NCBI RefSeq assembly: GCF_023023025.1
Contig: NZ_CP095481.1
Location: 5,035,001 to 5,099,000, forward strand
From: Amycolatopsis sp. WQ 127309
GTDB lineage: Bacteria > Actinomycetota > Actinomycetes > Mycobacteriales > Pseudonocardiaceae
DNA length: 64,000 nt
Direction: 5' to 3'
Shown here: piece after piece, positions 1-64,000 of the stretch
How the letters are laid out: the number at the start of each line of letters is the position of its first letter
How positions within the stretch are numbered: the first letter of the stretch is position 1
Made by a program: the position numbers and the translations under genes
Notes under the pieces: generated by a model
The model's input: the letters and a program-made list of their open reading frames with translations, nothing else
Told to the model about the DNA's origin: nothing
Databases searched by the model: none

Positions 1-3119
<3,119 letters not shown>

Positions 3120-3198
3120 TACGAAGGTGTTACGCATCCACTCTACGGTTCTGAAACACCACACGACCCTCTTTTTGGGGGTGTGGGTGTTTGATAGT

Positions 3199-3316
3199 GT
3201 TTCGGTGGTTTTAGCGTCAGGGAAACGCCCGGTCCCATTCCGAACCCGGAAGCTAAGCTTGACAGCGCCGATGGTACTGCAACCGAAGGGTTGTGGGAGA
3301 GTAGGACACCGCCGAA
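3199..3316 (+). rRNA. rrf: 5S ribosomal RNA
   Basis: About 118 nt. The conserved 5S core CCCATTCCGAACCCGGAAG is at about 3234-3252 and the closing helix pairs TTCGGTGG with CCGCCGAA. It sits about 80 nt after the 23S 3' end, as in ordinary rrn operons, and is followed by a strong terminator. Ends are inferred from the terminal helix. Confidence 0.97.
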
Positions 3317-3326
3317 CATTTCGTTG

Positions 3327-3384
3327 AAGAGGGGCCTGGCCCGGTCGAGAACCACGGTTCTCCCGGGCCAGGCCCTCTTTTTAT
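3327..3384 (+). terminator. rrn operon terminator
   Basis: A long GC-rich hairpin pairs AAGAGGGGCCTGGCCCGG with CCGGGCCAGGCCCTCTT and is followed by a T run (CTCTTTTTAT). It lies right after 5S and should end rRNA transcription. Confidence 0.93.
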
Positions 3385-3452
3385 GCCCAAAACCAGCGCT
3401 GCCGGCACCGCGGGACCCGGTCGACCTCCAACCGTGTCGACCCTCCCCGTCA

Positions 3453-4109
3453 CACGTGCCGGCTTCTGAAGCACGTGTTGGTTGTCTGATCACGGGAGTC
3501 GGCTTTCCAGTCACGCGAGTTGACCCTTCAATCACGCGGGCCGGCGCTCTGCTCGCGTGGTGACCCGTGAATCACTGGTGTCGACCTTCTGATCACGGGT
3601 GCCGGCGCCTCAATCACGCGAGCAGACCGTCCGGGTACGCGAACCGACTGTCTAGGTACGCAAGCCGACCGTCGAAGTACGCGAGCCGACCGTTCGGGAC
3701 GTGAGCCGACTGTCCGAGTACGCGAACCGACCGGCTGGGTACGTGAGCTGACTGTTCGGGTACGTGAGCCGGCTCTTCGGGCGCGCGAGCTGCCCTCGCG
3801 CGGTGCGCGAGTTCCGGCCTCAATCACGCGAGATCCGTCCGGAGTCACGTGGATCCCGGCCGGCTCACGTGAGTCCGCCCGGGATCACGCGAGATCCGGC
3901 CACAGTCACGCGAGATCCGTGCGGGATCACGCGAGCTGCGGCTCCGATCACCCCGGCGCCCGGCGCCCGGTCTCACGCCCTCACGATCGAGTGATGCCCG
4001 CCGGATCACCGGTGATGCCCACCCAGTCACGAGAGATGCCCCGCGGATCACGTGAGATACCCCGCCAGTCACGGCTGAAGTCTCCCCGCACGCTGTCGAT
4101 GCCCTATCG
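3453..4109. repeat. Degenerate 21-bp tandem array, about 31 units
   Basis: Units begin with CACGCGAG or a variant (CACGTGAG, TACGCGAA, CACGGGAG). Read by eye, unit starts fall at 3453, 3472, 3491, 3512, 3533, 3554, 3573, 3594, 3615, 3636, 3657, 3678, 3698, 3719, 3740, 3761, 3782, 3804, 3825, 3846, 3866, 3886, 3907, 3928, 3949, 3974, 4007, 4028, 4049, 4070 and 4089. Most steps are exactly 21 bp, with a few of 19-22 and a slip near 3974-4007. Several units carry the palindromes TCACGTGA or CACGTG. Because 21 is a multiple of 3, all frames show seven-residue protein repeats, but I see no ribosome binding site or family, so I call it non-coding. A second array of the same unit is at 41614-41739. 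Confidence 0.85.
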
Positions 4110-4340
4110 GCTACGCTTGCGGCCTGTGTAGGTGTCGAGACGGCTACAACGGCTGCCATCCCTGGGTACGTGGCGGCCGGGAGCATCGTCCGGCTGGCTG
4201 GCTGGCTGGGTTCCGCGCTGACGACGGATCGACGGGTGATTGGGCGACTGAGTCCCGCTGCGGTGGCGGATCGCCGAGTGGCCGGCCGATAGGGTCTTGC
4301 GCCGGCGGTGGGATCCCTGGCTGCTGCTCGGCTGTAGCGA

Positions 4341-4610
4341 CTGGCTCACCTGGACTGGCCGTGAATAGGGCCCAACTCGGGCTACAGCGGCTGGCTCCCT
4401 GGACTCGCCGCGGCATTGTGCCTGACCTGAGTGCGGCAGCTGGCTCACCGGGCTGGCCGAGGACAGGACCTGACTCGGGTTGCAGCAGCTGGCTCATCGG
4501 GCTGGCCGACGATAGAGCCTGGCTCGGGCTACGGCTGCTGGCTTACGGACTCGTCGCGGATGGGGGCTACGACTGCTGGCTCACAAGACTTGTCGCGGGT
4601 GGAGGCCGCA
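4341..4610. repeat. Degenerate 49-bp tandem array
   Basis: The word CTGGCT(C/T) recurs at 4341, 4391, 4440, 4489, 4538 and 4576, giving steps of 50, 49, 49, 49 and 38. Surrounding words (GACTCGGG, GGGCTGGCCGA, GGGCTAC) recur in register. The unit differs from the 21-bp array just upstream. The stretch from 4110 to 4340 is GC-rich with short GGCTGGCTGGCTGG runs and no gene I can support. Confidence 0.7.
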
Positions 4611-4714
4611 GCGGCCTGGGTTACCGGACTTGGGCCGGATGGGGACTGAGTGGGACCCTGCGTGATCAGCGCCGTAGCTCTTGGGGCATGACTTGCGAAC
4701 TGGGCACAAAGAAA

Positions 4715-4742
4715 GGGGCCGGGAGCGAAAGCTCCCGGCCCC
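4715..4742 (-). terminator. Terminator of the L,D-transpeptidase gene
   Basis: A perfect 12-bp stem GGGGCCGGGAGC / GCTCCCGGCCCC encloses a tetraloop (GAAA on the plus strand, TTTC in the minus-strand transcript). On the minus strand the stem is followed by TTTCTTTG. It begins 18 bases after the stop codon of the gene read leftwards. Confidence 0.88.
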
Positions 4743-4759
4743 TGACCAGACAACCGCAG

Positions 4760-5971
4760 TTACTTCACCGCTGAGCCGGCTTGCCAGTCGGCCCAGGACT
4801 TGGACCAGTCGCCGTACAGGTCCCAGACTGGGAGCTGGGGGCCGCCCGAGTTGGTTACCTCTACTACGTCGCCCAGGCCCAGGTTCTGGAAGAACCACTG
4901 GGCGTTCGCCGCGTTCAGGTTGATGCAGCCGTGGGAGACGTTCGAGCTTCCCTGCTGGCCCACGCTGTTCGGGTTCTCGTGGACGAACTCGCCGTCGTTC
5001 GAAATGCGCTGTGAGAACTTCTCGTTGGAGCGGTACGCCTTCGGGTCGGGCGGGCAGACGCCGTACGTGCACGAGTCCATCGTGTAGTTGGCCTGCTTGT
5101 CCGAAATGATGTGCGCGCCCAAATGCGTCGGCGTCGCGTCCTTGCCCATCGAGATGGGCATGGCCTTCACCATGGCGCCGTTGTGGAAGATCTGCATCTG
5201 CTCGGTGTTCCCGTCCGCCTTCGCGATCCAGGAATCGTGCACCTTGTACGTCTCCGTACGATCCTCGGCACCGAAGACGCCGTTTCCGAAATCGACGCCG
5301 TAGATCTTCGCCGTGACCTTCAGTGTGGTGCCGGCCTTCCAGTACTCCTTCGGCCGGTAGTGGACGTTCGAATCGTCGATCCAGTACCAGCTGCCCTCCT
5401 GCTTCGGCGTCGACTCCACCGTGAGGGCCTTCTCGACGTCCGCCTTGTTCTTGACGGCGATCTTGCCGAAGCTGAAGACGATCGGCTGCCCCACACCGAC
5501 ACCCGTGCTCGCCACCGCGGACGGTGCCGGGATCAGGTTGGCGTTGGCCTGCTTCTTCGGGGCGATCGTGCTGATCTGGTTGTCCTGCTCGATCGGCTTC
5601 CCGTCGGTGCCCTGGGCGTGCGCGACGATCTTGTACGTCGCGCCGTAGCCGAGCGGTTCGCTGGACGTCCAGCTGAGGGAGTCCGTCGCCAGCTTGCCGG
5701 CCACCGGCTTCCCCTTCGCCGTGTTGGTCACCGTGACGTCGATGAGCTTCCCGTTGGCCGCCTTGACGACGACGGGGGTCGACGGGTTCACGTTGGCGCC
5801 GCCCGCCGGCTCGAACGTCACCGCCACCGGGGTCGCGGATGGCGCCTCGGATCCGGACGTCGGCGCCCCGCCGGTGGGCGAACCACCGTCGTCACCGGAC
5901 GAGCAAGCGGAAAGCAGCAGTGCTCCGGCGAGAATCCCGGCCACCGAAAGTAAAGTCTTCTTGGGGAGCAT
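4760..5971 (-). CDS. L,D-transpeptidase lipoprotein (YkuD family)
   Basis: A 403-residue exported enzyme expected to form 3-3 cross-links in peptidoglycan. The N-terminus MLPKKTLLSVAG... is a lipoprotein signal with lipobox LLLSAC (Cys about residue 22), followed by a Ser/Gly/Thr-rich linker. The middle holds Ig-like domains of the kind seen in mycobacterial LdtMt2. The C-terminal YkuD domain has the catalytic signature SHGCINL with Cys near residue 345. The start is the ATG at 5971, not an upstream in-frame codon, because only this choice puts the signal peptide at the terminus. It is monocistronic, with its own terminator, and is separated from the rRNA operon by the tandem arrays. The exact Ldt class is not assigned. 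Confidence 0.93.
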   Translation of the reverse strand: MLPKKTLLSVAGILAGALLLSACSSGDDGGSPTGGAPTSGSEAPSATPVAVTFEPAGGANVNPSTPVVVKAANGKLIDVTVTNTAKGKPVAGKLATDSLSWTSSEPLGYGATYKIVAHAQGTDGKPIEQDNQISTIAPKKQANANLIPAPSAVASTGVGVGQPIVFSFGKIAVKNKADVEKALTVESTPKQEGSWYWIDDSNVHYRPKEYWKAGTTLKVTAKIYGVDFGNGVFGAEDRTETYKVHDSWIAKADGNTEQMQIFHNGAMVKAMPISMGKDATPTHLGAHIISDKQANYTMDSCTYGVCPPDPKAYRSNEKFSQRISNDGEFVHENPNSVGQQGSSNVSHGCINLNAANAQWFFQNLGLGDVVEVTNSGGPQLPVWDLYGDWSKSWADWQAGSAVK

Positions 5972-6074
5972 ATTGTCTCTTTTTGGGAAATTGGGATCGG
6001 CGGGCATTACCATCAAAACTACGCGATAGCGATGACGTCCTTCCGACCGGATCGGTGCATCGTCGTGACGTGGA

Positions 6075-6944
6075 TCACGTGACGACCAGACCAGGGGCGC
6101 CGTAAAGCCCCGCACCGGACACCGAAATCCCGTCGAGGAACTCCCGCGCCGCGTCGTACGCCTCGGTGGCCAGCGCGTCCGTGTGACCGAAGTCCAGCGG
6201 GTTCACCCGTGCGGGTGCCGGCCCGGGGAGGTACACCACCGGTACCCGGGACGCCGCGAGCGGCGCCTCCAGCACGGCCTGGTTCCGCATGCTGATCATC
6301 GCGGTGAACATCATCACCTCGGCGAACGTCCGCGGCGCGCTCGGCAGCTTCCCGGGGAACGCGCAGTCGAACACCACCAGCGACTGCGCGCCCATCGCCA
6401 GCGCCTGCCGCATCGGGACGTTCGCGACGAGCCCGCCGTCGTAGAGCAACCGGCCTTCGAAGGACACCGGCGGGAAGATCCCCGGGATCGCGCAGCTAGC
6501 CAGCAGCGGCGTCAGCAGGGGGCCGGACCGGATCAGCAGCGGCTCGGCCGTGTCGACCTGCGTGGTGACGACGCCGAGCGGCAGCGCCAGGTCCTCGAAC
6601 CGGCGGCCGGCGCCGACATGCTCGTCGATGATCTTCGTCAGGCCGCGGTTGGTGAACAGGTGCGTCTTGCTCTGCGTCAGCGTCCGGACGCGGCTGAACA
6701 CGCCGCCGGGGAACGCCTCGTCCCGCGTCATGTGCGCCCAGATGCCGCGCAGCCGCTCGATCGGGTCGTCGCGGGTCAGGGCCAGTACGGCCGCGTTGAG
6801 CGAGCCGACCGACGTGCCGACCGCCAGGTCCGGGGTGATCCCGGCCTCGGCGACCGCGCGCAGCATGCCGACCTGCATCGCGCCGAGACTGCCGCCACCA
6901 CCGAGGACGAAGCCGATCGGCCGGGGAAGATCCGCGAAACTCAT
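6075..6944 (-). CDS. Patatin-like phospholipase
   Basis: A 289-residue serine lipase or acyl hydrolase of the patatin (RssA-like) family. It has the glycine-rich oxyanion motif GGGGSLGAMQ near residue 15, the nucleophile elbow GTSVGS, and the DGG motif (LYDGGLVAN) that supplies the catalytic Asp of the Ser-Asp dyad. No signal peptide is seen, so it is probably cytosolic. The ATG at 6944 is chosen because it starts just before the first beta strand (PIGFVLGGGG). It is divergent from the LysR gene at 7015 with a 70-bp shared control region, so regulation by that LysR protein is plausible but unproven. The substrate is unknown. Confidence 0.9.
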   Translation of the reverse strand: MSFADLPRPIGFVLGGGGSLGAMQVGMLRAVAEAGITPDLAVGTSVGSLNAAVLALTRDDPIERLRGIWAHMTRDEAFPGGVFSRVRTLTQSKTHLFTNRGLTKIIDEHVGAGRRFEDLALPLGVVTTQVDTAEPLLIRSGPLLTPLLASCAIPGIFPPVSFEGRLLYDGGLVANVPMRQALAMGAQSLVVFDCAFPGKLPSAPRTFAEVMMFTAMISMRNQAVLEAPLAASRVPVVYLPGPAPARVNPLDFGHTDALATEAYDAAREFLDGISVSGAGLYGAPGLVVT

Positions 6945-7014
6945 ACCGCCGAATGTAGTAAGCCCGACTTTCGCAGGTCGTGCCGGCCGTGAAGCCGGCG
7001 TTAACCTGCTGGAC

Positions 7015-7980
7015 GTGGCCGAGCTGGAACTGCGCCATCTCCGGGCCGTCCGCGCCGTCGCCGACGGCGGCAGTGTGAGCCGCGCGGCCACCGTGCTGGG
7101 CGTCAGCCAGCCTGCCCTCACCGCCCAGCTCAAGCGCATCGAACGCATCCTCGGCGGCGACCTGTTCGTCCGCGAGCCCAGCGGCGTGCGCCCGACCGAG
7201 CTCGGCCGGTTCGTGCTCGCCCGCGCCGACGCCCTGCTGTCCGACATGCAGGCCCTCGTCGCGACCGCGCGGAGCCACGGCGAAGGCGTCGCGGAGACGC
7301 TGAAGGTCGGGTACGTGCCGCTGCTCATCATCGGCCGGTTCATCGAAGAGCTGGGGAAGACGCTCGACGTTCAGACGTACGCCGAACCGGCGTCGCTGAC
7401 CCTGCTGAAGCTGCTCTCGACCGGCCGGGTGGACGTCGCGCTGCTCGAACGGTTCGACGGCACCGAGCCGCACCACTACGCCGGGCTGACCGTGCGGACG
7501 CTGGCCACCGAGCCGATCTTCGTCGGGATCGCGCAGGGCCACCCGGCCATCCGCGGCGGCGTCGTCGACCTCGCCGATCTGGCCGGCGTCGACTGGATCC
7601 TGCCGCCACCGCACGAGAACTGCGTGCGCGTGCGGTTCCTGCAGGCCTGCGCGGCCGCCGGGTTCACGCCGCGGGTGCGGCACTTCACGTCCGAGGCGGG
7701 CACCGCGGGGACGCTGATCGCGCAGGGGGCGGTGTGCCTCGCGCAGGCCGCGTCCGCTCCGCCGCCCGGGCTGCTCGCGCTGCCGCTCGCGGGGGACCCG
7801 CTGTGGACCACGCTGCTGTTCGCGACCCGGGAGGACGACGCCCGCACGCCGGCGACCGACGAGGTGTTCCGCTGCGCCGAGGTCGCGTACGTGGCGTCGC
7901 GGCAGCGGAACCCGCACTTCGCGCGGTGGTGCCGCCAGCATCCGGAGGAACCGGGCGAACGGTTGGTCTCCGCCCGATAG
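7015..7980 (+). CDS. LysR-family transcriptional regulator
   Basis: 321 residues. The N-terminal winged helix-turn-helix (LRHLRAVRAVADGGSVSRAA, then VLGVSQPALTAQLKRIE) is classic LysR. The rest is a periplasmic-binding-protein-like effector domain (MLKVGYVPLL-type strand at about residue 100, then GRVDVALLERFD). The GTG at 7015 is used because it precedes the conserved LELRHLRAV start; further upstream the frame overlaps the divergent lipase gene. LysR proteins commonly control the divergent neighbour, here the patatin-like lipase. The inducer is unknown. Confidence 0.9.
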   Translation: MAELELRHLRAVRAVADGGSVSRAATVLGVSQPALTAQLKRIERILGGDLFVREPSGVRPTELGRFVLARADALLSDMQALVATARSHGEGVAETLKVGYVPLLIIGRFIEELGKTLDVQTYAEPASLTLLKLLSTGRVDVALLERFDGTEPHHYAGLTVRTLATEPIFVGIAQGHPAIRGGVVDLADLAGVDWILPPPHENCVRVRFLQACAAAGFTPRVRHFTSEAGTAGTLIAQGAVCLAQAASAPPPGLLALPLAGDPLWTTLLFATREDDARTPATDEVFRCAEVAYVASRQRNPHFARWCRQHPEEPGERLVSAR

Positions 7981-8079
7981 GCGGCATAACGCCGGTGTTA
8001 TCCCCGCTGGGATTACTGCCCGGCGCGGCAACGGGAGACGCTCACGAAGTCCCCACCTGTTGCCGACAAGGAGCAACGA

Positions 8080-8646
8080 ATGCACCTCAGACGATCACTG
8101 GCGATCGGCGTGCTGTGCGTCGCGCTGGCCGGCTTGTTCTCCCCGCCCGCGACGGCCGCCCCGCGGGCCGCCACCACCCTGGCCATCAGCCAGCTCGTCC
8201 AGGAACAGAACCAGTGGTGCTGGGCCGCGAGCGGCCTGACCATCGCGCGGTTCCTGGGCTACGGCTCGAGCGTCAGCCAGAACACGTTCTGCGACTACTC
8301 CCGCGGCTACCCGGCCGGTTCGCAGTGCCCCAACCAGGCCGGCGAGCTGACGTACGTGCAGCGCGGCTACCAGGCGCTCGGGCTGCGGCCCGGCACCGTG
8401 ACCAGCGCGCTGAGCTTCGCGTCCGTGCAGAGCGAGATCACCGCGCGGCGCCCGGTCGAGACGGGCATCTACTGGACGGCCGGCGGCGGCCACGCCCAGG
8501 TGATCTACGGCTACGACGCGAGCGGGCTCGTCTACTACGGCGACCCGTGGCCGAGCAGCCAGCGCTACAGCGCGATGGCGCACTCGAGCTACGTCCGCAA
8601 CGGGCAGTTCCAGTGGGCCCAGTCCCTCTACCGGATCGGGGCGTGA
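8080..8646 (+). CDS. Secreted papain-like cysteine peptidase (C70/AvrRpt2-like)
   Basis: 188 residues with a Sec signal peptide (MHLRRSLAIGVLCVALAGLF, cleavage near ATAAPRA). The motif QEQNQWCWAA carries the catalytic Cys, GGGHAQVIYGYD the His, and the polar residue is in the YGDPWP segment, as in the papain-like C70/C39-like families. A clear AAGGAG lies about 8 bases before the ATG. The stop is one base before the ATG of the next gene, so the pair is probably co-translated. Exported enzymes of this fold act on extracellular proteins or peptides; the target is unknown. Confidence 0.85.
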   Translation: MHLRRSLAIGVLCVALAGLFSPPATAAPRAATTLAISQLVQEQNQWCWAASGLTIARFLGYGSSVSQNTFCDYSRGYPAGSQCPNQAGELTYVQRGYQALGLRPGTVTSALSFASVQSEITARRPVETGIYWTAGGGHAQVIYGYDASGLVYYGDPWPSSQRYSAMAHSSYVRNGQFQWAQSLYRIGA

Positions 8647-8647
8647 C

Positions 8648-9418
8648 ATGAACCTCTACCGCGGACTCGTCACCCTCCTCGCCGGCTCCGCCCTGGTGCT
8701 CGGCTTCGGCGGCACGGCTTCGGCTTCGGAACCGTCCGGCACCGACGTCACGGCGGCCAAGCAGGTGCTCGCTTCGGCGGACACGACGGCGAAGCTGTCG
8801 TCGTTCTTCGGCCAGCTCGACCAGCGTTCCGGCGTCGCGCGGGCCGACGCGGAGCAGGCGCCGCGCGTCACCGGTGAGCCGTTGCGCGTCTACTCGCTCG
8901 ACCCCGCGTTCGTCGCCGGGACGCCGGACGCGCGGCCGGCGGCGTTCGCGTACTTCGCCGTGCGGACGCAGGCGTCGACGGGCCGGCAGGCGACGGTCTG
9001 GCTCACCCCCGAGGCTTCGGGCTGGGCGGCGACCAACTTCACCACCGGCACCGAGGAGGTGACCTACCCGGCGCAGGCGGGCGCGGACGTCGTGTTCACC
9101 GAGCCGCAGGTCAACGCCTGGTACCGGATCCGCGACGGCCGCGTGCTGCCGCTCAACGACCCGGCCCGCTCACGGGTCGGCGACGGCGTCGCGGTGCCGG
9201 CGTACCAGCAGCTGGTGCACCGGTTGTACGGCGACAAGCTGCCCGGTTCGGCGTACCGGGCGCAGGGCAAGCTCGGCGGCTACGACCTCGCCGCCACCCC
9301 CGTTCCGGCGCCGTCCGTGCCGGGCACCGGTTCCTGGCCGTTCGTCGCCGGTGGGGCGCTGTTGGCGCTCGGCTTGATCGGCTGGGCCACCGGCAAGGCG
9401 ACGCGCGCCCGTCGCTGA
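8648..9418 (+). CDS. Secreted, C-terminally membrane-anchored protein of unknown function
   Basis: 256 residues. It has a signal peptide (about residues 1-26, ending GGTASASE), an extracytoplasmic body rich in Ala, Thr and aromatic residues, a Pro/Val linker (ATPVPAPSVPGTGSW), one C-terminal membrane helix (FVAGGALLALGLIGWATG) and a basic tail KATRARR. That tail arrangement anchors the protein outside the membrane; no LPxTG sorting motif is present. I do not recognise the domain. It follows the C70-like peptidase after one base, so it may be its substrate, inhibitor or docking partner. This is inferred from gene order only. Confidence 0.75.
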   Translation: MNLYRGLVTLLAGSALVLGFGGTASASEPSGTDVTAAKQVLASADTTAKLSSFFGQLDQRSGVARADAEQAPRVTGEPLRVYSLDPAFVAGTPDARPAAFAYFAVRTQASTGRQATVWLTPEASGWAATNFTTGTEEVTYPAQAGADVVFTEPQVNAWYRIRDGRVLPLNDPARSRVGDGVAVPAYQQLVHRLYGDKLPGSAYRAQGKLGGYDLAATPVPAPSVPGTGSWPFVAGGALLALGLIGWATGKATRARR

Positions 9419-9424
9419 CGCCGG

Positions 9425-9458
9425 GAGGGTGCGGCCTGGCGTCTCCGGCCGCACCCTC
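9425..9458. terminator. Hairpin terminator after the peptidase operon
   Basis: A perfect 12-bp stem GAGGGTGCGGCC / GGCCGCACCCTC with a 10-base loop starts 6 bases after the stop of the membrane-anchored protein. No long T run follows. Confidence 0.75.
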
Positions 9459-9477
9459 GTGGACCCGGCTCTCGCGC

Positions 9478-9527
9478 CGTGAGGGGCACCTTCAGGGCGT
9501 TAAAGGCCGTGAGGGGCACCTTCAGGG
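9478..9527. repeat. Direct repeat GTGAGGGGCACCTTCAGGG, two copies
   Basis: CGTGAGGGGCACCTTCAGGG occurs at 9478-9497 and 9508-9527, 30 bp apart. It lies between convergent genes. It resembles the arms of the hairpin repeats elsewhere in the window (CGTGAAGG... type) but here both copies face the same way, so no hairpin forms. Confidence 0.85.
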
Positions 9528-9536
9528 CTTTCCGCG

Positions 9537-10193
9537 TCAGGGAACGCGCTCGGACTCCGGTTCGGCGGCCGCGAGCGTTTTGCGCTTCTTCAAGCGCAGC
9601 AAGAAGAACACCGCGACCGCCGCCAGCACGCCGATCACGATCAAGCCGCCCGTGTTCAACGCGCCTTCGATGCGCTTCGCCGCTTCGCCCAGGGCGGCGC
9701 CGATGCTGATGTGGACCAGCGACCAGCAGAACGCGCCCGCCGCGGCCGCGGGCAGGAACCGGCGGAACGGCAGGCCCGACGTCCCCGCCGCGGCCGGCGT
9801 CAGCGTGCGGATCACCGGCAGGAACCTCGCGAAGAACACCGCCCACGCGCCCCGGCGTTCCAGGACCGACGTCGCCTTGTCCCAGGCTTCGAGGCCGTAC
9901 TTGCGGATCAGCTTGGTCTCGCGCAGCCGGGGTCCGAAGCGGCGGCCGATGACGTAGCCGAGGGCGTCGCCCGCCGTCGCGCACAGCGTGACGACCGTCC
10001 ACAGTGCCAGGAAGCGGGCGACCGTGTTCGCCGTCGTCGCGGCGATGAGCAGGCCGGATTCGCCCGGGGCCAGGAAACCCAGGCCGATCGTGCACTCGGC
10101 GAACACCAGCCCGCCGGTCGCCGCGACGAGCCCCGGTTCCGGGAGTCCTTGCAACCAGCTGAGGAGATCCGAAACCAGGGCCATGCGCGCCAC
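9537..10193 (-). CDS. DedA/SNARE-associated family membrane protein
   Basis: 218 residues with several membrane helices. The family core is visible: FLAPGESGLLIAA, GDALGYVIGRRFG and the FFARFLPVIRTLTPAAAG segment (the conserved R-x-(I/L)P...G region of DedA proteins). DedA proteins move lipids such as undecaprenyl phosphate across the membrane or support membrane homeostasis; the substrate here is unknown. The GTG at 10193 is favoured over the ATG at 10184 because AAAGGA sits 8 bases before it. The C-terminus is a basic, Glu-rich cytosolic tail. Confidence 0.88.
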   Translation of the reverse strand: MARMALVSDLLSWLQGLPEPGLVAATGGLVFAECTIGLGFLAPGESGLLIAATTANTVARFLALWTVVTLCATAGDALGYVIGRRFGPRLRETKLIRKYGLEAWDKATSVLERRGAWAVFFARFLPVIRTLTPAAAGTSGLPFRRFLPAAAAGAFCWSLVHISIGAALGEAAKRIEGALNTGGLIVIGVLAAVAVFFLLRLKKRKTLAAAEPESERVP

Positions 10194-10229
10194 TTTACCG
10201 ATCCTTTAAGGTCGGTGGTGTGGCGTCGG

Positions 10230-11231
10230 TCACCGCGCCAGCAGCGACGCGGCTTCCTGGGCGGCGGGGCCTTCGACCGCGAGGTGCTGCAGGTTATCCG
10301 GCAGGACCTCGCCGCGGTGGGCCTTCGTCTGGGCGTAAAGACGTCCCGCGCGGTACGACGAGCGCACGAGCGGACCGGCCATGACACCGGCGAAGCCCAT
10401 CGCTTCGGCGGCGTTCGAGTGCTCGACGAACTCCTCCGGCTTGACCCACCGGTCGACCGGGTGGTGGCGCGGGGAGGGGCGCAGGTACTGCGTGATCGTC
10501 AGGATCTCGCACCCGGCGTCGACCAGGTCCTGCATCGCCGGAGCGACCTCGTCGGGCGTCTCGCCCATGCCGAGGATCAGGTTCGACTTCGTCACCAGAC
10601 CCGCTTCGCGCGCGGCCGTGATGACGTCCAGGGAACGCGCGTAGCGGAAGCCAGGACGGATGCGCTTGAAGATCCGCGGCACCGTCTCGACGTTGTGCGC
10701 CAGCACCTCCGGACGCGACCCGAAGACCTCGGCCAGCTGCTCCGGGTCCGCGTTGAAGTCCGGGATCAGCAGCTCGACACCGGTACCGGGGTTCATCGAG
10801 TGGATCTGACGCACTGTTTCGGCGTACAGCCAGGCCCCACCATCGGCCAGGTCGTCACGAGCCACGCCGGTGATCGTCGAGTAGCGCAGGCCCATGGCCT
10901 GGACGGACTCCGCGACCTTCCGCGGCTCCGTCCGGTCCAGCTCGGCGGGCTTACCCGTGTCGATCTGACAGAAATCGCACCGGCGCGTGCACTGGTCTCC
11001 GCCGATGAGGAACGTCGCCTCCCGGTCTTCCCAGCACTCGTAGATGTTGGGACAGCCCGCTTCTTCACACACGGTGTGCAGACCTTCGCGGCGCACCAAG
11101 CCCTTCAGCTCGGTGAACTCCGGCCCCATCCGCACCCGCGTCTTGATCCACGGCGGCTTCTTCTCGATCGGCGTCTCGCTGTTGCGGACTTCGAGACGCA
11201 GCAGCTTCCGGCCTTCAGGCGCAGCACTCAC
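10230..11231 (-). CDS. lipA: Lipoyl synthase
   Basis: 333 residues. This radical-SAM enzyme inserts two sulfurs into octanoyl groups on lipoyl domains. The auxiliary cluster motif [12 protein letters not shown] and the radical-SAM motif CTRRCDFC are both intact, and the C-terminal RSSY that ligates the auxiliary cluster is present. Length is normal. The start is a GTG at 11231. It works with LipB at 14515-15258 and modifies the E2 protein at 16962-18731. In M. tuberculosis lipA directly follows lipB; here four other genes stand between them. Confidence 0.97.
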
Positions 11232-11268
11232 GGGATCAAGCGTACGCCCGCCGCGTGGGCCGTTCCGC

Positions 11269-12219
11269 CTACGCGGGGTCGGGCGTGACGCCGGTCAACT
11301 TCGCGGTGAGGTCCCACAACGCTGCCCCCAGCGCCTCGCTGCGCGCGGGCGTCAGCGGGTTCACCTTCACGGGGTGACCCCGCAGGCCGCCGACGCCGCG
11401 CGGGCCGATGTATTCGCCGCCTTCGATGCCGTCCGCGGTGGCCGCGTACAGCTGCGGGAGCGCGCCCATCCGGGGGCCCTGGGCCAGCAGGATCTCGCCG
11501 AGCCGGTTGCCGCCGCCGATCACGGCGCGCAGCACCGGGTTGCGGTAGGAGCGGGCCATGCCCTGGCCGAGGCCGGTCCACGTGTAGCCGGGGTGGGCGG
11601 CGACGCTGAGGACGTCGTCGCCGGCGGCGCGCAGCCGGCGGTTCAGGTCGAGCGCGAAGATCTGGTTGGCCAGTTTCGACTGGCCGTAGGCGGCGCCCGG
11701 GTTGTAGCGGCGGTGCTCGAAGTTCGGGTCGGCGACGTCGATGCGCGCGCCGGTCGCGGCGACACTCGAAAGCGTGACGACGCGGGCGCCGCTGCCGCCG
11801 CGCAACGCGGGCAGCAGCAGCCAGGTCAGCGCCGCGTGCCCGAGGTGGTTGGTGCCGAACTGGGTCTCGAAGCCGTCGGCGGTCTTGCCGCGCGGTGTCA
11901 TCATCAGCCCGGCGTTGTTGATCAGCAGGTCCAGCCGGTCGCCGGTGCGTTCCCGCACCGACGCGGCGGCTTCGCGCACCGAAGCGAGGTCGGCCAGGTC
12001 CAGCTTGACGAGTTCGGGTGCGGCGCCCGAGGCGGCCGCGCGCACCTGCTCCAGGGCCTTCGCGCCGCGTTCGGCGGAGCGGCACGCGAGGAGCACGCGG
12101 GCCCCCTTGCCCGCGAGCACCTCGGCCGTGCGGAGGCCGAGGCCGGAGTTCGCGCCGGTGACCACCGCGGTGCGGCCGGTCTGGTCGGCGATGTCGGCTT
12201 CGGCCCAGCGCTCAGTCAT
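11269..12219 (-). CDS. Short-chain dehydrogenase/reductase (retinol dehydrogenase-like)
   Basis: 316 residues. The Rossmann motif TGANSGLG is near residue 21, NNAG near 100 and the catalytic YGQSK after an LSSVAA strand. These support an active NAD(P)-dependent oxidoreductase of the classical SDR class. The substrate is unknown. It starts 18 bases after the stop of the upstream gene at 12238, so the two probably share a transcript controlled from the operator-rich region at 12785-12848. Confidence 0.9.
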
Positions 12220-12237
12220 GCGCTTACTTAACCGTGG

Positions 12238-12756
12238 TTACGCGCTCGGCGCGAGCAGGCGCCGCAGGTGTCCCATCATCGGACGGCGGGCAGGTTCCTC
12301 GCGGCTCGTGCGCAGCAGCGCCTCGAGAGTGCGGCCCACTTGGACGATCTCGTCGGCCGGCTCACGCGGGTCGGCCAGCCCCGAGGTGACGGCGAGCATC
12401 CGCAGCTCGCCGTCGTGCATGCGGCGCAGCGACGCGTGGCGCTCGAGCCCGCCGTCGAGCACCGCGCGCAGCGTCTCGTGCTCGTCGACGGTGGCGCGCC
12501 ACGCACGGGTGACGGCGTCGACGTGGTCGCCGAAGCCGTCGGCGTCGTCCGGGTCGGTGACCTCGGTGCGCAGCCGGCCGGCCAGCACCTGCGTCCACTT
12601 GTACTGCAGGGCGGCGAGGAGGTTCTCTTCGCAGCCGAAGTGGTCTTCGGCGCCGGGGACCTCGTCGAGCGGTAGCGGCGCGCCCGGGTTCCGGCCCGCT
12701 TGGCGGACGGTGGCTTCGAGGATTTCCTGACGTCGGTAGAAGTCGGTCCAGCTCAT
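12238..12756 (-). CDS. Conserved hypothetical protein, all-helical
   Basis: 172 residues with no signal peptide or membrane segment. Predicted to be mostly helical, with many His, Glu and Arg residues (TRAWRATVDEHETLRAVLDG, ERHASLRRMHDGELRMLAV). I do not recognise the family. It has a good ribosome site (AGGGGAGCC) about 5 bases before the ATG. It is first in a two-gene unit with the SDR gene and divergent from the TetR gene, with three operator-like sites between. Confidence 0.75.
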   Translation of the reverse strand: MSWTDFYRRQEILEATVRQAGRNPGAPLPLDEVPGAEDHFGCEENLLAALQYKWTQVLAGRLRTEVTDPDDADGFGDHVDAVTRAWRATVDEHETLRAVLDGGLERHASLRRMHDGELRMLAVTSGLADPREPADEIVQVGRTLEALLRTSREEPARRPMMGHLRRLLAPSA

Positions 12757-12784
12757 GGTGTGGCTCCCCTTCCGTGGCGGGGGT

Positions 12785-12848
12785 CATACCGCGGGTCTGC
12801 GGCATACTCCCGGTACGGACCTGACCCGGTGAACATACCATGGGTATG
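12785..12848. promoter_or_regulatory. Three operator-like sites, CATACC-N3-GGTATG
   Basis: Three related sites lie between the divergent genes: 12785-12799 (CATACC-GCG-GGTCTG), 12803-12817 (CATACT-CCC-GGTACG) and 12834-12848 (CATACC-ATG-GGTATG, perfect 6-bp arms). The third overlaps an upstream in-frame ATG (12840) of the TetR gene, which argues for the later start at 12888. They fit binding sites for the adjacent TetR protein, controlling itself and both flanking units. Confidence 0.7.
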
Positions 12849-12887
12849 GAGAGGTCCTCCGGGCGTAAAGTTGTGAAGGTGGCGACA

Positions 12888-13508
12888 ATGAGGTCCAGGC
12901 GACTCGACTACTCCGAGTCGACGCGGTCGGCGCTGGTCGACAGCGCGGTGGAACTGATCACCAAGCGCGGGTACGCGGGGACCTCGCTCGACGAGATCGC
13001 CAAGCGCGCCCGGGTGACGAAGGGCGCGCTCTACCACCACTTCAGCGGCAAACAGGCCCTCTTCGAAGCCGCGTTCGACTCGGTCGAAAGCCTCGTCTAC
13101 GACCGCCTGGACAAGATCATGAACGGCGAGGGCACCCCCTGGGAGCGGGCCCTCGGCGGCCTCAACGCGTTCATCCGCGCCTGCCTCGACCCCGCCTACC
13201 AGCGGATCGCCATCCACGAGGCACCGGTCGTGATGGGCTGGGAGCGCTGGCGCGAGGCCGAAGAACGGTGCAGCTTCGGGCTGGTGCGGACGGGCCTGCA
13301 GTCGCTGATCGACGCGGGCGAGGTCGAGCCGGTGCCCGTCGAGGTCACCGCGCGGCTGCTGTTCGGCGCGCTGTCGAGTGCGGCCACCGAGATCGCCAGC
13401 TCTCCGGACCCGAAGAAGGTCGGCGCCGAGATCGAGGACGTGATCGTCCGCATGCTGGTCCGGCTGCGGCGCACCGACGGCGAAGAGGCCACTCCGTCGA
13501 TAGGCTGA
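12888..13508 (+). CDS. TetR-family transcriptional regulator
   Basis: 206 residues from the ATG at 12888, preceded by GAAGGT at 7 bases. The N-terminal HTH is typical: RSALVDSAVELITKRGYAGT, SLDEIAKRARVTKGALYHHF, then GKQALFEAAFDSVES. The C-terminal ligand domain is divergent. An in-frame ATG at 12840 would add 16 residues but falls inside an operator-like palindrome. The gene is followed after 4 bases by the LLM oxidoreductase, so they are probably one unit. Autoregulation through 12785-12848 is likely. Confidence 0.92.
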   Translation: MRSRRLDYSESTRSALVDSAVELITKRGYAGTSLDEIAKRARVTKGALYHHFSGKQALFEAAFDSVESLVYDRLDKIMNGEGTPWERALGGLNAFIRACLDPAYQRIAIHEAPVVMGWERWREAEERCSFGLVRTGLQSLIDAGEVEPVPVEVTARLLFGALSSAATEIASSPDPKKVGAEIEDVIVRMLVRLRRTDGEEATPSIG

Positions 13509-13512
13509 CGCG

Positions 13513-14448
13513 GTGGACTTGAGGATCTTCACCGAGCCCCAGCAAGGGGCCAGCTACGACGACCTGCTGCGCGTCGCCAAGGCGACCGAAGCCGCCGGCT
13601 ACGACGCTTTCTTCCGCAGCGACCACTACCTGAGGATGGGGGACGCCGACGGCCTGCCCGGCCCGACCGACGCGTGGATCACGCTCGCCGGCCTGGCCCG
13701 GGAGACCAGCCGGATCCGGCTCGGCACGCTCGTCACCGCGGCGACCTTCCGCCACCCCGGGCCGCTGGCCATCTCGGTGGCGCAGGTCGACCAGATGTCC
13801 GGCGGGCGGGTGGAGTTCGGCTTCGGTGCCGGCTGGTACGACGCCGAGCACGAGGCGTACGGCCTCACGCTGCCGCCGCTGAAGGAGCGCTTCGACCGCT
13901 ACGCCGAGCAGCTCGAGATCATCACCGGGCTGTGGAAGACGCCGGCGGGGAAGACGTACTCCTTCACGGGCGGCCACTACACGCTGACCGACTCGCCGGC
14001 GCTGCCGAAGCCGGCCCAGTCACCGGCGCCGCCGGTGATCATCGGCGGCTCGGGCAAGAAGCGCACCCCGGCGCTGGCCGCGCGGTTCGCCGACGAGTTC
14101 AACCTGCCGTTCGCCGACCAGGAGTCCGCGGCCGCGCAGTTCGCCCACGTCGAGGCGGCGGCGCAGGAGATCGGCCGCGACCCGAAGGAGATCCTGCGCT
14201 CGGTGGCGCTGGTCATCGGCGTCGGCCGCGACGACGCCGAAGTCGAGCGCCGGGCGTCGGCCATCGGGCGCGACGTCGCCGGGCTGCGGGAGAGCGGCCT
14301 GGCCGGCTCGCCCGCCGAGGTCGTCGACCGGATCGGGCAGTGGCGCGAGAAGACCGGGATCACCCGCGTCTACCTGCAGCTGCTGGACCTGTCCGACCTG
14401 GACCAGATCGACCTCATCGCCGCCGAGGTCGCCCCGCAGCTGGACTGA
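13513..14448 (+). CDS. LLM-class F420-dependent oxidoreductase
   Basis: 311 residues of the luciferase-like monooxygenase TIM-barrel family. Seen: RIFTEPQQG start, TEAAGYDAFFRSDHY, RIRLGTLVTAATFRHPGPLA, and GRVEFGFGAGWYDAEHEAYG, the usual F420 subgroup pattern. In actinobacteria these mostly use coenzyme F420 rather than FMN; the substrate cannot be read from sequence. GTG start 4 bases after the TetR stop. The gene ends against a long hairpin repeat and converges with lipB. Confidence 0.9.
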   Translation: MDLRIFTEPQQGASYDDLLRVAKATEAAGYDAFFRSDHYLRMGDADGLPGPTDAWITLAGLARETSRIRLGTLVTAATFRHPGPLAISVAQVDQMSGGRVEFGFGAGWYDAEHEAYGLTLPPLKERFDRYAEQLEIITGLWKTPAGKTYSFTGGHYTLTDSPALPKPAQSPAPPVIIGGSGKKRTPALAARFADEFNLPFADQESAAAQFAHVEAAAQEIGRDPKEILRSVALVIGVGRDDAEVERRASAIGRDVAGLRESGLAGSPAEVVDRIGQWREKTGITRVYLQLLDLSDLDQIDLIAAEVAPQLD

Positions 14449-14453
14449 GCCGC

Positions 14454-14512
14454 AAAGCCGTGAAGGCCTCCTTACCGGCTCTTATGGCCGGGAAGGAGGC
14501 CTTCACGGCTTT
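14454..14512. repeat. Long hairpin repeat, copy 1 (convergent 3' ends)
   Basis: Arms AAAGCCGTGAAGGCCTCCTT and AAGGAGGCCTTCACGGCTTT pair perfectly; the inner part ACCGG / CCGGG has one mismatch, around a CTCTTATGG-type loop. It fills the gap between the stop codons of the LLM gene and lipB and ends in TTTT. It could work as a two-way terminator. See the copies at 16814, 26743, 31685 and 55919. Confidence 0.92.
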
Positions 14513-14514
14513 TG

Positions 14515-15258
14515 TCAGTTCTGCAGGGCGAAGGTGACGCCCGCGGCCTGCGGGGCCTCGGGGCGGGGGAGCCAGCGGTCGTCGCTCACCGGCAGCTCGC
14601 CTTCGAGGGCCGCGAGGACGGCGTCGCGCGCCAGCGGCAGGACCGCGGCCACGCTGACGTCCTTCTGCAGTTCGTAGGACAGCGACGTCACGCCCGCGTC
14701 GCGGATGCCGCACGGCACGATGGTGTCGAACGCGGCCAGGTCGGCGTCGCAGTTCAGCTCGAAGCCGTGCATCGTCACGCCGCGCTGGACGCGGATGCCG
14801 ATCGCGGCGATCTTGCGCTCGATGCCGCGCTCGTCGGCCGGGATCCAGACGCCGCTGCGGCCTTCGACGCGGCCGGTGTGCACGCCCAGCTGATCGCACA
14901 CGTGGATCAGCGCCTCCTCGAGCCGCCGCACGTAGTGCACGACGTCGATCGGGTCGGCGAGCTTCACGATCGGGTAGCCGACCAGCTGGCCGGGGCCGTG
15001 CCAGGTGATCTTGCCGCCGCGGTCGACGTCGATCACCGGGGTGCCGTCCGTGGGCCGGTCGGCGGGCTCGGTGCGCTTCCCGGCAGTGTACACCGACGGG
15101 TGCTGCAGCAGGAGCATCGTGTCGCCGGCGGTGCCGTCGGCCCGCGCGGTGAGCGCGCTCCGCTGGAGCTCCCAGGCCTCGGCGTAGTCGATCGTGCCGA
15201 GCTCGCGGACGTCGACGGGTTCGGTGCTGGCGCGGCAGGAAATCCGGGAAGAACTCAC
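14515..15258 (-). CDS. lipB: Octanoyl-ACP:protein N-octanoyltransferase
   Basis: 247 residues. Transfers octanoate from ACP to lipoyl domains, the step before LipA. Conserved segments: [29 protein letters not shown] (with the catalytic Lys), HGFELNCD and the catalytic Cys in [13 protein letters not shown]. The GTG start at 15258 overlaps the stop of the upstream PAP2 gene (GTGA), so translation is coupled. It is last in the three-gene unit epimerase-PAP2-lipB. The 3' end abuts hairpin repeat copy 1. Confidence 0.96.
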
Positions 15259-15878
15259 CCGTCGAGGCTACGCCCGTCACCCGGCGGAAGCAGGCGCAAG
15301 GCGCACGCTGAGAGCAGCCCGACACCGGTCACGGCGAGCACCGCGCCGATCGTGTCGGTGACCCAGTGCACACCCAGCACGACCCGGCAGGCGGCGATCA
15401 GCACGGTGGCCACGACGACGGCCACCGCGACCCGCTTCACCAGCCGCGGCCACAGCCACGCGCACAGCAGGAGCAGGACGAACCCGGTGCTCGCCACCGA
15501 CGTCACGTGCCCGCTCGGGTAGCTCAGGTCCGGGTAGTCGCGGGGGCGTTCGCGCAGGAAGATCGGCTTGAACACGAGGCTGGTGAGCCGGCAGAGCACC
15601 AGCACGACCGCCAGCCGGACGCACAGGCCGACGTGTTCGCGCCGCCGCAGCGCCAGCGCCACCAGGGCCGTGCCGAGGACGAACGGGAGCACCGGGCCGA
15701 GGACGTCGCTGCCGGCCTGGGCGACCCGGCCGAGCGGCTGGGCGTAGACGTCGTGGAGGGCGTCGGCCACGGCGACGTCGAGGGCGAGCGGCTGCCGCGC
15801 GACGCTCAGCCCGAGCAGGACGAACGCGGCCGACAGCGCCACGCCGACGACGAGCCAGCGCCGGATCTGAACGGTCAT
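15255..15878 (-). CDS. PAP2-family membrane phosphatase
   Basis: 207 residues with about six membrane helices. The three PAP2 motifs are complete: K-x6-RP as [13 protein letters not shown], and R-x5-H-x3-D as [11 protein letters not shown]. Such enzymes dephosphorylate lipid phosphates such as undecaprenyl diphosphate or phosphatidic acid on the outer face of the membrane; the substrate is not determined. The ATG at 15878 overlaps the upstream stop (ATGA), and the stop overlaps the lipB GTG, so it is tightly coupled on both sides. Confidence 0.92.
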
Positions 15879-16750
15879 GCGGCGGCGAGCGCGCTGTCCA
15901 GCGTCGAGTGCCGGAACGCGTAACCGGAGCGCTCCAACGCGGCCGGGAGCGCGCGTTGCCCGAACAGCGCCATTTCCTCGCCGGCCTGGCCGAGCACGGC
16001 CTTGAGCGCGAACCCGGGCACGAACCACGGCGCGGGCCGGTGCAGCGCGCGGCCGACCGCGCGGGTGAACTCGGCGTTGGTCACCGGCGCGGGCCCGGTC
16101 AGGTTCACCGGCCCGGACAGCGCGTCGTGCGTGAGGGCGTGGACGATCGCGCCGACCTCGTCCTCGAGGGCGATCCACGGCATGTACTGGCGGCCGTCGC
16201 CGAGACGCGCGCCCAGGCAGAACCGGAAGAGCGGCCGCAGCGTGCCGTAGAGCCCGCCCTTCGCCGACAGCACCAGCCCGGTCCGGATGTGGACGACCCG
16301 CGCGTCGCGCGCCGCCGCCGTCGCGGCTTCCCACTCCGCGCACAGCTCGGCCAGGAACCCTTGTCCCCGCGGGGAGTTCTCGTCCACAGTGGACGGTCCG
16401 GGGTTGCCGTAGTACCCCACGGCGGACGCGTTGACCAGGACGCCGACGCCGTGTTCGGCGACGGCTTCGGCGAGCACCTCGGTCGGCTCGACGCGGCTGT
16501 CGGTCAGCTGCTGCTTGCGCATCGCGCTCCAGCGGCCGGGAAACAGCGGCTTGCCACCCAGGTTCACGACGGCGTCGACACCCTCGAAGGCACCGTCGGT
16601 GATGGTGCCGGCGGGCGGATCCCAGCGGTGTTCGCCCGCCGCCCGGGTTTCGCGCCGCACCAGCGTGCGGACGTCGTGGCCGTCGCGTCGCAGGCGGTCG
16701 CCCAGCGCCGACCCGATCAAGCCGCTCGCTCCGGCGATGAGTACTCGCAT
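15875..16750 (-). CDS. TIGR01777-type NAD-dependent epimerase
   Basis: 291 residues of the extended SDR family (YfcH/TIGR01777-like). Rossmann motif GASGLIGSALGDRL at the N-terminus; characteristic ASAVGYYG and the C-terminal DUF1731 region (LKAVLGQAGEEMALFGQRALPAALERSG). The ATG at 16750 is chosen because it gives the standard MRVLIAGASG start; an in-frame codon 18 residues upstream has no support. It corresponds by position to Rv2216 next to sucB. The exact substrate in this family is not known. It heads the unit with PAP2 and lipB. Confidence 0.9.
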   Translation of the reverse strand: MRVLIAGASGLIGSALGDRLRRDGHDVRTLVRRETRAAGEHRWDPPAGTITDGAFEGVDAVVNLGGKPLFPGRWSAMRKQQLTDSRVEPTEVLAEAVAEHGVGVLVNASAVGYYGNPGPSTVDENSPRGQGFLAELCAEWEAATAAARDARVVHIRTGLVLSAKGGLYGTLRPLFRFCLGARLGDGRQYMPWIALEDEVGAIVHALTHDALSGPVNLTGPAPVTNAEFTRAVGRALHRPAPWFVPGFALKAVLGQAGEEMALFGQRALPAALERSGYAFRHSTLDSALAAA

Positions 16751-16813
16751 GGGTCGATCGTGGCCCATCTCGCTCCGCCCCGCACTCCGGGTCCCGCGCC
16801 GCACCAGGCCCGG

Positions 16814-16869
16814 AAAGCCGTGAAGGACTCCTTCCCGGCTCTTATGGCCGGGAAGGAGTCCTTCACGGA
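16814..16869. repeat. Long hairpin repeat, copy 2 (covarying variant)
   Basis: Arms AAAGCCGTGAAGGACTCCTT and AAGGAGTCCTTCACGG, loop CTCTTATGG. Compared with copies 1, 3 and 4 a C in the left arm is A and the matching G in the right arm is T, so the pair is kept. The inner CCCGG / CCGGG is fully paired. It lies between the start of the epimerase and the end of sucB. Confidence 0.92.
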
Positions 16870-16901
16870 CAACGGCGCCGCTCGAAGCTCGCGGCCGGAA
16901 A

Positions 16902-16942
16902 CGACGAAGGCCGCCACGGGAGTTCCGTGGCGGCCTTCGTCG
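16902..16942. terminator. Terminator after sucB
   Basis: A perfect 18-bp stem, CGACGAAGGCCGCCACGG / CCGTGGCGGCCTTCGTCG, with a 5-base loop. On the minus strand it begins 19 bases after the sucB stop and is followed by TTTCC. Confidence 0.88.
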
Positions 16943-16961
16943 GCGTGAGTCAGAGCGTGAG

Positions 16962-18731
<1,770 letters not shown>

Positions 18732-18787
18732 CGTTCGCTGACTCCTCTTTCAAGATTCTGCGTGGTCTGGATTCTGCTGGTGAGACG

Positions 18788-20161
18788 TCAGCTGTGCACG
18801 TGCAGCGGCTTGCCGGCCAAGGCAAGGAACGCTTCACCGAGGGCCTCGGTCTGGGTGGGGTGGGCGTGGATGAGCGGGGCGACGTCCTCGGGGAAAGCCT
18901 CCCAGCTGTAGATCAGCTGCGCTTCGCCGATGAGCTCGCCGACGCGGTCACCCACCATGTGTACACCCACGACCGGGCCGTCCGGCGCCTTGACCAGCTT
19001 GACCCCGCCGGAGGTCTTGAGGATCTGGCTCTTGCCGTTGCCGCCGAGGTCGTAGGTGAACGTGGTGACGTCCGAACCGTACTTCTCCTTGGCCTGCGAC
19101 TCGGTCAGCCCGACCGAAGCGACCTCCGGGTGCGAGTAGGTGACCCGCGGGATGCCGCTCTCGTCGATCTCGCGCGGGGCGAGCCCGGCGATCTCCTCGG
19201 CGACGAAGATGCCCTGCTGGAAGCCGCGGTGCGCGAGCTGCAGGCCCGGGACGATGTCGCCGACGGCGTAGACGTTCGGCAGGTTGGTGCGCAGCCGGTC
19301 GTCGGTGAGGACGAAGCCGCGCTCGATCTTGACGCCGGCCTCCTCGTAACCGTGGCCGGCCGAGTTCGGGCCGCGGCCGACGGCGACCAGGAGCAGGTCG
19401 GCTTCGAGGGTCTCGCCGGACTCCAGCGAGACGCTCACGCCGTTGTCGTCCTGCTTCGCGCCGGTGAACCGCACGCCGGTCTTGAAGGCGATCTTGCGGC
19501 GGCGGAAGGCCCGCTCGAGCTGCTTGGAGGCGAACTCGTCCTCGTTCGGGACCAGCCGGGGCAGCGCCTCGACGATGGTGACGTCCACGCCGAAGGAGGC
19601 CCAGACGCTGGCGAACTCGACACCGATCACGCCGCCGCCCAGGACGACGACCTTCTTGGGGACGTAGTCCAGGGCGAGGGCCTGCTCGCTGGCGATGACG
19701 CGGCCGCCGAGCTCGAGCCCGGGCAGCGTGCGCGAGTACGAACCGGTGGCGAGGATGACGTTCTTGCCGGTGTAGCGGGTGCCGTCCACCTCGACGGTCG
19801 TGCCGCCGACGAACGTGCCGCTGCCCTCGACGAGGTTCACCTTGTGCGCCTTGGCCAGGCCCTGCAGGCCCTTGTACAGGCGGGAGACGATCCCGTCCTT
19901 GTACTTGTTGACCCCGGCGATGTCGATGCCCTCGAAGACGGCCTTGACACCGACGGACCCGGCTTCGCGGGTTTCGTCGGCGACCTCGGCGGCGTGCAGC
20001 AGTGCCTTGGTCGGGATGCAGCCCCGGTGGAGGCAGGTCCCGCCGAGCTTGTCCTTCTCGATCAACGTGACGGAAAGGCCCAGCTCGGCCGCGCGGAACG
20101 CCGCGGCGTAGCCGCCCGATCCGCCTCCCAGGATCACGAGGTCGGCGGAGGTGTCGGTCAC
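18788..20161 (-). CDS. lpdA: Dihydrolipoyl dehydrogenase (E3)
   Basis: 457 residues. FAD enzyme that reoxidises the E2 lipoyl groups with NAD+. FAD-binding GGGSGGYAAA, the redox disulfide CLHRGC followed by IPTKALLHAAE, the second Rossmann GGGVIGVEFASVW, and the C-terminal interface His/Glu (IHAHPTQTEALGEA) are all present. The GTG at 20161 is used (VTDTSADLVILGGG), with GAGGAG 8 bases before it. Upstream of sucB with a 56-base gap, so likely one transcript. Confidence 0.96.
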   Translation of the reverse strand: MTDTSADLVILGGGSGGYAAAFRAAELGLSVTLIEKDKLGGTCLHRGCIPTKALLHAAEVADETREAGSVGVKAVFEGIDIAGVNKYKDGIVSRLYKGLQGLAKAHKVNLVEGSGTFVGGTTVEVDGTRYTGKNVILATGSYSRTLPGLELGGRVIASEQALALDYVPKKVVVLGGGVIGVEFASVWASFGVDVTIVEALPRLVPNEDEFASKQLERAFRRRKIAFKTGVRFTGAKQDDNGVSVSLESGETLEADLLLVAVGRGPNSAGHGYEEAGVKIERGFVLTDDRLRTNLPNVYAVGDIVPGLQLAHRGFQQGIFVAEEIAGLAPREIDESGIPRVTYSHPEVASVGLTESQAKEKYGSDVTTFTYDLGGNGKSQILKTSGGVKLVKAPDGPVVGVHMVGDRVGELIGEAQLIYSWEAFPEDVAPLIHAHPTQTEALGEAFLALAGKPLHVHS

Positions 20162-20351
20162 TTCAATAGCTCCTCGGCAAGCAGTGGGGTGGTGCTCTGT
20201 TGTCGCCCCTGCCCGGTATAACCGCGCGCGCGACACCTCCATCTTGTCACTACGCCGGACGGGGCTGCGACCTAGCCGGGTGTGCGACGCCGACCACACG
20301 CGCGGTCCGGGATAATGAACAGGCAAAGTACCCGGAGGAGAGGTGGTCGCG

Positions 20352-20688
20352 GTGGGGCTCTTCGACTCGCTGCGCAGGCGCGGCAAGGGTGGCCAGAAGG
20401 CCGGCACGCTGCGGAAAGCCCAACACCGAGGACACCCGGCACCTCGAAGAGTGGGCGGCCTCGCGGCGCGGGGTGGAGGCGTTCGTCGAGCCGAAGACGA
20501 ACGTCACCGAGACCACAGTGGTGTTGGTCGCTCACGACGGCGAGTGGACCCGGCGCCGGATCAGCAGCCTCGACGCCGCGCAGAACTTCGGCCAGCGCCG
20601 CTCGATCCCGGTCTACGAGGTCGCGCGGATCGGCTACCCGAAGCGGATGCGCGAGTACACCGAACGCAAGAAGCGCGGTCAGGTCTAG
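20352..20688 (+). pseudogene. Small conserved hypothetical gene with a one-base frameshift
   Basis: The start GTG at 20352 (MGLFDSLRRRGKGGQKAGTL) has GGAGGAGAGG just upstream. The reading frame is lost at a CCC run at 20419-20421. One base less there joins it to a frame that runs NTEDTRHLEEWAASRRG... to the TAG at 20686, giving a protein of about 111 residues ending KRMREYTERKKRGQV. Both halves have the strong third-position GC of a real gene and neither half makes sense alone. Function unknown; basic N- and C-termini and no membrane segment. It is divergent from lpdA. The frameshift may be a sequencing error. Confidence 0.75.
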
Positions 20689-20706
20689 TGACGAGCCGCG
20701 GTAGAC

Positions 20707-21159
20707 CTACAGCTCGATGCGGCCGACGACCTCGCCGTTGAAGGTCTGGCCGGTGCGGCGGAAGCCCAGCCGCAGGTAGAAGTCCTCCGGGCCGCCTTCG
20801 GCCGGGAGCCACAGCACCGTCGCGGCCTTCTCGCCGCGCCGGCGGGCTTCGTCGAGGACGGCTTCGACGGCGAACCGGCCGTAGCCGCGCCCCTGCACCC
20901 CGGCCCCGACGTTGAGCCGCCAGATGCCGCAGCGGAAGAAGTCCAGCTCCGCGTCCGGGTCGAACGCGCCCATCACGAAGGCGGCCGGCTCGCCGTCGGC
21001 GCGGATCAGCCGCGGCCAGGCGACCTCCGGCCGGGTGTAGGCCTCGGCCAGCGAGACGGCGACCGGCGCGACGAAGTCCTTCTGGTGCTCTTCGACCGCT
21101 AGCTGGCACGTGGCCGCGACGTTGTCGGGAGTGATCTTCTCCACGGTGAGGGTGTTCAC
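20707..21159 (-). CDS. GNAT-family N-acetyltransferase
   Basis: 150 residues. The acetyl-CoA binding loop is seen as GVQGRGYGRFAVEAVLDEARRRG, followed by the YLRLGFRRTGQ beta strand typical of GNAT enzymes. The GTG at 21159 overlaps the stop of the upstream SMI1/KNR4 gene by 4 bases, so translation is probably coupled. The substrate is unknown; SpeG/polyamine or antibiotic targets cannot be separated by sequence. Confidence 0.88.
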   Translation of the reverse strand: MNTLTVEKITPDNVAATCQLAVEEHQKDFVAPVAVSLAEAYTRPEVAWPRLIRADGEPAAFVMGAFDPDAELDFFRCGIWRLNVGAGVQGRGYGRFAVEAVLDEARRRGEKAATVLWLPAEGGPEDFYLRLGFRRTGQTFNGEVVGRIEL

Positions 21160-22121
21160 CGCGCCGACGCTAACAGGGTGGCATGCCGTTCGAGCACCGA
21201 GCGGAACGACGGGTGCACGGTCGTCCCGAGTACCGGGTCGACCTCCACCACGTGCGACGCCGACAGCAGCAGGACGGCCGGGTCGGCCAGCAGCACCACG
21301 CCGTTCTCGGCGCGCAGGTCCGCCGTGCCGAGCAGGCGCGGGAAGACGACGTCGGCGGGCAGCCCGTCGCAGGTGCGCAGGAACGCGCGGTGGTCTTCGG
21401 GCAGTTCCACGCCGAGGCGCTGTTCCGCCGAGCGGATCGCCGCGGCCGACGCCGGTGGTGGCGTGGTGCCCCCGCCGCGCAGGCGCAGGATCGCCGCGAT
21501 CAGCTCCGGCCAGGTGCCGAGGTCGGGCGGGTACCGCTCGTTCAGCGCCGCGACCAGCGCGCCCGCGCACGCCTCGGCCCAGTCGCCCAGGCCGAGCGGG
21601 TCCGCGCCGGCCACCAGGGCCGGGGCCAGCGCGCGCGTCGCGGCCAGCGTCGCGACGTCGGGACGCGGCCCGGTCAGCTCGGCCCAGCGGGCGAGGTCGC
21701 CGTCGGCGAGCGCGGTCCGGGCTTTGTCCGGCCGGGACGGCGCGACGTGCTTGATCACTTCGGCGATCGCCCCGGGCGGGAGGACGCCGTCGAGATCGGA
21801 GACCGGGCGGCGCAGGGTGGCCGTGTGCGCGCGCTCTTCGGCGTCGGGATCGAGTGGCGGCAGGCCTTCGGCCCACGACGGACGACCGCCCCGGGCCTCG
21901 AAGAGCATTTCCCACGCGCGGGCCCGGATCGGGTCGCTCGCGAGCGCGCTCACCGGCCGTTCCGTGCTGGCCTGCCACTGGGTGACCAGCCGGTCGGCCT
22001 CGCCGAGGGCGCCGGCGGTGGCCAGCAGCAGCGCGGCGTAGCCGACCTGGTTGTCCACAGTGGACGAGGCGGCGGTCAGGACGTCCCTGACCGCCGCTTC
22101 GAGGTACTCGCCCGGATCCAC
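21156..22121 (-). CDS. SMI1/KNR4 domain protein
   Basis: 321 residues. The C-terminal third matches the SMI1/KNR4 (SUKH) fold: AIRSAEQRLGVELPEDHRAF, LRTCDGLP, and a FPRLLGTADLR strand. The N-terminal two thirds are helical, Ala-rich and unrecognised, with a DUF4192-like actinobacterial feel (VDNQVGYAALLLATAGALGEADRL) that I cannot confirm. SUKH domains often serve as immunity proteins against nuclease toxins, but no toxin gene is adjacent, so a housekeeping role is equally possible. The GTG start directly follows the pepA stop with no spacer. Confidence 0.75.
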   Translation of the reverse strand: MDPGEYLEAAVRDVLTAASSTVDNQVGYAALLLATAGALGEADRLVTQWQASTERPVSALASDPIRARAWEMLFEARGGRPSWAEGLPPLDPDAEERAHTATLRRPVSDLDGVLPPGAIAEVIKHVAPSRPDKARTALADGDLARWAELTGPRPDVATLAATRALAPALVAGADPLGLGDWAEACAGALVAALNERYPPDLGTWPELIAAILRLRGGGTTPPPASAAAIRSAEQRLGVELPEDHRAFLRTCDGLPADVVFPRLLGTADLRAENGVVLLADPAVLLLSASHVVEVDPVLGTTVHPSFRSVLERHATLLASAR

Positions 22122-23621
22122 TCAGCCGTTGGCGGCGATGTCCGCCAGCACCGCGGCGATCGAGCGGACCGGCACCCCGGTGCCGCCCTTGCCGGTGTAG
22201 CCCCACGGGCCGGCGGTGTTGAACGACGGGCCGGCGATGTCGATGTGCACCCAGTCGAGGCCGTCGGCGACGAACTCGCGCAGGAAGATGCCGGCCGCGA
22301 GCATGCCGCCCCAGCGGTGCCCGGTGACGTTGGCCAGGTCGGCCAGCCGCGAGTCGAGGTCGGCGCGCAGCTCCTCGGGCAGCGGCATCGCCCAGCCGTT
22401 CTCGCCGGTGGCCTGCATGATCGCGGCGACGCGGTCGCGGAAGTCCTCCGAGCCCATCACGCCGGCGGTGCGGTTGCCGAGCGCGACGACCTGGGCGCCG
22501 GTCAGCGTCGAGGTCTCGATCAGGTAGTCCGGGTTCTCCTCGGCGGCGCGCACCATGGCGTCGACCAGCACGAGCCGGCCCTCGGCGTCGGTGTTGAGCA
22601 CCTCGACGGTCTTGCCGCCGTACATGGTGAGGACGTCACCCGGGCGGTACGACGTCCCGGACGGCAGGTTCTCCGCCAGCGGGATGTGCGCCACGACCTC
22701 GAGCGGGTACTTGAGCTTCGCGGCCAGGACGACCGACGCGAGCACGCCGGCGGCGCCGGACATGTCCGAGGTCATGTGGTCCATGTTGGCGGCGGGCTTG
22801 AGCGAGATGCCGCCCGAGTCGAACGTGATGCCCTTGCCGACCAGTGCGACCTTCTTGACGGCCTTGGCCGGCTTGTAGGCGATGCGGACGAGCCGCGGCT
22901 GGCGCGCGGAGCCGCCGCCGACGCCGAGGATGCCGCCGAAGCCCTTGCGCTTGAGGGCCTTCTCGTCGAGCACCTCGAACTCGAGGCCGTTGTCCTCGGC
23001 GAGCTTCTTCGCGCGCTCGGCGAAGGACGCCGGGTACAGGTCGTTCGGCGGGGTGTTGATCAGGTCGCGGGCGGTCAGCACGGCTTCGGCGATACTGGCG
23101 GACGCCTTCAGCGTCGCCTTGTGGTCGCGGGCCGTCCCCTCCGCGGGGCTCGCGAAGTCGAGCTTCGCGACCGGCGCGTCGCCCTTCTCGGAGCGGTAGG
23201 CGGTGAAGACGTACGAGCCGAGGATCGTGCCCTCGACGGCGGCCTGCAGGTCGAGCGCCGACAGCGTGACGAACGCGCGGTCGGTGCCGGCCAGCGCGCG
23301 GCCGGCGGCACCGGCGGCGCGGCGGACCTGCTCGGGGGTGACGCCGGCGCTCGCCTTGCCGAGGCCGACGGCCAGGACGACACCGGCGGACAGCTTGCCC
23401 AGCGTCGGCACCTTGACGACCTCTTCGGCCTTGCCGCTCGCGCCGAGCGTGGCGAGCAGGCCGGCGAGCCGGCCGTCGAAGGCGGCGTCCACGGCCTCAG
23501 CGCCCGCGGCGAGCACGGGCCCGTCCTCGCCGGCCACGGTGCCGATGACGACCACGTCGGCGCGCGTCTTGGCCAGTGCCTCCCCGGTGTTGTCGGACAG
23601 GGCGAGCTTGGGCACGGTCAC
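22122..23621 (-). CDS. pepA: Leucyl aminopeptidase (M17)
   Basis: 499 residues. Two-zinc cytosolic aminopeptidase. The M17 signatures are intact: [15 protein letters not shown] with metal ligands, [14 protein letters not shown], and [13 protein letters not shown]. The N-terminal regulatory domain is present, so length is normal. GTG start with GGAG upstream. It corresponds to M. tuberculosis pepB (Rv2213), near sucB in that genome too. The two genes after it (SMI1/KNR4 and GNAT) are packed without gaps and are probably co-transcribed. Confidence 0.95.
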
Positions 23622-23730
23622 TTCTGGCTCCTCGCGCGTTCACGTGGCACCGGGCACCGGCCCGGTCGGGATCGTGAGCCATGCTAATGACAAGCGGTGC
23701 ACGGGTGAACAGAGGGAGAGGGAGGGCGGC

Positions 23731-24579
23731 GTGCGGCTGGGCGGTGGGCTGCTGGTCGCGCTGGCGGCCGGGGCGGCGGGCGCGGGCTGGTGGCTGCTGG
23801 CCGGGCTGGTGCTCGCGGCGGTGGCCGCGGCCGGGACGGCGCGGGTGCCGGAACCGGGTGATGCCCTGGTGGACCGGGTCGTCGTGGCCGTCGCGCGCCT
23901 GGCCGAGACCGCGGTCTACGCGATCGCGTTCGGCGCGTACGTCTTCCCCGCGCACCGGGAACTCGCCGCGGCGGTGTTCGTCGTGGTGGTCGCCGGGGCC
24001 GGGTTCGCCGGGATCGAGATCCCTACGTTCGTCGCACGGGCCGCGGGCGGGGTGCTCCTGGTGGCCGGCCTGGTCCTGGTGGCGCTCTGCGTGGCCGTGC
24101 CGCCGGTGTCGACCGTCGGCGGCGGCTTGCAGCCGCCGGACTTCGCCGGGGTGCTCGTCGCGGCCGTGCTCACGCTGCCGTTCCTGCGGCCGGCGGGCCG
24201 GGACAACGCCGGGCTCCGCGTCCTGCTGCTCGGCGCGGTCGCGGTGCTGGCCGCCTTCGCCGCGCTCTACCAGCTCGGCGCCGTCCGGCTCGGGCTGTCG
24301 CTGACGTCGTTGCGCGATCTGCTGTCCGCCGCCGACGCGGACTCGCTGCAGCCGCTGCTCACCGCGTTCGCCGTGGTCGCGACCGTGGTGCCGGCGCTCG
24401 CCGCGGGCGCGGAGGTCCGGACCCGGGCCGGCGTGCCCGGCCTCGCGGGCCTGGCCGTCGCCGCGGTGGCCGCGTACTTCCTGCCCGTGCTCCCGGTGCT
24501 CGTCGCCGCCGGGCTGGCGACCGTGATCGCACTGCTACTCGGCGTGCGCGCCCGCCGGTACAGTGGGTCGCGTGAGTGA
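23731..24579 (+). CDS. Polytopic membrane protein of unknown function
   Basis: 282 residues, almost entirely hydrophobic, with about eight to nine predicted membrane helices made mostly of Ala, Val, Leu and Gly. The GTG at 23731 has GGGAGAGGGAGGG just before it. In actinobacteria membrane proteins of this composition are often amino-acid permease remnants or Trk-like proteins; I see no diagnostic motif. The stop overlaps the start region of the DUF402 gene, so the two are coupled. Confidence 0.72.
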   Translation: MRLGGGLLVALAAGAAGAGWWLLAGLVLAAVAAAGTARVPEPGDALVDRVVVAVARLAETAVYAIAFGAYVFPAHRELAAAVFVVVVAGAGFAGIEIPTFVARAAGGVLLVAGLVLVALCVAVPPVSTVGGGLQPPDFAGVLVAAVLTLPFLRPAGRDNAGLRVLLLGAVAVLAAFAALYQLGAVRLGLSLTSLRDLLSAADADSLQPLLTAFAVVATVVPALAAGAEVRTRAGVPGLAGLAVAAVAAYFLPVLPVLVAAGLATVIALLLGVRARRYSGSRE

Positions 24580-25246
24580 TCGACGCTGGCGGCCCGGGCA
24601 GACCGTGCTCGAACGGTTCCACCGGCCGGACGGCTCGATCGGCCAGGTCCACCCGCTGCGCGTCCTCGAAGACGACGGCCGCGTCCTGCTCGGCTGGATC
24701 CCGGCGGGCACGCCGATCGTCGGCAGCCGGCTCGTCGACGGCCGGCACATGGCGGACGCGCCCCTGGAGCAGCGGTTCCGCATCCCGCGCGTCGCCGTCC
24801 CGGACTTCTGGCACCGCACGTCCACGCTGCGCCGGATCGCCGACGACGAATGGTCGTCGGTGTGGTGGTTCTTCGACGCCGCGGGCCGGTTCACGAACTG
24901 GTACGTCAACCTCGAGGTGCCGCTCGGCCGCGGCCCGGGCGCGGTGGACCGGGTCGACGGCGTGCTCGACGTCGTCGTCGACCGGGACGGCACCTGGCGC
25001 TGGGACGACGAGGACGAGGCCGAGGTGGCGATCGACGCCGGCCGGCTGACCCCGGAGCAGCTCGACCGGCTGCGTGCCGAAGGCGAGCGGATCGGCGCGC
25101 TGGCCGAGCGCGGCGCCTACCCGTTCGACGGGACGGGCGCCGACTTCCGCCCGGAGCCGGACTGGCCGGCGCCGGAGCTGCCCGCGGGGCTGCTGGCGGA
25201 GCTCAGCCCGCCGTCAGGATCAGGACCAGCGCCAGCACGGCGTTGA
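24572..25246 (+). CDS. DUF402 domain protein
   Basis: 224 residues. The DUF402 core is clear: the WWFFDAAGRFTNWYVNLEVP segment, then VDGVLDVVVDRDGTW and WDDEDEAEVAIDAGRLT. Related proteins in this family include nucleoside di/triphosphate phosphatases and the FAU-1/RNA-binding group; acidic residues that could bind metal (DDEDEAE) are present. Start: GTG 24572 (overlaps upstream gene by 8 bases); GTG 24563 is an alternative. The 3' end overlaps the convergent membrane-protein gene by 44 bases. Confidence 0.82.
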   Translation: MSDRRWRPGQTVLERFHRPDGSIGQVHPLRVLEDDGRVLLGWIPAGTPIVGSRLVDGRHMADAPLEQRFRIPRVAVPDFWHRTSTLRRIADDEWSSVWWFFDAAGRFTNWYVNLEVPLGRGPGAVDRVDGVLDVVVDRDGTWRWDDEDEAEVAIDAGRLTPEQLDRLRAEGERIGALAERGAYPFDGTGADFRPEPDWPAPELPAGLLAELSPPSGSGPAPARR

Positions 25247-25508
25247 CCACCGCGAGGATCACGACGGACTTCGTCGGGATCATCTTCGGGAACACCGTCT
25301 TGTCGTGGATGCTGCGCCACCAGACGACGCCGAAGACCCCGGCGACCAGTCCGAGGAAGCCGCCGAAGCCGCTGCTGAGCACGGCCCAGCCGACCATGCC
25401 GAGCAGGCCGACGCCGAAGGTCAGCAGCACCGCGGTGACGAACGTCTTGACGCCGGCGCCGGTGCCCGGGGCGGACCGGGGGACCGGCTCAGTGGAGTGA
25501 AAGGTCAC
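25203..25508 (-). CDS. Small membrane protein, three helices
   Basis: 101 residues: a cytosolic N-terminus, then three hydrophobic segments (FVTAVLLTFGVGLLGMVGWAV, FGGFLGLVAGVFGVVWW, SVVILAVVNAVLALVLIL). The loop SIHDKTVFPKMIPTKS between helices 2 and 3 is basic. No known family recognised. GTG start at 25508; divergent from ilvE. The last 44 bases overlap the convergent DUF402 gene. Confidence 0.68.
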   Translation of the reverse strand: MTFHSTEPVPRSAPGTGAGVKTFVTAVLLTFGVGLLGMVGWAVLSSGFGGFLGLVAGVFGVVWWRSIHDKTVFPKMIPTKSVVILAVVNAVLALVLILTAG

Positions 25509-25626
25509 GGCGTCATCCTAGTGTGGTCGCGGCGCGGACGCGGGACGCGCGGCCGGTCGGGAACGCCGTCGGAAAACACGTGGACATCCGACTAACGCGC
25601 TTCCGACCAACAGGTATTCTCTGGCC

Positions 25627-26730
25627 ATGACCATCACGACGCAGTTCACCTCTGTCCCGCACTCGAGCCCTGCGAGCCAGGAACGCGTCGCGGAGGTACT
25701 CACCGCCCCCGGTTTCGGGCTCTACTTCACCGATCACATGGTGACGGTCAAGTGGTCCAAGAGCGAAGGCTGGCACGACGCCCGGGTCGGCCCGTACGCC
25801 CCGTTCACCCTCGACCCGGCAACGTCGGTGCTGCACTACGGCCAGGCCATCTTCGAGGGTCTCAAGGCCTACCGCCAGCCGAGCGGCGCGATCGCGTCGT
25901 TCCGCCCGGACGCCAACGCCGCGCGCTTCCGGCAGTCGGCCGAGCGGCTCGCCATGCCGCAGCTGCCCGAGGAGCTGTTCCTCGAGTCGCTGCGCGAGCT
26001 GATCGCCGTCGACAACCGCTGGGTTCCCACCCGTCAGGGTGACGCGCTCTACCTGCGGCCGTTCATGATCTCGACGTCCACCGGCCTCGGCGTCAACAGC
26101 CCGGCCGCCGACTACGTCTACACCGTCATCGCGTCGCCGGCCGGGTCGTACTTCTCCGGCGGCATCAAGCCGGTGAGCGTCTGGCTGTCGACCGAGTACG
26201 TGCGCGCGGCGCCCGGCGGCACCGGCGCGGCCAAGTGCGCCGGCAACTACGCGGCGTCGTTCGTGGCGCAGGCGCAGGCCGTCGAAAAGGGCTGTGACCA
26301 GGTCGTCTGGCTCGACGCGGTGGAGCGGCGCTGGGTCGAGGAGATGGGCGGGATGAACCTGTTCTTCGTCTTCGGCTCCGGCGAGAACGCCCGGCTCGTC
26401 ACCCCCGAGCTGACCGGCTCGCTGCTGCCCGGCGTCACCCGCAAGTCGCTGCTGCAGCTCGCGGAGCGGCTCGGCCACAAGGTCGAGGAGCGCCGGATCT
26501 CCACCGACGAGTGGGAGAAGGCGGCGGCCTCGGGGGAGCTGACGGAGACGTTCGCCTGCGGCACGGCGGCGGTGATCACCCCGGTCGGGCACGTCAAGCA
26601 CGCGAACGGCGAGTTCACGATCGGCGACGGCCGGCCGGGCACGCTGACGATGAAGCTGCGCGAAGAGCTGACCGGCATCCAGGAGGGCACCCGCCCGGAC
26701 CCGGACAACTGGATGATCGACCTCGGCTGA
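25627..26730 (+). CDS. ilvE: Branched-chain amino acid aminotransferase
   Basis: 367 residues, fold-type IV PLP enzyme catalysing the last step of Leu, Ile and Val synthesis. PLP Lys in [30 protein letters not shown] and the [12 protein letters not shown] segment are typical of the actinobacterial IlvE. Length is normal. ATG start at 25627. It ends at hairpin repeat copy 3 and converges with cobT. Counterpart of Rv2210c. Confidence 0.96.
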
Positions 26731-26742
26731 GTTCCGCCAAGT

Positions 26743-26795
26743 GCCGTGAAGGCCTCCTTACCGGCCATAAGCGCCGGTAAGGAGGCCTTCACGGC
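26743..26795. repeat. Long hairpin repeat, copy 3 (perfect 23-bp stem)
   Basis: The left arm 26743-26765 contains GTGAAGGCCTCCTTACCGG and pairs perfectly with 26773-26795 around the 7-base loop CATAAGC. It lies between the convergent stops of ilvE and cobT, 13 bases after the ilvE stop. Confidence 0.94.
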
Positions 26796-26803
26796 TTTCG
26801 GGG

Positions 26804-27880
26804 TCAGGTGGCGACGGCGGGGATGAGCGGGCCGGAGACGCCGGCCTGCTCGTGCGTGGCCGTCTCGGCCAGGACGCGCGCGGCCATCGACAGCAGCGGC
26901 AACGCCGTCACCGCGCCGGTGCCTTCGCCGAGCCGGACGTCCAGCTCCAGCAGCGGGCCCAGGTCCAGGTGCTCCAGCGCGAGGCCGTGCGCCGGCTCGG
27001 CCGTCCGCTGCCCGGCGACCCACCAGCGGCGGGCGCCCGGGGCGAGGTCCTCGGCGACCAGCGCCGCGGCGCAGGCGACGAGACCGTCGAGCACCACCGG
27101 CGTCCGCCGGACGGCGGCCTGGGCCAGGAACCCGGCCATCGCGGCGATGTCGGCGCCCGCGGTGGTGCGCAGCAGGGCGATCGGGTCGGCCAGCACGACG
27201 CGGGCCCGGCGCAGCGCGTCGCGCACCGCGGTGGCCTTGCGCATCCAGGCGTCGTCGTCGATGCCGGAGCCGCGCCCGACCACGGCCACCGGCTCGGTGC
27301 CGGTCAGCGCCGCGACGAGCACGGACGCCGGCGTGCTGTTGCCGATCCCGAGGTCGCCGGGGATGAGCAGGTCCGCGCCGCCGTCGACCTCGGCGTCGGC
27401 GATCGTGATCCCGGCGCGCACCGCGGCCTTGACCTCGGCGGCGCTCAGCGCGTCCTCGACGTCGATCGAGCCGGAGCCGCGGCGGACCTTGAACTCGCCG
27501 ATCGAGCGGGTCGCGGGGGCCTCGGCGTCCACGGCCATGTCGACCACGCGGACGCTCGCGCCCGCGGCGGCGGCCAGCACGTTGATCACGGCGCCGCCGG
27601 TCAGCATCGTGCCCAGCAGCTGCGAGGTGACCTCGGCGGGATAGGCCGAGACGCCCTTGGCGGCGATCCCGTGGTCCCCGGCGAAGACGACGACCCGGGG
27701 CCGGGTGAACGGCCGCGGCGGCGACTGGCCCTGGCAGGCCGCGATCCAGACGCCCAGCTCCTCGAGCCTGCCGAGCGACCCGGCGGGCTTGACCAGCTTG
27801 TCGTGCAGGGCGATCGCCGCGGACCGGGCGTGCTCGTCGGGCGGGGTGATCTCGGGGAACTCGATGTCTTCCGGCTCCAC
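26804..27880 (-). CDS. cobT: Nicotinate-nucleotide--dimethylbenzimidazole phosphoribosyltransferase
   Basis: 358 residues. Activates dimethylbenzimidazole for the lower ligand of cobalamin. Conserved [36 protein letters not shown], the GIGNSTPAS loop and the catalytic Glu in [15 protein letters not shown] are present. The GTG at 27880 has GAGGAAAGG upstream; extending the frame further back runs into the divergent gene and is rejected. cobS and cobU are not next to it, and I see no cobalamin riboswitch in the 156 bases upstream. Confidence 0.94.
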
Positions 27881-27995
27881 ACCAGGCCCTTTCCTCTTGT
27901 GGCGGCAGTCTTTTCCGGCACCGCCGCGGCCCAACCTACCGGGCCCGCGAAAATAGTTCGTGAGACGTGTCGATCCGGGCCTGCCCCGTTCGACG

Positions 27996-28017
27996 CGTGG
28001 TCGTAAGCGGGACCACG
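27996..28017. promoter_or_regulatory. Inverted repeat before the RibD/DHFR-like gene
   Basis: CGTGGTC and GACCACG flank an 8-base spacer, 19 bases before the ATG at 28037 and just ahead of the ribosome site AGGGAGA. It may be an operator or a weak RNA hairpin. No regulator gene is adjacent. Confidence 0.4.
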
Positions 28018-28036
28018 AACACAGGGAGACACCACC

Positions 28037-28585
28037 ATGGGCCGGATCGTCAACGCCACGTACATGACCCTCGACGGCGACATCACGAACATGCAGAACT
28101 GGCACTTCACCTACCTCGGCGAGCAGGCCCACGCGGCCGTGAAGGCGCAGCTGGCCGCCAGCGACGCGCTGATCATGGGGCGCAAGACGTACGACGGCTT
28201 CTCGCAGGCGTGGCCGCAGCTGCCCAAGGACGAGGTCTCCGACCGGATGAACAGCATCGACAAGTACGTCGTGTCCACCACGCTGAAGGACCCGGAGTGG
28301 ACCGGCTCGAAGGTGCTCTCGGAGAACGTCGTCGACGAGATCCGGGCCCTCAAGGAGCGCACCGCGGGCGACATCCTGCAGTACGGCTTCGGCGACGTCA
28401 CCCGGCTGCTGCTCGACAACGGCCTGCTCGACGAGCTGCGCGTCTGGCTGCACCCGGTGCTCTCCGGCAACGCCACCCCGGACCAGCTGCTCTACCGCGA
28501 GACCGGCCAGAAGGCGTTCACGCTGAACGGCACCGAGGTGCACGACACCGGCATGATCATCCTGAGCTACACGCCCGCCCAGTAG
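28037..28585 (+). CDS. Dihydrofolate-reductase/RibD-C family protein
   Basis: 182 residues. N-terminal strand [16 protein letters not shown] and the [16 protein letters not shown] motif mark the RibD C-terminal / DHFR-like reductase fold common in actinobacteria as stand-alone proteins (YwjB/YyaP group). The [21 protein letters not shown] nucleotide-binding segment is also present. NADPH-dependent reductase likely, substrate unknown. Eleven bases before the ispD-like gene, so likely one transcript. Confidence 0.88.
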
Positions 28586-28596
28586 TCTCGCCGCTC

Positions 28597-29292
28597 GTGG
28601 AAACGGTGGAGAAGACGGCGGCCGCGGTGGTGCTGGCCAGCGGCGCGGGCACCCGCGTCGGCGCGCGGCTGAACAAGGTCTACCTGCCGCTGGCCGGGCG
28701 GCGGGTGGTCGCCTGGTCCCTCGACGCCTTCGCCGGGGTGCCCGGCGTCGGCGTGCTGGTGCTGGTGATCCGGCCGCAGGACGCGGAGCTCGCGAACGAG
28801 GTGCTCGCCGGCTTCGACGGCGACGTCGAGGTCGTGCACGGCGGGCCCACGCGGCAGGCGTCCGAGCTGAACGCGCTGCGCCACCTCGCCCCGCGCATAA
28901 CAGGCGGCCGGGTCGACGCCGTGCTGCTGCACGACGCGGCCCGGCCGCTGGTCCACTCCGACCTGGTCGGCGCGGTGCTGGCCCGGACACGCGAGGACGG
29001 GGGGGCTGTGCCGGGCCTGGCCGCGGACGACGTCGTCGAAGTGGATGCCGGGCACCTGGTCGCCCAGGTGCCCGGCGCGATCCGCGTCCAGACGCCTCAG
29101 GGCTTCCGGGCCGGACCGCTGCTCGAGGCCTACGAACAGGCGGAGCGTGAGGGCTTCTCGGGAACGGACACTTCGTCCTGCATGGAGCGGTACTCCTCCC
29201 TGCCGATCCGGTGGGTCCCCGGGGCGCCCGAGAACCTGAAGATCACCTACCCCCACGACCTGGTGGTCGCGGAGCGGCTGCTCGCCCGCTAA
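28597..29292 (+). CDS. ispD: IspD-like 2-C-methyl-D-erythritol 4-phosphate cytidylyltransferase
   Basis: 231 residues of the IspD/TarI nucleotidyltransferase family. Nucleotide-binding [22 protein letters not shown] has the Arg and Lys expected for CTP, though NK replaces the common [19 protein letters not shown] and the C-terminal [17 protein letters not shown] are standard. It should make CDP-methylerythritol in the MEP pathway. In actinobacteria the main ispD is usually beside ispF and carD; here it is beside a reductase instead, so this may be a second copy with another alcohol phosphate as substrate. GTG start at 28597. Confidence 0.82.
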
Positions 29293-29744
29293 GCGCAGGC
29301 GGGTGGTCCGCCGTCGTCCCCCTTCTCCTCCTCGAAGCCGGTCCAGGTCGGGCGGATCGTCACGTCCGCGCGGAGCTCCATCGGGATGTGACAGCCCGGC
29401 TGCGGGCGCAGCGCTTGCAGTGGGGCGCCGGGGGTGCCCGGCTCCGCCAAGGTCAGCGCCGCCCGCAGCGTCCAGACCGGGGTGGCGTGGTATTGCCACG
29501 TGACCACCCGCGGGCTGAACACGTCGGTGCCCGGGAACGTCGGCACCCGGTAGGCGCTCGCCCGGTGCTCGTCCCGGAGTACGACCACGTCCGCGCAGGT
29601 CTGCCACTGGAAGACCGCCGCGTAGATCTCCGGCGCCTCGCGGCCGCCGAACAGGTGCAGCACCCATTTGCGGCGCCGGAGTTCCTCGAGCAGTTCCTCG
29701 AGATCCGGGCCGCCTGATCCGGTGTGGGATGTGGGCGGGGACAC
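29289..29744 (-). CDS. Conserved hypothetical protein
   Basis: 151 residues. Aromatic-rich central part (RRKWVLHLFGGREAPEIYAAVFQWQTCADVVVLRDEHRASAYRVP and QYHATPVWTLRAALTL when read in pieces). No signal peptide, no membrane segment, no domain recognised. It reads like an actinobacterial protein of fixed length with strong codon bias, so I take it as real. GTG start at 29744; stop overlaps the ispD stop tail to tail by 4 bases. It is divergent from the GntR gene, whose operator-like sites lie between. Confidence 0.68.
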   Translation of the reverse strand: MSPPTSHTGSGGPDLEELLEELRRRKWVLHLFGGREAPEIYAAVFQWQTCADVVVLRDEHRASAYRVPTFPGTDVFSPRVVTWQYHATPVWTLRAALTLAEPGTPGAPLQALRPQPGCHIPMELRADVTIRPTWTGFEEEKGDDGGPPACA

Positions 29745-29760
29745 ACTTTCGAGGGTAACT

Positions 29761-29852
29761 TGCGTACTAGAGCGCAGTCCAGCGCGTGTACTAGTACACC
29801 TGGGTGGTTCTGAGCAGGGCTTTGAGGGAGACCCCCTGGCGTGCTAGAACAC
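29761..29852. promoter_or_regulatory. Three CTAG-centred palindromic sites before gntR
   Basis: 29786-29799 is a perfect 14-bp palindrome GTGTACTAGTACAC. 29761-29776 (TGCGTACTAGAGCGCA) and 29841-29852 (GTGCTAGAACAC) are partial copies, each centred on CTAG. Such GT-N-AC palindromes are typical targets of UTRA-type GntR proteins, so autoregulation of the adjacent gene is likely. The actual promoter elements were not resolved. Confidence 0.65.
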
Positions 29853-29880
29853 TTGTGCGTAGTCCTCGTGAGGAGCCGCC

Positions 29881-30630
29881 TTGCCCACCCTCGACCGTCC
29901 TGAGCCGCCGTACCTGCAGATCGCGGGCCGGATCCGTGACGACATCCTGTCCGGCCGGTTGCAGGAGGGCGACGCGGTGCCGTCCGCCCGCGAGATCGCG
30001 CGCACGTGGGCCGTCGCGATGGCGACGGCCACCAAGGTCCTGGCCACGCTCCGCTCGCAGGGCCTCGTGCGCCCGGTGCGCGGCGTCGGCACGGTCGTCG
30101 ACCGCGGCGGCCTGCACCGCAGCGCACTCGACCGCAGTGTCGCCTCGGCGCGCACCGGCAAGATCTACCCGCCGGGCCACTACGCCGTGATCCGGTCGGC
30201 CGGGCTCGAACCGGCGATCGAGCGGGCCGCGGCCGCTCTCGGCCTGGAAGCGGGCGCCCCGGCCATCCGGCGGCGGCGCACCACCTACGGGCCGGACTCG
30301 CGCCCGCTCTCGACGTCGACCTCGTGGTTCGACGGCGCGCTCTCGGCCAGGGCGCCGGCGCTGCTGGTGCCGGAGCGGATCGTCGAGGGCACGTCGGCCC
30401 ACGCGGCCGCGCGGCTCGGCACGAAGATCACCGTCACGCAGGAACGGCACGCGGCGGGCCGGGCGGACGAGAACGAGGCGGCCGAGCTGGCGGTGCCGGC
30501 CGGGTCGCCGGTGCTGCTCGGCCGGAGCACCTTCCTCGCGGCCGACGGCACGGTCGTGGAATACGGTGAGTCCGCCGCGCTGCCCGAACACTGGGTTTTC
30601 CACGAGTACACGACTGAGGACGGCGAATGA
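29881..30630 (+). CDS. GntR-family regulator with UTRA domain (HutC type)
   Basis: 249 residues. N-terminal winged helix: YLQIAGRIRDDILSGRLQEG, AVPSAREIARTWAVAMATA, then GLVRPVRGVGTVV. The C-terminal UTRA sensing domain includes IRRRRTTYGPDSRPLSTSTSW and the VLLGRSTFLAADGTVVEYGE ending. TTG start at 29881 with GAGGAG before it. The stop overlaps the purC ATG (ATGA), which ties it to purine synthesis by position; the ligand is unknown. Confidence 0.92.
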   Translation: MPTLDRPEPPYLQIAGRIRDDILSGRLQEGDAVPSAREIARTWAVAMATATKVLATLRSQGLVRPVRGVGTVVDRGGLHRSALDRSVASARTGKIYPPGHYAVIRSAGLEPAIERAAAALGLEAGAPAIRRRRTTYGPDSRPLSTSTSWFDGALSARAPALLVPERIVEGTSAHAAARLGTKITVTQERHAAGRADENEAAELAVPAGSPVLLGRSTFLAADGTVVEYGESAALPEHWVFHEYTTEDGE

Positions 30631-31466
30631 AGCACATCCACGCGGGCAAGGTCCGTGACCTCTACGAGCTCGACGGCGACCTCCTGCTGGTCGCCACCGA
30701 CCGCGTCTCGGTCTACGACGTCTCGCTCCCGACGTCGATCCCCGACAAGGGCAAGCTGCTCAACCAGCTGTCCGCGTGGTGGTTCGACCGGATGTCCGAC
30801 GTCGTGCCGAACCACGTCGTCTCCGCGACCGACGTCCCGGACGAGTTCGCCGGCCGCGCGATGCGCTGCAAGCCGCTGAAGATGGTCCAGGTCGAGTGCA
30901 TCGCCCGTGGTTACCTCGCCGGCCTCGGCCTGCGGGAGTACCAGCGCGACGGCAAGATCTCCGGCGTCTCGCTGCCGCCGGGCCTGGTCGAGGGCGACAA
31001 GCTGCCGGAGCCGATCTTCACGCCGACGACGAAGATCTCCGACACCGGGCACGACGAGTTCATGACCTTCGACGAGGTGCTGAACGAGATCGGCGAAGAC
31101 ACCGCGAAGCGGCTTCGCGAGCTGACGCTGGAGATCTACGCGAAGGGCGCCGAACACGCCGCCGCGCAGGGCGTCATCATCGCCGACACCAAGCTGGAGT
31201 TCGGGTTCGACGCCGAGGGCACGCTGACCCTGGGCGACGAGGTCCTGACGTCGGACTCGTCGCGCTTCTGGCCCGCCGACGAGTGGGAGCCGGGCCGGCC
31301 GCAGCACGCGTTCGACAAGCAGTTCGTGCGTGACTGGTCGCGCGGTACCGGCTGGGACCAGACCCCGCCCGGGCCGGAGATCCCGGCGGACATCGTCGAG
31401 CAGACGCGGCAGCGCTACACCGAGGTCTACGAGCGGATCACCGGGAAGACCTGGCCCCGTGGTTGA
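30627..31466 (+). CDS. purC: Phosphoribosylaminoimidazole-succinocarboxamide synthase
   Basis: 279 residues. ATP-dependent joining of aspartate to CAIR in purine synthesis. Conserved start GKVRDLYELDGDLLLVATDR, VECIARGYLAGLG and the TPTTKISDTGHDEF segment, then IIADTKLEFGFD. Starts within the gntR stop (ATGA) and ends overlapping a small gene. Most genomes keep purC with purB/purD; here it stands with a regulator. Confidence 0.96.
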   Translation: MKHIHAGKVRDLYELDGDLLLVATDRVSVYDVSLPTSIPDKGKLLNQLSAWWFDRMSDVVPNHVVSATDVPDEFAGRAMRCKPLKMVQVECIARGYLAGLGLREYQRDGKISGVSLPPGLVEGDKLPEPIFTPTTKISDTGHDEFMTFDEVLNEIGEDTAKRLRELTLEIYAKGAEHAAAQGVIIADTKLEFGFDAEGTLTLGDEVLTSDSSRFWPADEWEPGRPQHAFDKQFVRDWSRGTGWDQTPPGPEIPADIVEQTRQRYTEVYERITGKTWPRG

Positions 31467-31686
31467 GCCGCGGGGCTACGACCCGTACCGGCTGATGGAC
31501 GACGTCGAGAGCCTGCTGGCCGAGCGCGGCTTCACACCGGAGCGGCTCCCGGGCCGCGGCGGTGACCGGCTGGCCGGGGCGAGCCGCCTGCTGCGCGGGT
31601 TCGGCGTCGAACCCCGCGTCTCCCCGGAGGACGGCCTCGACTTGGATGGCCACGTGCCCTACCAGGCGCGGATCAACCAGGACTGA
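31459..31686 (+). CDS. Small hypothetical protein after purC
   Basis: 75 residues, GTG at 31459 overlapping the purC stop by 8 bases. Reads VVEPRGYDPYRLMDDVESLL, then a helix of Arg, Leu and Ala, ending HVPYQARINQD. Codon bias fits a gene. No domain recognised. It ends at hairpin repeat copy 4. The overlap suggests coupling to purC. Confidence 0.55.
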   Translation: MVEPRGYDPYRLMDDVESLLAERGFTPERLPGRGGDRLAGASRLLRGFGVEPRVSPEDGLDLDGHVPYQARINQD

Positions 31687-31745
31687 AAGCCGTGAAGGCC
31701 TCCTTACCGGCTCTTACGGCCGGTAAGGAGGCCTTCACGGCTTTC
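31685..31745. repeat. Long hairpin repeat, copy 4 (perfect 27-bp stem)
   Basis: The left arm at 31685-31711 begins GAAAGCCGTGAAGGCCTCC and pairs perfectly with 31719-31745 around the 7-base loop TCTTACG. It lies between the stop of the small gene after purC and the stop of the convergent aldo/keto reductase. Confidence 0.94.
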
Positions 31746-31749
31746 GACG

Positions 31750-32741
31750 TCAGGGGCTCTTGGTGAGGCTCGCGTCGCGCTCCACGACGTCGCCGAGGAC
31801 GTCGTCGATCGCGGTGAGCAGGTCGGCGTCGAGCTTCTTGCCCGCGGCCTGGACGTTGTCCACGACCTGCTCCGGCCGCGAGGCGCCGATGATCGCCGAC
31901 GCGACGTTCGGGTTCTGCAGCACCCACGCGACGGCCAGCTGCGCCATCGACAGGCCCGCCTGCTTGGCGAGGGGCTCGAGCTCGGCGACGCGCTTGAGGA
32001 CCTCGTCGTCGAGGAAGCGGCGGACCATGTTGGCGCCGCCCTTCTCGTCGGTGGCGCCAACGAGCCCTCGGGGAACGCCGCGCCCGGCTTGTACTTGCCG
32101 GTCAGCACGCCCTGCGCGATCGGCGACCAGACGATCTGGCTGAGCCCCTCGCGCTCGGAGGCGGGGATGACCTGGTCCTCGATGACGCGCCAGAGCATGT
32201 TGTACTGCGGCTGGTTCGACACGAACGGGATCTTCAGCTCGCGGGCCAGCGCCGCACCCCGGCTGATCTGCTCGCCGGTCCACTCCGAGACGCCGACGTA
32301 GAGCACCTTGCCCTGGCGGACGAGATCGGCGAAGGCGAGCATGGTCTCTTCGAGCGGCACGCTCCGGTCGAACCGGTGCGCCTGGTAGAGGTCGAGGTAG
32401 TCGGTGCCGAGCCTCTCGAGCGAGGCGTTCGCCGACTCGAGGATGTGCTTGCGGGACAGGCCCTTGTCGTTGGGCCCCTTGGGACCGGTCGGCCAGAAGA
32501 CCTTGGTGAAGATCTCCAGGCTCTCCCGCCGCTGCCCCTTCAGGCCGCGCCCGAGCACCGACTCCGCGGCGGTGTTCGCGTAGACGTCGGCGGTGTCGAA
32601 GGTGGTGATGCCGGCGTCGAGCGCGGCTTTGATGCAGGCGTGAGCCTGGTCCTCCTCGACCTGGGAACCGTGGGTGAGCCAGTTCCCGTACGAGATCTCA
32701 CTGACGTTGAGGCCGCTGCGGCCGAGACGACGAAACTCCAT
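31750..32741 (-). pseudogene. Aldo/keto reductase with a one-base frameshift
   Basis: From the ATG at 32741 a normal AKR sequence runs MEFRRLGRSGLNVSEISYG, FDTADVYANTAAESVLGRGL (catalytic Asp and Tyr), the Lys in FTKVFWPTG and the His in YQAHRFD, up to GKYKPGAAFPEGS. The frame is then lost at 32056-32060. A shift of one base resumes ATDEKGGANMVRRFLDDEVL and continues to the stop at 31750 with the C-terminal cofactor part (QNPNVASAIIGASRPEQV). Total span is 992 bases, one short of 331 codons. Resembles voltage-gated potassium channel beta-like AKRs. Either a real inactivating deletion or a sequencing error; everything else is intact. Confidence 0.88.
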
Positions 32742-32878
32742 ACCCGCAGCCTAGGCGGTAATCGTTTGCTTTGCTAACGACCTGGAGCAACTCCAGCCCC
32801 GGCGACCGACGTGCCCGATCAAGTCACCCGCCAAGCGCGCCACTCCGGTTGGCGCGTCGGCGGTTCCGGACAGCGAAA

Positions 32879-32906
32879 AGCCGGGTGAGACGTGTCTCAC
32901 CCGGCT
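32879..32906. terminator. Hairpin terminator after the DUF3043 gene
   Basis: AGCCGGGTGAGAC / GTCTCACCCGGCT is a perfect 13-bp inverted repeat (the central two to six bases form the loop), 13 bases beyond the DUF3043 stop on the minus strand, followed on that strand by TTTTCGC. Confidence 0.82.
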
Positions 32907-32918
32907 CTTCCGGAAAGC

Positions 32919-33572
32919 TCAGTTGGGGATCGGGTCGCCCGGCTTCAGCCGAGGCTTCGGGACCCGCAGGCGCCGGATCTGGGAGGCCCGGACGAACGCG
33001 TACCAGCCGACGGACCGGCCGTTCACCGTCTCCTTGGGGAACTTCTCGCGCACCAGCTTGCCGATCTTGCGGCCGTTGACGAAGCCCTCGATGGCCATCA
33101 CCAGCAGCAGCGCCGTGCACAGCAGGGTGATGTACGACTGGACCTGGGGCAACGGCACCAGCAGCGCGAGGAACACCAGGATCGCCAGCGGCATGAACAG
33201 GCCGAGCAGGTTGCGCCGGCTGTCGACCAGGTCGCGGACGTACGCCTTGACCGGCCCGCGGTCGCGCGGCAGCAGGTACTTGTCGTCGCCCGACATCATC
33301 CGCTCGCGGCGGACCTTCGCCTCGGAACGGCGGTCTTCCTTGCTCTGCGGGTTCGCCTTGCGAAGCTCCTTGTTGCGCTTCATCGCCTCCCGCATGGTGG
33401 TCGGCGGGGGTGCGACCGGACCCCGGCGCTTCGCCTCCGCCTCCCGCCGCTTGGGCGTGGCCTTGCCCTTACCGGGCGTGAACGACTTGCCGCCGACGTC
33501 GACGGCCTCGGTCGCGGCCGCGGCCGGCTCGTCGGCGGCGGTGTCTGTGGTGCTTCGGCGCAGGAACCTCAC
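32919..33572 (-). CDS. DUF3043 membrane protein
   Basis: 217 residues. The basic N-terminal half contains the DUF3043 signature (KGKATPKRREAEAKRRGPV, then MMSGDDKYLLPRDRGPVKAY). Two membrane helices follow (LLGLFMPLAILVFLALLVPL and ITLLCTALLLVMAIEGF) and a basic tail. Function unknown. By position it corresponds to the membrane protein near the ErpA-like gene in mycobacteria and corynebacteria; the two genes are divergent there as here. Confidence 0.85.
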   Translation of the reverse strand: MRFLRRSTTDTAADEPAAAATEAVDVGGKSFTPGKGKATPKRREAEAKRRGPVAPPPTTMREAMKRNKELRKANPQSKEDRRSEAKVRRERMMSGDDKYLLPRDRGPVKAYVRDLVDSRRNLLGLFMPLAILVFLALLVPLPQVQSYITLLCTALLLVMAIEGFVNGRKIGKLVREKFPKETVNGRSVGWYAFVRASQIRRLRVPKPRLKPGDPIPN

Positions 33573-33718
33573 GTCACCAGGGTATTGCAGGCGTCACGCC
33601 GCCGTTTCACCAGGTCGATCGATGTGCGACCATGGCGGGGGAACAGATCGGACGCACCGGGTGTTGGACGTAGGGCACCAGGAGTATCCGCAGTGAGTTC
33701 GAACCTATGAGGAGTGCC

Positions 33719-34096
33719 ATGACGACCGCTGAGCACGCCGGCGCGACGCAGGCCGAGACCGCCGAGGAGACCCACGGCGTCACGCTGACCGACACCGCGG
33801 CTGCCAAGGCGAAGGCCCTGCTCGACCAGGAGGGCCGCGATGACATGCACCTGCGCATCGCCGTCCAGCCCGGTGGCTGTGCGGGTCTGCGCTACCAGCT
33901 GTTCTTCGACGAGCGCACGCTCGACGGTGACCTGTTCCGCGACTTCGACGGCCTCAAGGTCGCCGTGGACCGGATGAGCGCCCCGTACGTCTCGGAAGCC
34001 GTCATCGACTTCGTGGACACGATCGAGAAGCAGGGCTTCACGATCGACAACCCGAACGCGACCGGCTCCTGCGCCTGCGGCGACTCGTTCCACTGA
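33719..34096 (+). CDS. ErpA/HesB-type iron-sulfur insertion protein
   Basis: 125 residues. A-type Fe-S carrier with three conserved Cys: one in GGCAGLRYQLFFDE and two in the terminal SCACGDSF. The ATG at 33719 has GAGGAG 5-10 bases upstream; an earlier in-frame codon adds four residues without support. It is the counterpart of Rv2204c. It may supply clusters to the Rieske protein or LipA in this window, but that is inference. It has its own terminator. Confidence 0.92.
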   Translation: MTTAEHAGATQAETAEETHGVTLTDTAAAKAKALLDQEGRDDMHLRIAVQPGGCAGLRYQLFFDERTLDGDLFRDFDGLKVAVDRMSAPYVSEAVIDFVDTIEKQGFTIDNPNATGSCACGDSFH

Positions 34097-34126
34097 GCGT
34101 CGCGCGCCGGTTCTGAGCAACACGCG

Positions 34127-34163
34127 AGAAGGCCCCGCCTCCGAACGGAGGACGGGGCCTTCT
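34127..34163 (+). terminator. Terminator after the ErpA-like gene
   Basis: AGAAGGCCCCG-CCTCCG pairs with CGGAGG-A-CGGGGCCTTCT around an AA loop with one bulged A. It is followed by TCGTTG. Confidence 0.85.
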
Positions 34164-34185
34164 TCGTTGCTGCGGGGTTGCGGGC

Positions 34186-34356
34186 TCAGACGTAGGCGTC
34201 GAGCTCCGCGACCTGGGCGTGACACGCCTCGTCGACCTGCCACGGCGGCGCCTGGACGCGCGGCAGCGGGACGTCGCCCGCACGCAGCGTCGTGGGGATG
34301 TGGGCGCAGTCGGCGATCAGCTCGGACAGGGTCTCGGGTTCGGTGACGGCTTTCAC
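34186..34356 (-). CDS. Possible small protein (56 residues)
   Basis: Starts at a GTG (34356) and reads VKAVTEPETLSELIADCAHI, ending AQVAELDAYV. It contains two Cys, and its composition and codon bias look coding. No clear ribosome site and no family recognised. It is divergent from the PfkB kinase and convergent with the ErpA-like gene. A much longer open frame on this strand overlaps the kinase and is not real. Confidence 0.45.
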   Translation of the reverse strand: MKAVTEPETLSELIADCAHIPTTLRAGDVPLPRVQAPPWQVDEACHAQVAELDAYV

Positions 34357-34410
34357 GATTCGTAACGCTATTGATCGCGACTCGACTGGAGAAGGAGTAC
34401 CAGCCGGTAG

Positions 34411-35493
<1,083 letters not shown>

Positions 35494-35507
35494 CGCACTG
35501 TTGTGCG

Positions 35508-35540
35508 AAGGCCCCCTCGCCGGTCGGCGAGGGGGCCTTT
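35508..35540. terminator. Terminator after the PfkB kinase
   Basis: A perfect 14-bp stem AAGGCCCCCTCGCC / GGCGAGGGGGCCTT with the tetraloop GGTC and a TT tail. It begins 15 bases after the stop. Confidence 0.92.
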
Positions 35541-35766
35541 TCGTGGGCTTGACCTGGGGGTTTTCGGCTGGGCTTGAGTCTCTCGACGACGTCCCGTCCG
35601 GTACGGAGAATGGCGGACGAGGCGGCCGAGAGGGGATCGGGCGGCTCCACCAGGGGGAACCCCGGCAGCGGCCCGCGGGCCGCTGCCGGTCCTCCGCGTC
35701 GCCGATCCGGGCATCGAGCTGCAGCTCTACAGCGGCCCGGCGGCCGACCCGGACCACCCCGCCTAC

Positions 35767-36039
35767 GTGCTGCGGAGCGGGTGGAACGACCGCTGCCTCG
35801 AACCGGACCAGAACGGGCTCTTCACCGACGGCGACAAGGCGCAGCTGTGGGACTGCGGTGGCATCGCGCTCGAAGCGTTCTCCATCACGAAGAACCCGGA
35901 AGGCTTCTACCGGTTCCAGAACGCGTACTCCGGCCGCTACCTGGAGGCTTCGAAGACCGCTCCGGGCGGGGGCGTCAACGGCACGAAGGCGCAGCTGTGG
36001 GACTTCGTGGCCGGCGCCACCAACCAGTGGTGGCACTGA
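35767..36039 (+). pseudogene. Ricin-type beta-trefoil lectin fragment
   Basis: The frame reads WNDRCLEPDQNGLFTDGDKA, QLWDCGG, RFQNAYSGRYLEASK, then KAQLWDF and NQWWH. These repeats (Q-x-W-type, with Cys pair) are those of a RICIN/beta-trefoil sugar-binding domain, about 90 residues. The same frame continues upstream to about 35578 (PGIELQLYSGPAADPDHPAY) without a good start codon, and a candidate ATG lies in another frame at 35610. No signal peptide is present. I think it is a decayed or frame-broken secreted lectin gene; a short intact gene starting at GTG 35767 is possible. Confidence 0.55.
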
Positions 36040-36047
36040 CGCACCGA

Positions 36048-36081
36048 AAAGGGCCTCCCCGCCGCGGCGAGGAGGCCCTTT
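36048..36081. terminator. Terminator between lectin fragment and asnB
   Basis: AAAGGGCCTCC and GGAGGCCCTTT pair around an inner GCCGCGGC self-complementary core with two small mismatches. It follows the lectin stop by 9 bases and lies in the convergent gap with asnB. Confidence 0.85.
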
Positions 36082-36084
36082 CGC

Positions 36085-36110
36085 TGTCCCGCGCGCGGGA
36101 CAGTCACTGT
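36085..36110. other. Two overlapping palindromes before the asnB stop
   Basis: 36085-36102 is a perfect 18-bp palindrome (TGTCCCGCGCGCGGGACA) and 36098-36110 is GACAGT-C-ACTGTC, sharing GACA. They stand 14 bases beyond the asnB stop in the convergent gap. They could be a binding site or part of the asnB terminator. Confidence 0.5.
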
Positions 36111-36123
36111 CTACAATGGACGG

Positions 36124-38058
36124 TCAGAGCTTGACCGGGTACACCGGCTCCGGGATCTCCGGCTTGATGCGGTGCTCCACGAAGATGCCGTGCCACAACA
36201 TGAACACGATCAGCGCCCACAGCTGGCGGCTGCGGTCCAGCTGGCCCGCCTTGTGCTCCTCCAGCAGGGCCAGGATGGCCTTCTTGTCCAGCAGCTCTTC
36301 GGTCCGCGAATCGTTGATGATGCCCTTGGCCCAGTCGTACATCTCGTTGCGCAGCCACAGCCGGATCGGCACCGGGAAGCCGAGCTTGCGGCGGTTCAGC
36401 ACGTGCGCCGGGATGATCTTCGCCAATGCCTGGCGCAGCGCGTACTTCGTGGTGTTGTGCGCCAGCTTCTGGTCCAGCGGGATCAACGCGGCGACCTTGA
36501 ACACCTCGGCGTCCAGGAACGGCACCCGCAGCTCCAGCGAGTTCGCCATGGTCACCTTGTCCGCCTTGACCAGGATGTCGCCGCGCAGCCAGGTGTAGAG
36601 GTCGACGTGCTGCATCCGGGCCACCGGGTCCCAGCCGCGCGAGACGTCGTACCAGGGCGCCGTGACGTCCTTGAAGCCCACGCCTTCCTGGTAGGTCTTC
36701 AGCACGTGGCGCAGCTGGTCGTCGCGGAAGTTGCGGGCGTTGCCGTAGTAGCGGTCCTCCAGCGGCAGCGCGCCGCGGCGCAGCAGGTCCTTGCCGCGGG
36801 TGCCCTCGGGGATCTTCGTGGAGACCTTGCCGATCAGCTTCCGCATGCCGCCCGGCATCTTCTCGAACGGCGCCAGCGAGATCGGCTCGTTGTAGATCGT
36901 GTAGCCGCCGAACAGCTCGTCCGCGCCCTCGCCGGACAGCACCGCCTTGACGTGCTTGCGGGCCTCGCGCGCGATGAACCACAGCGGCACCAGCGCCGGG
37001 TCGGCCACCGGGTCGTCGAGGTACCAGACGATGAGCGGCAGCACCTCCATCATCTCGTCCGCGGTGACCGTGCGGACGACGTGCTTCACGCCGATCGCGG
37101 CGGCCGACTCGGCGGCGACGTCGACCTCGGAGTAGCCCTCGCGCTCGAACCCGGTGGTGAACGCGATCAGGTTCGGGTTGTGCTCCTTGGCCAGCGTGGC
37201 GGTGGCCGTGGAGTCGATGCCGCCGGAGAGGAACGCGCCGACGGTGACGTCCGGGTCGGAGATCATGTGCTTGCCGACCGAGTCGCGCATCACATCGGCG
37301 ATGCGCTCGTACAGCGCCTCGGCCTCGGCCGGCCCGTTGACCGGCTTCGCCGCGAACTTCGGGTGGAAGTAGCGAGTGAACTGCACCTCACCGCCGGGGA
37401 CCACCTCGAACGACGTCCCGGACTCGACGCGGCGGATGCCCTGGTGCAGCGACTCGGGCTCGGGCACGTACTGCAGGACCAGGTAGTGCTGCAGCGCCTT
37501 GCGGTCCAGCTCCTGCGCGACGCCGAGGGTGTCCGACAGCTCCAGCAGGCTCTTCTTCTCGCTGGAGAACGCCACGCCGCCGGGGCCGGCCGAGTAGAAC
37601 AGCGGCTTGATCCCGAACGGGTCGCGCGCGCCGAAGACCCGCTTCTCCTGCGAATCCCAGATCATGAAGGCGAACATCCCGCGCAGCTTCCCGACCCACG
37701 CGGCGCCCAGGTAGTGGTAGCCGGCGACGATCGCCTCGCCGTCGCCCTCGGTCTCGAACTTCGCCCCGTGCTCGCCGGCCAGCTCGGCCCGCAGCTCCAG
37801 GTAGTTGTAGATCTCGCCGTTGAAGTTCATCGTGTACCGGCCCGGCGCCTCCGGCGGCCCCCAGACGAGGGGCTGGTGCGCGTGCTCGACGTCGATGAAC
37901 GCCAGCCGGTTGAAGCCGTAGACGACCTCGGCGTCGGCCCAGGTGTCCTGCTCGTCGGGCCCGCGGTGGCGCTGGCAGCGCATGGCCGCGCCGACGGCGT
38001 CACGCGCGTTCGCAGCGCCGGTTTCGGTCGCGCAGATCAGTCCAAGCAGGCCGCACAC
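36124..38058 (-). CDS. asnB: Glutamine-hydrolysing asparagine synthetase (LtsA type)
   Basis: 644 residues. The N-terminal glutaminase has the nucleophile Cys directly after the start (MCGLLGLICATE). The synthetase part has the ATP loop SGGIDSTATATLAK and the VLSGEGADELFGGY segment. The GTG start at 38058 is fixed by the need for Cys at position 2. The counterpart Rv2201/LtsA is tied to envelope integrity and lysozyme sensitivity, probably through amidation in peptidoglycan precursors; asparagine formation is the alternative role. Divergent from ctaC, with a 166-base shared upstream region, as in mycobacteria. Confidence 0.95.
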   Translation of the reverse strand: MCGLLGLICATETGAANARDAVGAAMRCQRHRGPDEQDTWADAEVVYGFNRLAFIDVEHAHQPLVWGPPEAPGRYTMNFNGEIYNYLELRAELAGEHGAKFETEGDGEAIVAGYHYLGAAWVGKLRGMFAFMIWDSQEKRVFGARDPFGIKPLFYSAGPGGVAFSSEKKSLLELSDTLGVAQELDRKALQHYLVLQYVPEPESLHQGIRRVESGTSFEVVPGGEVQFTRYFHPKFAAKPVNGPAEAEALYERIADVMRDSVGKHMISDPDVTVGAFLSGGIDSTATATLAKEHNPNLIAFTTGFEREGYSEVDVAAESAAAIGVKHVVRTVTADEMMEVLPLIVWYLDDPVADPALVPLWFIAREARKHVKAVLSGEGADELFGGYTIYNEPISLAPFEKMPGGMRKLIGKVSTKIPEGTRGKDLLRRGALPLEDRYYGNARNFRDDQLRHVLKTYQEGVGFKDVTAPWYDVSRGWDPVARMQHVDLYTWLRGDILVKADKVTMANSLELRVPFLDAEVFKVAALIPLDQKLAHNTTKYALRQALAKIIPAHVLNRRKLGFPVPIRLWLRNEMYDWAKGIINDSRTEELLDKKAILALLEEHKAGQLDRSRQLWALIVFMLWHGIFVEHRIKPEIPEPVYPVKL

Positions 38059-38224
38059 GGGTACTCACACACCTTCAGGGTCTTCGTGGGGCTGGGGAGC
38101 GCCCAGTATGCCGGGCGCGCCGTGGCGAGTACCACGCGCGTCGAGGGAGGCCCCTTGGTCAGCGGACTGCGCCAACTCGGCTAGGCTCCGCCCTGTCACA
38201 AAGATCGGTCGTAGGAGGCTCTGG

Positions 38225-39187
38225 GTGAAAGGGCGAGGCGCAGTGGGAAAACCCGAGCGCACCCTGGGTAAGCGGACCGCGCGCGTCGCCGCGCTGGCCG
38301 TGCTGGTCGCGTTGACCGCGACGGGCTGCTCCGGCGACGAGATCCTGCGGTTCGGCTGGCCGGTGGGTGTCACCGAGCAGGCGAACGAGATGCGGAACCT
38401 CTGGACCTGGACCGTGATCGCGGCGCTCGTCGTCGGCGTCATCGTCTGGGCCCTGATCTTCTGGACCGCGACGTTCCACCGCAAGAAGAAGACGGTCGAC
38501 GGCGAGCCGGAGGAGCTGCCCCGGCAGTTCCAGTACAACATCCCGCTCGAGCTGTTCACGGTCGTCGTCCCGACGATCATGGTCTGCGTCCTGTTCTTCT
38601 TCACCGCGACGACGGAGTCGAAGGTCCTGGACAAGATCCCGAATCCGGACGTCAAGGTCCAGGTCGTGGCGTTCCAGTGGAACTGGGAGTTCAAGTACGA
38701 GGACCCCAGCGCCGCGAAGCCCGACGGCAGCGGCCAGGTCAGCACGGTCGGCTCGTCCGGCGAGATCCCGCTGCTGGTGCTGCCGGTCGGCAAGACGATC
38801 CAGTACGACCTGATCTCGACCGACGTCATCCACTCCTTCTGGGTGCCTGAGTTCCACTTCAAGCGGGACGTCATGCCGAACCCGGACAAGAACAACCAGG
38901 ACAGCTCCTTCCAGAACAAGATCGACCGCGAGGGTTCCTTCGTCGGCCGGTGCGCGGAGCTGTGCGGCACGTACCACTCGGTGATGAACTTCGAGGTCCG
39001 GGCGCTGTCGGCGGACAAGTACGACCAGTACATCGCGTTGCGCAAGCAGGTGAACCCGGCCACGAACCAGACGTTCACCGCGTCCGAGGCGCTGACGAAG
39101 ATGAACTGCGGCGAGCTGTGCACCCCGCACGCGGTCACCACCCAGCCGTTCAACACCGACCGCACGGCGCGGACCGCGTCGAACTGA
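38225..39187 (+). CDS. ctaC: Cytochrome c oxidase subunit II
   Basis: 320 residues. CuA-bearing subunit of the aa3 oxidase. Lipobox LTATGC gives a lipoprotein signal. Two membrane helices follow (TVIAALVVGVIVWALIFW and LFTVVVPTIMVCVLFFF), then the cupredoxin domain with the CuA ligands (HSFWVPEF and the GRCAELCGTYHSVM block). The GTG at 38225 has AGGAGG 7 bases before it; 38243 is an alternative. ctaF follows at 32 bases. The C-terminal part past the CuA site has an extra pair of Cys (MNCGELC). Confidence 0.95.
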   Translation: MKGRGAVGKPERTLGKRTARVAALAVLVALTATGCSGDEILRFGWPVGVTEQANEMRNLWTWTVIAALVVGVIVWALIFWTATFHRKKKTVDGEPEELPRQFQYNIPLELFTVVVPTIMVCVLFFFTATTESKVLDKIPNPDVKVQVVAFQWNWEFKYEDPSAAKPDGSGQVSTVGSSGEIPLLVLPVGKTIQYDLISTDVIHSFWVPEFHFKRDVMPNPDKNNQDSSFQNKIDREGSFVGRCAELCGTYHSVMNFEVRALSADKYDQYIALRKQVNPATNQTFTASEALTKMNCGELCTPHAVTTQPFNTDRTARTASN

Positions 39188-39218
39188 CTCTGAGCGACAA
39201 CAGGAGTAGGACAGACCC

Positions 39219-39638
39219 ATGAAGGTCGAAGCGCGAATCTTCTTCATCGTGGCGAGCTTCGCTGTGTTCATGGCCGTCGTGTACTGGGTGTGGACCGCGC
39301 TGGCCGCCACCCACGGACCCGAGCCGGTGGGCATCGTTTCGCTGTTCCTCACCGGTGGCCTCGCGTTCCTCGCGGGCAGCTACATGCAGTTCGTCGCCCG
39401 CCGCATCGAACCGCGCCCCGAAGACCGCGAAGACGCCGAGATCAGCGACGGCGCCGGCGAGCTGGGCTTCTTCAGCCCGGGCAGCTACTGGCCGGTCAGC
39501 ATGGCGGCCACCGCCGCCCTGGCCGCCCTCGCCCTGGCGTTCTTCCACATTTGGCTCCTGGTGATCGCGCTGGTCGCGCTGCTGATCACGATCGGCGGCC
39601 TGGTGTTCGAGTACCACACGGGTCCGTCGCACGACTGA
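39219..39638 (+). CDS. ctaF: Actinobacterial cytochrome c oxidase subunit IV
   Basis: 139 residues with four membrane helices (VASFAVFMAVVYWVW, IVSLFLTGGLAFLAGSYM, AATAALAALALAFFHIW, LVIALVALLITIGGLVF). MKVEARIFFIVASFAVFM and the FSPGSYWPV loop are typical of actinobacterial CtaF. ATG with AGGAG upstream; likely one unit with ctaC. The 3' end overlaps the convergent transporter gene by 53 bases. Confidence 0.94.
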   Translation: MKVEARIFFIVASFAVFMAVVYWVWTALAATHGPEPVGIVSLFLTGGLAFLAGSYMQFVARRIEPRPEDREDAEISDGAGELGFFSPGSYWPVSMAATAALAALALAFFHIWLLVIALVALLITIGGLVFEYHTGPSHD

Positions 39639-40548
39639 CCTCAAGCTCCGCTGACCGGCCGTCACGCTGCTCGACAGTGTGGCGGCCGGTTTTCGTGCGT
39701 TGCGGGGCCAGCGCGGCGGCCAGCACCGCGAGCATGCCGACGGCCTCGGGCCAGGTCGGGCGGTGGCCGTAGAAGGCGACGTCGACCAGCACGGCGACCA
39801 CCGGGTAGACGTAGGACAGCAGCGCCACCGTCGTCGTGGGCAGCTTGCCGATGCTGGCGTAGATCAGCACGTACATCAGGGCCGTGTGCACCGTCCCGAG
39901 CAGCACCAGCCAGAGCAACCCCGACGTCGTCGACGGCAACGGCGTGATCAGCAGCACGGGCGCCAGCAGCAGCGCGCCGACCGTGGTCTGCACGGCCGCG
40001 AGCAGGTGCGGGCGGACGTGCTTCAGCTGCTTCGCGACGAAGGACGCGCCGGCGTAGAGCACGGCCGCGCCGAGGGCGAGGGCGATTCCCGCCAGCTGCA
40101 CCGGCTTGCCGTCCTCGCCGTGGGCCGACAGTGAGATGAGCGCCACGCCGCCGAACGCGATCCCGGCCCGGATCAGGTGACTCTTCGCGAACTTCTCGCC
40201 CAGGAACGCCGCCGCCAGGCCGACCAGGATCAGCGGCTGGGTGTGGTAGACGACCGTGCTGACCGAGATCGACGACAGCGCGTACGAGGCGAACAGCAGC
40301 ACCCAGTTCCCGACCAGGAACAGCCCGCCCAGCACGGCCAGCCCGAGGTCGCGGCGCGACGGTCGCCAGGCCTGCAGCCAGCCGCGCGCGAGGCACCAGA
40401 GCACGAGCAGCGTCCCGCCGACGAAGCAGCGGGCGAACGCGACGGCCGGGGCCGCGGCACCGCTTTCCAGGACGACCGCGCCGATCGTCCCGGACATCGC
40501 CATCGCCGCGGTCCACTGGAGCAGCGGGCGGCTTTCCGAATTCATCAT
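39586..40548 (-). CDS. EamA/DMT-family transporter
   Basis: 320 residues with ten predicted membrane helices in two EamA repeats (MAMSGTIGAVVLESGAAAPA... and LAGIALALGAAVLYAGAS...). Such drug/metabolite transporters export amino acids, nucleosides or other small molecules; the substrate cannot be read. The second residue is also Met, so the start may be 40545. The C-terminal tail after the last helix is hydrophilic and overlaps the end of ctaF. It is divergent from the AraC/GlxA gene, with an operator-like repeat between them. Confidence 0.9.
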   Translation of the reverse strand: MMNSESRPLLQWTAAMAMSGTIGAVVLESGAAAPAVAFARCFVGGTLLVLWCLARGWLQAWRPSRRDLGLAVLGGLFLVGNWVLLFASYALSSISVSTVVYHTQPLILVGLAAAFLGEKFAKSHLIRAGIAFGGVALISLSAHGEDGKPVQLAGIALALGAAVLYAGASFVAKQLKHVRPHLLAAVQTTVGALLLAPVLLITPLPSTTSGLLWLVLLGTVHTALMYVLIYASIGKLPTTTVALLSYVYPVVAVLVDVAFYGHRPTWPEAVGMLAVLAAALAPQRTKTGRHTVEQRDGRSAELEVSRATDPCGTRTPGRRS

Positions 40549-40585
40549 GCGGACCAGGTTCGTCCCGCGCGCGCCGGCCGACCAG

Positions 40586-40599
40586 TGTCAGAGATGACA
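40586..40599. promoter_or_regulatory. Operator-like inverted repeat TGTCA-GAGA-TGACA
   Basis: Perfect 5-bp arms in the 82-base gap between the divergent DMT transporter and GlxA-type genes. A further TGTGACACA lies at about 40614-40622. Likely regulator site, possibly for the adjacent AraC/GlxA protein. Confidence 0.5.
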
Positions 40600-40630
40600 A
40601 CGACCGCAAAACTTGTGACACACTCGGCCG

Positions 40631-41584
40631 ATGGACGTCAACCGGGTCGCGGTGGTGCTCGCCGACCACGTTTCGCCGTTCGAGCTGGGCGTCGCGTGCG
40701 AGGTGTTCGGCACCGACCGCAGCGCCGACGGCATCGAGGGCTGGGACTTCGCCGTCTGCTCCCCGGGCGGCGCGCCGATCGCCAGCTGGTCGGGCTTCGG
40801 GCTGTCCGGGCTGGCGGACCTGGACTTCGCGGCGTCGGCGGACCTGCTGGTCGTGCCGACGTGCGCGCCGCGGACGGCACCGCCGCCGTCGCCGGTGCTG
40901 GACGTCCTGCGCGACGCGGCCGCGCGCGGCGCGTGGGTGGCGGGGTTCTGCGCGGGCGTGTTCACGCTGGGGTACGCGGGCCTGCTCGACGGCCGCCGCT
41001 GCACGGTCCACTGGGTGTACGAGGCGGAGTTCCGGCAGCGGTTCCCGACGGCGCTCGTGGATCCCCAGGCGCTGTACGCCGACGACGAGGGTGTCCTGAC
41101 CAGCGCGGGCACGGTCGCGGCGGTCGACCTGTGCCTGCACCTGGTCCGCCGCCTGCGCGGCGTGACGGCGGCGACGACCCTGGCCCGCCGAATGGTGGCG
41201 GCGCCCTTCCGCGCGGGCGGCCAGGCCCAGTTCGTCCAGGCCCCGGTCCCGTCCCTGCCGGACGACTCGGTGGTGGCCGAAGCACTGGAATGGGTGGAAC
41301 GGCGGCTGGACCAGCCGTTCACGGTGGCGGAGCTGGCCCGCCGCAGCGGCCTGGGGGAGCGGACGTTCCTGCGCCGCTTCTCGGCGGCGACGGGCACGAC
41401 GCCGCACCGCTGGCTGACGGAACGCCGGCTCGACCGCGCCCAGGCCCTGCTGGAGGAGGGCCGCCTGTCGGTGGAGGACATCGCGGTGGCGTGCGGCTAC
41501 GCCTCGGCGGCGGCGTTGCGCCACCAGTTCACCCGGTTGCGGGGGACGAGCCCGACGTCGTACCGCACGGCCTTCCGCGGCTGA
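40631..41584 (+). CDS. GlxA-family regulator (DJ-1/PfpI plus AraC HTH)
   Basis: 317 residues. The N-terminal DJ-1/PfpI-like domain (RVAVVLADHVSPFELGVACE, then GAWVAGFCAGVFTLGYAGLL with the nucleophile-position Cys) is joined to a C-terminal AraC HTH (FTVAELARRSGLGERTFLRR and VAVACGYASAAALRHQF). Typical of regulators of nitrogenous-compound or aldehyde metabolism; the DJ-1 domain probably senses a ligand. It probably controls the divergent DMT transporter. No detectable enzyme role. Confidence 0.93.
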   Translation: MDVNRVAVVLADHVSPFELGVACEVFGTDRSADGIEGWDFAVCSPGGAPIASWSGFGLSGLADLDFAASADLLVVPTCAPRTAPPPSPVLDVLRDAAARGAWVAGFCAGVFTLGYAGLLDGRRCTVHWVYEAEFRQRFPTALVDPQALYADDEGVLTSAGTVAAVDLCLHLVRRLRGVTAATTLARRMVAAPFRAGGQAQFVQAPVPSLPDDSVVAEALEWVERRLDQPFTVAELARRSGLGERTFLRRFSAATGTTPHRWLTERRLDRAQALLEEGRLSVEDIAVACGYASAAALRHQFTRLRGTSPTSYRTAFRG

Positions 41585-41613
41585 CGCGCATCCGACTGTG
41601 AGCAGAGCCGTAA

Positions 41614-41739
41614 CTCGCGTGATTGAACCCGGATTTCGCGTGACTGGAGCCGGATCTCGCGAGTTACGGCCCTGATCACGCGAGTTACGGTCCTGGTCAC
41701 GCGAGTTACGGCCTTGGTCACGCGAGTTACGGCCTTCCG
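41614..41739. repeat. 21-bp tandem array, six units, same unit as 3453-4109
   Basis: Unit starts fall at 41614, 41635, 41656, 41677, 41698 and 41719, all exactly 21 bp apart. The last three are nearly identical (CACGCGAGTTACGG(C/T)C(C/T)TGGT); the first three are more divergent. The CACGCGAG core matches the array beside the rRNA operon, and both face the same way on the + strand. It sits downstream of the GlxA-type gene. No spacers are present, so this is not a CRISPR array. Confidence 0.9.
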
Positions 41740-41783
41740 GCTGACGCCTCACCGCGGCTTCCGGTCGCCGCCGTTCCGGCTCT

Positions 41784-41848
41784 CCGGCTGGCTTGTCGAT
41801 GGAGGATTCTGGCCGTCGAGCGTCCCGAATCCTCCATCGATAAGCCGG
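41784..41848. repeat. Hairpin with TCGATGGAGGATTC arms
   Basis: TCGATGGAGGATTC and GAATCCTCCATCGA are perfect 14-bp arms separated by 17 bases, with partial outer pairing (CCGGCT/AGCCGG). It lies in the non-coding stretch between the GlxA-type gene and trpD. Unlike the GAAGGCC family it has no T run. Confidence 0.8.
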
Positions 41849-41937
41849 ACACGGGAGGCCGCGTCCGGAACGGGTGTCGGCGGACGCAGGATCGATTGGC
41901 CGCGGCTGTCAAGCCCGCGGCCGCCGGACCGGCCGAG

Positions 41938-41965
41938 TTGTCCACATCGGACCTGGTTGTCCACA
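41938..41965. promoter_or_regulatory. Two TTGTCCACA nonamers 19 bp apart
   Basis: Identical TTGTCCACA at 41938-41946 and 41957-41965, same strand. This matches the DnaA-box sequence preferred in Streptomyces and related actinobacteria. No dnaA, dnaN or rrn gene is nearby, so this is not the chromosomal origin. It may be a DnaA-titration/regulatory site or chance. The stretch 41740-42066 has no gene. Confidence 0.45.
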
Positions 41966-42014
41966 GATTCTGCGACCGGCGGGTTTGGGCGCCTGCCACC
42001 GATAGACTGGACAA

Positions 42015-42049
42015 GGGCACGCCCCCCTGAGGAGGGTGGGGGCGCGCCC
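42015..42049 (-). terminator. Terminator after trpD
   Basis: On the minus strand GGGCGCGCCCCCACCCTCC... forms a GC-rich stem with GGGGGGCGTGCCC (small mismatches) and is followed by TTGTCC. Begins 17 bases after the trpD stop. Confidence 0.75.
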
Positions 42050-42066
42050 GGCGAGTGTCCGCCCGG

Positions 42067-43101
42067 CTACTGGAACGCGATCCAGCGGTCCAGCAGGGCC
42101 GCTGCCGCGCCGGAGTCGATCGCCTCGGCCGCTCGTGCCAAGCCGGCGCGCAGGTCGTCCTCCAGGGACGACGAGAAGCCCGTGAACGCCGCCAGGGCCG
42201 CCGCCGCGTTGATCAGGACGGCGTCGCGGACCGGGCCCGGCTTGCCGCCCACCAGCTCGCGGACGACCTCCGCGTTCGCCGCCGCGTCGCCGCCGCGCAG
42301 GTCCTCCGCCGTCGCGCGCGGGATCCCCAGCTCCAGCGGGTCGAGGCCGCGCTCGGTGACCTCGCCGTCCGCCACCACCCAGAGCGTCGACGTCGTCGTG
42401 GTGGTGATCTCGTCGAGGCCGTCGTCGCCGCGGACCACCAGCGCCCGCGTGCCGCGCCGGGCGAACACCTCGGCCAGCACCCGGGTCTTGTCCGCGTACG
42501 CGCAGCCGATCAGCGCGCTGCCCGGCTGGGCCGGGTTGGTCAGCGGGCCCAGCAGGTTGAACGTCGTCGGCACGCCCAGTTCGGACCGGACCGGGCCGGC
42601 GTGGCGCAGCGCGGGGTGGAACGCCGACGCCAGGAAGAACCCGACGCCGACCTCGGTGAGGCTGCGCTGCACCTCCTCCGGCGGCAGGCTGATCCGCACG
42701 CCCAGGGTCTCCAGCACGTCGGCCGCCCCGGACTTCGACGACGCGCTGCGGTTGCCGTGCTTGGCCACCGGCGCGCCCGCCGCCGCCGTGACGATCGTCG
42801 CCATCGTCGAGATGTTCACGGAGTTCGAGCCGTCACCGCCGGTGCCGACGATGTCGACGGCCGGGCGGTCCAGCTCGACCCGGCGCGCGTGCGCCAGCAT
42901 CGTCGCGGCCATGCCGGCGATCTCCGCGGGCGTCTCGCCCTTGGCGCGCAGCGCCACCGCGAACCCGGCGATCCGGGCCGGGCTCGCCGCGCCGCTCATG
43001 ATCTGGTCCATCGCCCACGCCGTGTCGTCCTCGGACAGGTCGACCCGCGCGATGAGCTGCTTGAGCAGGGGTGGCCAGGTGCGGGGGACCGGGGTGGTCA
43101 C
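42067..43101 (-). CDS. trpD: Anthranilate phosphoribosyltransferase
   Basis: 344 residues. Tryptophan synthesis. [15 protein letters not shown] and [18 protein letters not shown] are the PRPP/anthranilate binding motifs. The GTG at 43101 is chosen because it begins the usual helical N-terminus ([20 protein letters not shown]); the frame upstream belongs to the receiver-like gene. It stands apart from other trp genes, as in mycobacteria (Rv2192c), next to ctaE. It follows the receiver-like gene by 5 bases, so the two are one unit. Confidence 0.94.
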
Positions 43102-43106
43102 CGGGC

Positions 43107-43517
43107 TCAGCCGTTCACGACGGGGACCCGTCGCGCGCGCAGCACGTCGGCGACGGTCTCCGCGGCGGTCAGCGGGTCCAGCGGGTGCACCAGCACGGCG
43201 TCCGCCTGCGACCAGGTGGCCAGCCACCGGTCGTCCCGCCGCCGCACCGACACCACGATCGGCGGGCAGTCGGTGATCTCCGCCTTCAGCTGGCGGCACA
43301 GCCCGATGCCGCCGGTCGGCTGCGCCTCGCCGTCGAGGATCGCCAGGTCGACGTTCCCGGCGTCCACCTCGGACAGCACGTCGGCGATGCCGGCCGCTTC
43401 GACGTACTCCACGCGGCCCACGTCGGCGGCGGGCCGCCGGCCGACCGCGTTCACGATCGCCTCGCGCACCTCCGCCTTGTGGCTGAACACCAGGACCCGC
43501 ATCGCCCGCTCGGCCAT
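43107..43517 (-). CDS. Receiver-like (CheY-type) protein without an output domain
   Basis: 136 residues. Fold elements of a receiver: [20 protein letters not shown] and [20 protein letters not shown] with the candidate phospho-acceptor Asp. The usual conserved Lys near the end is replaced by His (LVHPLDP), so normal phosphorylation signalling is doubtful. No DNA-binding domain. ATG at 43517 has GGAGGC upstream. It is upstream of trpD with a 5-base gap; similar stand-alone proteins occur in other actinobacteria. Role unknown. Confidence 0.75.
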
Positions 43518-43578
43518 TGAGCTGCCTCCGTCTTTGTCAAAGCTCCACTCGCACCGATCGTATCGGCCGAGACCGACA

Positions 43579-43992
43579 TCACGCGGGCGCCTCCGGCTGG
43601 AGCGCGTCCCAGCCCAGCGCGTCGCCGCCCAGCCGTTGTGCGAGGCCCGCCATCCGGGACCGTTCCTGGGCGCAGTGGAGCGCGTCGAGCACCTGGACGC
43701 GGACCGCGTGCACCCGCGTCAGGCCACCATCGGGTGACTCTTCTCGCAGGTCGTAGCCGTCCTGGGCGAGGATCGACGCCGCTTCGCCGAGGCGAGCGGG
43801 CGGAAGCAGCAGGTGGTGCCGCAGAACGGCGGGTGCCGTGCTGACCCAGGCGGGTGAACCGGCGAGCACGGCGGAGTCCGCGACGGCCGGGTCGAAGGCC
43901 TCGGCGACGATCTTCAACCCGGGCGTATCAGGCGTCAGACCGGCGGTTTCGTCCTTCTTGACCAGGTCACGCAGCCGGTCGAGTAAACCCAT
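43579..43992 (-). CDS. Conserved hypothetical protein
   Basis: 137 residues. MGLLDRLRDLVKKDETAGLT start, then LLLPPARLGEAASILAQDGYDL and RVHAVRVQVLDALHCAQERSRMAGLAQR. Amphipathic basic N-terminal helix, no membrane segment or signal. Unrecognised family; reads like an actinobacterial core protein near ctaE. ATG at 43992 with GAAAGGTGAG before it. It is divergent from ctaE. Confidence 0.72.
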   Translation of the reverse strand: MGLLDRLRDLVKKDETAGLTPDTPGLKIVAEAFDPAVADSAVLAGSPAWVSTAPAVLRHHLLLPPARLGEAASILAQDGYDLREESPDGGLTRVHAVRVQVLDALHCAQERSRMAGLAQRLGGDALGWDALQPEAPA

Positions 43993-44087
43993 GAGTAGCT
44001 CTCACCTTTCCGCGGCAGAGGTGTGATCGGCTCCGCACGCGACTTGCCGTGGACCCACCCGGCGGGACGGCGGTGCGGGAGGACATA

Positions 44088-44711
44088 ATGCGATCCGTGA
44101 CAACGGCAGCTCCCACCATCAGTCAGCGGGTTCACTCGCTGAACCGGCCGAACATGGTCAGTGTCGGCACCATCGTGTGGTTGTCCAGCGAACTGATGTT
44201 CTTCGCCGGGCTCTTCGCGATGTTCTTCACCGTCAAGGCGCAGAACTCCACCGGCGCGTGGCCACCACCGCTGCACGGCGAGGAGTTCCACCTCAACGTG
44301 ACGTACGCGATCCCGTTCACGGTGATCCTCGTGCTGTCCTCGCTGACCTGCCAGTTCGGTGTGTTCGCCGCCGAGCGCGGTGACGTCTACGGGCTGCGCC
44401 GCTGGTACATCATCACGTTGATCATGGGCGCGATCTTCGTCGGCGGCCAGGCCAACGAGTACCACAACCTGGTCGAAGAGGGGATGACGATCCCGTCCGG
44501 CCCGTTCGGCACGGTCTTCTACCTCGCCACCGGGTTCCACGGCCTGCACGTCATCGGCGGGCTGATCGCCTTCGTGTACCTGCTCATCCGCACGAAGCTG
44601 AGCAAGTTCACGCCCGCCCAGGCCACGTCGGCGATCGTCGTGTCCTACTACTGGCACTTCGTCGACATCGTGTGGGTCGGCCTGTTCGGTGTGATCTACC
44701 TCCTGCCGTGA
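44088..44711 (+). CDS. ctaE: Cytochrome c oxidase subunit III
   Basis: 207 residues with five membrane helices typical of the short actinobacterial subunit III ([97 protein letters not shown]). The ATG at 44088 has GGGAGGA upstream; a GTG at 44097 is possible. It is 66 bases ahead of qcrC and is thought to be one unit with qcrCAB, as in mycobacteria (Rv2193-Rv2196). Confidence 0.95.
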
Positions 44712-44777
44712 GGCCCGCACCGCCAGCCACCACCACCTTCTCCATCGGCCTGAACTGACAGCAAGGGTTGCCGCAAG

Positions 44778-45596
44778 ATGACCACCAGCACCAAGTCCTC
44801 GGAGCGCGGCTACCGCGCGCGGTCGAAGCTGCGGAGGCGGTTCGCCGGCCTGCTCGCGCTCGGTATCGCGCTGGTGAGCGCCGGCGCCCTGTACGCCGTG
44901 TTCGCCCCCGAGCCGCAGACCGCGCAGGCCCAGGGCACGCCGGCGCAGCTGCGCCTCGGCGAGCAGGTCTACAACAACACCTGCATCGCGTGCCACGGCG
45001 CGAACCTCGAAGGCGTGCAGGACCGCGGCCCGAGCCTCATCGGCATCGGTGACGCCGCCGTGTACTTCCAGACCTCTTCGGGCCGCATGCCCGCCGCGCG
45101 CCAGGAGGCGCAGGTCGAGCGCAAGCCGCCGAAGCTGAGCGAGGCCGAGATCGACGCGGTCGGCGCCTTCATCCAAGCGCACGGCGGCGGCGCCCAGCGC
45201 CCGGCCGAGAAGGGCGAGGCCCTGCGCGGCAGCGACCCGGCCCGCGGTGGCGAGCTGTTCCGCCTCAACTGCGCCTCGTGCCACAACTTCACCGGCCGCG
45301 GCGGCGCGCTGTCGGCGGGCAAGTACGCGCCGAACCTGGACCCGGCGAGCGAAGAGCAGATCTACACCGCCATGCTCACCGGCCCCCAGAACATGCCGAA
45401 GTTCTCCGACCGGCAGCTTTCGCCCGAGGAGAAGAAGGACATCGTCGCCTACGTGAAGTCGGTGTCCGACGGCAACAATGACCCGGGCGGTAACGGCCTC
45501 GGCGGGGTCGGCCCCGCTTCCGAGGGCGTCATCGCCTTCATCGTCGGGATCGCCGCGCTGATCGGCGTGACGTTGTGGATTGGATCGAAGGCATGA
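44778..45596 (+). CDS. qcrC: Di-heme cytochrome c subunit of the bcc complex
   Basis: 272 residues. N-terminal membrane anchor ([21 protein letters not shown]), two c-type heme motifs CIACH and CASCH each followed by a distal Met region ([25 protein letters not shown]), and a C-terminal membrane helix. The di-heme form passes electrons directly from the bc1 to the aa3 oxidase, so no soluble cytochrome c is needed. The stop overlaps the qcrA ATG (ATGA). Confidence 0.96.
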
Positions 45597-46747
45597 GTGC
45601 CGAGGGGCCTAAGCCGCCGACGGAGGCGGAGCTGGCTGAGATGGACCGCGACCAGCTGCTGAAGCTGGGCGGTCAGCTCGACGGCGTCGAGATCGCCGAG
45701 TACCCGACCCCGTGGCCCGTGGAGGGCACCCGCGCGGAGAAGCGCGCCGAGCGCCTGGTGGCGTTCTGGTTCGCGCTGTCCGCCGTGGCCGGGCTGGGGT
45801 TCGTCGTCTCCCTGATCTGGTGGCCGTGGCAGTACGAGGCGCCGGACAACGAGAGCGGCCACTTCTGGTACAGCCTCTACACCCCGATGCTGGGGCTCAC
45901 GCTCGGCCTGGCCATCCTCGGCCTGGGCATCGGCGTGATCCTCTACACGAAGAAGTTCGTGCCCGCCGAGGTCTCGGTGCAGGAGCGCCACGACGGTGAC
46001 GGCAAGGGCTCGACCGAGGTCGACCGCGCCACGATCCTCGCGCACCTGGCCGACGCCGGGAGCCGCAGCACCATCGCCCGCCGGTCGCTGATCAAGCGCT
46101 CGGCGATCGCCGGGGCCGGCACGCTGGGCCTCGCGGCCGCCGCGCTGCCGCTCGCGTCCTTCATCAAGAACCCGTGGAAGGACACCGAGGGCCGCGACTC
46201 CCTCTGGCACACCGGCTGGCAGCCGAACTTCCCCGGCGAGAAGGTCTACCTGCGCCGCAACACCGGCAAGCCGCTGGAAGAGGGCCAGGAAGCCAGCCTC
46301 GTCAAGGCCGAGGACCTCGACGCCGGCGCGATGGAGACGGTGTTCCCGTACCGCGACTCCGAGAAGGACAAGCCGGAGCTGCTGGCCGCCGCGCTGACCC
46401 GGGTCGACAACCCGGTCATGCTGATCCGCCTGCGCCCGACCGACGCCGCCAAGGTGGTCAAGCGGTCCGGCCAGGAGGACTTCAACTTCGGCGACCTCTA
46501 CGCGTACACGAAGATCTGCAGCCACGTCGGCTGCCCGACCTCCCTGTACGAGCAGCGGACCAACCGCATCCTGTGCCCGTGCCACCAGTCGCAGTTCGAC
46601 GCCCTCCACTACGCCAAGCCGATTTTCGGCCCGGCGACCCGTCCGCTGGCCCAGCTACCGATCACGGTGGACGAAGAGGGATACTTGATCGCGCGAGGCG
46701 ACTTCATCGAGGCCATCGGTCCGGCCTTTTGGGAGCGTAAGTCATGA
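45593..46747 (+). CDS. qcrA: Rieske iron-sulfur subunit of the bcc complex
   Basis: 384 residues. Three membrane helices in the N-terminal part, then the Rieske domain with 2Fe-2S motifs CSHVGCP and CPCHQSQFD. The start ATG at 45593 overlaps the qcrC stop; an in-frame codon 6 residues earlier is ignored. A Tat-like patch ([16 protein letters not shown]) precedes the third helix, fitting Tat-assisted folding known for actinobacterial QcrA. The stop overlaps the qcrB ATG. Confidence 0.96.
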
Positions 46748-48447
46748 GTTCACTCACCACGCCGACCAAGGGGTCGAGCGCGATCGAGAAGGCGGCAGGC
46801 GACGCCGCGAACGACGCCGATCAGCGTTACCGCCTGGCCAAGGGCCTGCGGCACCAGATGAACAAGGTGTTCCCGACCCACTGGTCGTTCCTGCTGGGCG
46901 AGATCGCGCTCTACAGTTTCATCATCCTGCTGCTCACGGGTGTGTACCTGACGTTGTTCTTCGACCCCTCGATGCAGGAGGTCGTCTACCACGGCAGTTT
47001 CACGAACATGCAGGGCCTGGAGATGTCGCAGGCGTTCCGCACGACGCTGGACCTCTCGTTCGACGTCCGCGGTGGGCTGTTCATGCGGCAGCTGCACCAC
47101 TGGGCGGCGTTGATCTTCGTGGCGTCGATGGCGGTGCACATGCTGCGGGTGTTCTTCACCGGTGCGTTCCGCAAGCCGCGTGAGGCCAACTGGGTGATCG
47201 GTGGTCTGCTGCTGGTCCTGGGCTGCTTCGAAGGTTTCTTCGGGTATTCGCTGCCGGACGACTTGCTCTCCGGTACCGGTATCCGGGCGACGTTGTCGGG
47301 GATCGTGTTGTCGGTGCCGGTGATCGGGACCTGGATCCACTGGGCGTTGTTCGGTGGGGAGTTCCCCGGCGACCAGATCATCCCGCGCCTGTACACGCTG
47401 CACATCCTGCTGCTGCCGGGCATCATGCTGGCGCTGGTCGGGGCGCACCTGGCGCTGGTCTGGTACCAGAAGCACACCCAGTTCCCGGGGGTGCGCCGCA
47501 AGGAGACCAACGTCGTCGGGGTGCGGATCATGCCGTACTTCGCCCTCAAGGGCGGCGCGTTCTTCACGCTGGTCATCGGTGTGCTGGCGCTCATGTCGGG
47601 CCTGTTCCAGATCAACCCGGTGTGGAACTTCGGCCCGTACAACCCGGCGCAGGTTTCGGCGGGGTCCCAGCCCGACTGGTACATGGCCTGGGCCGACGGC
47701 ATGCTCCGGATCTGGCCCGCGTGGGAGGTCTACCTCGGGAACTACACGATCCCGGCGGTGTTCTTCCCCGGCGCGGTCGGCATGCCGATCCTGATCGGGC
47801 TGTTCATCAGCTACCCGTTCATCGAGCGGAAGCTGTCCAAGGACACCGCGTACCACAACCTGCTCCAGCGGCCCCGGGACGTCCCGGTCCGCACGGCGCT
47901 GGGCGCGATGGCGCTGGGCTTCTTCATGGTGATCGAGCTGTCGGGCTTCAACGACATCATCGCCGACCAGTTCGACATCTCCCTGAACGCGACGACGTGG
48001 GCCGGCCGCATCGGCGTCCTGCTCGTGCCGCCGGTCGCCTACTACCTGACCTACCGGCTCTGCCTGGGCCTGCAGCGGGCCGACCGTGAGGTGCTGGAGC
48101 ACGGCGTCGAGACGGGCATCATCAAGCGGCTGCCGCACGGTGAGTTCATCGAGATCCACCAGCCGCTCGGCGGCGTGGACAGCCACGGCCACGCGGTGCC
48201 GCTCGAGTACCAGGGCGCGTCCGTGCCGAAGAAGATGAACAAGCTGGGTTCGGCGGGGCACGCCGTGCCGGGCACGTTCTGGTCGCCCGACCCGGCCGAG
48301 GAGACCACCGCGCTGCAGCGGGCTCACGGCAACGGTCACTCGAACGGGCACTCCAACGGCAACGGCAATGGCCACGCGAACGGCAATGGCCACACCCGCG
48401 CGGAGATCGAGAGCGCCGAGACGGCGTCGGAGCGCTCCGAGCACTAG
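46744..48447 (+). CDS. qcrB: Cytochrome b subunit of the bcc complex, with a His/Asn/Gly tail
   Basis: 567 residues. Eight-helix cytochrome b; the first heme helix reads [20 protein letters not shown] and the second set is near [12 protein letters not shown] loops in the frame used, with [20 protein letters not shown]. The normal core ends by about residue 510. After that the tail is low complexity: repeats of [20 protein letters not shown] followed by a short acidic end ([14 protein letters not shown]). I do not know this His-rich tail from other QcrB proteins. It is the last gene of the unit and ends at a hairpin. Confidence 0.95.
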
Positions 48448-48459
48448 GCGGTACTGACG

Positions 48460-48496
48460 CTGAAGGCCACCTTCCGGATCGAAAGGTGGCCTTCAG
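48460..48496. repeat. Hairpin CTGAAGGCCACCTT / AAGGTGGCCTTCAG
   Basis: A perfect 14-bp stem with a 9-base loop between the convergent ends of qcrB and the OmdA-like gene; its last four bases fall in the stop region of the latter. The arm begins like the copies at 14454 etc. but has ACC in place of TCC. It could terminate both genes. Confidence 0.85.
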
Positions 48497-48675
48497 TGCG
48501 TTCGCAGTCTCGTGACGGTCTTCCCGGCCCGGGCGACGCGGGTCTCGGGCTTCTTGGCCTCGGCGACCCACTTCGTGTATTCCCGCTGGTGGGACGGCGG
48601 CAGCGCCGCGAAGAGCGCCGCCGCGTCCGGGGCCGCCGCGAGCGCGTCGGCCAGCTCCCGCGGGACCTCGGTCAC
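48493..48675 (-). CDS. Short YdeI/OmdA-like protein
   Basis: 60 residues: VTEVPRELADALAAAPDAAA, then LPPSHQREYTKWVAEAKKPE and TRVARAGKTVTRLRTH. The S-H-x-(K/R)-E-Y-x-x-W-(I/V)-x-x-A-K-x-x-E-T-R pattern is the OmdA/YdeI helical segment. It is shorter than the usual proteins, lacking the DUF1905 part. The GTG at 48675 overlaps the RAM-domain gene stop by 4 bases, so they are coupled. Function uncertain. Confidence 0.78.
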   Translation of the reverse strand: MTEVPRELADALAAAPDAAALFAALPPSHQREYTKWVAEAKKPETRVARAGKTVTRLRTH

Positions 48676-48953
48676 TCTTCGGCGCCGATCGAGAAGGCCG
48701 ACTCGGTGTCGGCGCGGGAGTACGAGCGGAACGCGATGTGCGTGACGGTGTTCAGCACGCCCGCCACCTTCCCGATCCGCCCGGGGATCAGCTCGGCCAG
48801 GTCCTCGTGCGCGGAAACCTGCACGGTGGCGATGAGGTCGACGTCCCCGGCGCACGAGTACACCTCGCCGACCCCGTCGAGGTCGGCGATCGCCTGCGCG
48901 GCGTCCGGGATCGCGTCCGCCTCTACCTGGATCAACACGATCGCGGTGATCAC
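48672..48953 (-). CDS. Stand-alone Lrp/AsnC ligand-binding (RAM) domain protein
   Basis: 93 residues: MITAIVLIQVEADAIPDAAQ, then GVGEVYSCAGDVDLIATVQV and GRIGKVAGVLNTVTHIAFRS, the alpha/beta RAM fold of Lrp/AsnC proteins with no HTH part. Such proteins bind amino acids and may modulate full-length Lrp-family regulators. GTG at 48953 with GGAGG just upstream. It is followed by the OmdA-like gene. Confidence 0.88.
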   Translation of the reverse strand: MITAIVLIQVEADAIPDAAQAIADLDGVGEVYSCAGDVDLIATVQVSAHEDLAELIPGRIGKVAGVLNTVTHIAFRSYSRADTESAFSIGAEE

Positions 48954-49094
48954 CTGGGTCCTCCAAGACTCGTCTGCGGGTATCGCCCGCGATCCTAGTG
49001 AGCCCGGCCCGGCATGGCCGGTCTGACTCGTCGCCGGGCGGGCCTGGTGGGGCTCGATGCGGCTGCTCGGGGCCTGCGGGGTGCTGCTCCGGCC

Positions 49095-49377
49095 GTCGCC
49101 GGGTGCGCAGGTCGGCGGTGGGGAGGGCTGGGTCGCGGCTGAGCGCGACGCGCTCAGCCGTTGCCGTGCCCGGCGGCCATGAACACGGTCGCCGAGTGCG
49201 CAGGTCGGCGGTGGCGAGGGTCGGTTCGCGGCTGAACGCGGTGCACTCGGCCGGAGCTGTGCTCAGCGCGGCCGTGAACACAGTCGCCGGGTGCACCTGT
49301 CGGCGAGGGCTGGGTCGCTGCTGAGCGCGATGCGCTCGGCCGGAGCCGTGCCTGGCGCGGCCGTGAACGCGGAGTCG
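49095..49377. repeat. 94-bp degenerate tandem repeat, three copies
   Basis: The word GTCGCCG(G/A)GTGC occurs at 49095, 49188 and 49283 (steps 93 and 95), each followed by GTCGGCG, a GGCTGGGTCGC-type word, GCTGA(G/A)CGCG and (C/G)TCAGC or CTCGGC words in the same order. A partial fourth copy begins near 49371. The gap 48954-49496 contains no other gene I can support; it lies just after the DnaQ-UvrC stop on that strand. Confidence 0.75.
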
Positions 49378-49496
49378 CTGCCTGCCTGAGCCACGGCGCG
49401 GCCACCGGCCGGTGCCCGAGCGAGGCGCGGGATCGAGGTCCTCCGCGGCCACTCGCCGGTGATGTTGGGCGCGCTCGCGACCCACCGGACCCGGCC

Positions 49497-51200
49497 TCAG
49501 CCGACGTGTTCCAGCGAATGGGCCTCCGTCACCAGGTCCAGCCATCCCCGCCACCCCGCGACCGTCGCCGGTTCGGCCCAGGGGCGGGTCGTGCGGACCA
49601 GGCGGACGCCCGGGCGGGCCAGCCACCGCAGCAGCACCCCCACCTCCTCCGGGGGCGCGCCGTGCAGGGGCCCGGGGTCCGGCAGCACCGTCTCCGCCGA
49701 GGCCACCAGCGCCTCCACCACCGGCATCGGCGGCACTCCTCGGCGGGCGACGCCCGCCGAGGCCAGCCGGCCGTAGCGGATCACCGACAGTTCCCAGCCG
49801 CCCGCGCCGTCCGGGTTCGCCGCTATCAGCTCGCCGATCGAGGCCAGCGCCGCCTGGCGGTGGGCTCGGCCCAGGACGCGGATCAGGCCGGCCAGCTCGT
49901 CGCGGTGGCGGGCCGCCTGCTCGTAGTGCTGCGCCTCCGCCAGTCGCTCCAGCTGGGCCGCCGCGGCGCGCAGCGGGGCGCCGTCGAGGCCCGCGATGAG
50001 CCCCGACACCGACTCGACCGCCGGGCCGTACTCCTCGACGTTCTGCCGGCCGGCGCACGGTGCGCCGCAGCGGCCCAGCTCGGCGAGGACGCACGGGGTC
50101 CCGCTCGGCGCCTTCGGCGAGATCCGCTGGGTGCACGTGCGCAGCCCCGACGCGCCGGCCAGGGTGTCCGCCGTCGTGCGGGCGTCGGCCTGGTTGCGGA
50201 ACGGGCCCAGCACCCCCGGCCGCGGCAGCCGCACCACCGACAGCCGGGGGAACGCCTCGTCCGTCAGGCCGACCCACCAGCCCTGGTGCCGGTTCTTCGA
50301 CCGCCGGTTGTACGCCGGCCGGTGCGCGCCGATCAGCCGCAGCTCCCGCACCTCGGCCTCCAGCGAGTGCGCGCAGACGACGTGGTCGACGCGCTCGGCC
50401 AGCGCGACCATCTCCCGGATCCGGCTGCGCCCCTCCGAGCCGGTGAAGTACGTCCGCACGCGCCGCCGCAGGTCCTTCGCCGTGCCGACGTACAGGACCT
50501 CCTCCTTCGGCCCCCGGAACAGGTAGACGCCCGGCGCGGCCGGCAGGTCCGCGGCCAGGTGCCGCTTCGCGCGCTGGGCCACCGTGACCTCGGGCAGGTA
50601 GCCCATCAGCTCTTCGAGCGAGTGGACGCCCAGGTTGCCGACGCGCTCCAGCAGGCCGTGCAGCACGTCGACGGTGGCGCGGGCGTCGTCCAGCGCCCGG
50701 TGCGTCGGCCGGGTCCGGGCCCCGAACAGCAGCGCCAGGGCCGTCAGGTTGTAGCGGCCCACCTCGTCGCGCGGGACGACCCGCCGTGCCAGCCGGACGG
50801 TGCACACCACGGTCGCCTTCGGCCAGGCATAACCGTGTCCTTCGCAGGCCGCGCGCATGTGCGAGGTGTCGAACCCCGAGTTGTGCGCCACCAGCACCGA
50901 CCCGCCGATGAACTCCAGGAACGCCGGCAGCACCTCCTCGATCGGCGGCGCGTCGTAGACCATGGCGTGGGTGATGCCCGTCAGCGAGACGATCTGCGGC
51001 GGGATCGGCACGCCCGGGTTGACCAGCGTGGCGAACTCGCCCAGCACCTCACCCGCGCGCACCTTCACCGCGCCGATCTCGGTGATCCCGTTCGGGCCGG
51101 GTGCCGCCCCGGTCGTCTCGAGGTCGAACACCACGAACGTGGTGTCCCGCAACGGGGTTCCGAGCTCGTCGAACGCGAGCTGTGCCTGGACCGGACGCAT
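49497..51200 (-). CDS. DnaQ-type exonuclease fused to a UvrC-like GIY-YIG domain
   Basis: 567 residues. N-terminal 3'-5' exonuclease with Exo[11 protein letters not shown], Exo[10 protein letters not shown] and Exo[13 protein letters not shown]. Then a GIY-YIG domain ([32 protein letters not shown]) and UvrC-like segments with Cys ([10 protein letters not shown]..., RCGAPCAGR) and a UVR-type helix. The counterpart is Rv2191. Likely DNA repair or structure-specific cleavage; the function of the fused pair is not settled in my knowledge. Start ATG at 51200 is preferred to a TTG at 51230. Confidence 0.92.
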
Positions 51201-51308
51201 GGCGGGGACCCTAGAGGCCACCCCCGACAATTTTCGGCGACCGGCCGGTCACCGCGGGTTCGCATGGCGTGCGACGCGGGATCCGGGGGCGGGGCCTACC
51301 CTGGAGCG

Positions 51309-52697
51309 ATGCACCCGCAGCCGCTCGTGCCGGAGCCGCCCGGGGACCACACCGGTCCCGCGGGTGTCGCGCCGCGCCCCGAGCAGGCCGACGACGCGGG
51401 GGAGCGGCCCGAACCCGCCACCTGGCCCGCCCTGCCGGAGCCGGTCCGCGACCGGATCGCCGAGCTCGCCGCGGCCGCCGTCGCCAAGCTGCCGAACACC
51501 GACGTGCCCCGCCAGCTGCGGCCCGTCGCCAAGTTCGCGCCGGCCAAGCGCGCGAAGCTCGGCGGCGCCGCCCTGCTGGCCGCGCTGGGCGAGTCGTCCC
51601 AGTTCCGCACCGCCGTCATCGAGTGGCTGCGCGAACACCGGACCGACGCCCTCGACCCCAACGCCGTCGACTCGGTCGCCGGGGCGGCCGCCGCCGTCCT
51701 GCTCGGGGAGTCCGGGGCCGCAGGCCGGGTCCGGCTGGTCGCGAAGAACGCCGAGGAGAACGTCCTGCGCGCGGAGCGGGACGCCGCGCTCGCCCGCGCC
51801 CAGCGGCTCGAAGCCGAGCTGGCCCTGGTCCGGGCCGAGCTCACCGACGCGAGGCTGGCCGCCGAGAGCGTCCGCGGCGAGCGCGAAGGTGAAGTCGAGA
51901 AACTCTTGAAGCGGCTTCGCGAGCAAGGCGTGCAGCTCCGGCAGGCCAAGGACGCGGCGGAATCGGCGTCGGTGGACGCCGAACGCGGCATTTCGGCGCA
52001 CGCCGAGCAGGTCGCCGCCCTCACCGCCCAGCTCGCGCGGGAACGCCAGCGCGTCGCCAACGAACGCGCCCGGGCCGAACGCGCCAGCGCCGACGCCGAC
52101 ATCGCCCGGCAGTCGGCCCGCGAAGCGCGCGAAGCCGACGAAGTGCGGCTGGCGCTGCTCGTCGACACGATCGACGGCGCGGCCAACGGCCTGCGCCGCG
52201 AACTGGCCCTCGGCGCCCGCGGGGCCCGCCCGGCGGACATGGTCCGCGGCGCCAGCTCCGGCCTCGGCCAGGGCGGCAAGATCGCCGACGTGTCCACCTT
52301 GGACCGCTACCTCGCGCTGCCCAACGTGCACCTGATCGTCGACGGCTACAACGTCACCAAGACCGGCTACCCCGAGCTCGCCCTGGCCGACCAGCGCGAC
52401 CGGCTGATCCACCAGCTCTCCGCGCTGGCCGCGCGGACCTCCGCCGAGGTGACGGTGGTCTTCGACGGCGCCGGTGTGCTGTCGGTCCCGGCCTCGGTGC
52501 CCCGCGGGGTCCGGGTGCTGTTCTCCGACCGCGGCGTGCTGGCCGACGACGTGATCCGCAACATCGTCCGGGCCGAGCCCGCGGGCCGGCCGATGGTGGT
52601 CGCGACGTCCGACCGCGCGGTCGCCGACTCGGTCCGCGGCGGCGGCGCGCACCCGACGCCGTCCGCGGTGCTGGTGAGCCGGCTCAGCCGGGTCTGA
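51309..52697 (+). CDS. NYN-domain (YacP/PIN-like) RNase-type protein with coiled coil
   Basis: 462 residues. A helical N-terminal part (residues about 35-150), a long Arg/Glu/Ala coiled coil (about 150-300), and a C-terminal NYN domain: LIVDGYNVTKTGYP, EVTVVFDGAGV, SDRGVLADDVIRNIVRAEPA, and PMVVATSDRAVADSV. The Asp residues expected for metal-dependent cleavage are all present. Probably an RNA-processing enzyme. ATG at 51309. Its last 13 or so codons are echoed further downstream (see 52781-52822). Confidence 0.88.
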   Translation: MHPQPLVPEPPGDHTGPAGVAPRPEQADDAGERPEPATWPALPEPVRDRIAELAAAAVAKLPNTDVPRQLRPVAKFAPAKRAKLGGAALLAALGESSQFRTAVIEWLREHRTDALDPNAVDSVAGAAAAVLLGESGAAGRVRLVAKNAEENVLRAERDAALARAQRLEAELALVRAELTDARLAAESVRGEREGEVEKLLKRLREQGVQLRQAKDAAESASVDAERGISAHAEQVAALTAQLARERQRVANERARAERASADADIARQSAREAREADEVRLALLVDTIDGAANGLRRELALGARGARPADMVRGASSGLGQGGKIADVSTLDRYLALPNVHLIVDGYNVTKTGYPELALADQRDRLIHQLSALAARTSAEVTVVFDGAGVLSVPASVPRGVRVLFSDRGVLADDVIRNIVRAEPAGRPMVVATSDRAVADSVRGGGAHPTPSAVLVSRLSRV

Positions 52698-52780
52698 GCC
52701 TTTACGCGGGGGACGGGCGGTTCACCCGTTCGAAGGCGGCTATCGCGCCGGTACCCGATTGCGCGGTCGCCCCCTCGACG

Positions 52781-52822
52781 GCCGTTCGCGGTGCTCGTGA
52801 GCCGTCTGAGCGGGGTCTGAGC
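52781..52822 (+). repeat. Partial duplicate of the 3' end of the NYN gene
   Basis: 52781-52822 resembles 52661-52699: both read (C/T)CGCGGTGCT(G/C)GTGAGCC, then the words (G/T)CT(C/G)AGC and GGGTCTGAGC. Translated, the second copy gives VLVSRLSGV-stop against VLVSRLSRV-stop in the gene. The intervening 80 bases are not similar. Confidence 0.72.
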
Positions 52823-52942
52823 ATTTCTCGCCTTGGACCCCGATCGGGTGAACCGGAGCCGTTCTCGGCGATCTGAGCGCCGGAAACTGTCGGTGGTGCC
52901 ACCTAACGTGCGGGGCAGCAGTTCCGACGTGAGGAGGACCAC

Positions 52943-53200
52943 ATGACCGGCACCCCCGAGTTGTCCGAAGTGGACGTCTCGCACATTTCCGTTTCCGACA
53001 TCGAGAACGTCGTGGTGGATTGCGACCGCTGCGTCGTGCGCGGCATCTCCTGCCACGACTGCGTGGTGACCGTCTTGCTCGGCGCGCCACCCGCCGTCGG
53101 GTGGGACGCCGACGAGCGCCGCGCGGTGGCGGCGCTGGCCGAAGCGGGGATGGTGCCCCGGCTGCGCATGGTCGAAGGACCGGCTTTGCGCACCGCCTGA
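52943..53200 (+). CDS. Small four-Cys protein, probably metal binding
   Basis: 85 residues. A short N-terminal strand pair (VDVSHISVSDIENVVV) is followed by two CxxC pairs (DCDRCVVRGISCHDCVVTVL), then a helix (DERRAVAALAEAGMVPRLRM). The two pairs are 6 residues apart, as in zinc ribbons or Fe-S proteins. ATG at 52943 with GAGGAGG upstream. Similar small proteins occur in actinobacteria ahead of NlpC/P60 genes; function not known. Confidence 0.8.
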   Translation: MTGTPELSEVDVSHISVSDIENVVVDCDRCVVRGISCHDCVVTVLLGAPPAVGWDADERRAVAALAEAGMVPRLRMVEGPALRTA

Positions 53201-53340
53201 GTGACCCGTTTCGTGTCGGCGCGCCGAGTGGTCGATCGGATCAGGTGAACGGTAGGTAGCCGAAATGGCGGACAAAGAAACCCCAGCGTGTAACGCCCAT
53301 CACATGTTTTCTCCCCCGCTGGTCCGATGGTGTTTAACGG

Positions 53341-53619
53341 CGCTACGCAGAGTTTTGGCGCAGGGGGTGGTGGACGCGGTGGCGGTCTTTTCGTAACCTG
53401 TCCGAGATCTCGTGGCCCCTGGCCGTCGATGAGACGGCGACGCGAGATCGCCGCCGGACGCAGCTTTGTCGGGAAGCTGGGAACCGGAACCACCATCGCG
53501 GGCCTCCCTCTCGAGGGAAAACGCGCGCGATGGACGGGACAACGGCGAAGAGGAACCCCCGACCTCTTCGTGCCCCGGTCCCCCTCGGCGGCCGAGACGC
53601 AAAGGAGACCCGCGCGACC
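53341..53619 (+). ncRNA. Structured leader before the NlpC/P60 gene
   Basis: The roughly 280 bases before the GTG at 53620 can form at least five perfect hairpins: GATCTCG 53406-53412 with CGAGATC 53443-53449, inner GCCGTC/GACGGC (53422-53427, 53433-53438), AGCTT/AAGCT (53462-53466, 53474-53478), CCATCGCG/CGCGATGG (53493-53500, 53526-53533) enclosing TCCCTC/GAGGGA, and CGAAGAGG/CCTCTTCG (53546-53553, 53563-53570). Cell-wall hydrolases of this kind are often preceded by c-di-AMP (ydaO-type) riboswitches in actinobacteria, but I do not find that class's core motifs clearly, so the class is left open. Confidence 0.4.
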
Positions 53620-54672
53620 GTGCAGTCGCATCCCATCAGGCGCGTGGTGTCAGGTGCCCTCGCCGCGGCTTCGGTGATCACCCTCGTCACCATGGCCCAG
53701 CCGTCGGCCACCGCCGCCCCCATCCCCGTTCTCCAAGCCCCGCCCACCGGTTCGGACGCGCTCGCCCAGTACCGCGATCTCGCGGCACAGGCCGAGAAGC
53801 TGAACGAAGACCTGCTCAAGGCCCAGGACGACCTGAAGGCCAAGCAGGGTGAGCTCGACAAGGCCACCACCGACGTCAACGCGGCGAAGGGCCAGGCCGA
53901 AGCGGCGAGCGCAAACGAGAAGAAGTACCAGACCGAGGTCGACAAGTTCGCCGGCGCGTCGTTCACCAGTGGTGTCCAGCTGAACAAGCTGTCCGCGCTG
54001 CTGGCCGGCACGTCGACGCAGGACTTCCTGGACCGCTCGTCGGCCCTCGAGGTCATCGCGACCGACAAGAACGCCGCCATGGGCAACCTCAGCGGCGCCG
54101 TCCAGCAGGCCACCGACGCCACGAACAAGGCCACCGACGCCGCGAAGCGGGCGACGGACGCCCGTGACGCCGCGGCGAAGCTGACCTCGGACATCCAGGC
54201 CAAGCAGAAGACGCTGAACGACCAGATCGACCAGCTCAAGGCGGCCAACAAGAGCCTGAGCTCGCTCGACAAGGCGGCCCAGCGCGACACGGGCTCCGCG
54301 CCTCCGGGGCTCAAGGCCCCGACCGCGGACGCCCAGGCCGCACTGGACGCCGCGCTGAGCAAGCTGGGCAGCGCCTACGTCTGGGGTGCCACCGGGCCGA
54401 GCACGTTCGACTGCTCGGGCCTGATGCTCTGGGCCTACAAGCAGGCCGGCATCACCCTGCCCCGGTCCAGCCGGGAGCAGTCCACCTTCGGCGCCGCGGT
54501 GCCGCGGGACCAGCTCCAGCCGGGCGACCTCGTGTTCTACTACTCGCCCGTTTCGCACGTCGGCATGTACGTCGGCAACGGCAAGATGGTGCACGCGCCC
54601 GACACCGGTGACGTCGTGAAGATCTCGCCGCTGCAGAGCCAGTACGCGGGAGCGCGACGCCCGACGTCGTGA
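53620..54672 (+). CDS. NlpC/P60 family peptidoglycan hydrolase
   Basis: 350 residues. Signal peptide (VVSGALAAASVITLVTMAQP, cleavage near ATAAPIP), a long coiled-coil part (residues about 50-230, DLKAKQGELDKATTDVNAAK type), then the NlpC/P60 domain: YVWGATGPSTFDCSGLMLWA with the catalytic Cys, SHVGMYVGNGKMVHAP with the His. Related to Rv2190c. Likely cleaves the D-Glu-mDAP bond and is kept inactive or positioned by the coiled coil. GTG at 53620 with AAGGAG 13 bases before it; an earlier in-frame start runs into the structured leader. Confidence 0.93.
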   Translation: MQSHPIRRVVSGALAAASVITLVTMAQPSATAAPIPVLQAPPTGSDALAQYRDLAAQAEKLNEDLLKAQDDLKAKQGELDKATTDVNAAKGQAEAASANEKKYQTEVDKFAGASFTSGVQLNKLSALLAGTSTQDFLDRSSALEVIATDKNAAMGNLSGAVQQATDATNKATDAAKRATDARDAAAKLTSDIQAKQKTLNDQIDQLKAANKSLSSLDKAAQRDTGSAPPGLKAPTADAQAALDAALSKLGSAYVWGATGPSTFDCSGLMLWAYKQAGITLPRSSREQSTFGAAVPRDQLQPGDLVFYYSPVSHVGMYVGNGKMVHAPDTGDVVKISPLQSQYAGARRPTS

Positions 54673-54690
54673 CCCTCCGAGCAACTCGTG

Positions 54691-54724
54691 AAGGGGCGGT
54701 ACCGCACACGCGGTGCCGCCCCTT
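54691..54724 (+). terminator. Terminator after the NlpC/P60 gene
   Basis: AAGGGGCGGTACCGC pairs with GCGGTGCCGCCCCTT (one G-T wobble) around ACAC. The stem is followed by CGCTG with no long T run. Confidence 0.87.
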
Positions 54725-54756
54725 CGCTGTAGGTGGCGGCCGCTAGCCTCAGGGGC

Positions 54757-55914
54757 GTGCTCAAGACCCTGCTCGTGACCAACGACTTCCCGCCCCGGCC
54801 CGGGGGGATCCAGAACTACCTGAACTCCCTCGCCACCCGGTTGCCGGCGGACGACCTGGTCGTCTACGCGCCGTCGTGGGAGTCGCACACGGGGTCGCAC
54901 GAGGAGTTCGACGCCGCGGCGCCGTTCGAGGTCGTCCGGCACCCGACGTCGCTGATGCTGCCGACGCCGGACGTGCTGCGCCGGGCGAAGGAGATCATGC
55001 GCGCGCGGGACTGCGAAGCCGTCTGGTTCGGCGCCGCCGCGCCGCTGGCGCTGCTGGGTCACTCGCTGCGGCAGGCCGGGGCGCGCCGCGTCGTGGCGTC
55101 CACGCACGGCCACGAGGTCGGCTGGTCCATGCTGCCGGGCTCGCGGCAGGCGTTGCGGCGCATCGGGGACACCGTGGACGTCGTCACCTACGTCAGCCGC
55201 TACACCCGCGGCCGGTTCGCCGCCGCGTTCGGCGCGATGGCCGGGCTGGAGCTGCTGCCGTCCGGTGTGGACACCGGGATCTACCGGCCGGACCCGGCGG
55301 GGCGCGCGGAGATCCGCGCCCGGCACGGTCTCGGCGACCGGCCGACCGTCGTCTGCGTGTCGCGGCTGGTCCCGCGCAAGGGCCAGGACCAGCTGATCCG
55401 CGCCCTGCCGAAGCTGAAGGAACGCGTGCCCGGCGCGGCTTTGCTGATCGTCGGCGGCGGCCCGTACCGCAAGCGGCTGACCGAGCTGGTCCGCGAGTGC
55501 GGTGTCGAGCGCGACGTCGTCATCACCGGGTCGGTCCCGTGGGCCGAGCTGCCCGCGCACTACGCCGCCGGTGACGTCTTCGCCATGCCGGCCCGCACCC
55601 GCGGCCGGGGCCTCGACGTCGAGGGCCTCGGCATCGTCTACCTGGAGGCCTCGGCGACCGGGCTGCCGGTGGTCGCGGGCAACTCCGGCGGCGCGCCCGA
55701 GGCGGTCCTGGACGAGGTGACCGGGCACGTCGTCGACGGCCGGGACGTCGGCCAGCTGGGCGAGACCGTCGCCAGCCTGCTCGCGGACCCGGTGCGGGCC
55801 CGCCGGATGGGCGAAGCGGGCCGCGCGTGGGTGAGCGAGAACTGGCGCTGGGGCGTCATGGCGGACCGCCTGTCGGGCCTGCTGGACGGCGACCCGGTGG
55901 CCGCCGTCCGCTGA
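54757..55914 (+). CDS. pimB: PimB-like GT4 glycosyltransferase
   Basis: 385 residues, GT-B fold, GT4 family. LVTNDFPPRPGGIQNYL (acceptor site) and the donor site CVSRLVPRKGQDQLIRALP, then the EGLGIVYLEASATGLPVVAG block with the two conserved Glu. Counterpart of Rv2188c, which adds the second mannose to phosphatidylinositol mannosides. GTG at 54757 is used (VLKTLLVTNDFPP). It ends at hairpin repeat copy 5. Mannolipid synthesis is the likely role. Confidence 0.9.
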   Translation: MLKTLLVTNDFPPRPGGIQNYLNSLATRLPADDLVVYAPSWESHTGSHEEFDAAAPFEVVRHPTSLMLPTPDVLRRAKEIMRARDCEAVWFGAAAPLALLGHSLRQAGARRVVASTHGHEVGWSMLPGSRQALRRIGDTVDVVTYVSRYTRGRFAAAFGAMAGLELLPSGVDTGIYRPDPAGRAEIRARHGLGDRPTVVCVSRLVPRKGQDQLIRALPKLKERVPGAALLIVGGGPYRKRLTELVRECGVERDVVITGSVPWAELPAHYAAGDVFAMPARTRGRGLDVEGLGIVYLEASATGLPVVAGNSGGAPEAVLDEVTGHVVDGRDVGQLGETVASLLADPVRARRMGEAGRAWVSENWRWGVMADRLSGLLDGDPVAAVR

Positions 55915-55918
55915 CGCT

Positions 55919-55979
55919 GAAAGCCGTGAAGGCCTCCTTACCGGCCATAAGAGCCGTGAAGGAGGCCTTCACGGCTTTC
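55919..55979. repeat. Long hairpin repeat, copy 5 (asymmetric inner part)
   Basis: Outer arms GAAAGCCGTGAAGGCCTCC(TT) at 55919-55939 and its complement at 55959-55979 are perfect (21 bp). The inner part differs from the other copies: the right side starts GCCGTGAAGGAGG, so a second, smaller hairpin (GCCGTGAA / TTCACGGC) is also possible. It lies between the convergent stops of pimB and the kinase-like gene. Confidence 0.92.
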
Positions 55980-56005
55980 CGGCGGGCGCGGGGAGGCCGG
56001 GAACG

Positions 56006-56629
56006 TCAGGGCGTGTAGAGCGCCGGGTGGCGCGGGTCGTCGACGCGGACCACGACGTCGGCCAGGGCGCTCGGGTCCGCTTCCTCCTCGTAGCGCTCGT
56101 AGGCCGGGACGGCCCAGGCGTCCGGCACGCGGCGGCGCAGGGCGGCGGGGGAGAGCCACAGGTGCACGGCCAGGTCGAAGGCCAGGCCCGCGCCGAGCAG
56201 CAGCTCGCCGTCGAGGATCACGACGCCGCCTTCGGGCACCGGCACGCGGGCGGCGCGGGTCGCGCGGTCGCGCTCGGTGTCCCACAACGACGGCAGGATC
56301 TCGCCGGAACCGGTGCCGGCCAGGGGATCGAGCACTTCGCGGCGCAGCGCGCCGAGGTCGAGCCAGTCGGTGTAGCGGGCGTCGGGGTTCGTGCGGCCGT
56401 GCTCGAAGCGCAGCGACGCCGGGCGCAGGAAGTCGCGCGCGGACACGCGCAGGGCCGCGCGGCCGCGCAGGCGCAGGGGCTCGACCAGGGCGTCCGCGAG
56501 TTCTGTGGTTTCCGTCGCACCGTCCGCGCCGTCGACGGCGACCGCGATCCGGGGGCGCTCGGTGAGCGCGCTGATGCGCTCGGTCAGTTCTTCGGCCAGG
56601 ACGGCGGGGGAAATCGGGCGGTAGCGCAC
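56006..56629 (-). CDS. Uridine kinase-like protein with a degenerate P-loop
   Basis: 207 residues. The fold is that of the uridine kinase/nucleoside kinase group: RPRIAVAVDGADGATETTEL at the P-loop position, RGRAALRVSARDFLRPASLR, the RYTDWLDLGALRREVLDPL segment, and GGVVILDGELLLGAGLAFDL. The P-loop reads GADGATETT where the family usually has GADGAGKTT: the Gly-Lys pair that binds the ATP phosphates is Thr-Glu. So catalysis by the normal route is doubtful. The GTG at 56629 has GGAGGA upstream. It is divergent from the SRPBCC gene. Confidence 0.82.
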   Translation of the reverse strand: MRYRPISPAVLAEELTERISALTERPRIAVAVDGADGATETTELADALVEPLRLRGRAALRVSARDFLRPASLRFEHGRTNPDARYTDWLDLGALRREVLDPLAGTGSGEILPSLWDTERDRATRAARVPVPEGGVVILDGELLLGAGLAFDLAVHLWLSPAALRRRVPDAWAVPAYERYEEEADPSALADVVVRVDDPRHPALYTP

Positions 56630-56693
56630 GGGAAGAGATCCTCCACCCGGACCGGGGACGGTTTTCGTCGTACCCCGGTGGGATGATGCGAGC

Positions 56694-57119
56694 ATGACCT
56701 CTTCAGTGAGCTCTTCAGTGGGGAAGACCGCCGATGTCGGTTGGAACACAGGGGTTTCCCGCACCTTGCCGTACTCCGGCGCGGAGGTCTGGGACTTCCT
56801 GGTCAGCCGGGAGGGCGTCGCGATCTGGCTCGGCCCCGGCGTCGACCTGCCGCAGGAGCCGGGTGCGGAGTACGAGACCGAAAACGGCACCGTCGGGGAG
56901 ATCCGCAGTTTCGTCGCGGGCGACCGCGTCCGGCTCACCTGGCGGCCGCAGGACTGGGACCACGACTCCACCGTCCAGGTGCGGTTGAGCGGTTCCGGGG
57001 CCAGGACCACGCTGCGCTTCCACCAGGAATGGCTTTCGGGCGCGGAAGAACGCGAAGAACAACGGGCATACTGGCAGGACGTGATCGATCGCGTGGTGGC
57101 GGCGCTCGCCGAGCGCTGA
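56694..57119 (+). CDS. SRPBCC (AHSA1-like) domain protein
   Basis: 141 residues. Ligand-binding START-like fold: VSRTLPYSGAEVWDFLVSRE, IWLGPGVDLPQEPGAEYETE, RVRLTWRPQDWDHDSTVQV, and the C-terminal helix QRAYWQDVIDRVVAAL. Such proteins bind hydrophobic ligands or modify Hsp90-like partners. Possible counterpart of Rv2185c, which is close to pimB in M. tuberculosis. ATG at 56694. Confidence 0.88.
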   Translation: MTSSVSSSVGKTADVGWNTGVSRTLPYSGAEVWDFLVSREGVAIWLGPGVDLPQEPGAEYETENGTVGEIRSFVAGDRVRLTWRPQDWDHDSTVQVRLSGSGARTTLRFHQEWLSGAEEREEQRAYWQDVIDRVVAALAER

Positions 57120-57138
57120 CGATTTCTTGGGGGACGGT

Positions 57139-58341
57139 ATGACGACGGTCGAGGTAGCCGAAGATTTCGCGCAGGACGCGCACTTGTTCGCGGAACTGCT
57201 GCGCGCGGGCGGGCCCGCGCGCCTGGTCCGGATGCCGCGGGGCCTGACCTGCTACATCGTCACGGACTTCACGCAGGCGCGGGCGCTGCTGGCCGATTCC
57301 CGGCTGCAGAAGGACAACGTGCGCGCGCACGCGCTGTTCGAGGCCAAGCTGCCCGACGAAGTGGCCGCGCAGGGTGGCTTCGGCGAGTCGCTGGGCCACC
57401 ACATGCTCAACATGGACCCGCCGGACCACTCGCGGCTGCGCAAGCTCGTCAACAAGGCGTTCACGGGCCGCACCGTGGCGCGGCTGCGGCCGCGGATCGA
57501 GGAGATCACCGCCGGGCTGCTCGACGCGCTGGCCGGGCGGGAGCGGGCCGACCTGCTGCCCTCCTTCGCCGCGCCGCTGCCGATCACGGTGATCTGCGAG
57601 CTGCTCGGCGTCGCGCCGGAGCACCGCACGGAGTTCGCCGACTGGTCCAAGACGCTGCTGAGCGCGTCGGAGCCGGCGGCCGGGCAGGCCGCGGCGCAGA
57701 ACATGTTCGGCTACCTCACCGGCCTGATCGCCCAGAAGCGCGCCGAGCCGGCCGAGGACCTGCTGTCGGACCTGGTCCACGCGAGCGACGACGGCGACTC
57801 GCTGTCCGAGCCCGAACTGGTGTCGATGGCGTTCCTGCTGCTGGTCGCCGGGCACGAGACCACCGTCAACCTGATCGCCAACAGCGTGCTGGCGCTGCTG
57901 CGCGAGCCGGCGCAGCTCGCCCTGCTGCGCGAAGACCCGTCGCTGCTGCCGAACGCCGTCGAGGAGTTCCTCCGCTTCGACGGCCCGATCCACCTGGCCA
58001 CCCTGCGGTTCACCACGGCGCCGGTCGAGGCGGGCGGCGTGACGATCCCGGAGGGCGAGTTCGTGCTGATCTCGCTGCTGGGCGCCAACCGGGACGAGGC
58101 GCGGTACGCCGAGCCGGGCAAGCTCGACATCACGCGCGCCGCGGGCGGCCACCTGGCCTTCGGCCACGGCATCCACTACTGCGTCGGCGCCCCGCTGGCC
58201 CGCCTGGAGGCGGAGATCGCCCTCGGCGGCCTGCTGGCGCGGTTCCCGGACCTCGAGCTGGACGCGAAGCCGGACGAGCTGGTCTACCGGCCCAGCTCGC
58301 TGATCCACGGCCTGGAGTCCCTTCCGGTCCGGTTGCGCTGA
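57139..58341 (+). CDS. Cytochrome P450
   Basis: 400 residues. I-helix oxygen motif VAGHETTVNL, ExxR as EEFLR followed by FDGPIH, and heme-binding AFGHGIHYCVGAPLARLE. NMDPPDHSRLRKLVNKAFTG is like the CYP107 group. Start ATG at 57139; in-frame TTG at 57127 is less likely. It ends 12 bases before bioA. In Bacillus subtilis the P450 BioI in the biotin operon cleaves acyl-ACP to a pimeloyl precursor, so a similar role here is possible; it could also be an unrelated tailoring enzyme. No ferredoxin gene is adjacent. Confidence 0.93.
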   Translation: MTTVEVAEDFAQDAHLFAELLRAGGPARLVRMPRGLTCYIVTDFTQARALLADSRLQKDNVRAHALFEAKLPDEVAAQGGFGESLGHHMLNMDPPDHSRLRKLVNKAFTGRTVARLRPRIEEITAGLLDALAGRERADLLPSFAAPLPITVICELLGVAPEHRTEFADWSKTLLSASEPAAGQAAAQNMFGYLTGLIAQKRAEPAEDLLSDLVHASDDGDSLSEPELVSMAFLLLVAGHETTVNLIANSVLALLREPAQLALLREDPSLLPNAVEEFLRFDGPIHLATLRFTTAPVEAGGVTIPEGEFVLISLLGANRDEARYAEPGKLDITRAAGGHLAFGHGIHYCVGAPLARLEAEIALGGLLARFPDLELDAKPDELVYRPSSLIHGLESLPVRLR

Positions 58342-58353
58342 TTTAATCGGCGG

Positions 58354-59634
58354 ATGGACTCCGCCGACCTGCTCGCCCTGGACGCCCAGCACGTGTGGCA
58401 CCCGTACGCGCCCATGCCCGCGAAGGTGCCTTCGCTGCTGGTGACCGAGGCGAGCGGGGTGCGGCTCACGCTCGCCGACGGCCGGGAGCTGGTCGACGGG
58501 ATGTCGTCGTGGTGGTCGGCGATCCACGGCTACCGGCACCCGGCCCTCGACGCCGCGCTCGCCGCGCAGGCCGGGCGGATGAGCCACGTGATGTTCGGCG
58601 GCCTGACGCACGAGCCGGCGATCACCCTGGCCAAGACGCTCGTCGACCTGACGCCGGACGGTCTCGAGCACGTCTTCCTCTGCGACTCGGGCTCGGTGTC
58701 GGTCGAGGTCGCGGCGAAGATGTGCTTGCAGTACCAGCGTTCCCGCGGCCTGCCGGAGAAGCGTCGGCTGCTCACCTGGCGCGGCGGTTACCACGGCGAC
58801 ACGTTCACGCCGATGAGCGTCTGCGACCCCGACGGCGGCATGCACTCGCTGTGGCGCGGGGTGCTGCCCGAGCAGGTCTTCGTGCCGATGCCGCCGTCCG
58901 GGTTCGACACCCCGCCGGACCAGTCCTATGTGGACCTGCTCGGCGAGGAGATCGCCCGGCACGCCGGGGAGCTGGCCGCGGTGATCGTCGAGCCGGTGGT
59001 GCAGGGGGCCGGCGGGATGCGCTTCCACCACCCCGCCTACCTGCGCGCGCTGCGGGAGCTGACCGAGGCGCACGACGTGCTGCTGATCTTCGACGAGATC
59101 GCCACCGGCTTCGGCCGCACCGGCGCGCTGTTCGCCGCCGAGCACGCGGGCGTGACGCCGGACGTGCTGTGCCTCGGCAAGGCGCTGACCGGTGGCTACC
59201 TGAGCATGGCGGCGACGCTGTGCACCCCGGACGTCGCCGCCGGCATCTCCCGCGGCGCGCTGCCGGTGCTCGCGCACGGCCCGACGTTCATGGGCAACCC
59301 GCTCGCCTCGGCGGTCGCGAACGCGTCGCTGGGCCTGCTGGCGGACGGCGCGTGGAAACGCGACGTCACGAGGGTGGAGAAGGGCCTGCTGGACGGCCTC
59401 GCCCCGGCCCGCGACCTCCCGTCGGTGGTGGACGTCCGGGTGCTCGGCGGCATCGGCGTGCTGCAGCTCGACCACCCGGTGGACATGGCGGTGGCGACCG
59501 AGGTGGTGACGGCGCGGGGCGCGTGGCTGCGGCCGTTCCGCGACCTGGTGTACGCGATGCCGCCGTACGTGACGAGCGACGCGGACCTCGCGGTGATCAC
59601 CGGCGCGATGCTGGCGGTGGCGGAGAAGGCGTGA
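58354..59634 (+). CDS. bioA: Adenosylmethionine-8-amino-7-oxononanoate aminotransferase
   Basis: 426 residues, fold-type I PLP enzyme making diaminopelargonate in biotin synthesis. HVWHPYAPM (substrate pocket, Trp and Tyr of BioA), [44 protein letters not shown] and the PLP Lys in [12 protein letters not shown] are intact. It is not next to bioF, bioD or bioB, and follows the P450 gene after 12 bases. ATG at 58354. Confidence 0.95.
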
Positions 59635-59839
59635 TCACCCGCGGGAGACCGCCGGGGCTTGTAAACGCTTGATTTCAGCATATCGGGTGTGACCGCGCGC
59701 ACAGCGAGACCCGAAGGTCCCTCATCGTCGCTCTGCGTACAAACCCTCGATCTACACCACGCGAACGGCGGAGGCGGCGAGTGTGAAAGGTTCCCAGTGC
59801 GGCATCGATCCCGTGCCCAGGTAAACGCGAGAAATGCTT

Positions 59840-59867
59840 GCATAGCAGACTTTTCGCGTGCTTTCGG
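59840..59867 (+). promoter_or_regulatory. Conserved element upstream of the first SulP-CA gene
   Basis: GCATAGCAGACTTTTCGCGTGC... here and GCATAGCGGACATTTCACACG... at 62311 align over about 28 bases. They lie 41 and 33 or 42 bases before the two start codons. A shared promoter or regulator site for the two paralogous genes is likely. The rest of 59635-59839 holds no gene. Confidence 0.6.
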
Positions 59868-59880
59868 CGATCCTGCCCCC

Positions 59881-62118
59881 ATGATCGAGATCGTTCGTGG
59901 TGAACACGACACCGGCCCGCCGTCTCCGCTGGAGACCTTCAAGCAGAACCTCAAGCACGACCTGCCCGCCTCGATAGTCGTTTTCCTCGTCGCCGTACCG
60001 CTTTCCCTCGGCATCGCGCTCGCCGCCGGGGCTCCGGTGCTCGCCGGACTCGTCTCCGCCGTTGTAGGCGGGCTGGTCGCGAGCGTCTTCGGTGGCTCGC
60101 CGCTGCAGGTCAGTGGGCCTTCCGCCGCTCTCACCGTGGTGCTGGCCGACACGATCGCCACCCACGGCTGGCCCGTCACCTGCGCGATCACCGTCGCCGC
60201 CGGGCTGCTCCAGATCCTCTTCGGCCTGACCCGCACCGCCCGCGCCGCGCTCGCGGTGTCGCCGGCCATCGTGCACGGCCTGCTCGCCGGCATCGGCGTC
60301 ACGATCGTGCTCGGCCAGCTGCACGTGGTCCTGGGCGGCACCGCGCAGGGCTCCGCGCTGGCCAACGTCGTCGCGCTGCCGCGGCAGATCGCCGCCCACC
60401 ACGACCAGGCCGTGCTGATCGGGGTCGTCACCCTCGCCGTGCTGCTGGCCTGGCCGCGGCTGCCCGCCGTCGTCCGCCGGGTGCCCGCGCCGCTGGCCGC
60501 CATCGCCCTGGCCACCGGGCTGTCCGTGCTGACCGGCATGACCCTGCCGCGCGTCGACCTGCCCGCCGGGCTGCCGTCCCTGCACCTCGTGCCGCGGCTG
60601 CCCGACGGCGGCTGGGGCGGGTTCGCCCTCGCCGCCGTCACCATCGCGCTGATCGCCGGCCTCGAGAGCCTGCTGTCCGCGGTCTCGGTCGACAAGCGCC
60701 GCGGCGGCCCGCGCACCGACCTCGACCGCGAGCTGGTCGGGCAGGGCATGGCGAACGTCGCCGCCGGCGCGCTCGGCGGCTTCCCGGTCACCGGCGTCGT
60801 CGTGCGCAGCATGACCAACTACGAGGCCGGCGCGCGCACCCGGATGTCGGCGATGCTGCACTGCGCCTGGATCCTCGCCGCCTGCCTGCTGCTCACCGGC
60901 ACCCTGCGGCTGATCCCGCTGGCCGCCCTCGCCGCGCTGCTGGTGTACGTCGGGACGAAACTGGTCAACCCGGCCGCGATCAAGGACGTCCGCCGCCACG
61001 GCGACCTCCCGGTGTACGTCGTCACGCTGGCCGGTGCCGTCGCGGTCAACCTCCTGACCGGCGTCGCCGCCGGGATACTGCTGGCCCTCGCGCTGATGCT
61101 GCGGCGGATGATCTTCTCCGGCATTCACGTCGAAAAACACGGCGACAGCCACCGCGTCGTCATCGAAGGCGCGCTGACGTTCCTCTCCGTGCCCCGGCTG
61201 ACCCGGGTGCTCGCCGAGGTGCCCGCGCACGCCGAGGTCACCCTGGAACTGCTCGTCGACTACCTCGACCACGCCGCGTTCGACTGCCTGCGCGGCTGGC
61301 AGCAGGCGCACGCCGGGCCGGTGACGGTCGACGAGCTCGGCCACCCGTGGTTCGAACGCGGCCGCGCGGGGACGCCGACCGTGCGCCGGGGCCTCGCCGC
61401 GCGCGTGGTGCCGCGCTGGCTGGCGCCCTGGTCGGAGTGGCAGGCCGAGCACGTCGCCCTGCCCGTGCAGCGCAGCGCGAGCTCGCTGCTGTGCCGCGGC
61501 GCGTCGGAGTTCCAGCGCCGCACCGCGCCGCTGCTGCGCGACACCTGGACCGGGCTCGCGGACGGCCAGGAGCCGCACACCCTGTTCATCACCTGCGGCG
61601 ACGCGCGGATCGTGCCGAACCTGATCACGACCAGCGGGCCGGGTGACCTGTTCACGGTGCGGAACATCGGCAACCTCGTCCCGCCGGCGGACGGCGGCGC
61701 CGACTCCTCGGTCGGCGCGGCGATCGAGTACGCCGTCGGTGTGCTCGGGGTCGCGGAGATCGTGGTCTGCGGGCATTCCGGCTGCGGCGCGATGAAGGCG
61801 CTGCTCGGCCAGGCCCCGGCGGGCCTGCACCAGCTCGGCGCCTGGCTGCGCCACGGCGAGCCGACGCTGCTGCGCCGCGGCCGGGAGGCGCCGCTGCTGC
61901 TCGGCGGCCGCCGGCCCGCCGCCGAGGCCGACCAGCTCGCGCTGCAGAACGTCGTGCAGCAGCTGGAAACCCTGCGCGGCTACCCGGTGGTGGCCGCGGC
62001 GCTGGAGCGCGGCGGCCTCCGGCTGACCGGGATGTACTTCGACGTCGGCGCCGCGCAGGTGTCCCTGCTGGACGACGCGGCCCGCGGCTTCGTCCCGGCG
62101 GGCGCCGTCACGTCCTGA
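59881..62118 (+). CDS. SulP anion transporter fused to beta-carbonic anhydrase (first copy)
   Basis: 745 residues. The SulP membrane domain (about residues 15-410) begins LPASIVVFLVAVPLSLGIAL and includes QVSGPSAALTVVLADTIATH. A STAS-like segment follows (HRVVIEGALTFLSVPRLTRV, VTLELLVDYLDHAAFD). The C-terminal beta-carbonic anhydrase carries the zinc ligands (CGDARI; HSGCGAMKAL). The arrangement matches M. tuberculosis Rv3273-type fusions, expected to import bicarbonate and interconvert it with CO2. ATG at 59881; no clear Shine-Dalgarno site. Tandem with a second copy. Confidence 0.93.
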   Translation: MIEIVRGEHDTGPPSPLETFKQNLKHDLPASIVVFLVAVPLSLGIALAAGAPVLAGLVSAVVGGLVASVFGGSPLQVSGPSAALTVVLADTIATHGWPVTCAITVAAGLLQILFGLTRTARAALAVSPAIVHGLLAGIGVTIVLGQLHVVLGGTAQGSALANVVALPRQIAAHHDQAVLIGVVTLAVLLAWPRLPAVVRRVPAPLAAIALATGLSVLTGMTLPRVDLPAGLPSLHLVPRLPDGGWGGFALAAVTIALIAGLESLLSAVSVDKRRGGPRTDLDRELVGQGMANVAAGALGGFPVTGVVVRSMTNYEAGARTRMSAMLHCAWILAACLLLTGTLRLIPLAALAALLVYVGTKLVNPAAIKDVRRHGDLPVYVVTLAGAVAVNLLTGVAAGILLALALMLRRMIFSGIHVEKHGDSHRVVIEGALTFLSVPRLTRVLAEVPAHAEVTLELLVDYLDHAAFDCLRGWQQAHAGPVTVDELGHPWFERGRAGTPTVRRGLAARVVPRWLAPWSEWQAEHVALPVQRSASSLLCRGASEFQRRTAPLLRDTWTGLADGQEPHTLFITCGDARIVPNLITTSGPGDLFTVRNIGNLVPPADGGADSSVGAAIEYAVGVLGVAEIVVCGHSGCGAMKALLGQAPAGLHQLGAWLRHGEPTLLRRGREAPLLLGGRRPAAEADQLALQNVVQQLETLRGYPVVAAALERGGLRLTGMYFDVGAAQVSLLDDAARGFVPAGAVTS

Positions 62119-62121
62119 CCA

Positions 62122-62178
62122 AGCGCCCCAATGTGGCGTTCGGTGCGTTGGACGCACCCAACGCCACATTGGGGCGCT
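62122..62178. repeat. 57-nt hairpin with AGCGCCCCAATGTGGCGTT arms
   Basis: 19-bp outer arms AGCGCCCCAATGTGGCGTT and AACGCCACATTGGGGCGCT pair perfectly; the inside forms a second stem GGTGCGT / ACGCACC around TGG. It lies 3 bases after the stop of the first SulP-CA gene, before the second. It does not resemble the GAAGGCC hairpins in sequence. Confidence 0.93.
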
Positions 62179-62294
62179 CGGGAACCCTTGTGTCGTAAAG
62201 GGTTCAACTGTCGGGTGACAGGCACGCCGGGCGTGAACGGCGGGTTAAGCGGACGTCCGATTTGTGTCATTCGGGCAAATTATGGCCAGGCGTT

Positions 62295-62339
62295 CACTCG
62301 ATCGAGTGGTGCATAGCGGACATTTCACACGATTTCCGG
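62295..62339 (+). promoter_or_regulatory. Palindrome and shared element upstream of the second SulP-CA gene
   Basis: 62295-62308 is a perfect 14-bp palindrome CACTCGATCGAGTG, followed after two bases by the GCATAGCGGACATTTCACACG element shared with the first gene (59840). Likely a promoter with an operator. No regulator gene is adjacent. Confidence 0.6.
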
Positions 62340-62343
62340 TTGC

Positions 62344-64000
62344 ATGGCGATCATGAGACCCCTCGCCGTGCTCCGCCACGACCTGCCGGCCTCCCTGGTC
62401 GTTTTCCTCGTCGCCGTCCCGCTTTCGCTCGGCATCGCGCTCGCCTCGGGCGCGCCGGTCGCCGCCGGCCTGATCGCCGCCGTCGTCGGCGGGGTCGTCG
62501 CCGGTGCCCTCGGCGGCTCCGCGCTCCAGGTGAGCGGGCCCGCCGCCGGCCTGACCGTGATCATGGCCGAAACCATCAGCACCTTCGGCTGGGCCGTCAC
62601 GTGCCTGATCACGGTCGCCGCCGGTGCCCTCCAGATCCTGCTCGGGCTGAGCCGCATCGCGCGCGCCGCGCTGGCCATCTCGCCGGCCATCGTGCACGGC
62701 ATGCTGGCCGGCATCGGCGTCACGATCGTGCTCGGCCAGCTGCACGTCATCCTCGGCGGCAAGGCCCAGAGCTCGGCCGTGGAGAACGTCGCCGAGCTGC
62801 CCGGCCAGATCGTCGCCCACCACGACTCCGCCACCGTGATCGGCCTGCTCACCATCGCGATCCTGCTGATCTGGCCGCGGCTGCCGAAGGCCGTCCAGCG
62901 GGTTCCCGGGCCGCTGGCGGCGATCGCGCTCGCCACCGTGGCGTCGGTCGCCGCCGGGATGACGCTGCCGCGCGTCGAACTGCCCGGTGACCTGCTGAAC
63001 GTCCACCTGGTCCCGCAGCTGCCCGACGGCGGCTGGGGCGGGTTCGCGCTCGCCGTCGTCACCATCGCCCTGATCGCCAGCGTGGAGAGCCTGCTCTCGG
63101 CGGTCGCCGTCGACCGCATGCACACCGGCCCGCGCGCCAACCTCGACCGCGAGCTGGTCGGCCAAGGCGCGGCCAACATGGTGTCCGGCGCGCTGGGCGG
63201 GCTCCCGGTCACCGGCGTCATCGTCCGCAGCTCCACCAACGTCGCCGCCGGGGCGAAGACCCGCGTGTCGGCGGTCCTGCACGGCGTCTGGGTGCTGGTG
63301 TTCGTCGTCCTGCTCGCCGGCCTGATCCAGAACATCCCGCTCGCCGCGCTGGCCGGGCTGCTGGTGCACGTCGGCGCGAAGCTGGTCAACCCCGGCCACA
63401 TGAAGACCGCGCTCAGGCACGGCGATCTGCCCGTCTACCTGCTCACCCTCGCCGGCGTGGTGGTGTTCGACCTGCTCACCGGCGTGCTCGCCGGGATCGG
63501 GCTGGCGCTGGTGCTCATGCTGCGCCGCACCGTCTGGTCCGGGATCCACGTCGAGAGTGACGGCGACCGCCACCGCGTCGTCGTCGAAGGCGTCCTGACG
63601 TTCCTGTCCGTGCCGCGGCTGTCGAAGGTGCTCGGCGCCATCCCGGCCGGGGTGCCGGTGCGGCTGGAACTGGTCGTCGACTACCTGGACCACGCGGCCT
63701 TCGAAAGCCTCACCACCTGGCAGCAGGCGCACGAACGCGCCGGCGGCACGGTGGACGTCGACGAGGTCGGCCACCCCTGGTTCGGCGAGGGCAAGGCCGG
63801 CCGGCCGACGCGGTCGCGGTTCGCCGCGAGCCGGGCCGTCCCGCGGTGGCTCGCGCCGTGGTCCGACTGGCAGGCCGTGGAGTCCGTCGACATCCCGGCC
63901 CAGCAGACCCGCCGCGGCGCCACGGAGTTCCACCGCCGGGCCGCGCCGCTGCTGCGGGACACCCTGTCCGGGCTGGCCGACGGGCAGAAACCGCGGACGC
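62344..64000 (+). CDS. SulP anion transporter-carbonic anhydrase fusion (second copy, cut by window end)
   Basis: The frame from the ATG at 62344 (MAIMRPLAVLRHDLPASLVV) or 62353 (MRPLAVLRHD...) is open to the window edge. The SulP domain is close to the first copy (QVSGPAAGLTVIMAETISTF; GQLHVILGGKAQSS). The STAS-like part follows (HRVVVEGVLTFLSVPRLSKV). The visible end (LSGLADGQKPRT) is just before the position of the carbonic anhydrase CGDARI motif, so presence of the zinc site is not shown here. The start 62353 gives the same distance to the shared upstream element as in copy 1. Confidence 0.92.
   Translation, partial: MAIMRPLAVLRHDLPASLVVFLVAVPLSLGIALASGAPVAAGLIAAVVGGVVAGALGGSALQVSGPAAGLTVIMAETISTFGWAVTCLITVAAGALQILLGLSRIARAALAISPAIVHGMLAGIGVTIVLGQLHVILGGKAQSSAVENVAELPGQIVAHHDSATVIGLLTIAILLIWPRLPKAVQRVPGPLAAIALATVASVAAGMTLPRVELPGDLLNVHLVPQLPDGGWGGFALAVVTIALIASVESLLSAVAVDRMHTGPRANLDRELVGQGAANMVSGALGGLPVTGVIVRSSTNVAAGAKTRVSAVLHGVWVLVFVVLLAGLIQNIPLAALAGLLVHVGAKLVNPGHMKTALRHGDLPVYLLTLAGVVVFDLLTGVLAGIGLALVLMLRRTVWSGIHVESDGDRHRVVVEGVLTFLSVPRLSKVLGAIPAGVPVRLELVVDYLDHAAFESLTTWQQAHERAGGTVDVDEVGHPWFGEGKAGRPTRSRFAASRAVPRWLAPWSDWQAVESVDIPAQQTRRGATEFHRRAAPLLRDTLSGLADGQKPRT

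Follow-up and report, generated by a model that had tools for sequence, protein, structure and literature searches.

Positions 3453–4109 of the stretch analysed here (the window, 64,000 nucleotides of the Amycolatopsis sp. WQ 127309 chromosome) raise the question of what a long and regular tandem repeat might be doing between the end of an rRNA operon and the gene that faces it. The first-pass annotation had described the interval as 31 units of 21 bp directly after the operon, with starts nearly all exactly 21 bp apart and a core that is the best-kept part of the unit, and had read it as a possible protein-binding array in which every core faces the same side of the helix.

The array behind the rRNA operon

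The features around the array are as follows:

3201..3317, + strand: gene for 5S rRNA, closing the rRNA operon upstream of the array (Rfam RF00001, 98.8 bits)
3328..3382, + strand: rrn intrinsic terminator upstream of the array, a G+C-rich hairpin and then a T run (read from the sequence)
3432..3449, + strand: leader, a variant unit CCGTGTCGACCC... (from the sequence)
3450..4089, + strand: 21-bp array of 31 units with the core TCACGCGAG or a variant of it, almost all of one orientation (approximately the 3453–4109 of the first-pass annotation)
3635..3811, + strand: nine consecutive variant units within the array, six of them starting GTACG and not TCACG (from the sequence)
4706..4742, - strand: hairpin and T run, which probably terminate the convergent gene (read from the sequence)
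4760..5827, - strand: convergent gene (ORF calling; an alternative upstream start at 6115 is possible)

The array stands as described, both by segmentation, which returns 31 units from 3450 to 4089, and by autocorrelation, which at lag 21 reaches 0.531 over 3453–4109, where 1000 dinucleotide shuffles average 0.278 ± 0.018 and never exceed 0.336; the values observed for this stretch at lags 42 and 63 are likewise matched by 0 of the 1000. The core is the most conserved portion of the unit, and the placement between the rrn terminator and the next gene, 4760–5827, also holds. The wording on spacing proves a little generous: 22 of the 30 spacings are exactly 21 bp, in a segmentation that penalises other steps and so favours 21, and the remaining eight are of 18–20 or 22 bp. 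All units run in one direction, except for a single reverse-looking unit near 3553. Elsewhere, several one-direction arrays likewise have a leader like CCGTGTCGACCC on the side of the stop codon, as judged by eye at those loci; the word CGTGTCGACC is found 36 times in the genome sample introduced below as against 7 times for the reversed word, and units of the GTACG sub-family recur at the far end of other arrays. Searched with Rfam at gathering scores, the whole window yields rRNA only.

A near-identical copy of the rrn terminator lies downstream of two other rrn operons in alignment. Both opposing units at the window locus have ordinary terminators, which makes a terminating role of the array superfluous there, and since it lies beyond a complete rrn terminator, its own contribution at this place may be small. 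The convergent gene reads from its protein sequence like an L,D-transpeptidase. Relatives of it were found at 55 loci, 43 of them in Amycolatopsis and up to 91% identical, which in itself points to this genus as the source of the window; the orthologous gap behind the gene holds at least two units in 17 of these 43, a count in which several contigs stop before the gap is complete, and unit number and direction vary. Two further tandem repeats occur in the window: one of 49 bp in 4.6 copies at 4341–4565, in the space separating the array from the convergent gene, whose words are rare (0–3 matches in the genome sample), and one of 93 bp in 3 copies at 49095–49368.

A dispersed family at the 3' ends of genes

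The same unit, a 9-bp core TCACGCGAG with a 12-bp variable spacer, recurs throughout the host genome, a single contig of 11.13 Mb, in which exact pairs TCACGCGAG-N12-TCACGCGAG number 57 per strand and the reversed pattern 0. Scanning a 1.48-Mb sample of this genome, with 1344 called genes, by a weight matrix of the unit gave 65 array clusters, as against 1 in the reversed sequence. The sample consists of 74 blocks, 34 selected because an exact core pair lies there and 40 contiguous (0.8 Mb) but in array-dense parts; genes were called with a simple codon-score script in place of a standard gene finder, and the script skips rRNA. Of the 65 clusters, three belong to the window array, and some gaps hold two. 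The window itself contains a second array:

~41602..41738, no strand assigned: second array, head to head (<<<>>>>), with the palindrome CTCGCGAG at 41656–41663 (weight-matrix scan)
40631–41584, + strand, and 42067–43101, - strand: convergent genes flanking the second array (gene calling)

With a second array in the window and a family found genome-wide at 3' ends, the rRNA-linked scope of the first-pass annotation was too narrow. Three of the four rrn operons do have homologous arrays downstream, differing by unit-sized steps (the fourth has none within 1.5 kb), though an rRNA-specific role is rejected as the main one because the family is genome-wide. Along the chromosome, the pairs listed, to ~10.66 Mb, are dense at ~3.2–5.8 and 10.3–10.7 Mb, moderate at 0–1.9 Mb and sparse at ~5.8–10.3 Mb; judging from which strands carry the four 5S genes, replication may start somewhere in the interval 0–3.9 Mb, and the arrays may follow one chromosome half.

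The architecture of the family is rigid. Of 332 steps between adjacent units in the sample, counted over the range 15–27, 327 are of exactly 21 bp, as are 153 of 155 where the spacers are at most 60% identical; in three other species the figure is 133 of 133. One lattice step away from an exact core, core letters are kept at 64–89% and spacer letters mostly at 41–63%, the exceptions in the spacer being CG at positions 13–14 (71–85%) and two further letters (70 and 77%) on the upstream side. A core conserved above its surroundings and set at a fixed helical spacing, as in protein operators, is found in this genome, with the spacing recurring in the three other species and the better-kept core recurring across species at the fusA2-like site discussed below, though not significantly at apt. 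Arrays come in three layouts. In the head-to-head one, units face each other across CTCGCGAG or a second centre, and the start-to-start distances of the cores are mostly 41+21k and 30+21k; in the others, units stand tail to tail or all run in a single direction.

By context, the 65 clusters divide into 34 in convergent gaps, 29 in co-directional ones (a figure that includes the three of the window array, its rRNA uncalled by the script), 1 in a divergent gap and 1 at a sample edge, with 0 inside genes. Leaving out the window array, 61 of 62 arrays lie closer to the 3' end of a gene than to any 5' end, as against 47% of random intergenic points (p = 3e-19), at a median distance of 15 bp, and all 26 of the co-directional ones are nearer the upstream stop than the downstream start. 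Within the contiguous 0.8 Mb, an array-dense portion, arrays occupy 10 of the 126 gaps between convergent genes, 12 of the 473 between co-directional ones and 0 of the 125 between divergent ones. Two genes have their stop codon within a reverse core, and three more within a weak forward core. Among 41 arrays from 40 stretches of three other members of the genus, selected for holding a pair, the nearest gene end is 3' for 37 and 5' for 4; 21 are convergent, 16 co-directional, 3 divergent and 1 without context, and 0 lie inside genes.

The explanation that we favour, tentatively and with belief almost evenly balanced, is that of a dispersed, lineage-restricted Amycolatopsis repeat family of 3' ends, REP-like in position, whose core would be read by a putative protein at a transcription-unit boundary; the 21-bp family may, in other words, mark the ends of transcription units. 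The arrays between called divergent genes, 3 of 41 in the other species and 1 of 65 in the own sample, count against a boundary, as does the phase drift of the window array, whose spacings depart from 21 bp in 8 of 30 cases.

Corresponding gene ends and the spread of the repeat

The main rival, which we hold to be somewhat unlikely, is a selfish or neutral REP-like repeat, with units spread by core-dependent copying and persisting at 3' ends as the places of least harmful insertion. Patchy occurrence speaks for it. A search for the unit in related genomes, as the first-pass annotation had proposed, finds exact core pairs in 27 of the 50 sampled Amycolatopsis genomes (16 of 26, own included, then 11 of 24 more), and in 3 of 271 genomes from the rest of the taxonomic family, with 1 to 3 pairs each (G209, G004 and G261, all of other genera). 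Three related genomes whose fusA2-like protein is 93–94% identical (G298, G299, G318) have zero exact core pairs, so any function of the pairs would be dispensable or replaceable. The homologous arrays behind three rrn operons are also in keeping with a copied repeat.

A close relative in outward form is the REP/BIME class, which the available part of PMC3733652 describes as dispersed, high-copy and extragenic, located 3' of coding regions and in convergent or co-directional gaps, and as forming head-to-head, tail-to-tail and head-to-tail groups, many of them foldable, with GTAG- and CGTC-tagged REPs included. The 21-bp family is also high-copy, dispersed, extragenic, downstream of genes and grouped in both directions. 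As far as that part of the source goes, it differs in its unit, a REP being a palindrome of 20–40 bp and the 21-bp unit (TCACGCGAG+12) not being self-complementary as a whole. The end letters seen to be shared in it are CGTGA/TCACG. Its steps are rigid, palindromes arise only from inverted units, and a RAYT gene is absent: the RAYT-type Y1 tyrosine transposase (PF01797) was found in 0 of 26 genus genomes, own included, and in 5 of 14 control genomes, which tells against the neutral repeat while removing the known mover only. Most likely, then, the family is a dispersed repeat that resembles the REPs in where it lies and how it is spread, without being a REP in structure. With the prokaryotic satellites and VNTRs, of which the available part of PMC6749651 gives 23 for Amycolatopsis mediterranei (the term "21 bp" being absent from its main text, to the extent available), it shares intergenic tandem repeats of variable copy number; from what that source presents, it differs in having one unit at many loci, an inverted organisation and 3'-end placement. 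Among the matches listed in a literature search mostly outside subscription journals, none describes the 21-bp family.

The same gene end can be followed across species for two genes, fusA2-like and apt; these names, like relA and xdhC-like, are putative and were read from the protein sequences. Behind the fusA2-like gene, family arrays stand at 4 of 30 loci (L142, L143, L150, L151), L170 being left out of the comparison, and variant-unit arrays at L147 and L148; several of the other loci have a CGTGAGTG...CACTCACG palindrome or another hairpin, and others almost no gap. Behind apt, arrays stand at 3 of 30 loci (L172, L175, L178), the nearer group otherwise having other palindromes, and L187–L198 show no array or palindrome by eye. 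Such other palindrome families at corresponding sites in relatives count for a neutral repeat as well as for a 3'-end element. The fusA2-like arrays of four species speak against a neutral repeat, their cores being nearly frozen beside diverged spacers: core differences range from 0/45 to 3/45 and spacer differences from 36 to 42%, with p ≤ 6.5e-4 in all six pairs; cores deviating from the consensus at more than 3 positions were excluded from this count, and the pairs are non-independent, both of which favour a conservation reading. The first pair has 0/45 core differences as against 19/48 in the spacers, the spacer counts at this site including the stretch after the last core. This conservation could be mimicked by independent gain of consensus units, or could stem from the copying process itself, and in the apt trio the contrast between core and spacer is not significant (p 0.06–0.34).

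The 3' gaps of this genome are shared with other repeats. A dispersed hairpin with the 14-base arm GTGAAGGCCTCCTT gives 63 matches in the 1.48 Mb, one full hairpin counting as two, as against 0 for the reversed control; smaller hairpin families accompany it, and 76 of 77 matches to all the hairpin arms searched are intergenic. Among convergent gaps, a dispersed hairpin is present in 0 of 34 with an array and in 31 of 104 without (p = 7e-5), the hairpin families used, H1–H4, having been chosen from array-free gaps; co-directional gaps are uninformative on this point (0 of 25 with an array vs 9 of 434 without, p = 1). Copies of the dispersed hairpin with the 63 arm matches, near-perfect and of the form AAGCCGTGAAGGCCTCCTTACCGG...CCGGTAAGGAGGCCTTCACGGCTT, lie in convergent gaps of the window at ~14449–14514, 26731, 31687 and 55915. 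A 42-bp palindrome, CGTGAGTG-N26-CACTCACG, often with the centre GGTTCTAACC, occurs in 47 of the 50 Amycolatopsis genomes (0 to 495 copies each), with 28 copies in the own genome, those of the own sample being at G000 3589197 and 7585167. Its length equals two 21-bp units, its arms are often non-complementary by eye, and in other species it occupies 3' gaps where arrays sit. The ends CGTGA/TCACG are common to the array unit, the 42-bp palindrome and the dispersed hairpins; most of the hairpins counted for these ends are copies of one common family, so that they do not provide an independent count.

Against a neutral repeat, then, stand the placement, which, with a median distance to the 3' end of 15 bp and all 26 co-directional arrays next to the upstream stop, is tighter than harm avoidance alone seems to predict, the exclusion of hairpin families from convergent gaps that hold arrays, and the fusA2-like cores. 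The rigid step, together with cores kept at one orthologous site as the spacers drift, favours reading by a protein, and the 3' placement with the hairpin exclusion favours a role at transcription-unit ends. On these grounds we infer that a protein may bind the arrays and that transcription may be stopped or insulated there.

Folding, and a possible boundary of transcription units

A further possibility, to our mind quite improbable, is that the arrays work at the RNA level, as bidirectional intrinsic terminators or as protectors of mRNA 3' ends, with inverted units acting solely through a hairpin that has no U tract. Folding of 63 of the 65 arrays (two longer than 320 bp were left out) gives this idea its footing: the 28 head-to-head arrays have mean z values of -8.9 and -9.1 on the two strands, and the 8 tail-to-tail ones, most of which form strong hairpins, -5.5 and -6.0. 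Convergent gaps without arrays are structured too, with a median z of -5.5 and 66% below -4 (n = 76), as against only 7% of divergent gaps (n = 176), and arrays exclude the dispersed hairpins from the gaps that they hold. The 27 one-direction arrays, at -1.1 and -1.2, are as a group no more structured than chance would give, with a few single arrays lower, and neither is the window array, at -1.3 and -2.0; both tell against the hairpin reading.

If the hairpin were a selected trait, arms within an array should pair better than arms taken across arrays. They do not do so on average, with 8.2/12 positions paired both within and between arrays and p = 0.23 for the summed mutual information, and arm compensation as a selected trait, which inspection by eye had suggested, is rejected on average by this test. 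Perfect arms are found at 3 of 20 centres, one of the 20 looking doubtful, as against 0.20 expected (p = 4e-4), and the central arms of the apt trio stay complementary at 12, 11 and 12 of 12 positions; both observations lean towards the hairpin, whereas the fusA2-like site conserves the core better than the spacers. Intrinsic terminators without a U tract and clusters of hairpins have been described (PMC8355165), and on the available part of that account the likeness lies in hairpins directly behind the stop codon, the difference in the 27 of 63 folded arrays, that of the window among them, that run in one direction and show no special fold when taken together, and in a core conserved as sequence at the one site so tested.

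These results also bear on the protein-binding array of the first-pass annotation. What survives is a core that appears to be read sequence-specifically on a rigid 21-bp lattice, as suggested by the exact steps (327/332 and 133/133) and the fusA2-like cores. What does not is the purely one-faced model, which misfits a family where 36 of 63 folded arrays have inverted units, most of them forming strong hairpins; a one-faced protein array therefore does not cover the whole family.

Loading of Rho on the one-direction arrays, as repeated rut sites in C-rich unstructured RNA behind the stop codon, is very improbable. These arrays are, in the unit direction, C-rich and G-poor (mean C 0.38, G 0.27, n = 28) besides being unstructured as a group, and those in co-directional gaps mostly run away from the upstream stop, 7 agreeing and 2 disagreeing, with the rrn array in agreement. 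The orientation bias is not significant, there being so few such gaps, and C/G in the window array is only 1.12. To our knowledge, rut sites require neither a fixed 9-mer nor a 21-bp step. A DNA-uptake-type signal, with inverted pairs doubling as terminators, can be dismissed as extremely improbable and was rejected as a candidate: a fixed 9-mer, frequently in inverted pairs behind genes, does recall the uptake sequences whose link to terminators is mentioned in the available part of PMC2267715, but numerous scattered single copies are not seen, 218 of the 228 copies of TCACGCGAG in the sample lying within arrays, all noncoding, with 6 noncoding and 4 coding copies outside, so that, relative to what that part of the source describes, the 21-bp family differs in being almost confined to fixed-step noncoding arrays.

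We return to the putative protein-read boundary. Under it, the cores would be recognised as sequence by a putative DNA-binding protein (an RNA-binding one is less likely), which would line up along the array, one per two helical turns of 21 bp. The end of the transcription unit so covered would form a boundary at which polymerase reading through is stopped or slowed from one or both sides. At head-to-head arrays, the transcript would also form a long hairpin, able alone to end or protect the message, and behind the rRNA operon, the normal terminator being in place already, the array would serve as an additional barrier separating the opposing gene from the heavy transcription of rRNA. A more far-reaching proposal, in our view unlikely, is that in part of Amycolatopsis a putative lineage-specific protein, reading TCACGCGAG at every second helical turn behind stops and forming a DNA-bound polymer, would act as a road-block terminator or insulator, with the arrays, the 42-bp CGTGAGTG palindromes and the dispersed hairpins, many with CGTGA/TCACG ends, as interchangeable solutions competing for 3' slots.

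In the high-G+C Actinobacteria, transcripts often end without the textbook hairpin and U tract. For the question of how transcripts end and how convergent genes are insulated in these organisms, the family offers a compact, countable element that sits exactly there, and one for which natural replicates exist, in that one and the same gene end is found across related species with an array, with another palindrome or with nothing. It thus makes two questions testable: what marks transcription-unit ends, and by what route families of dispersed repeats come to share one genomic slot.
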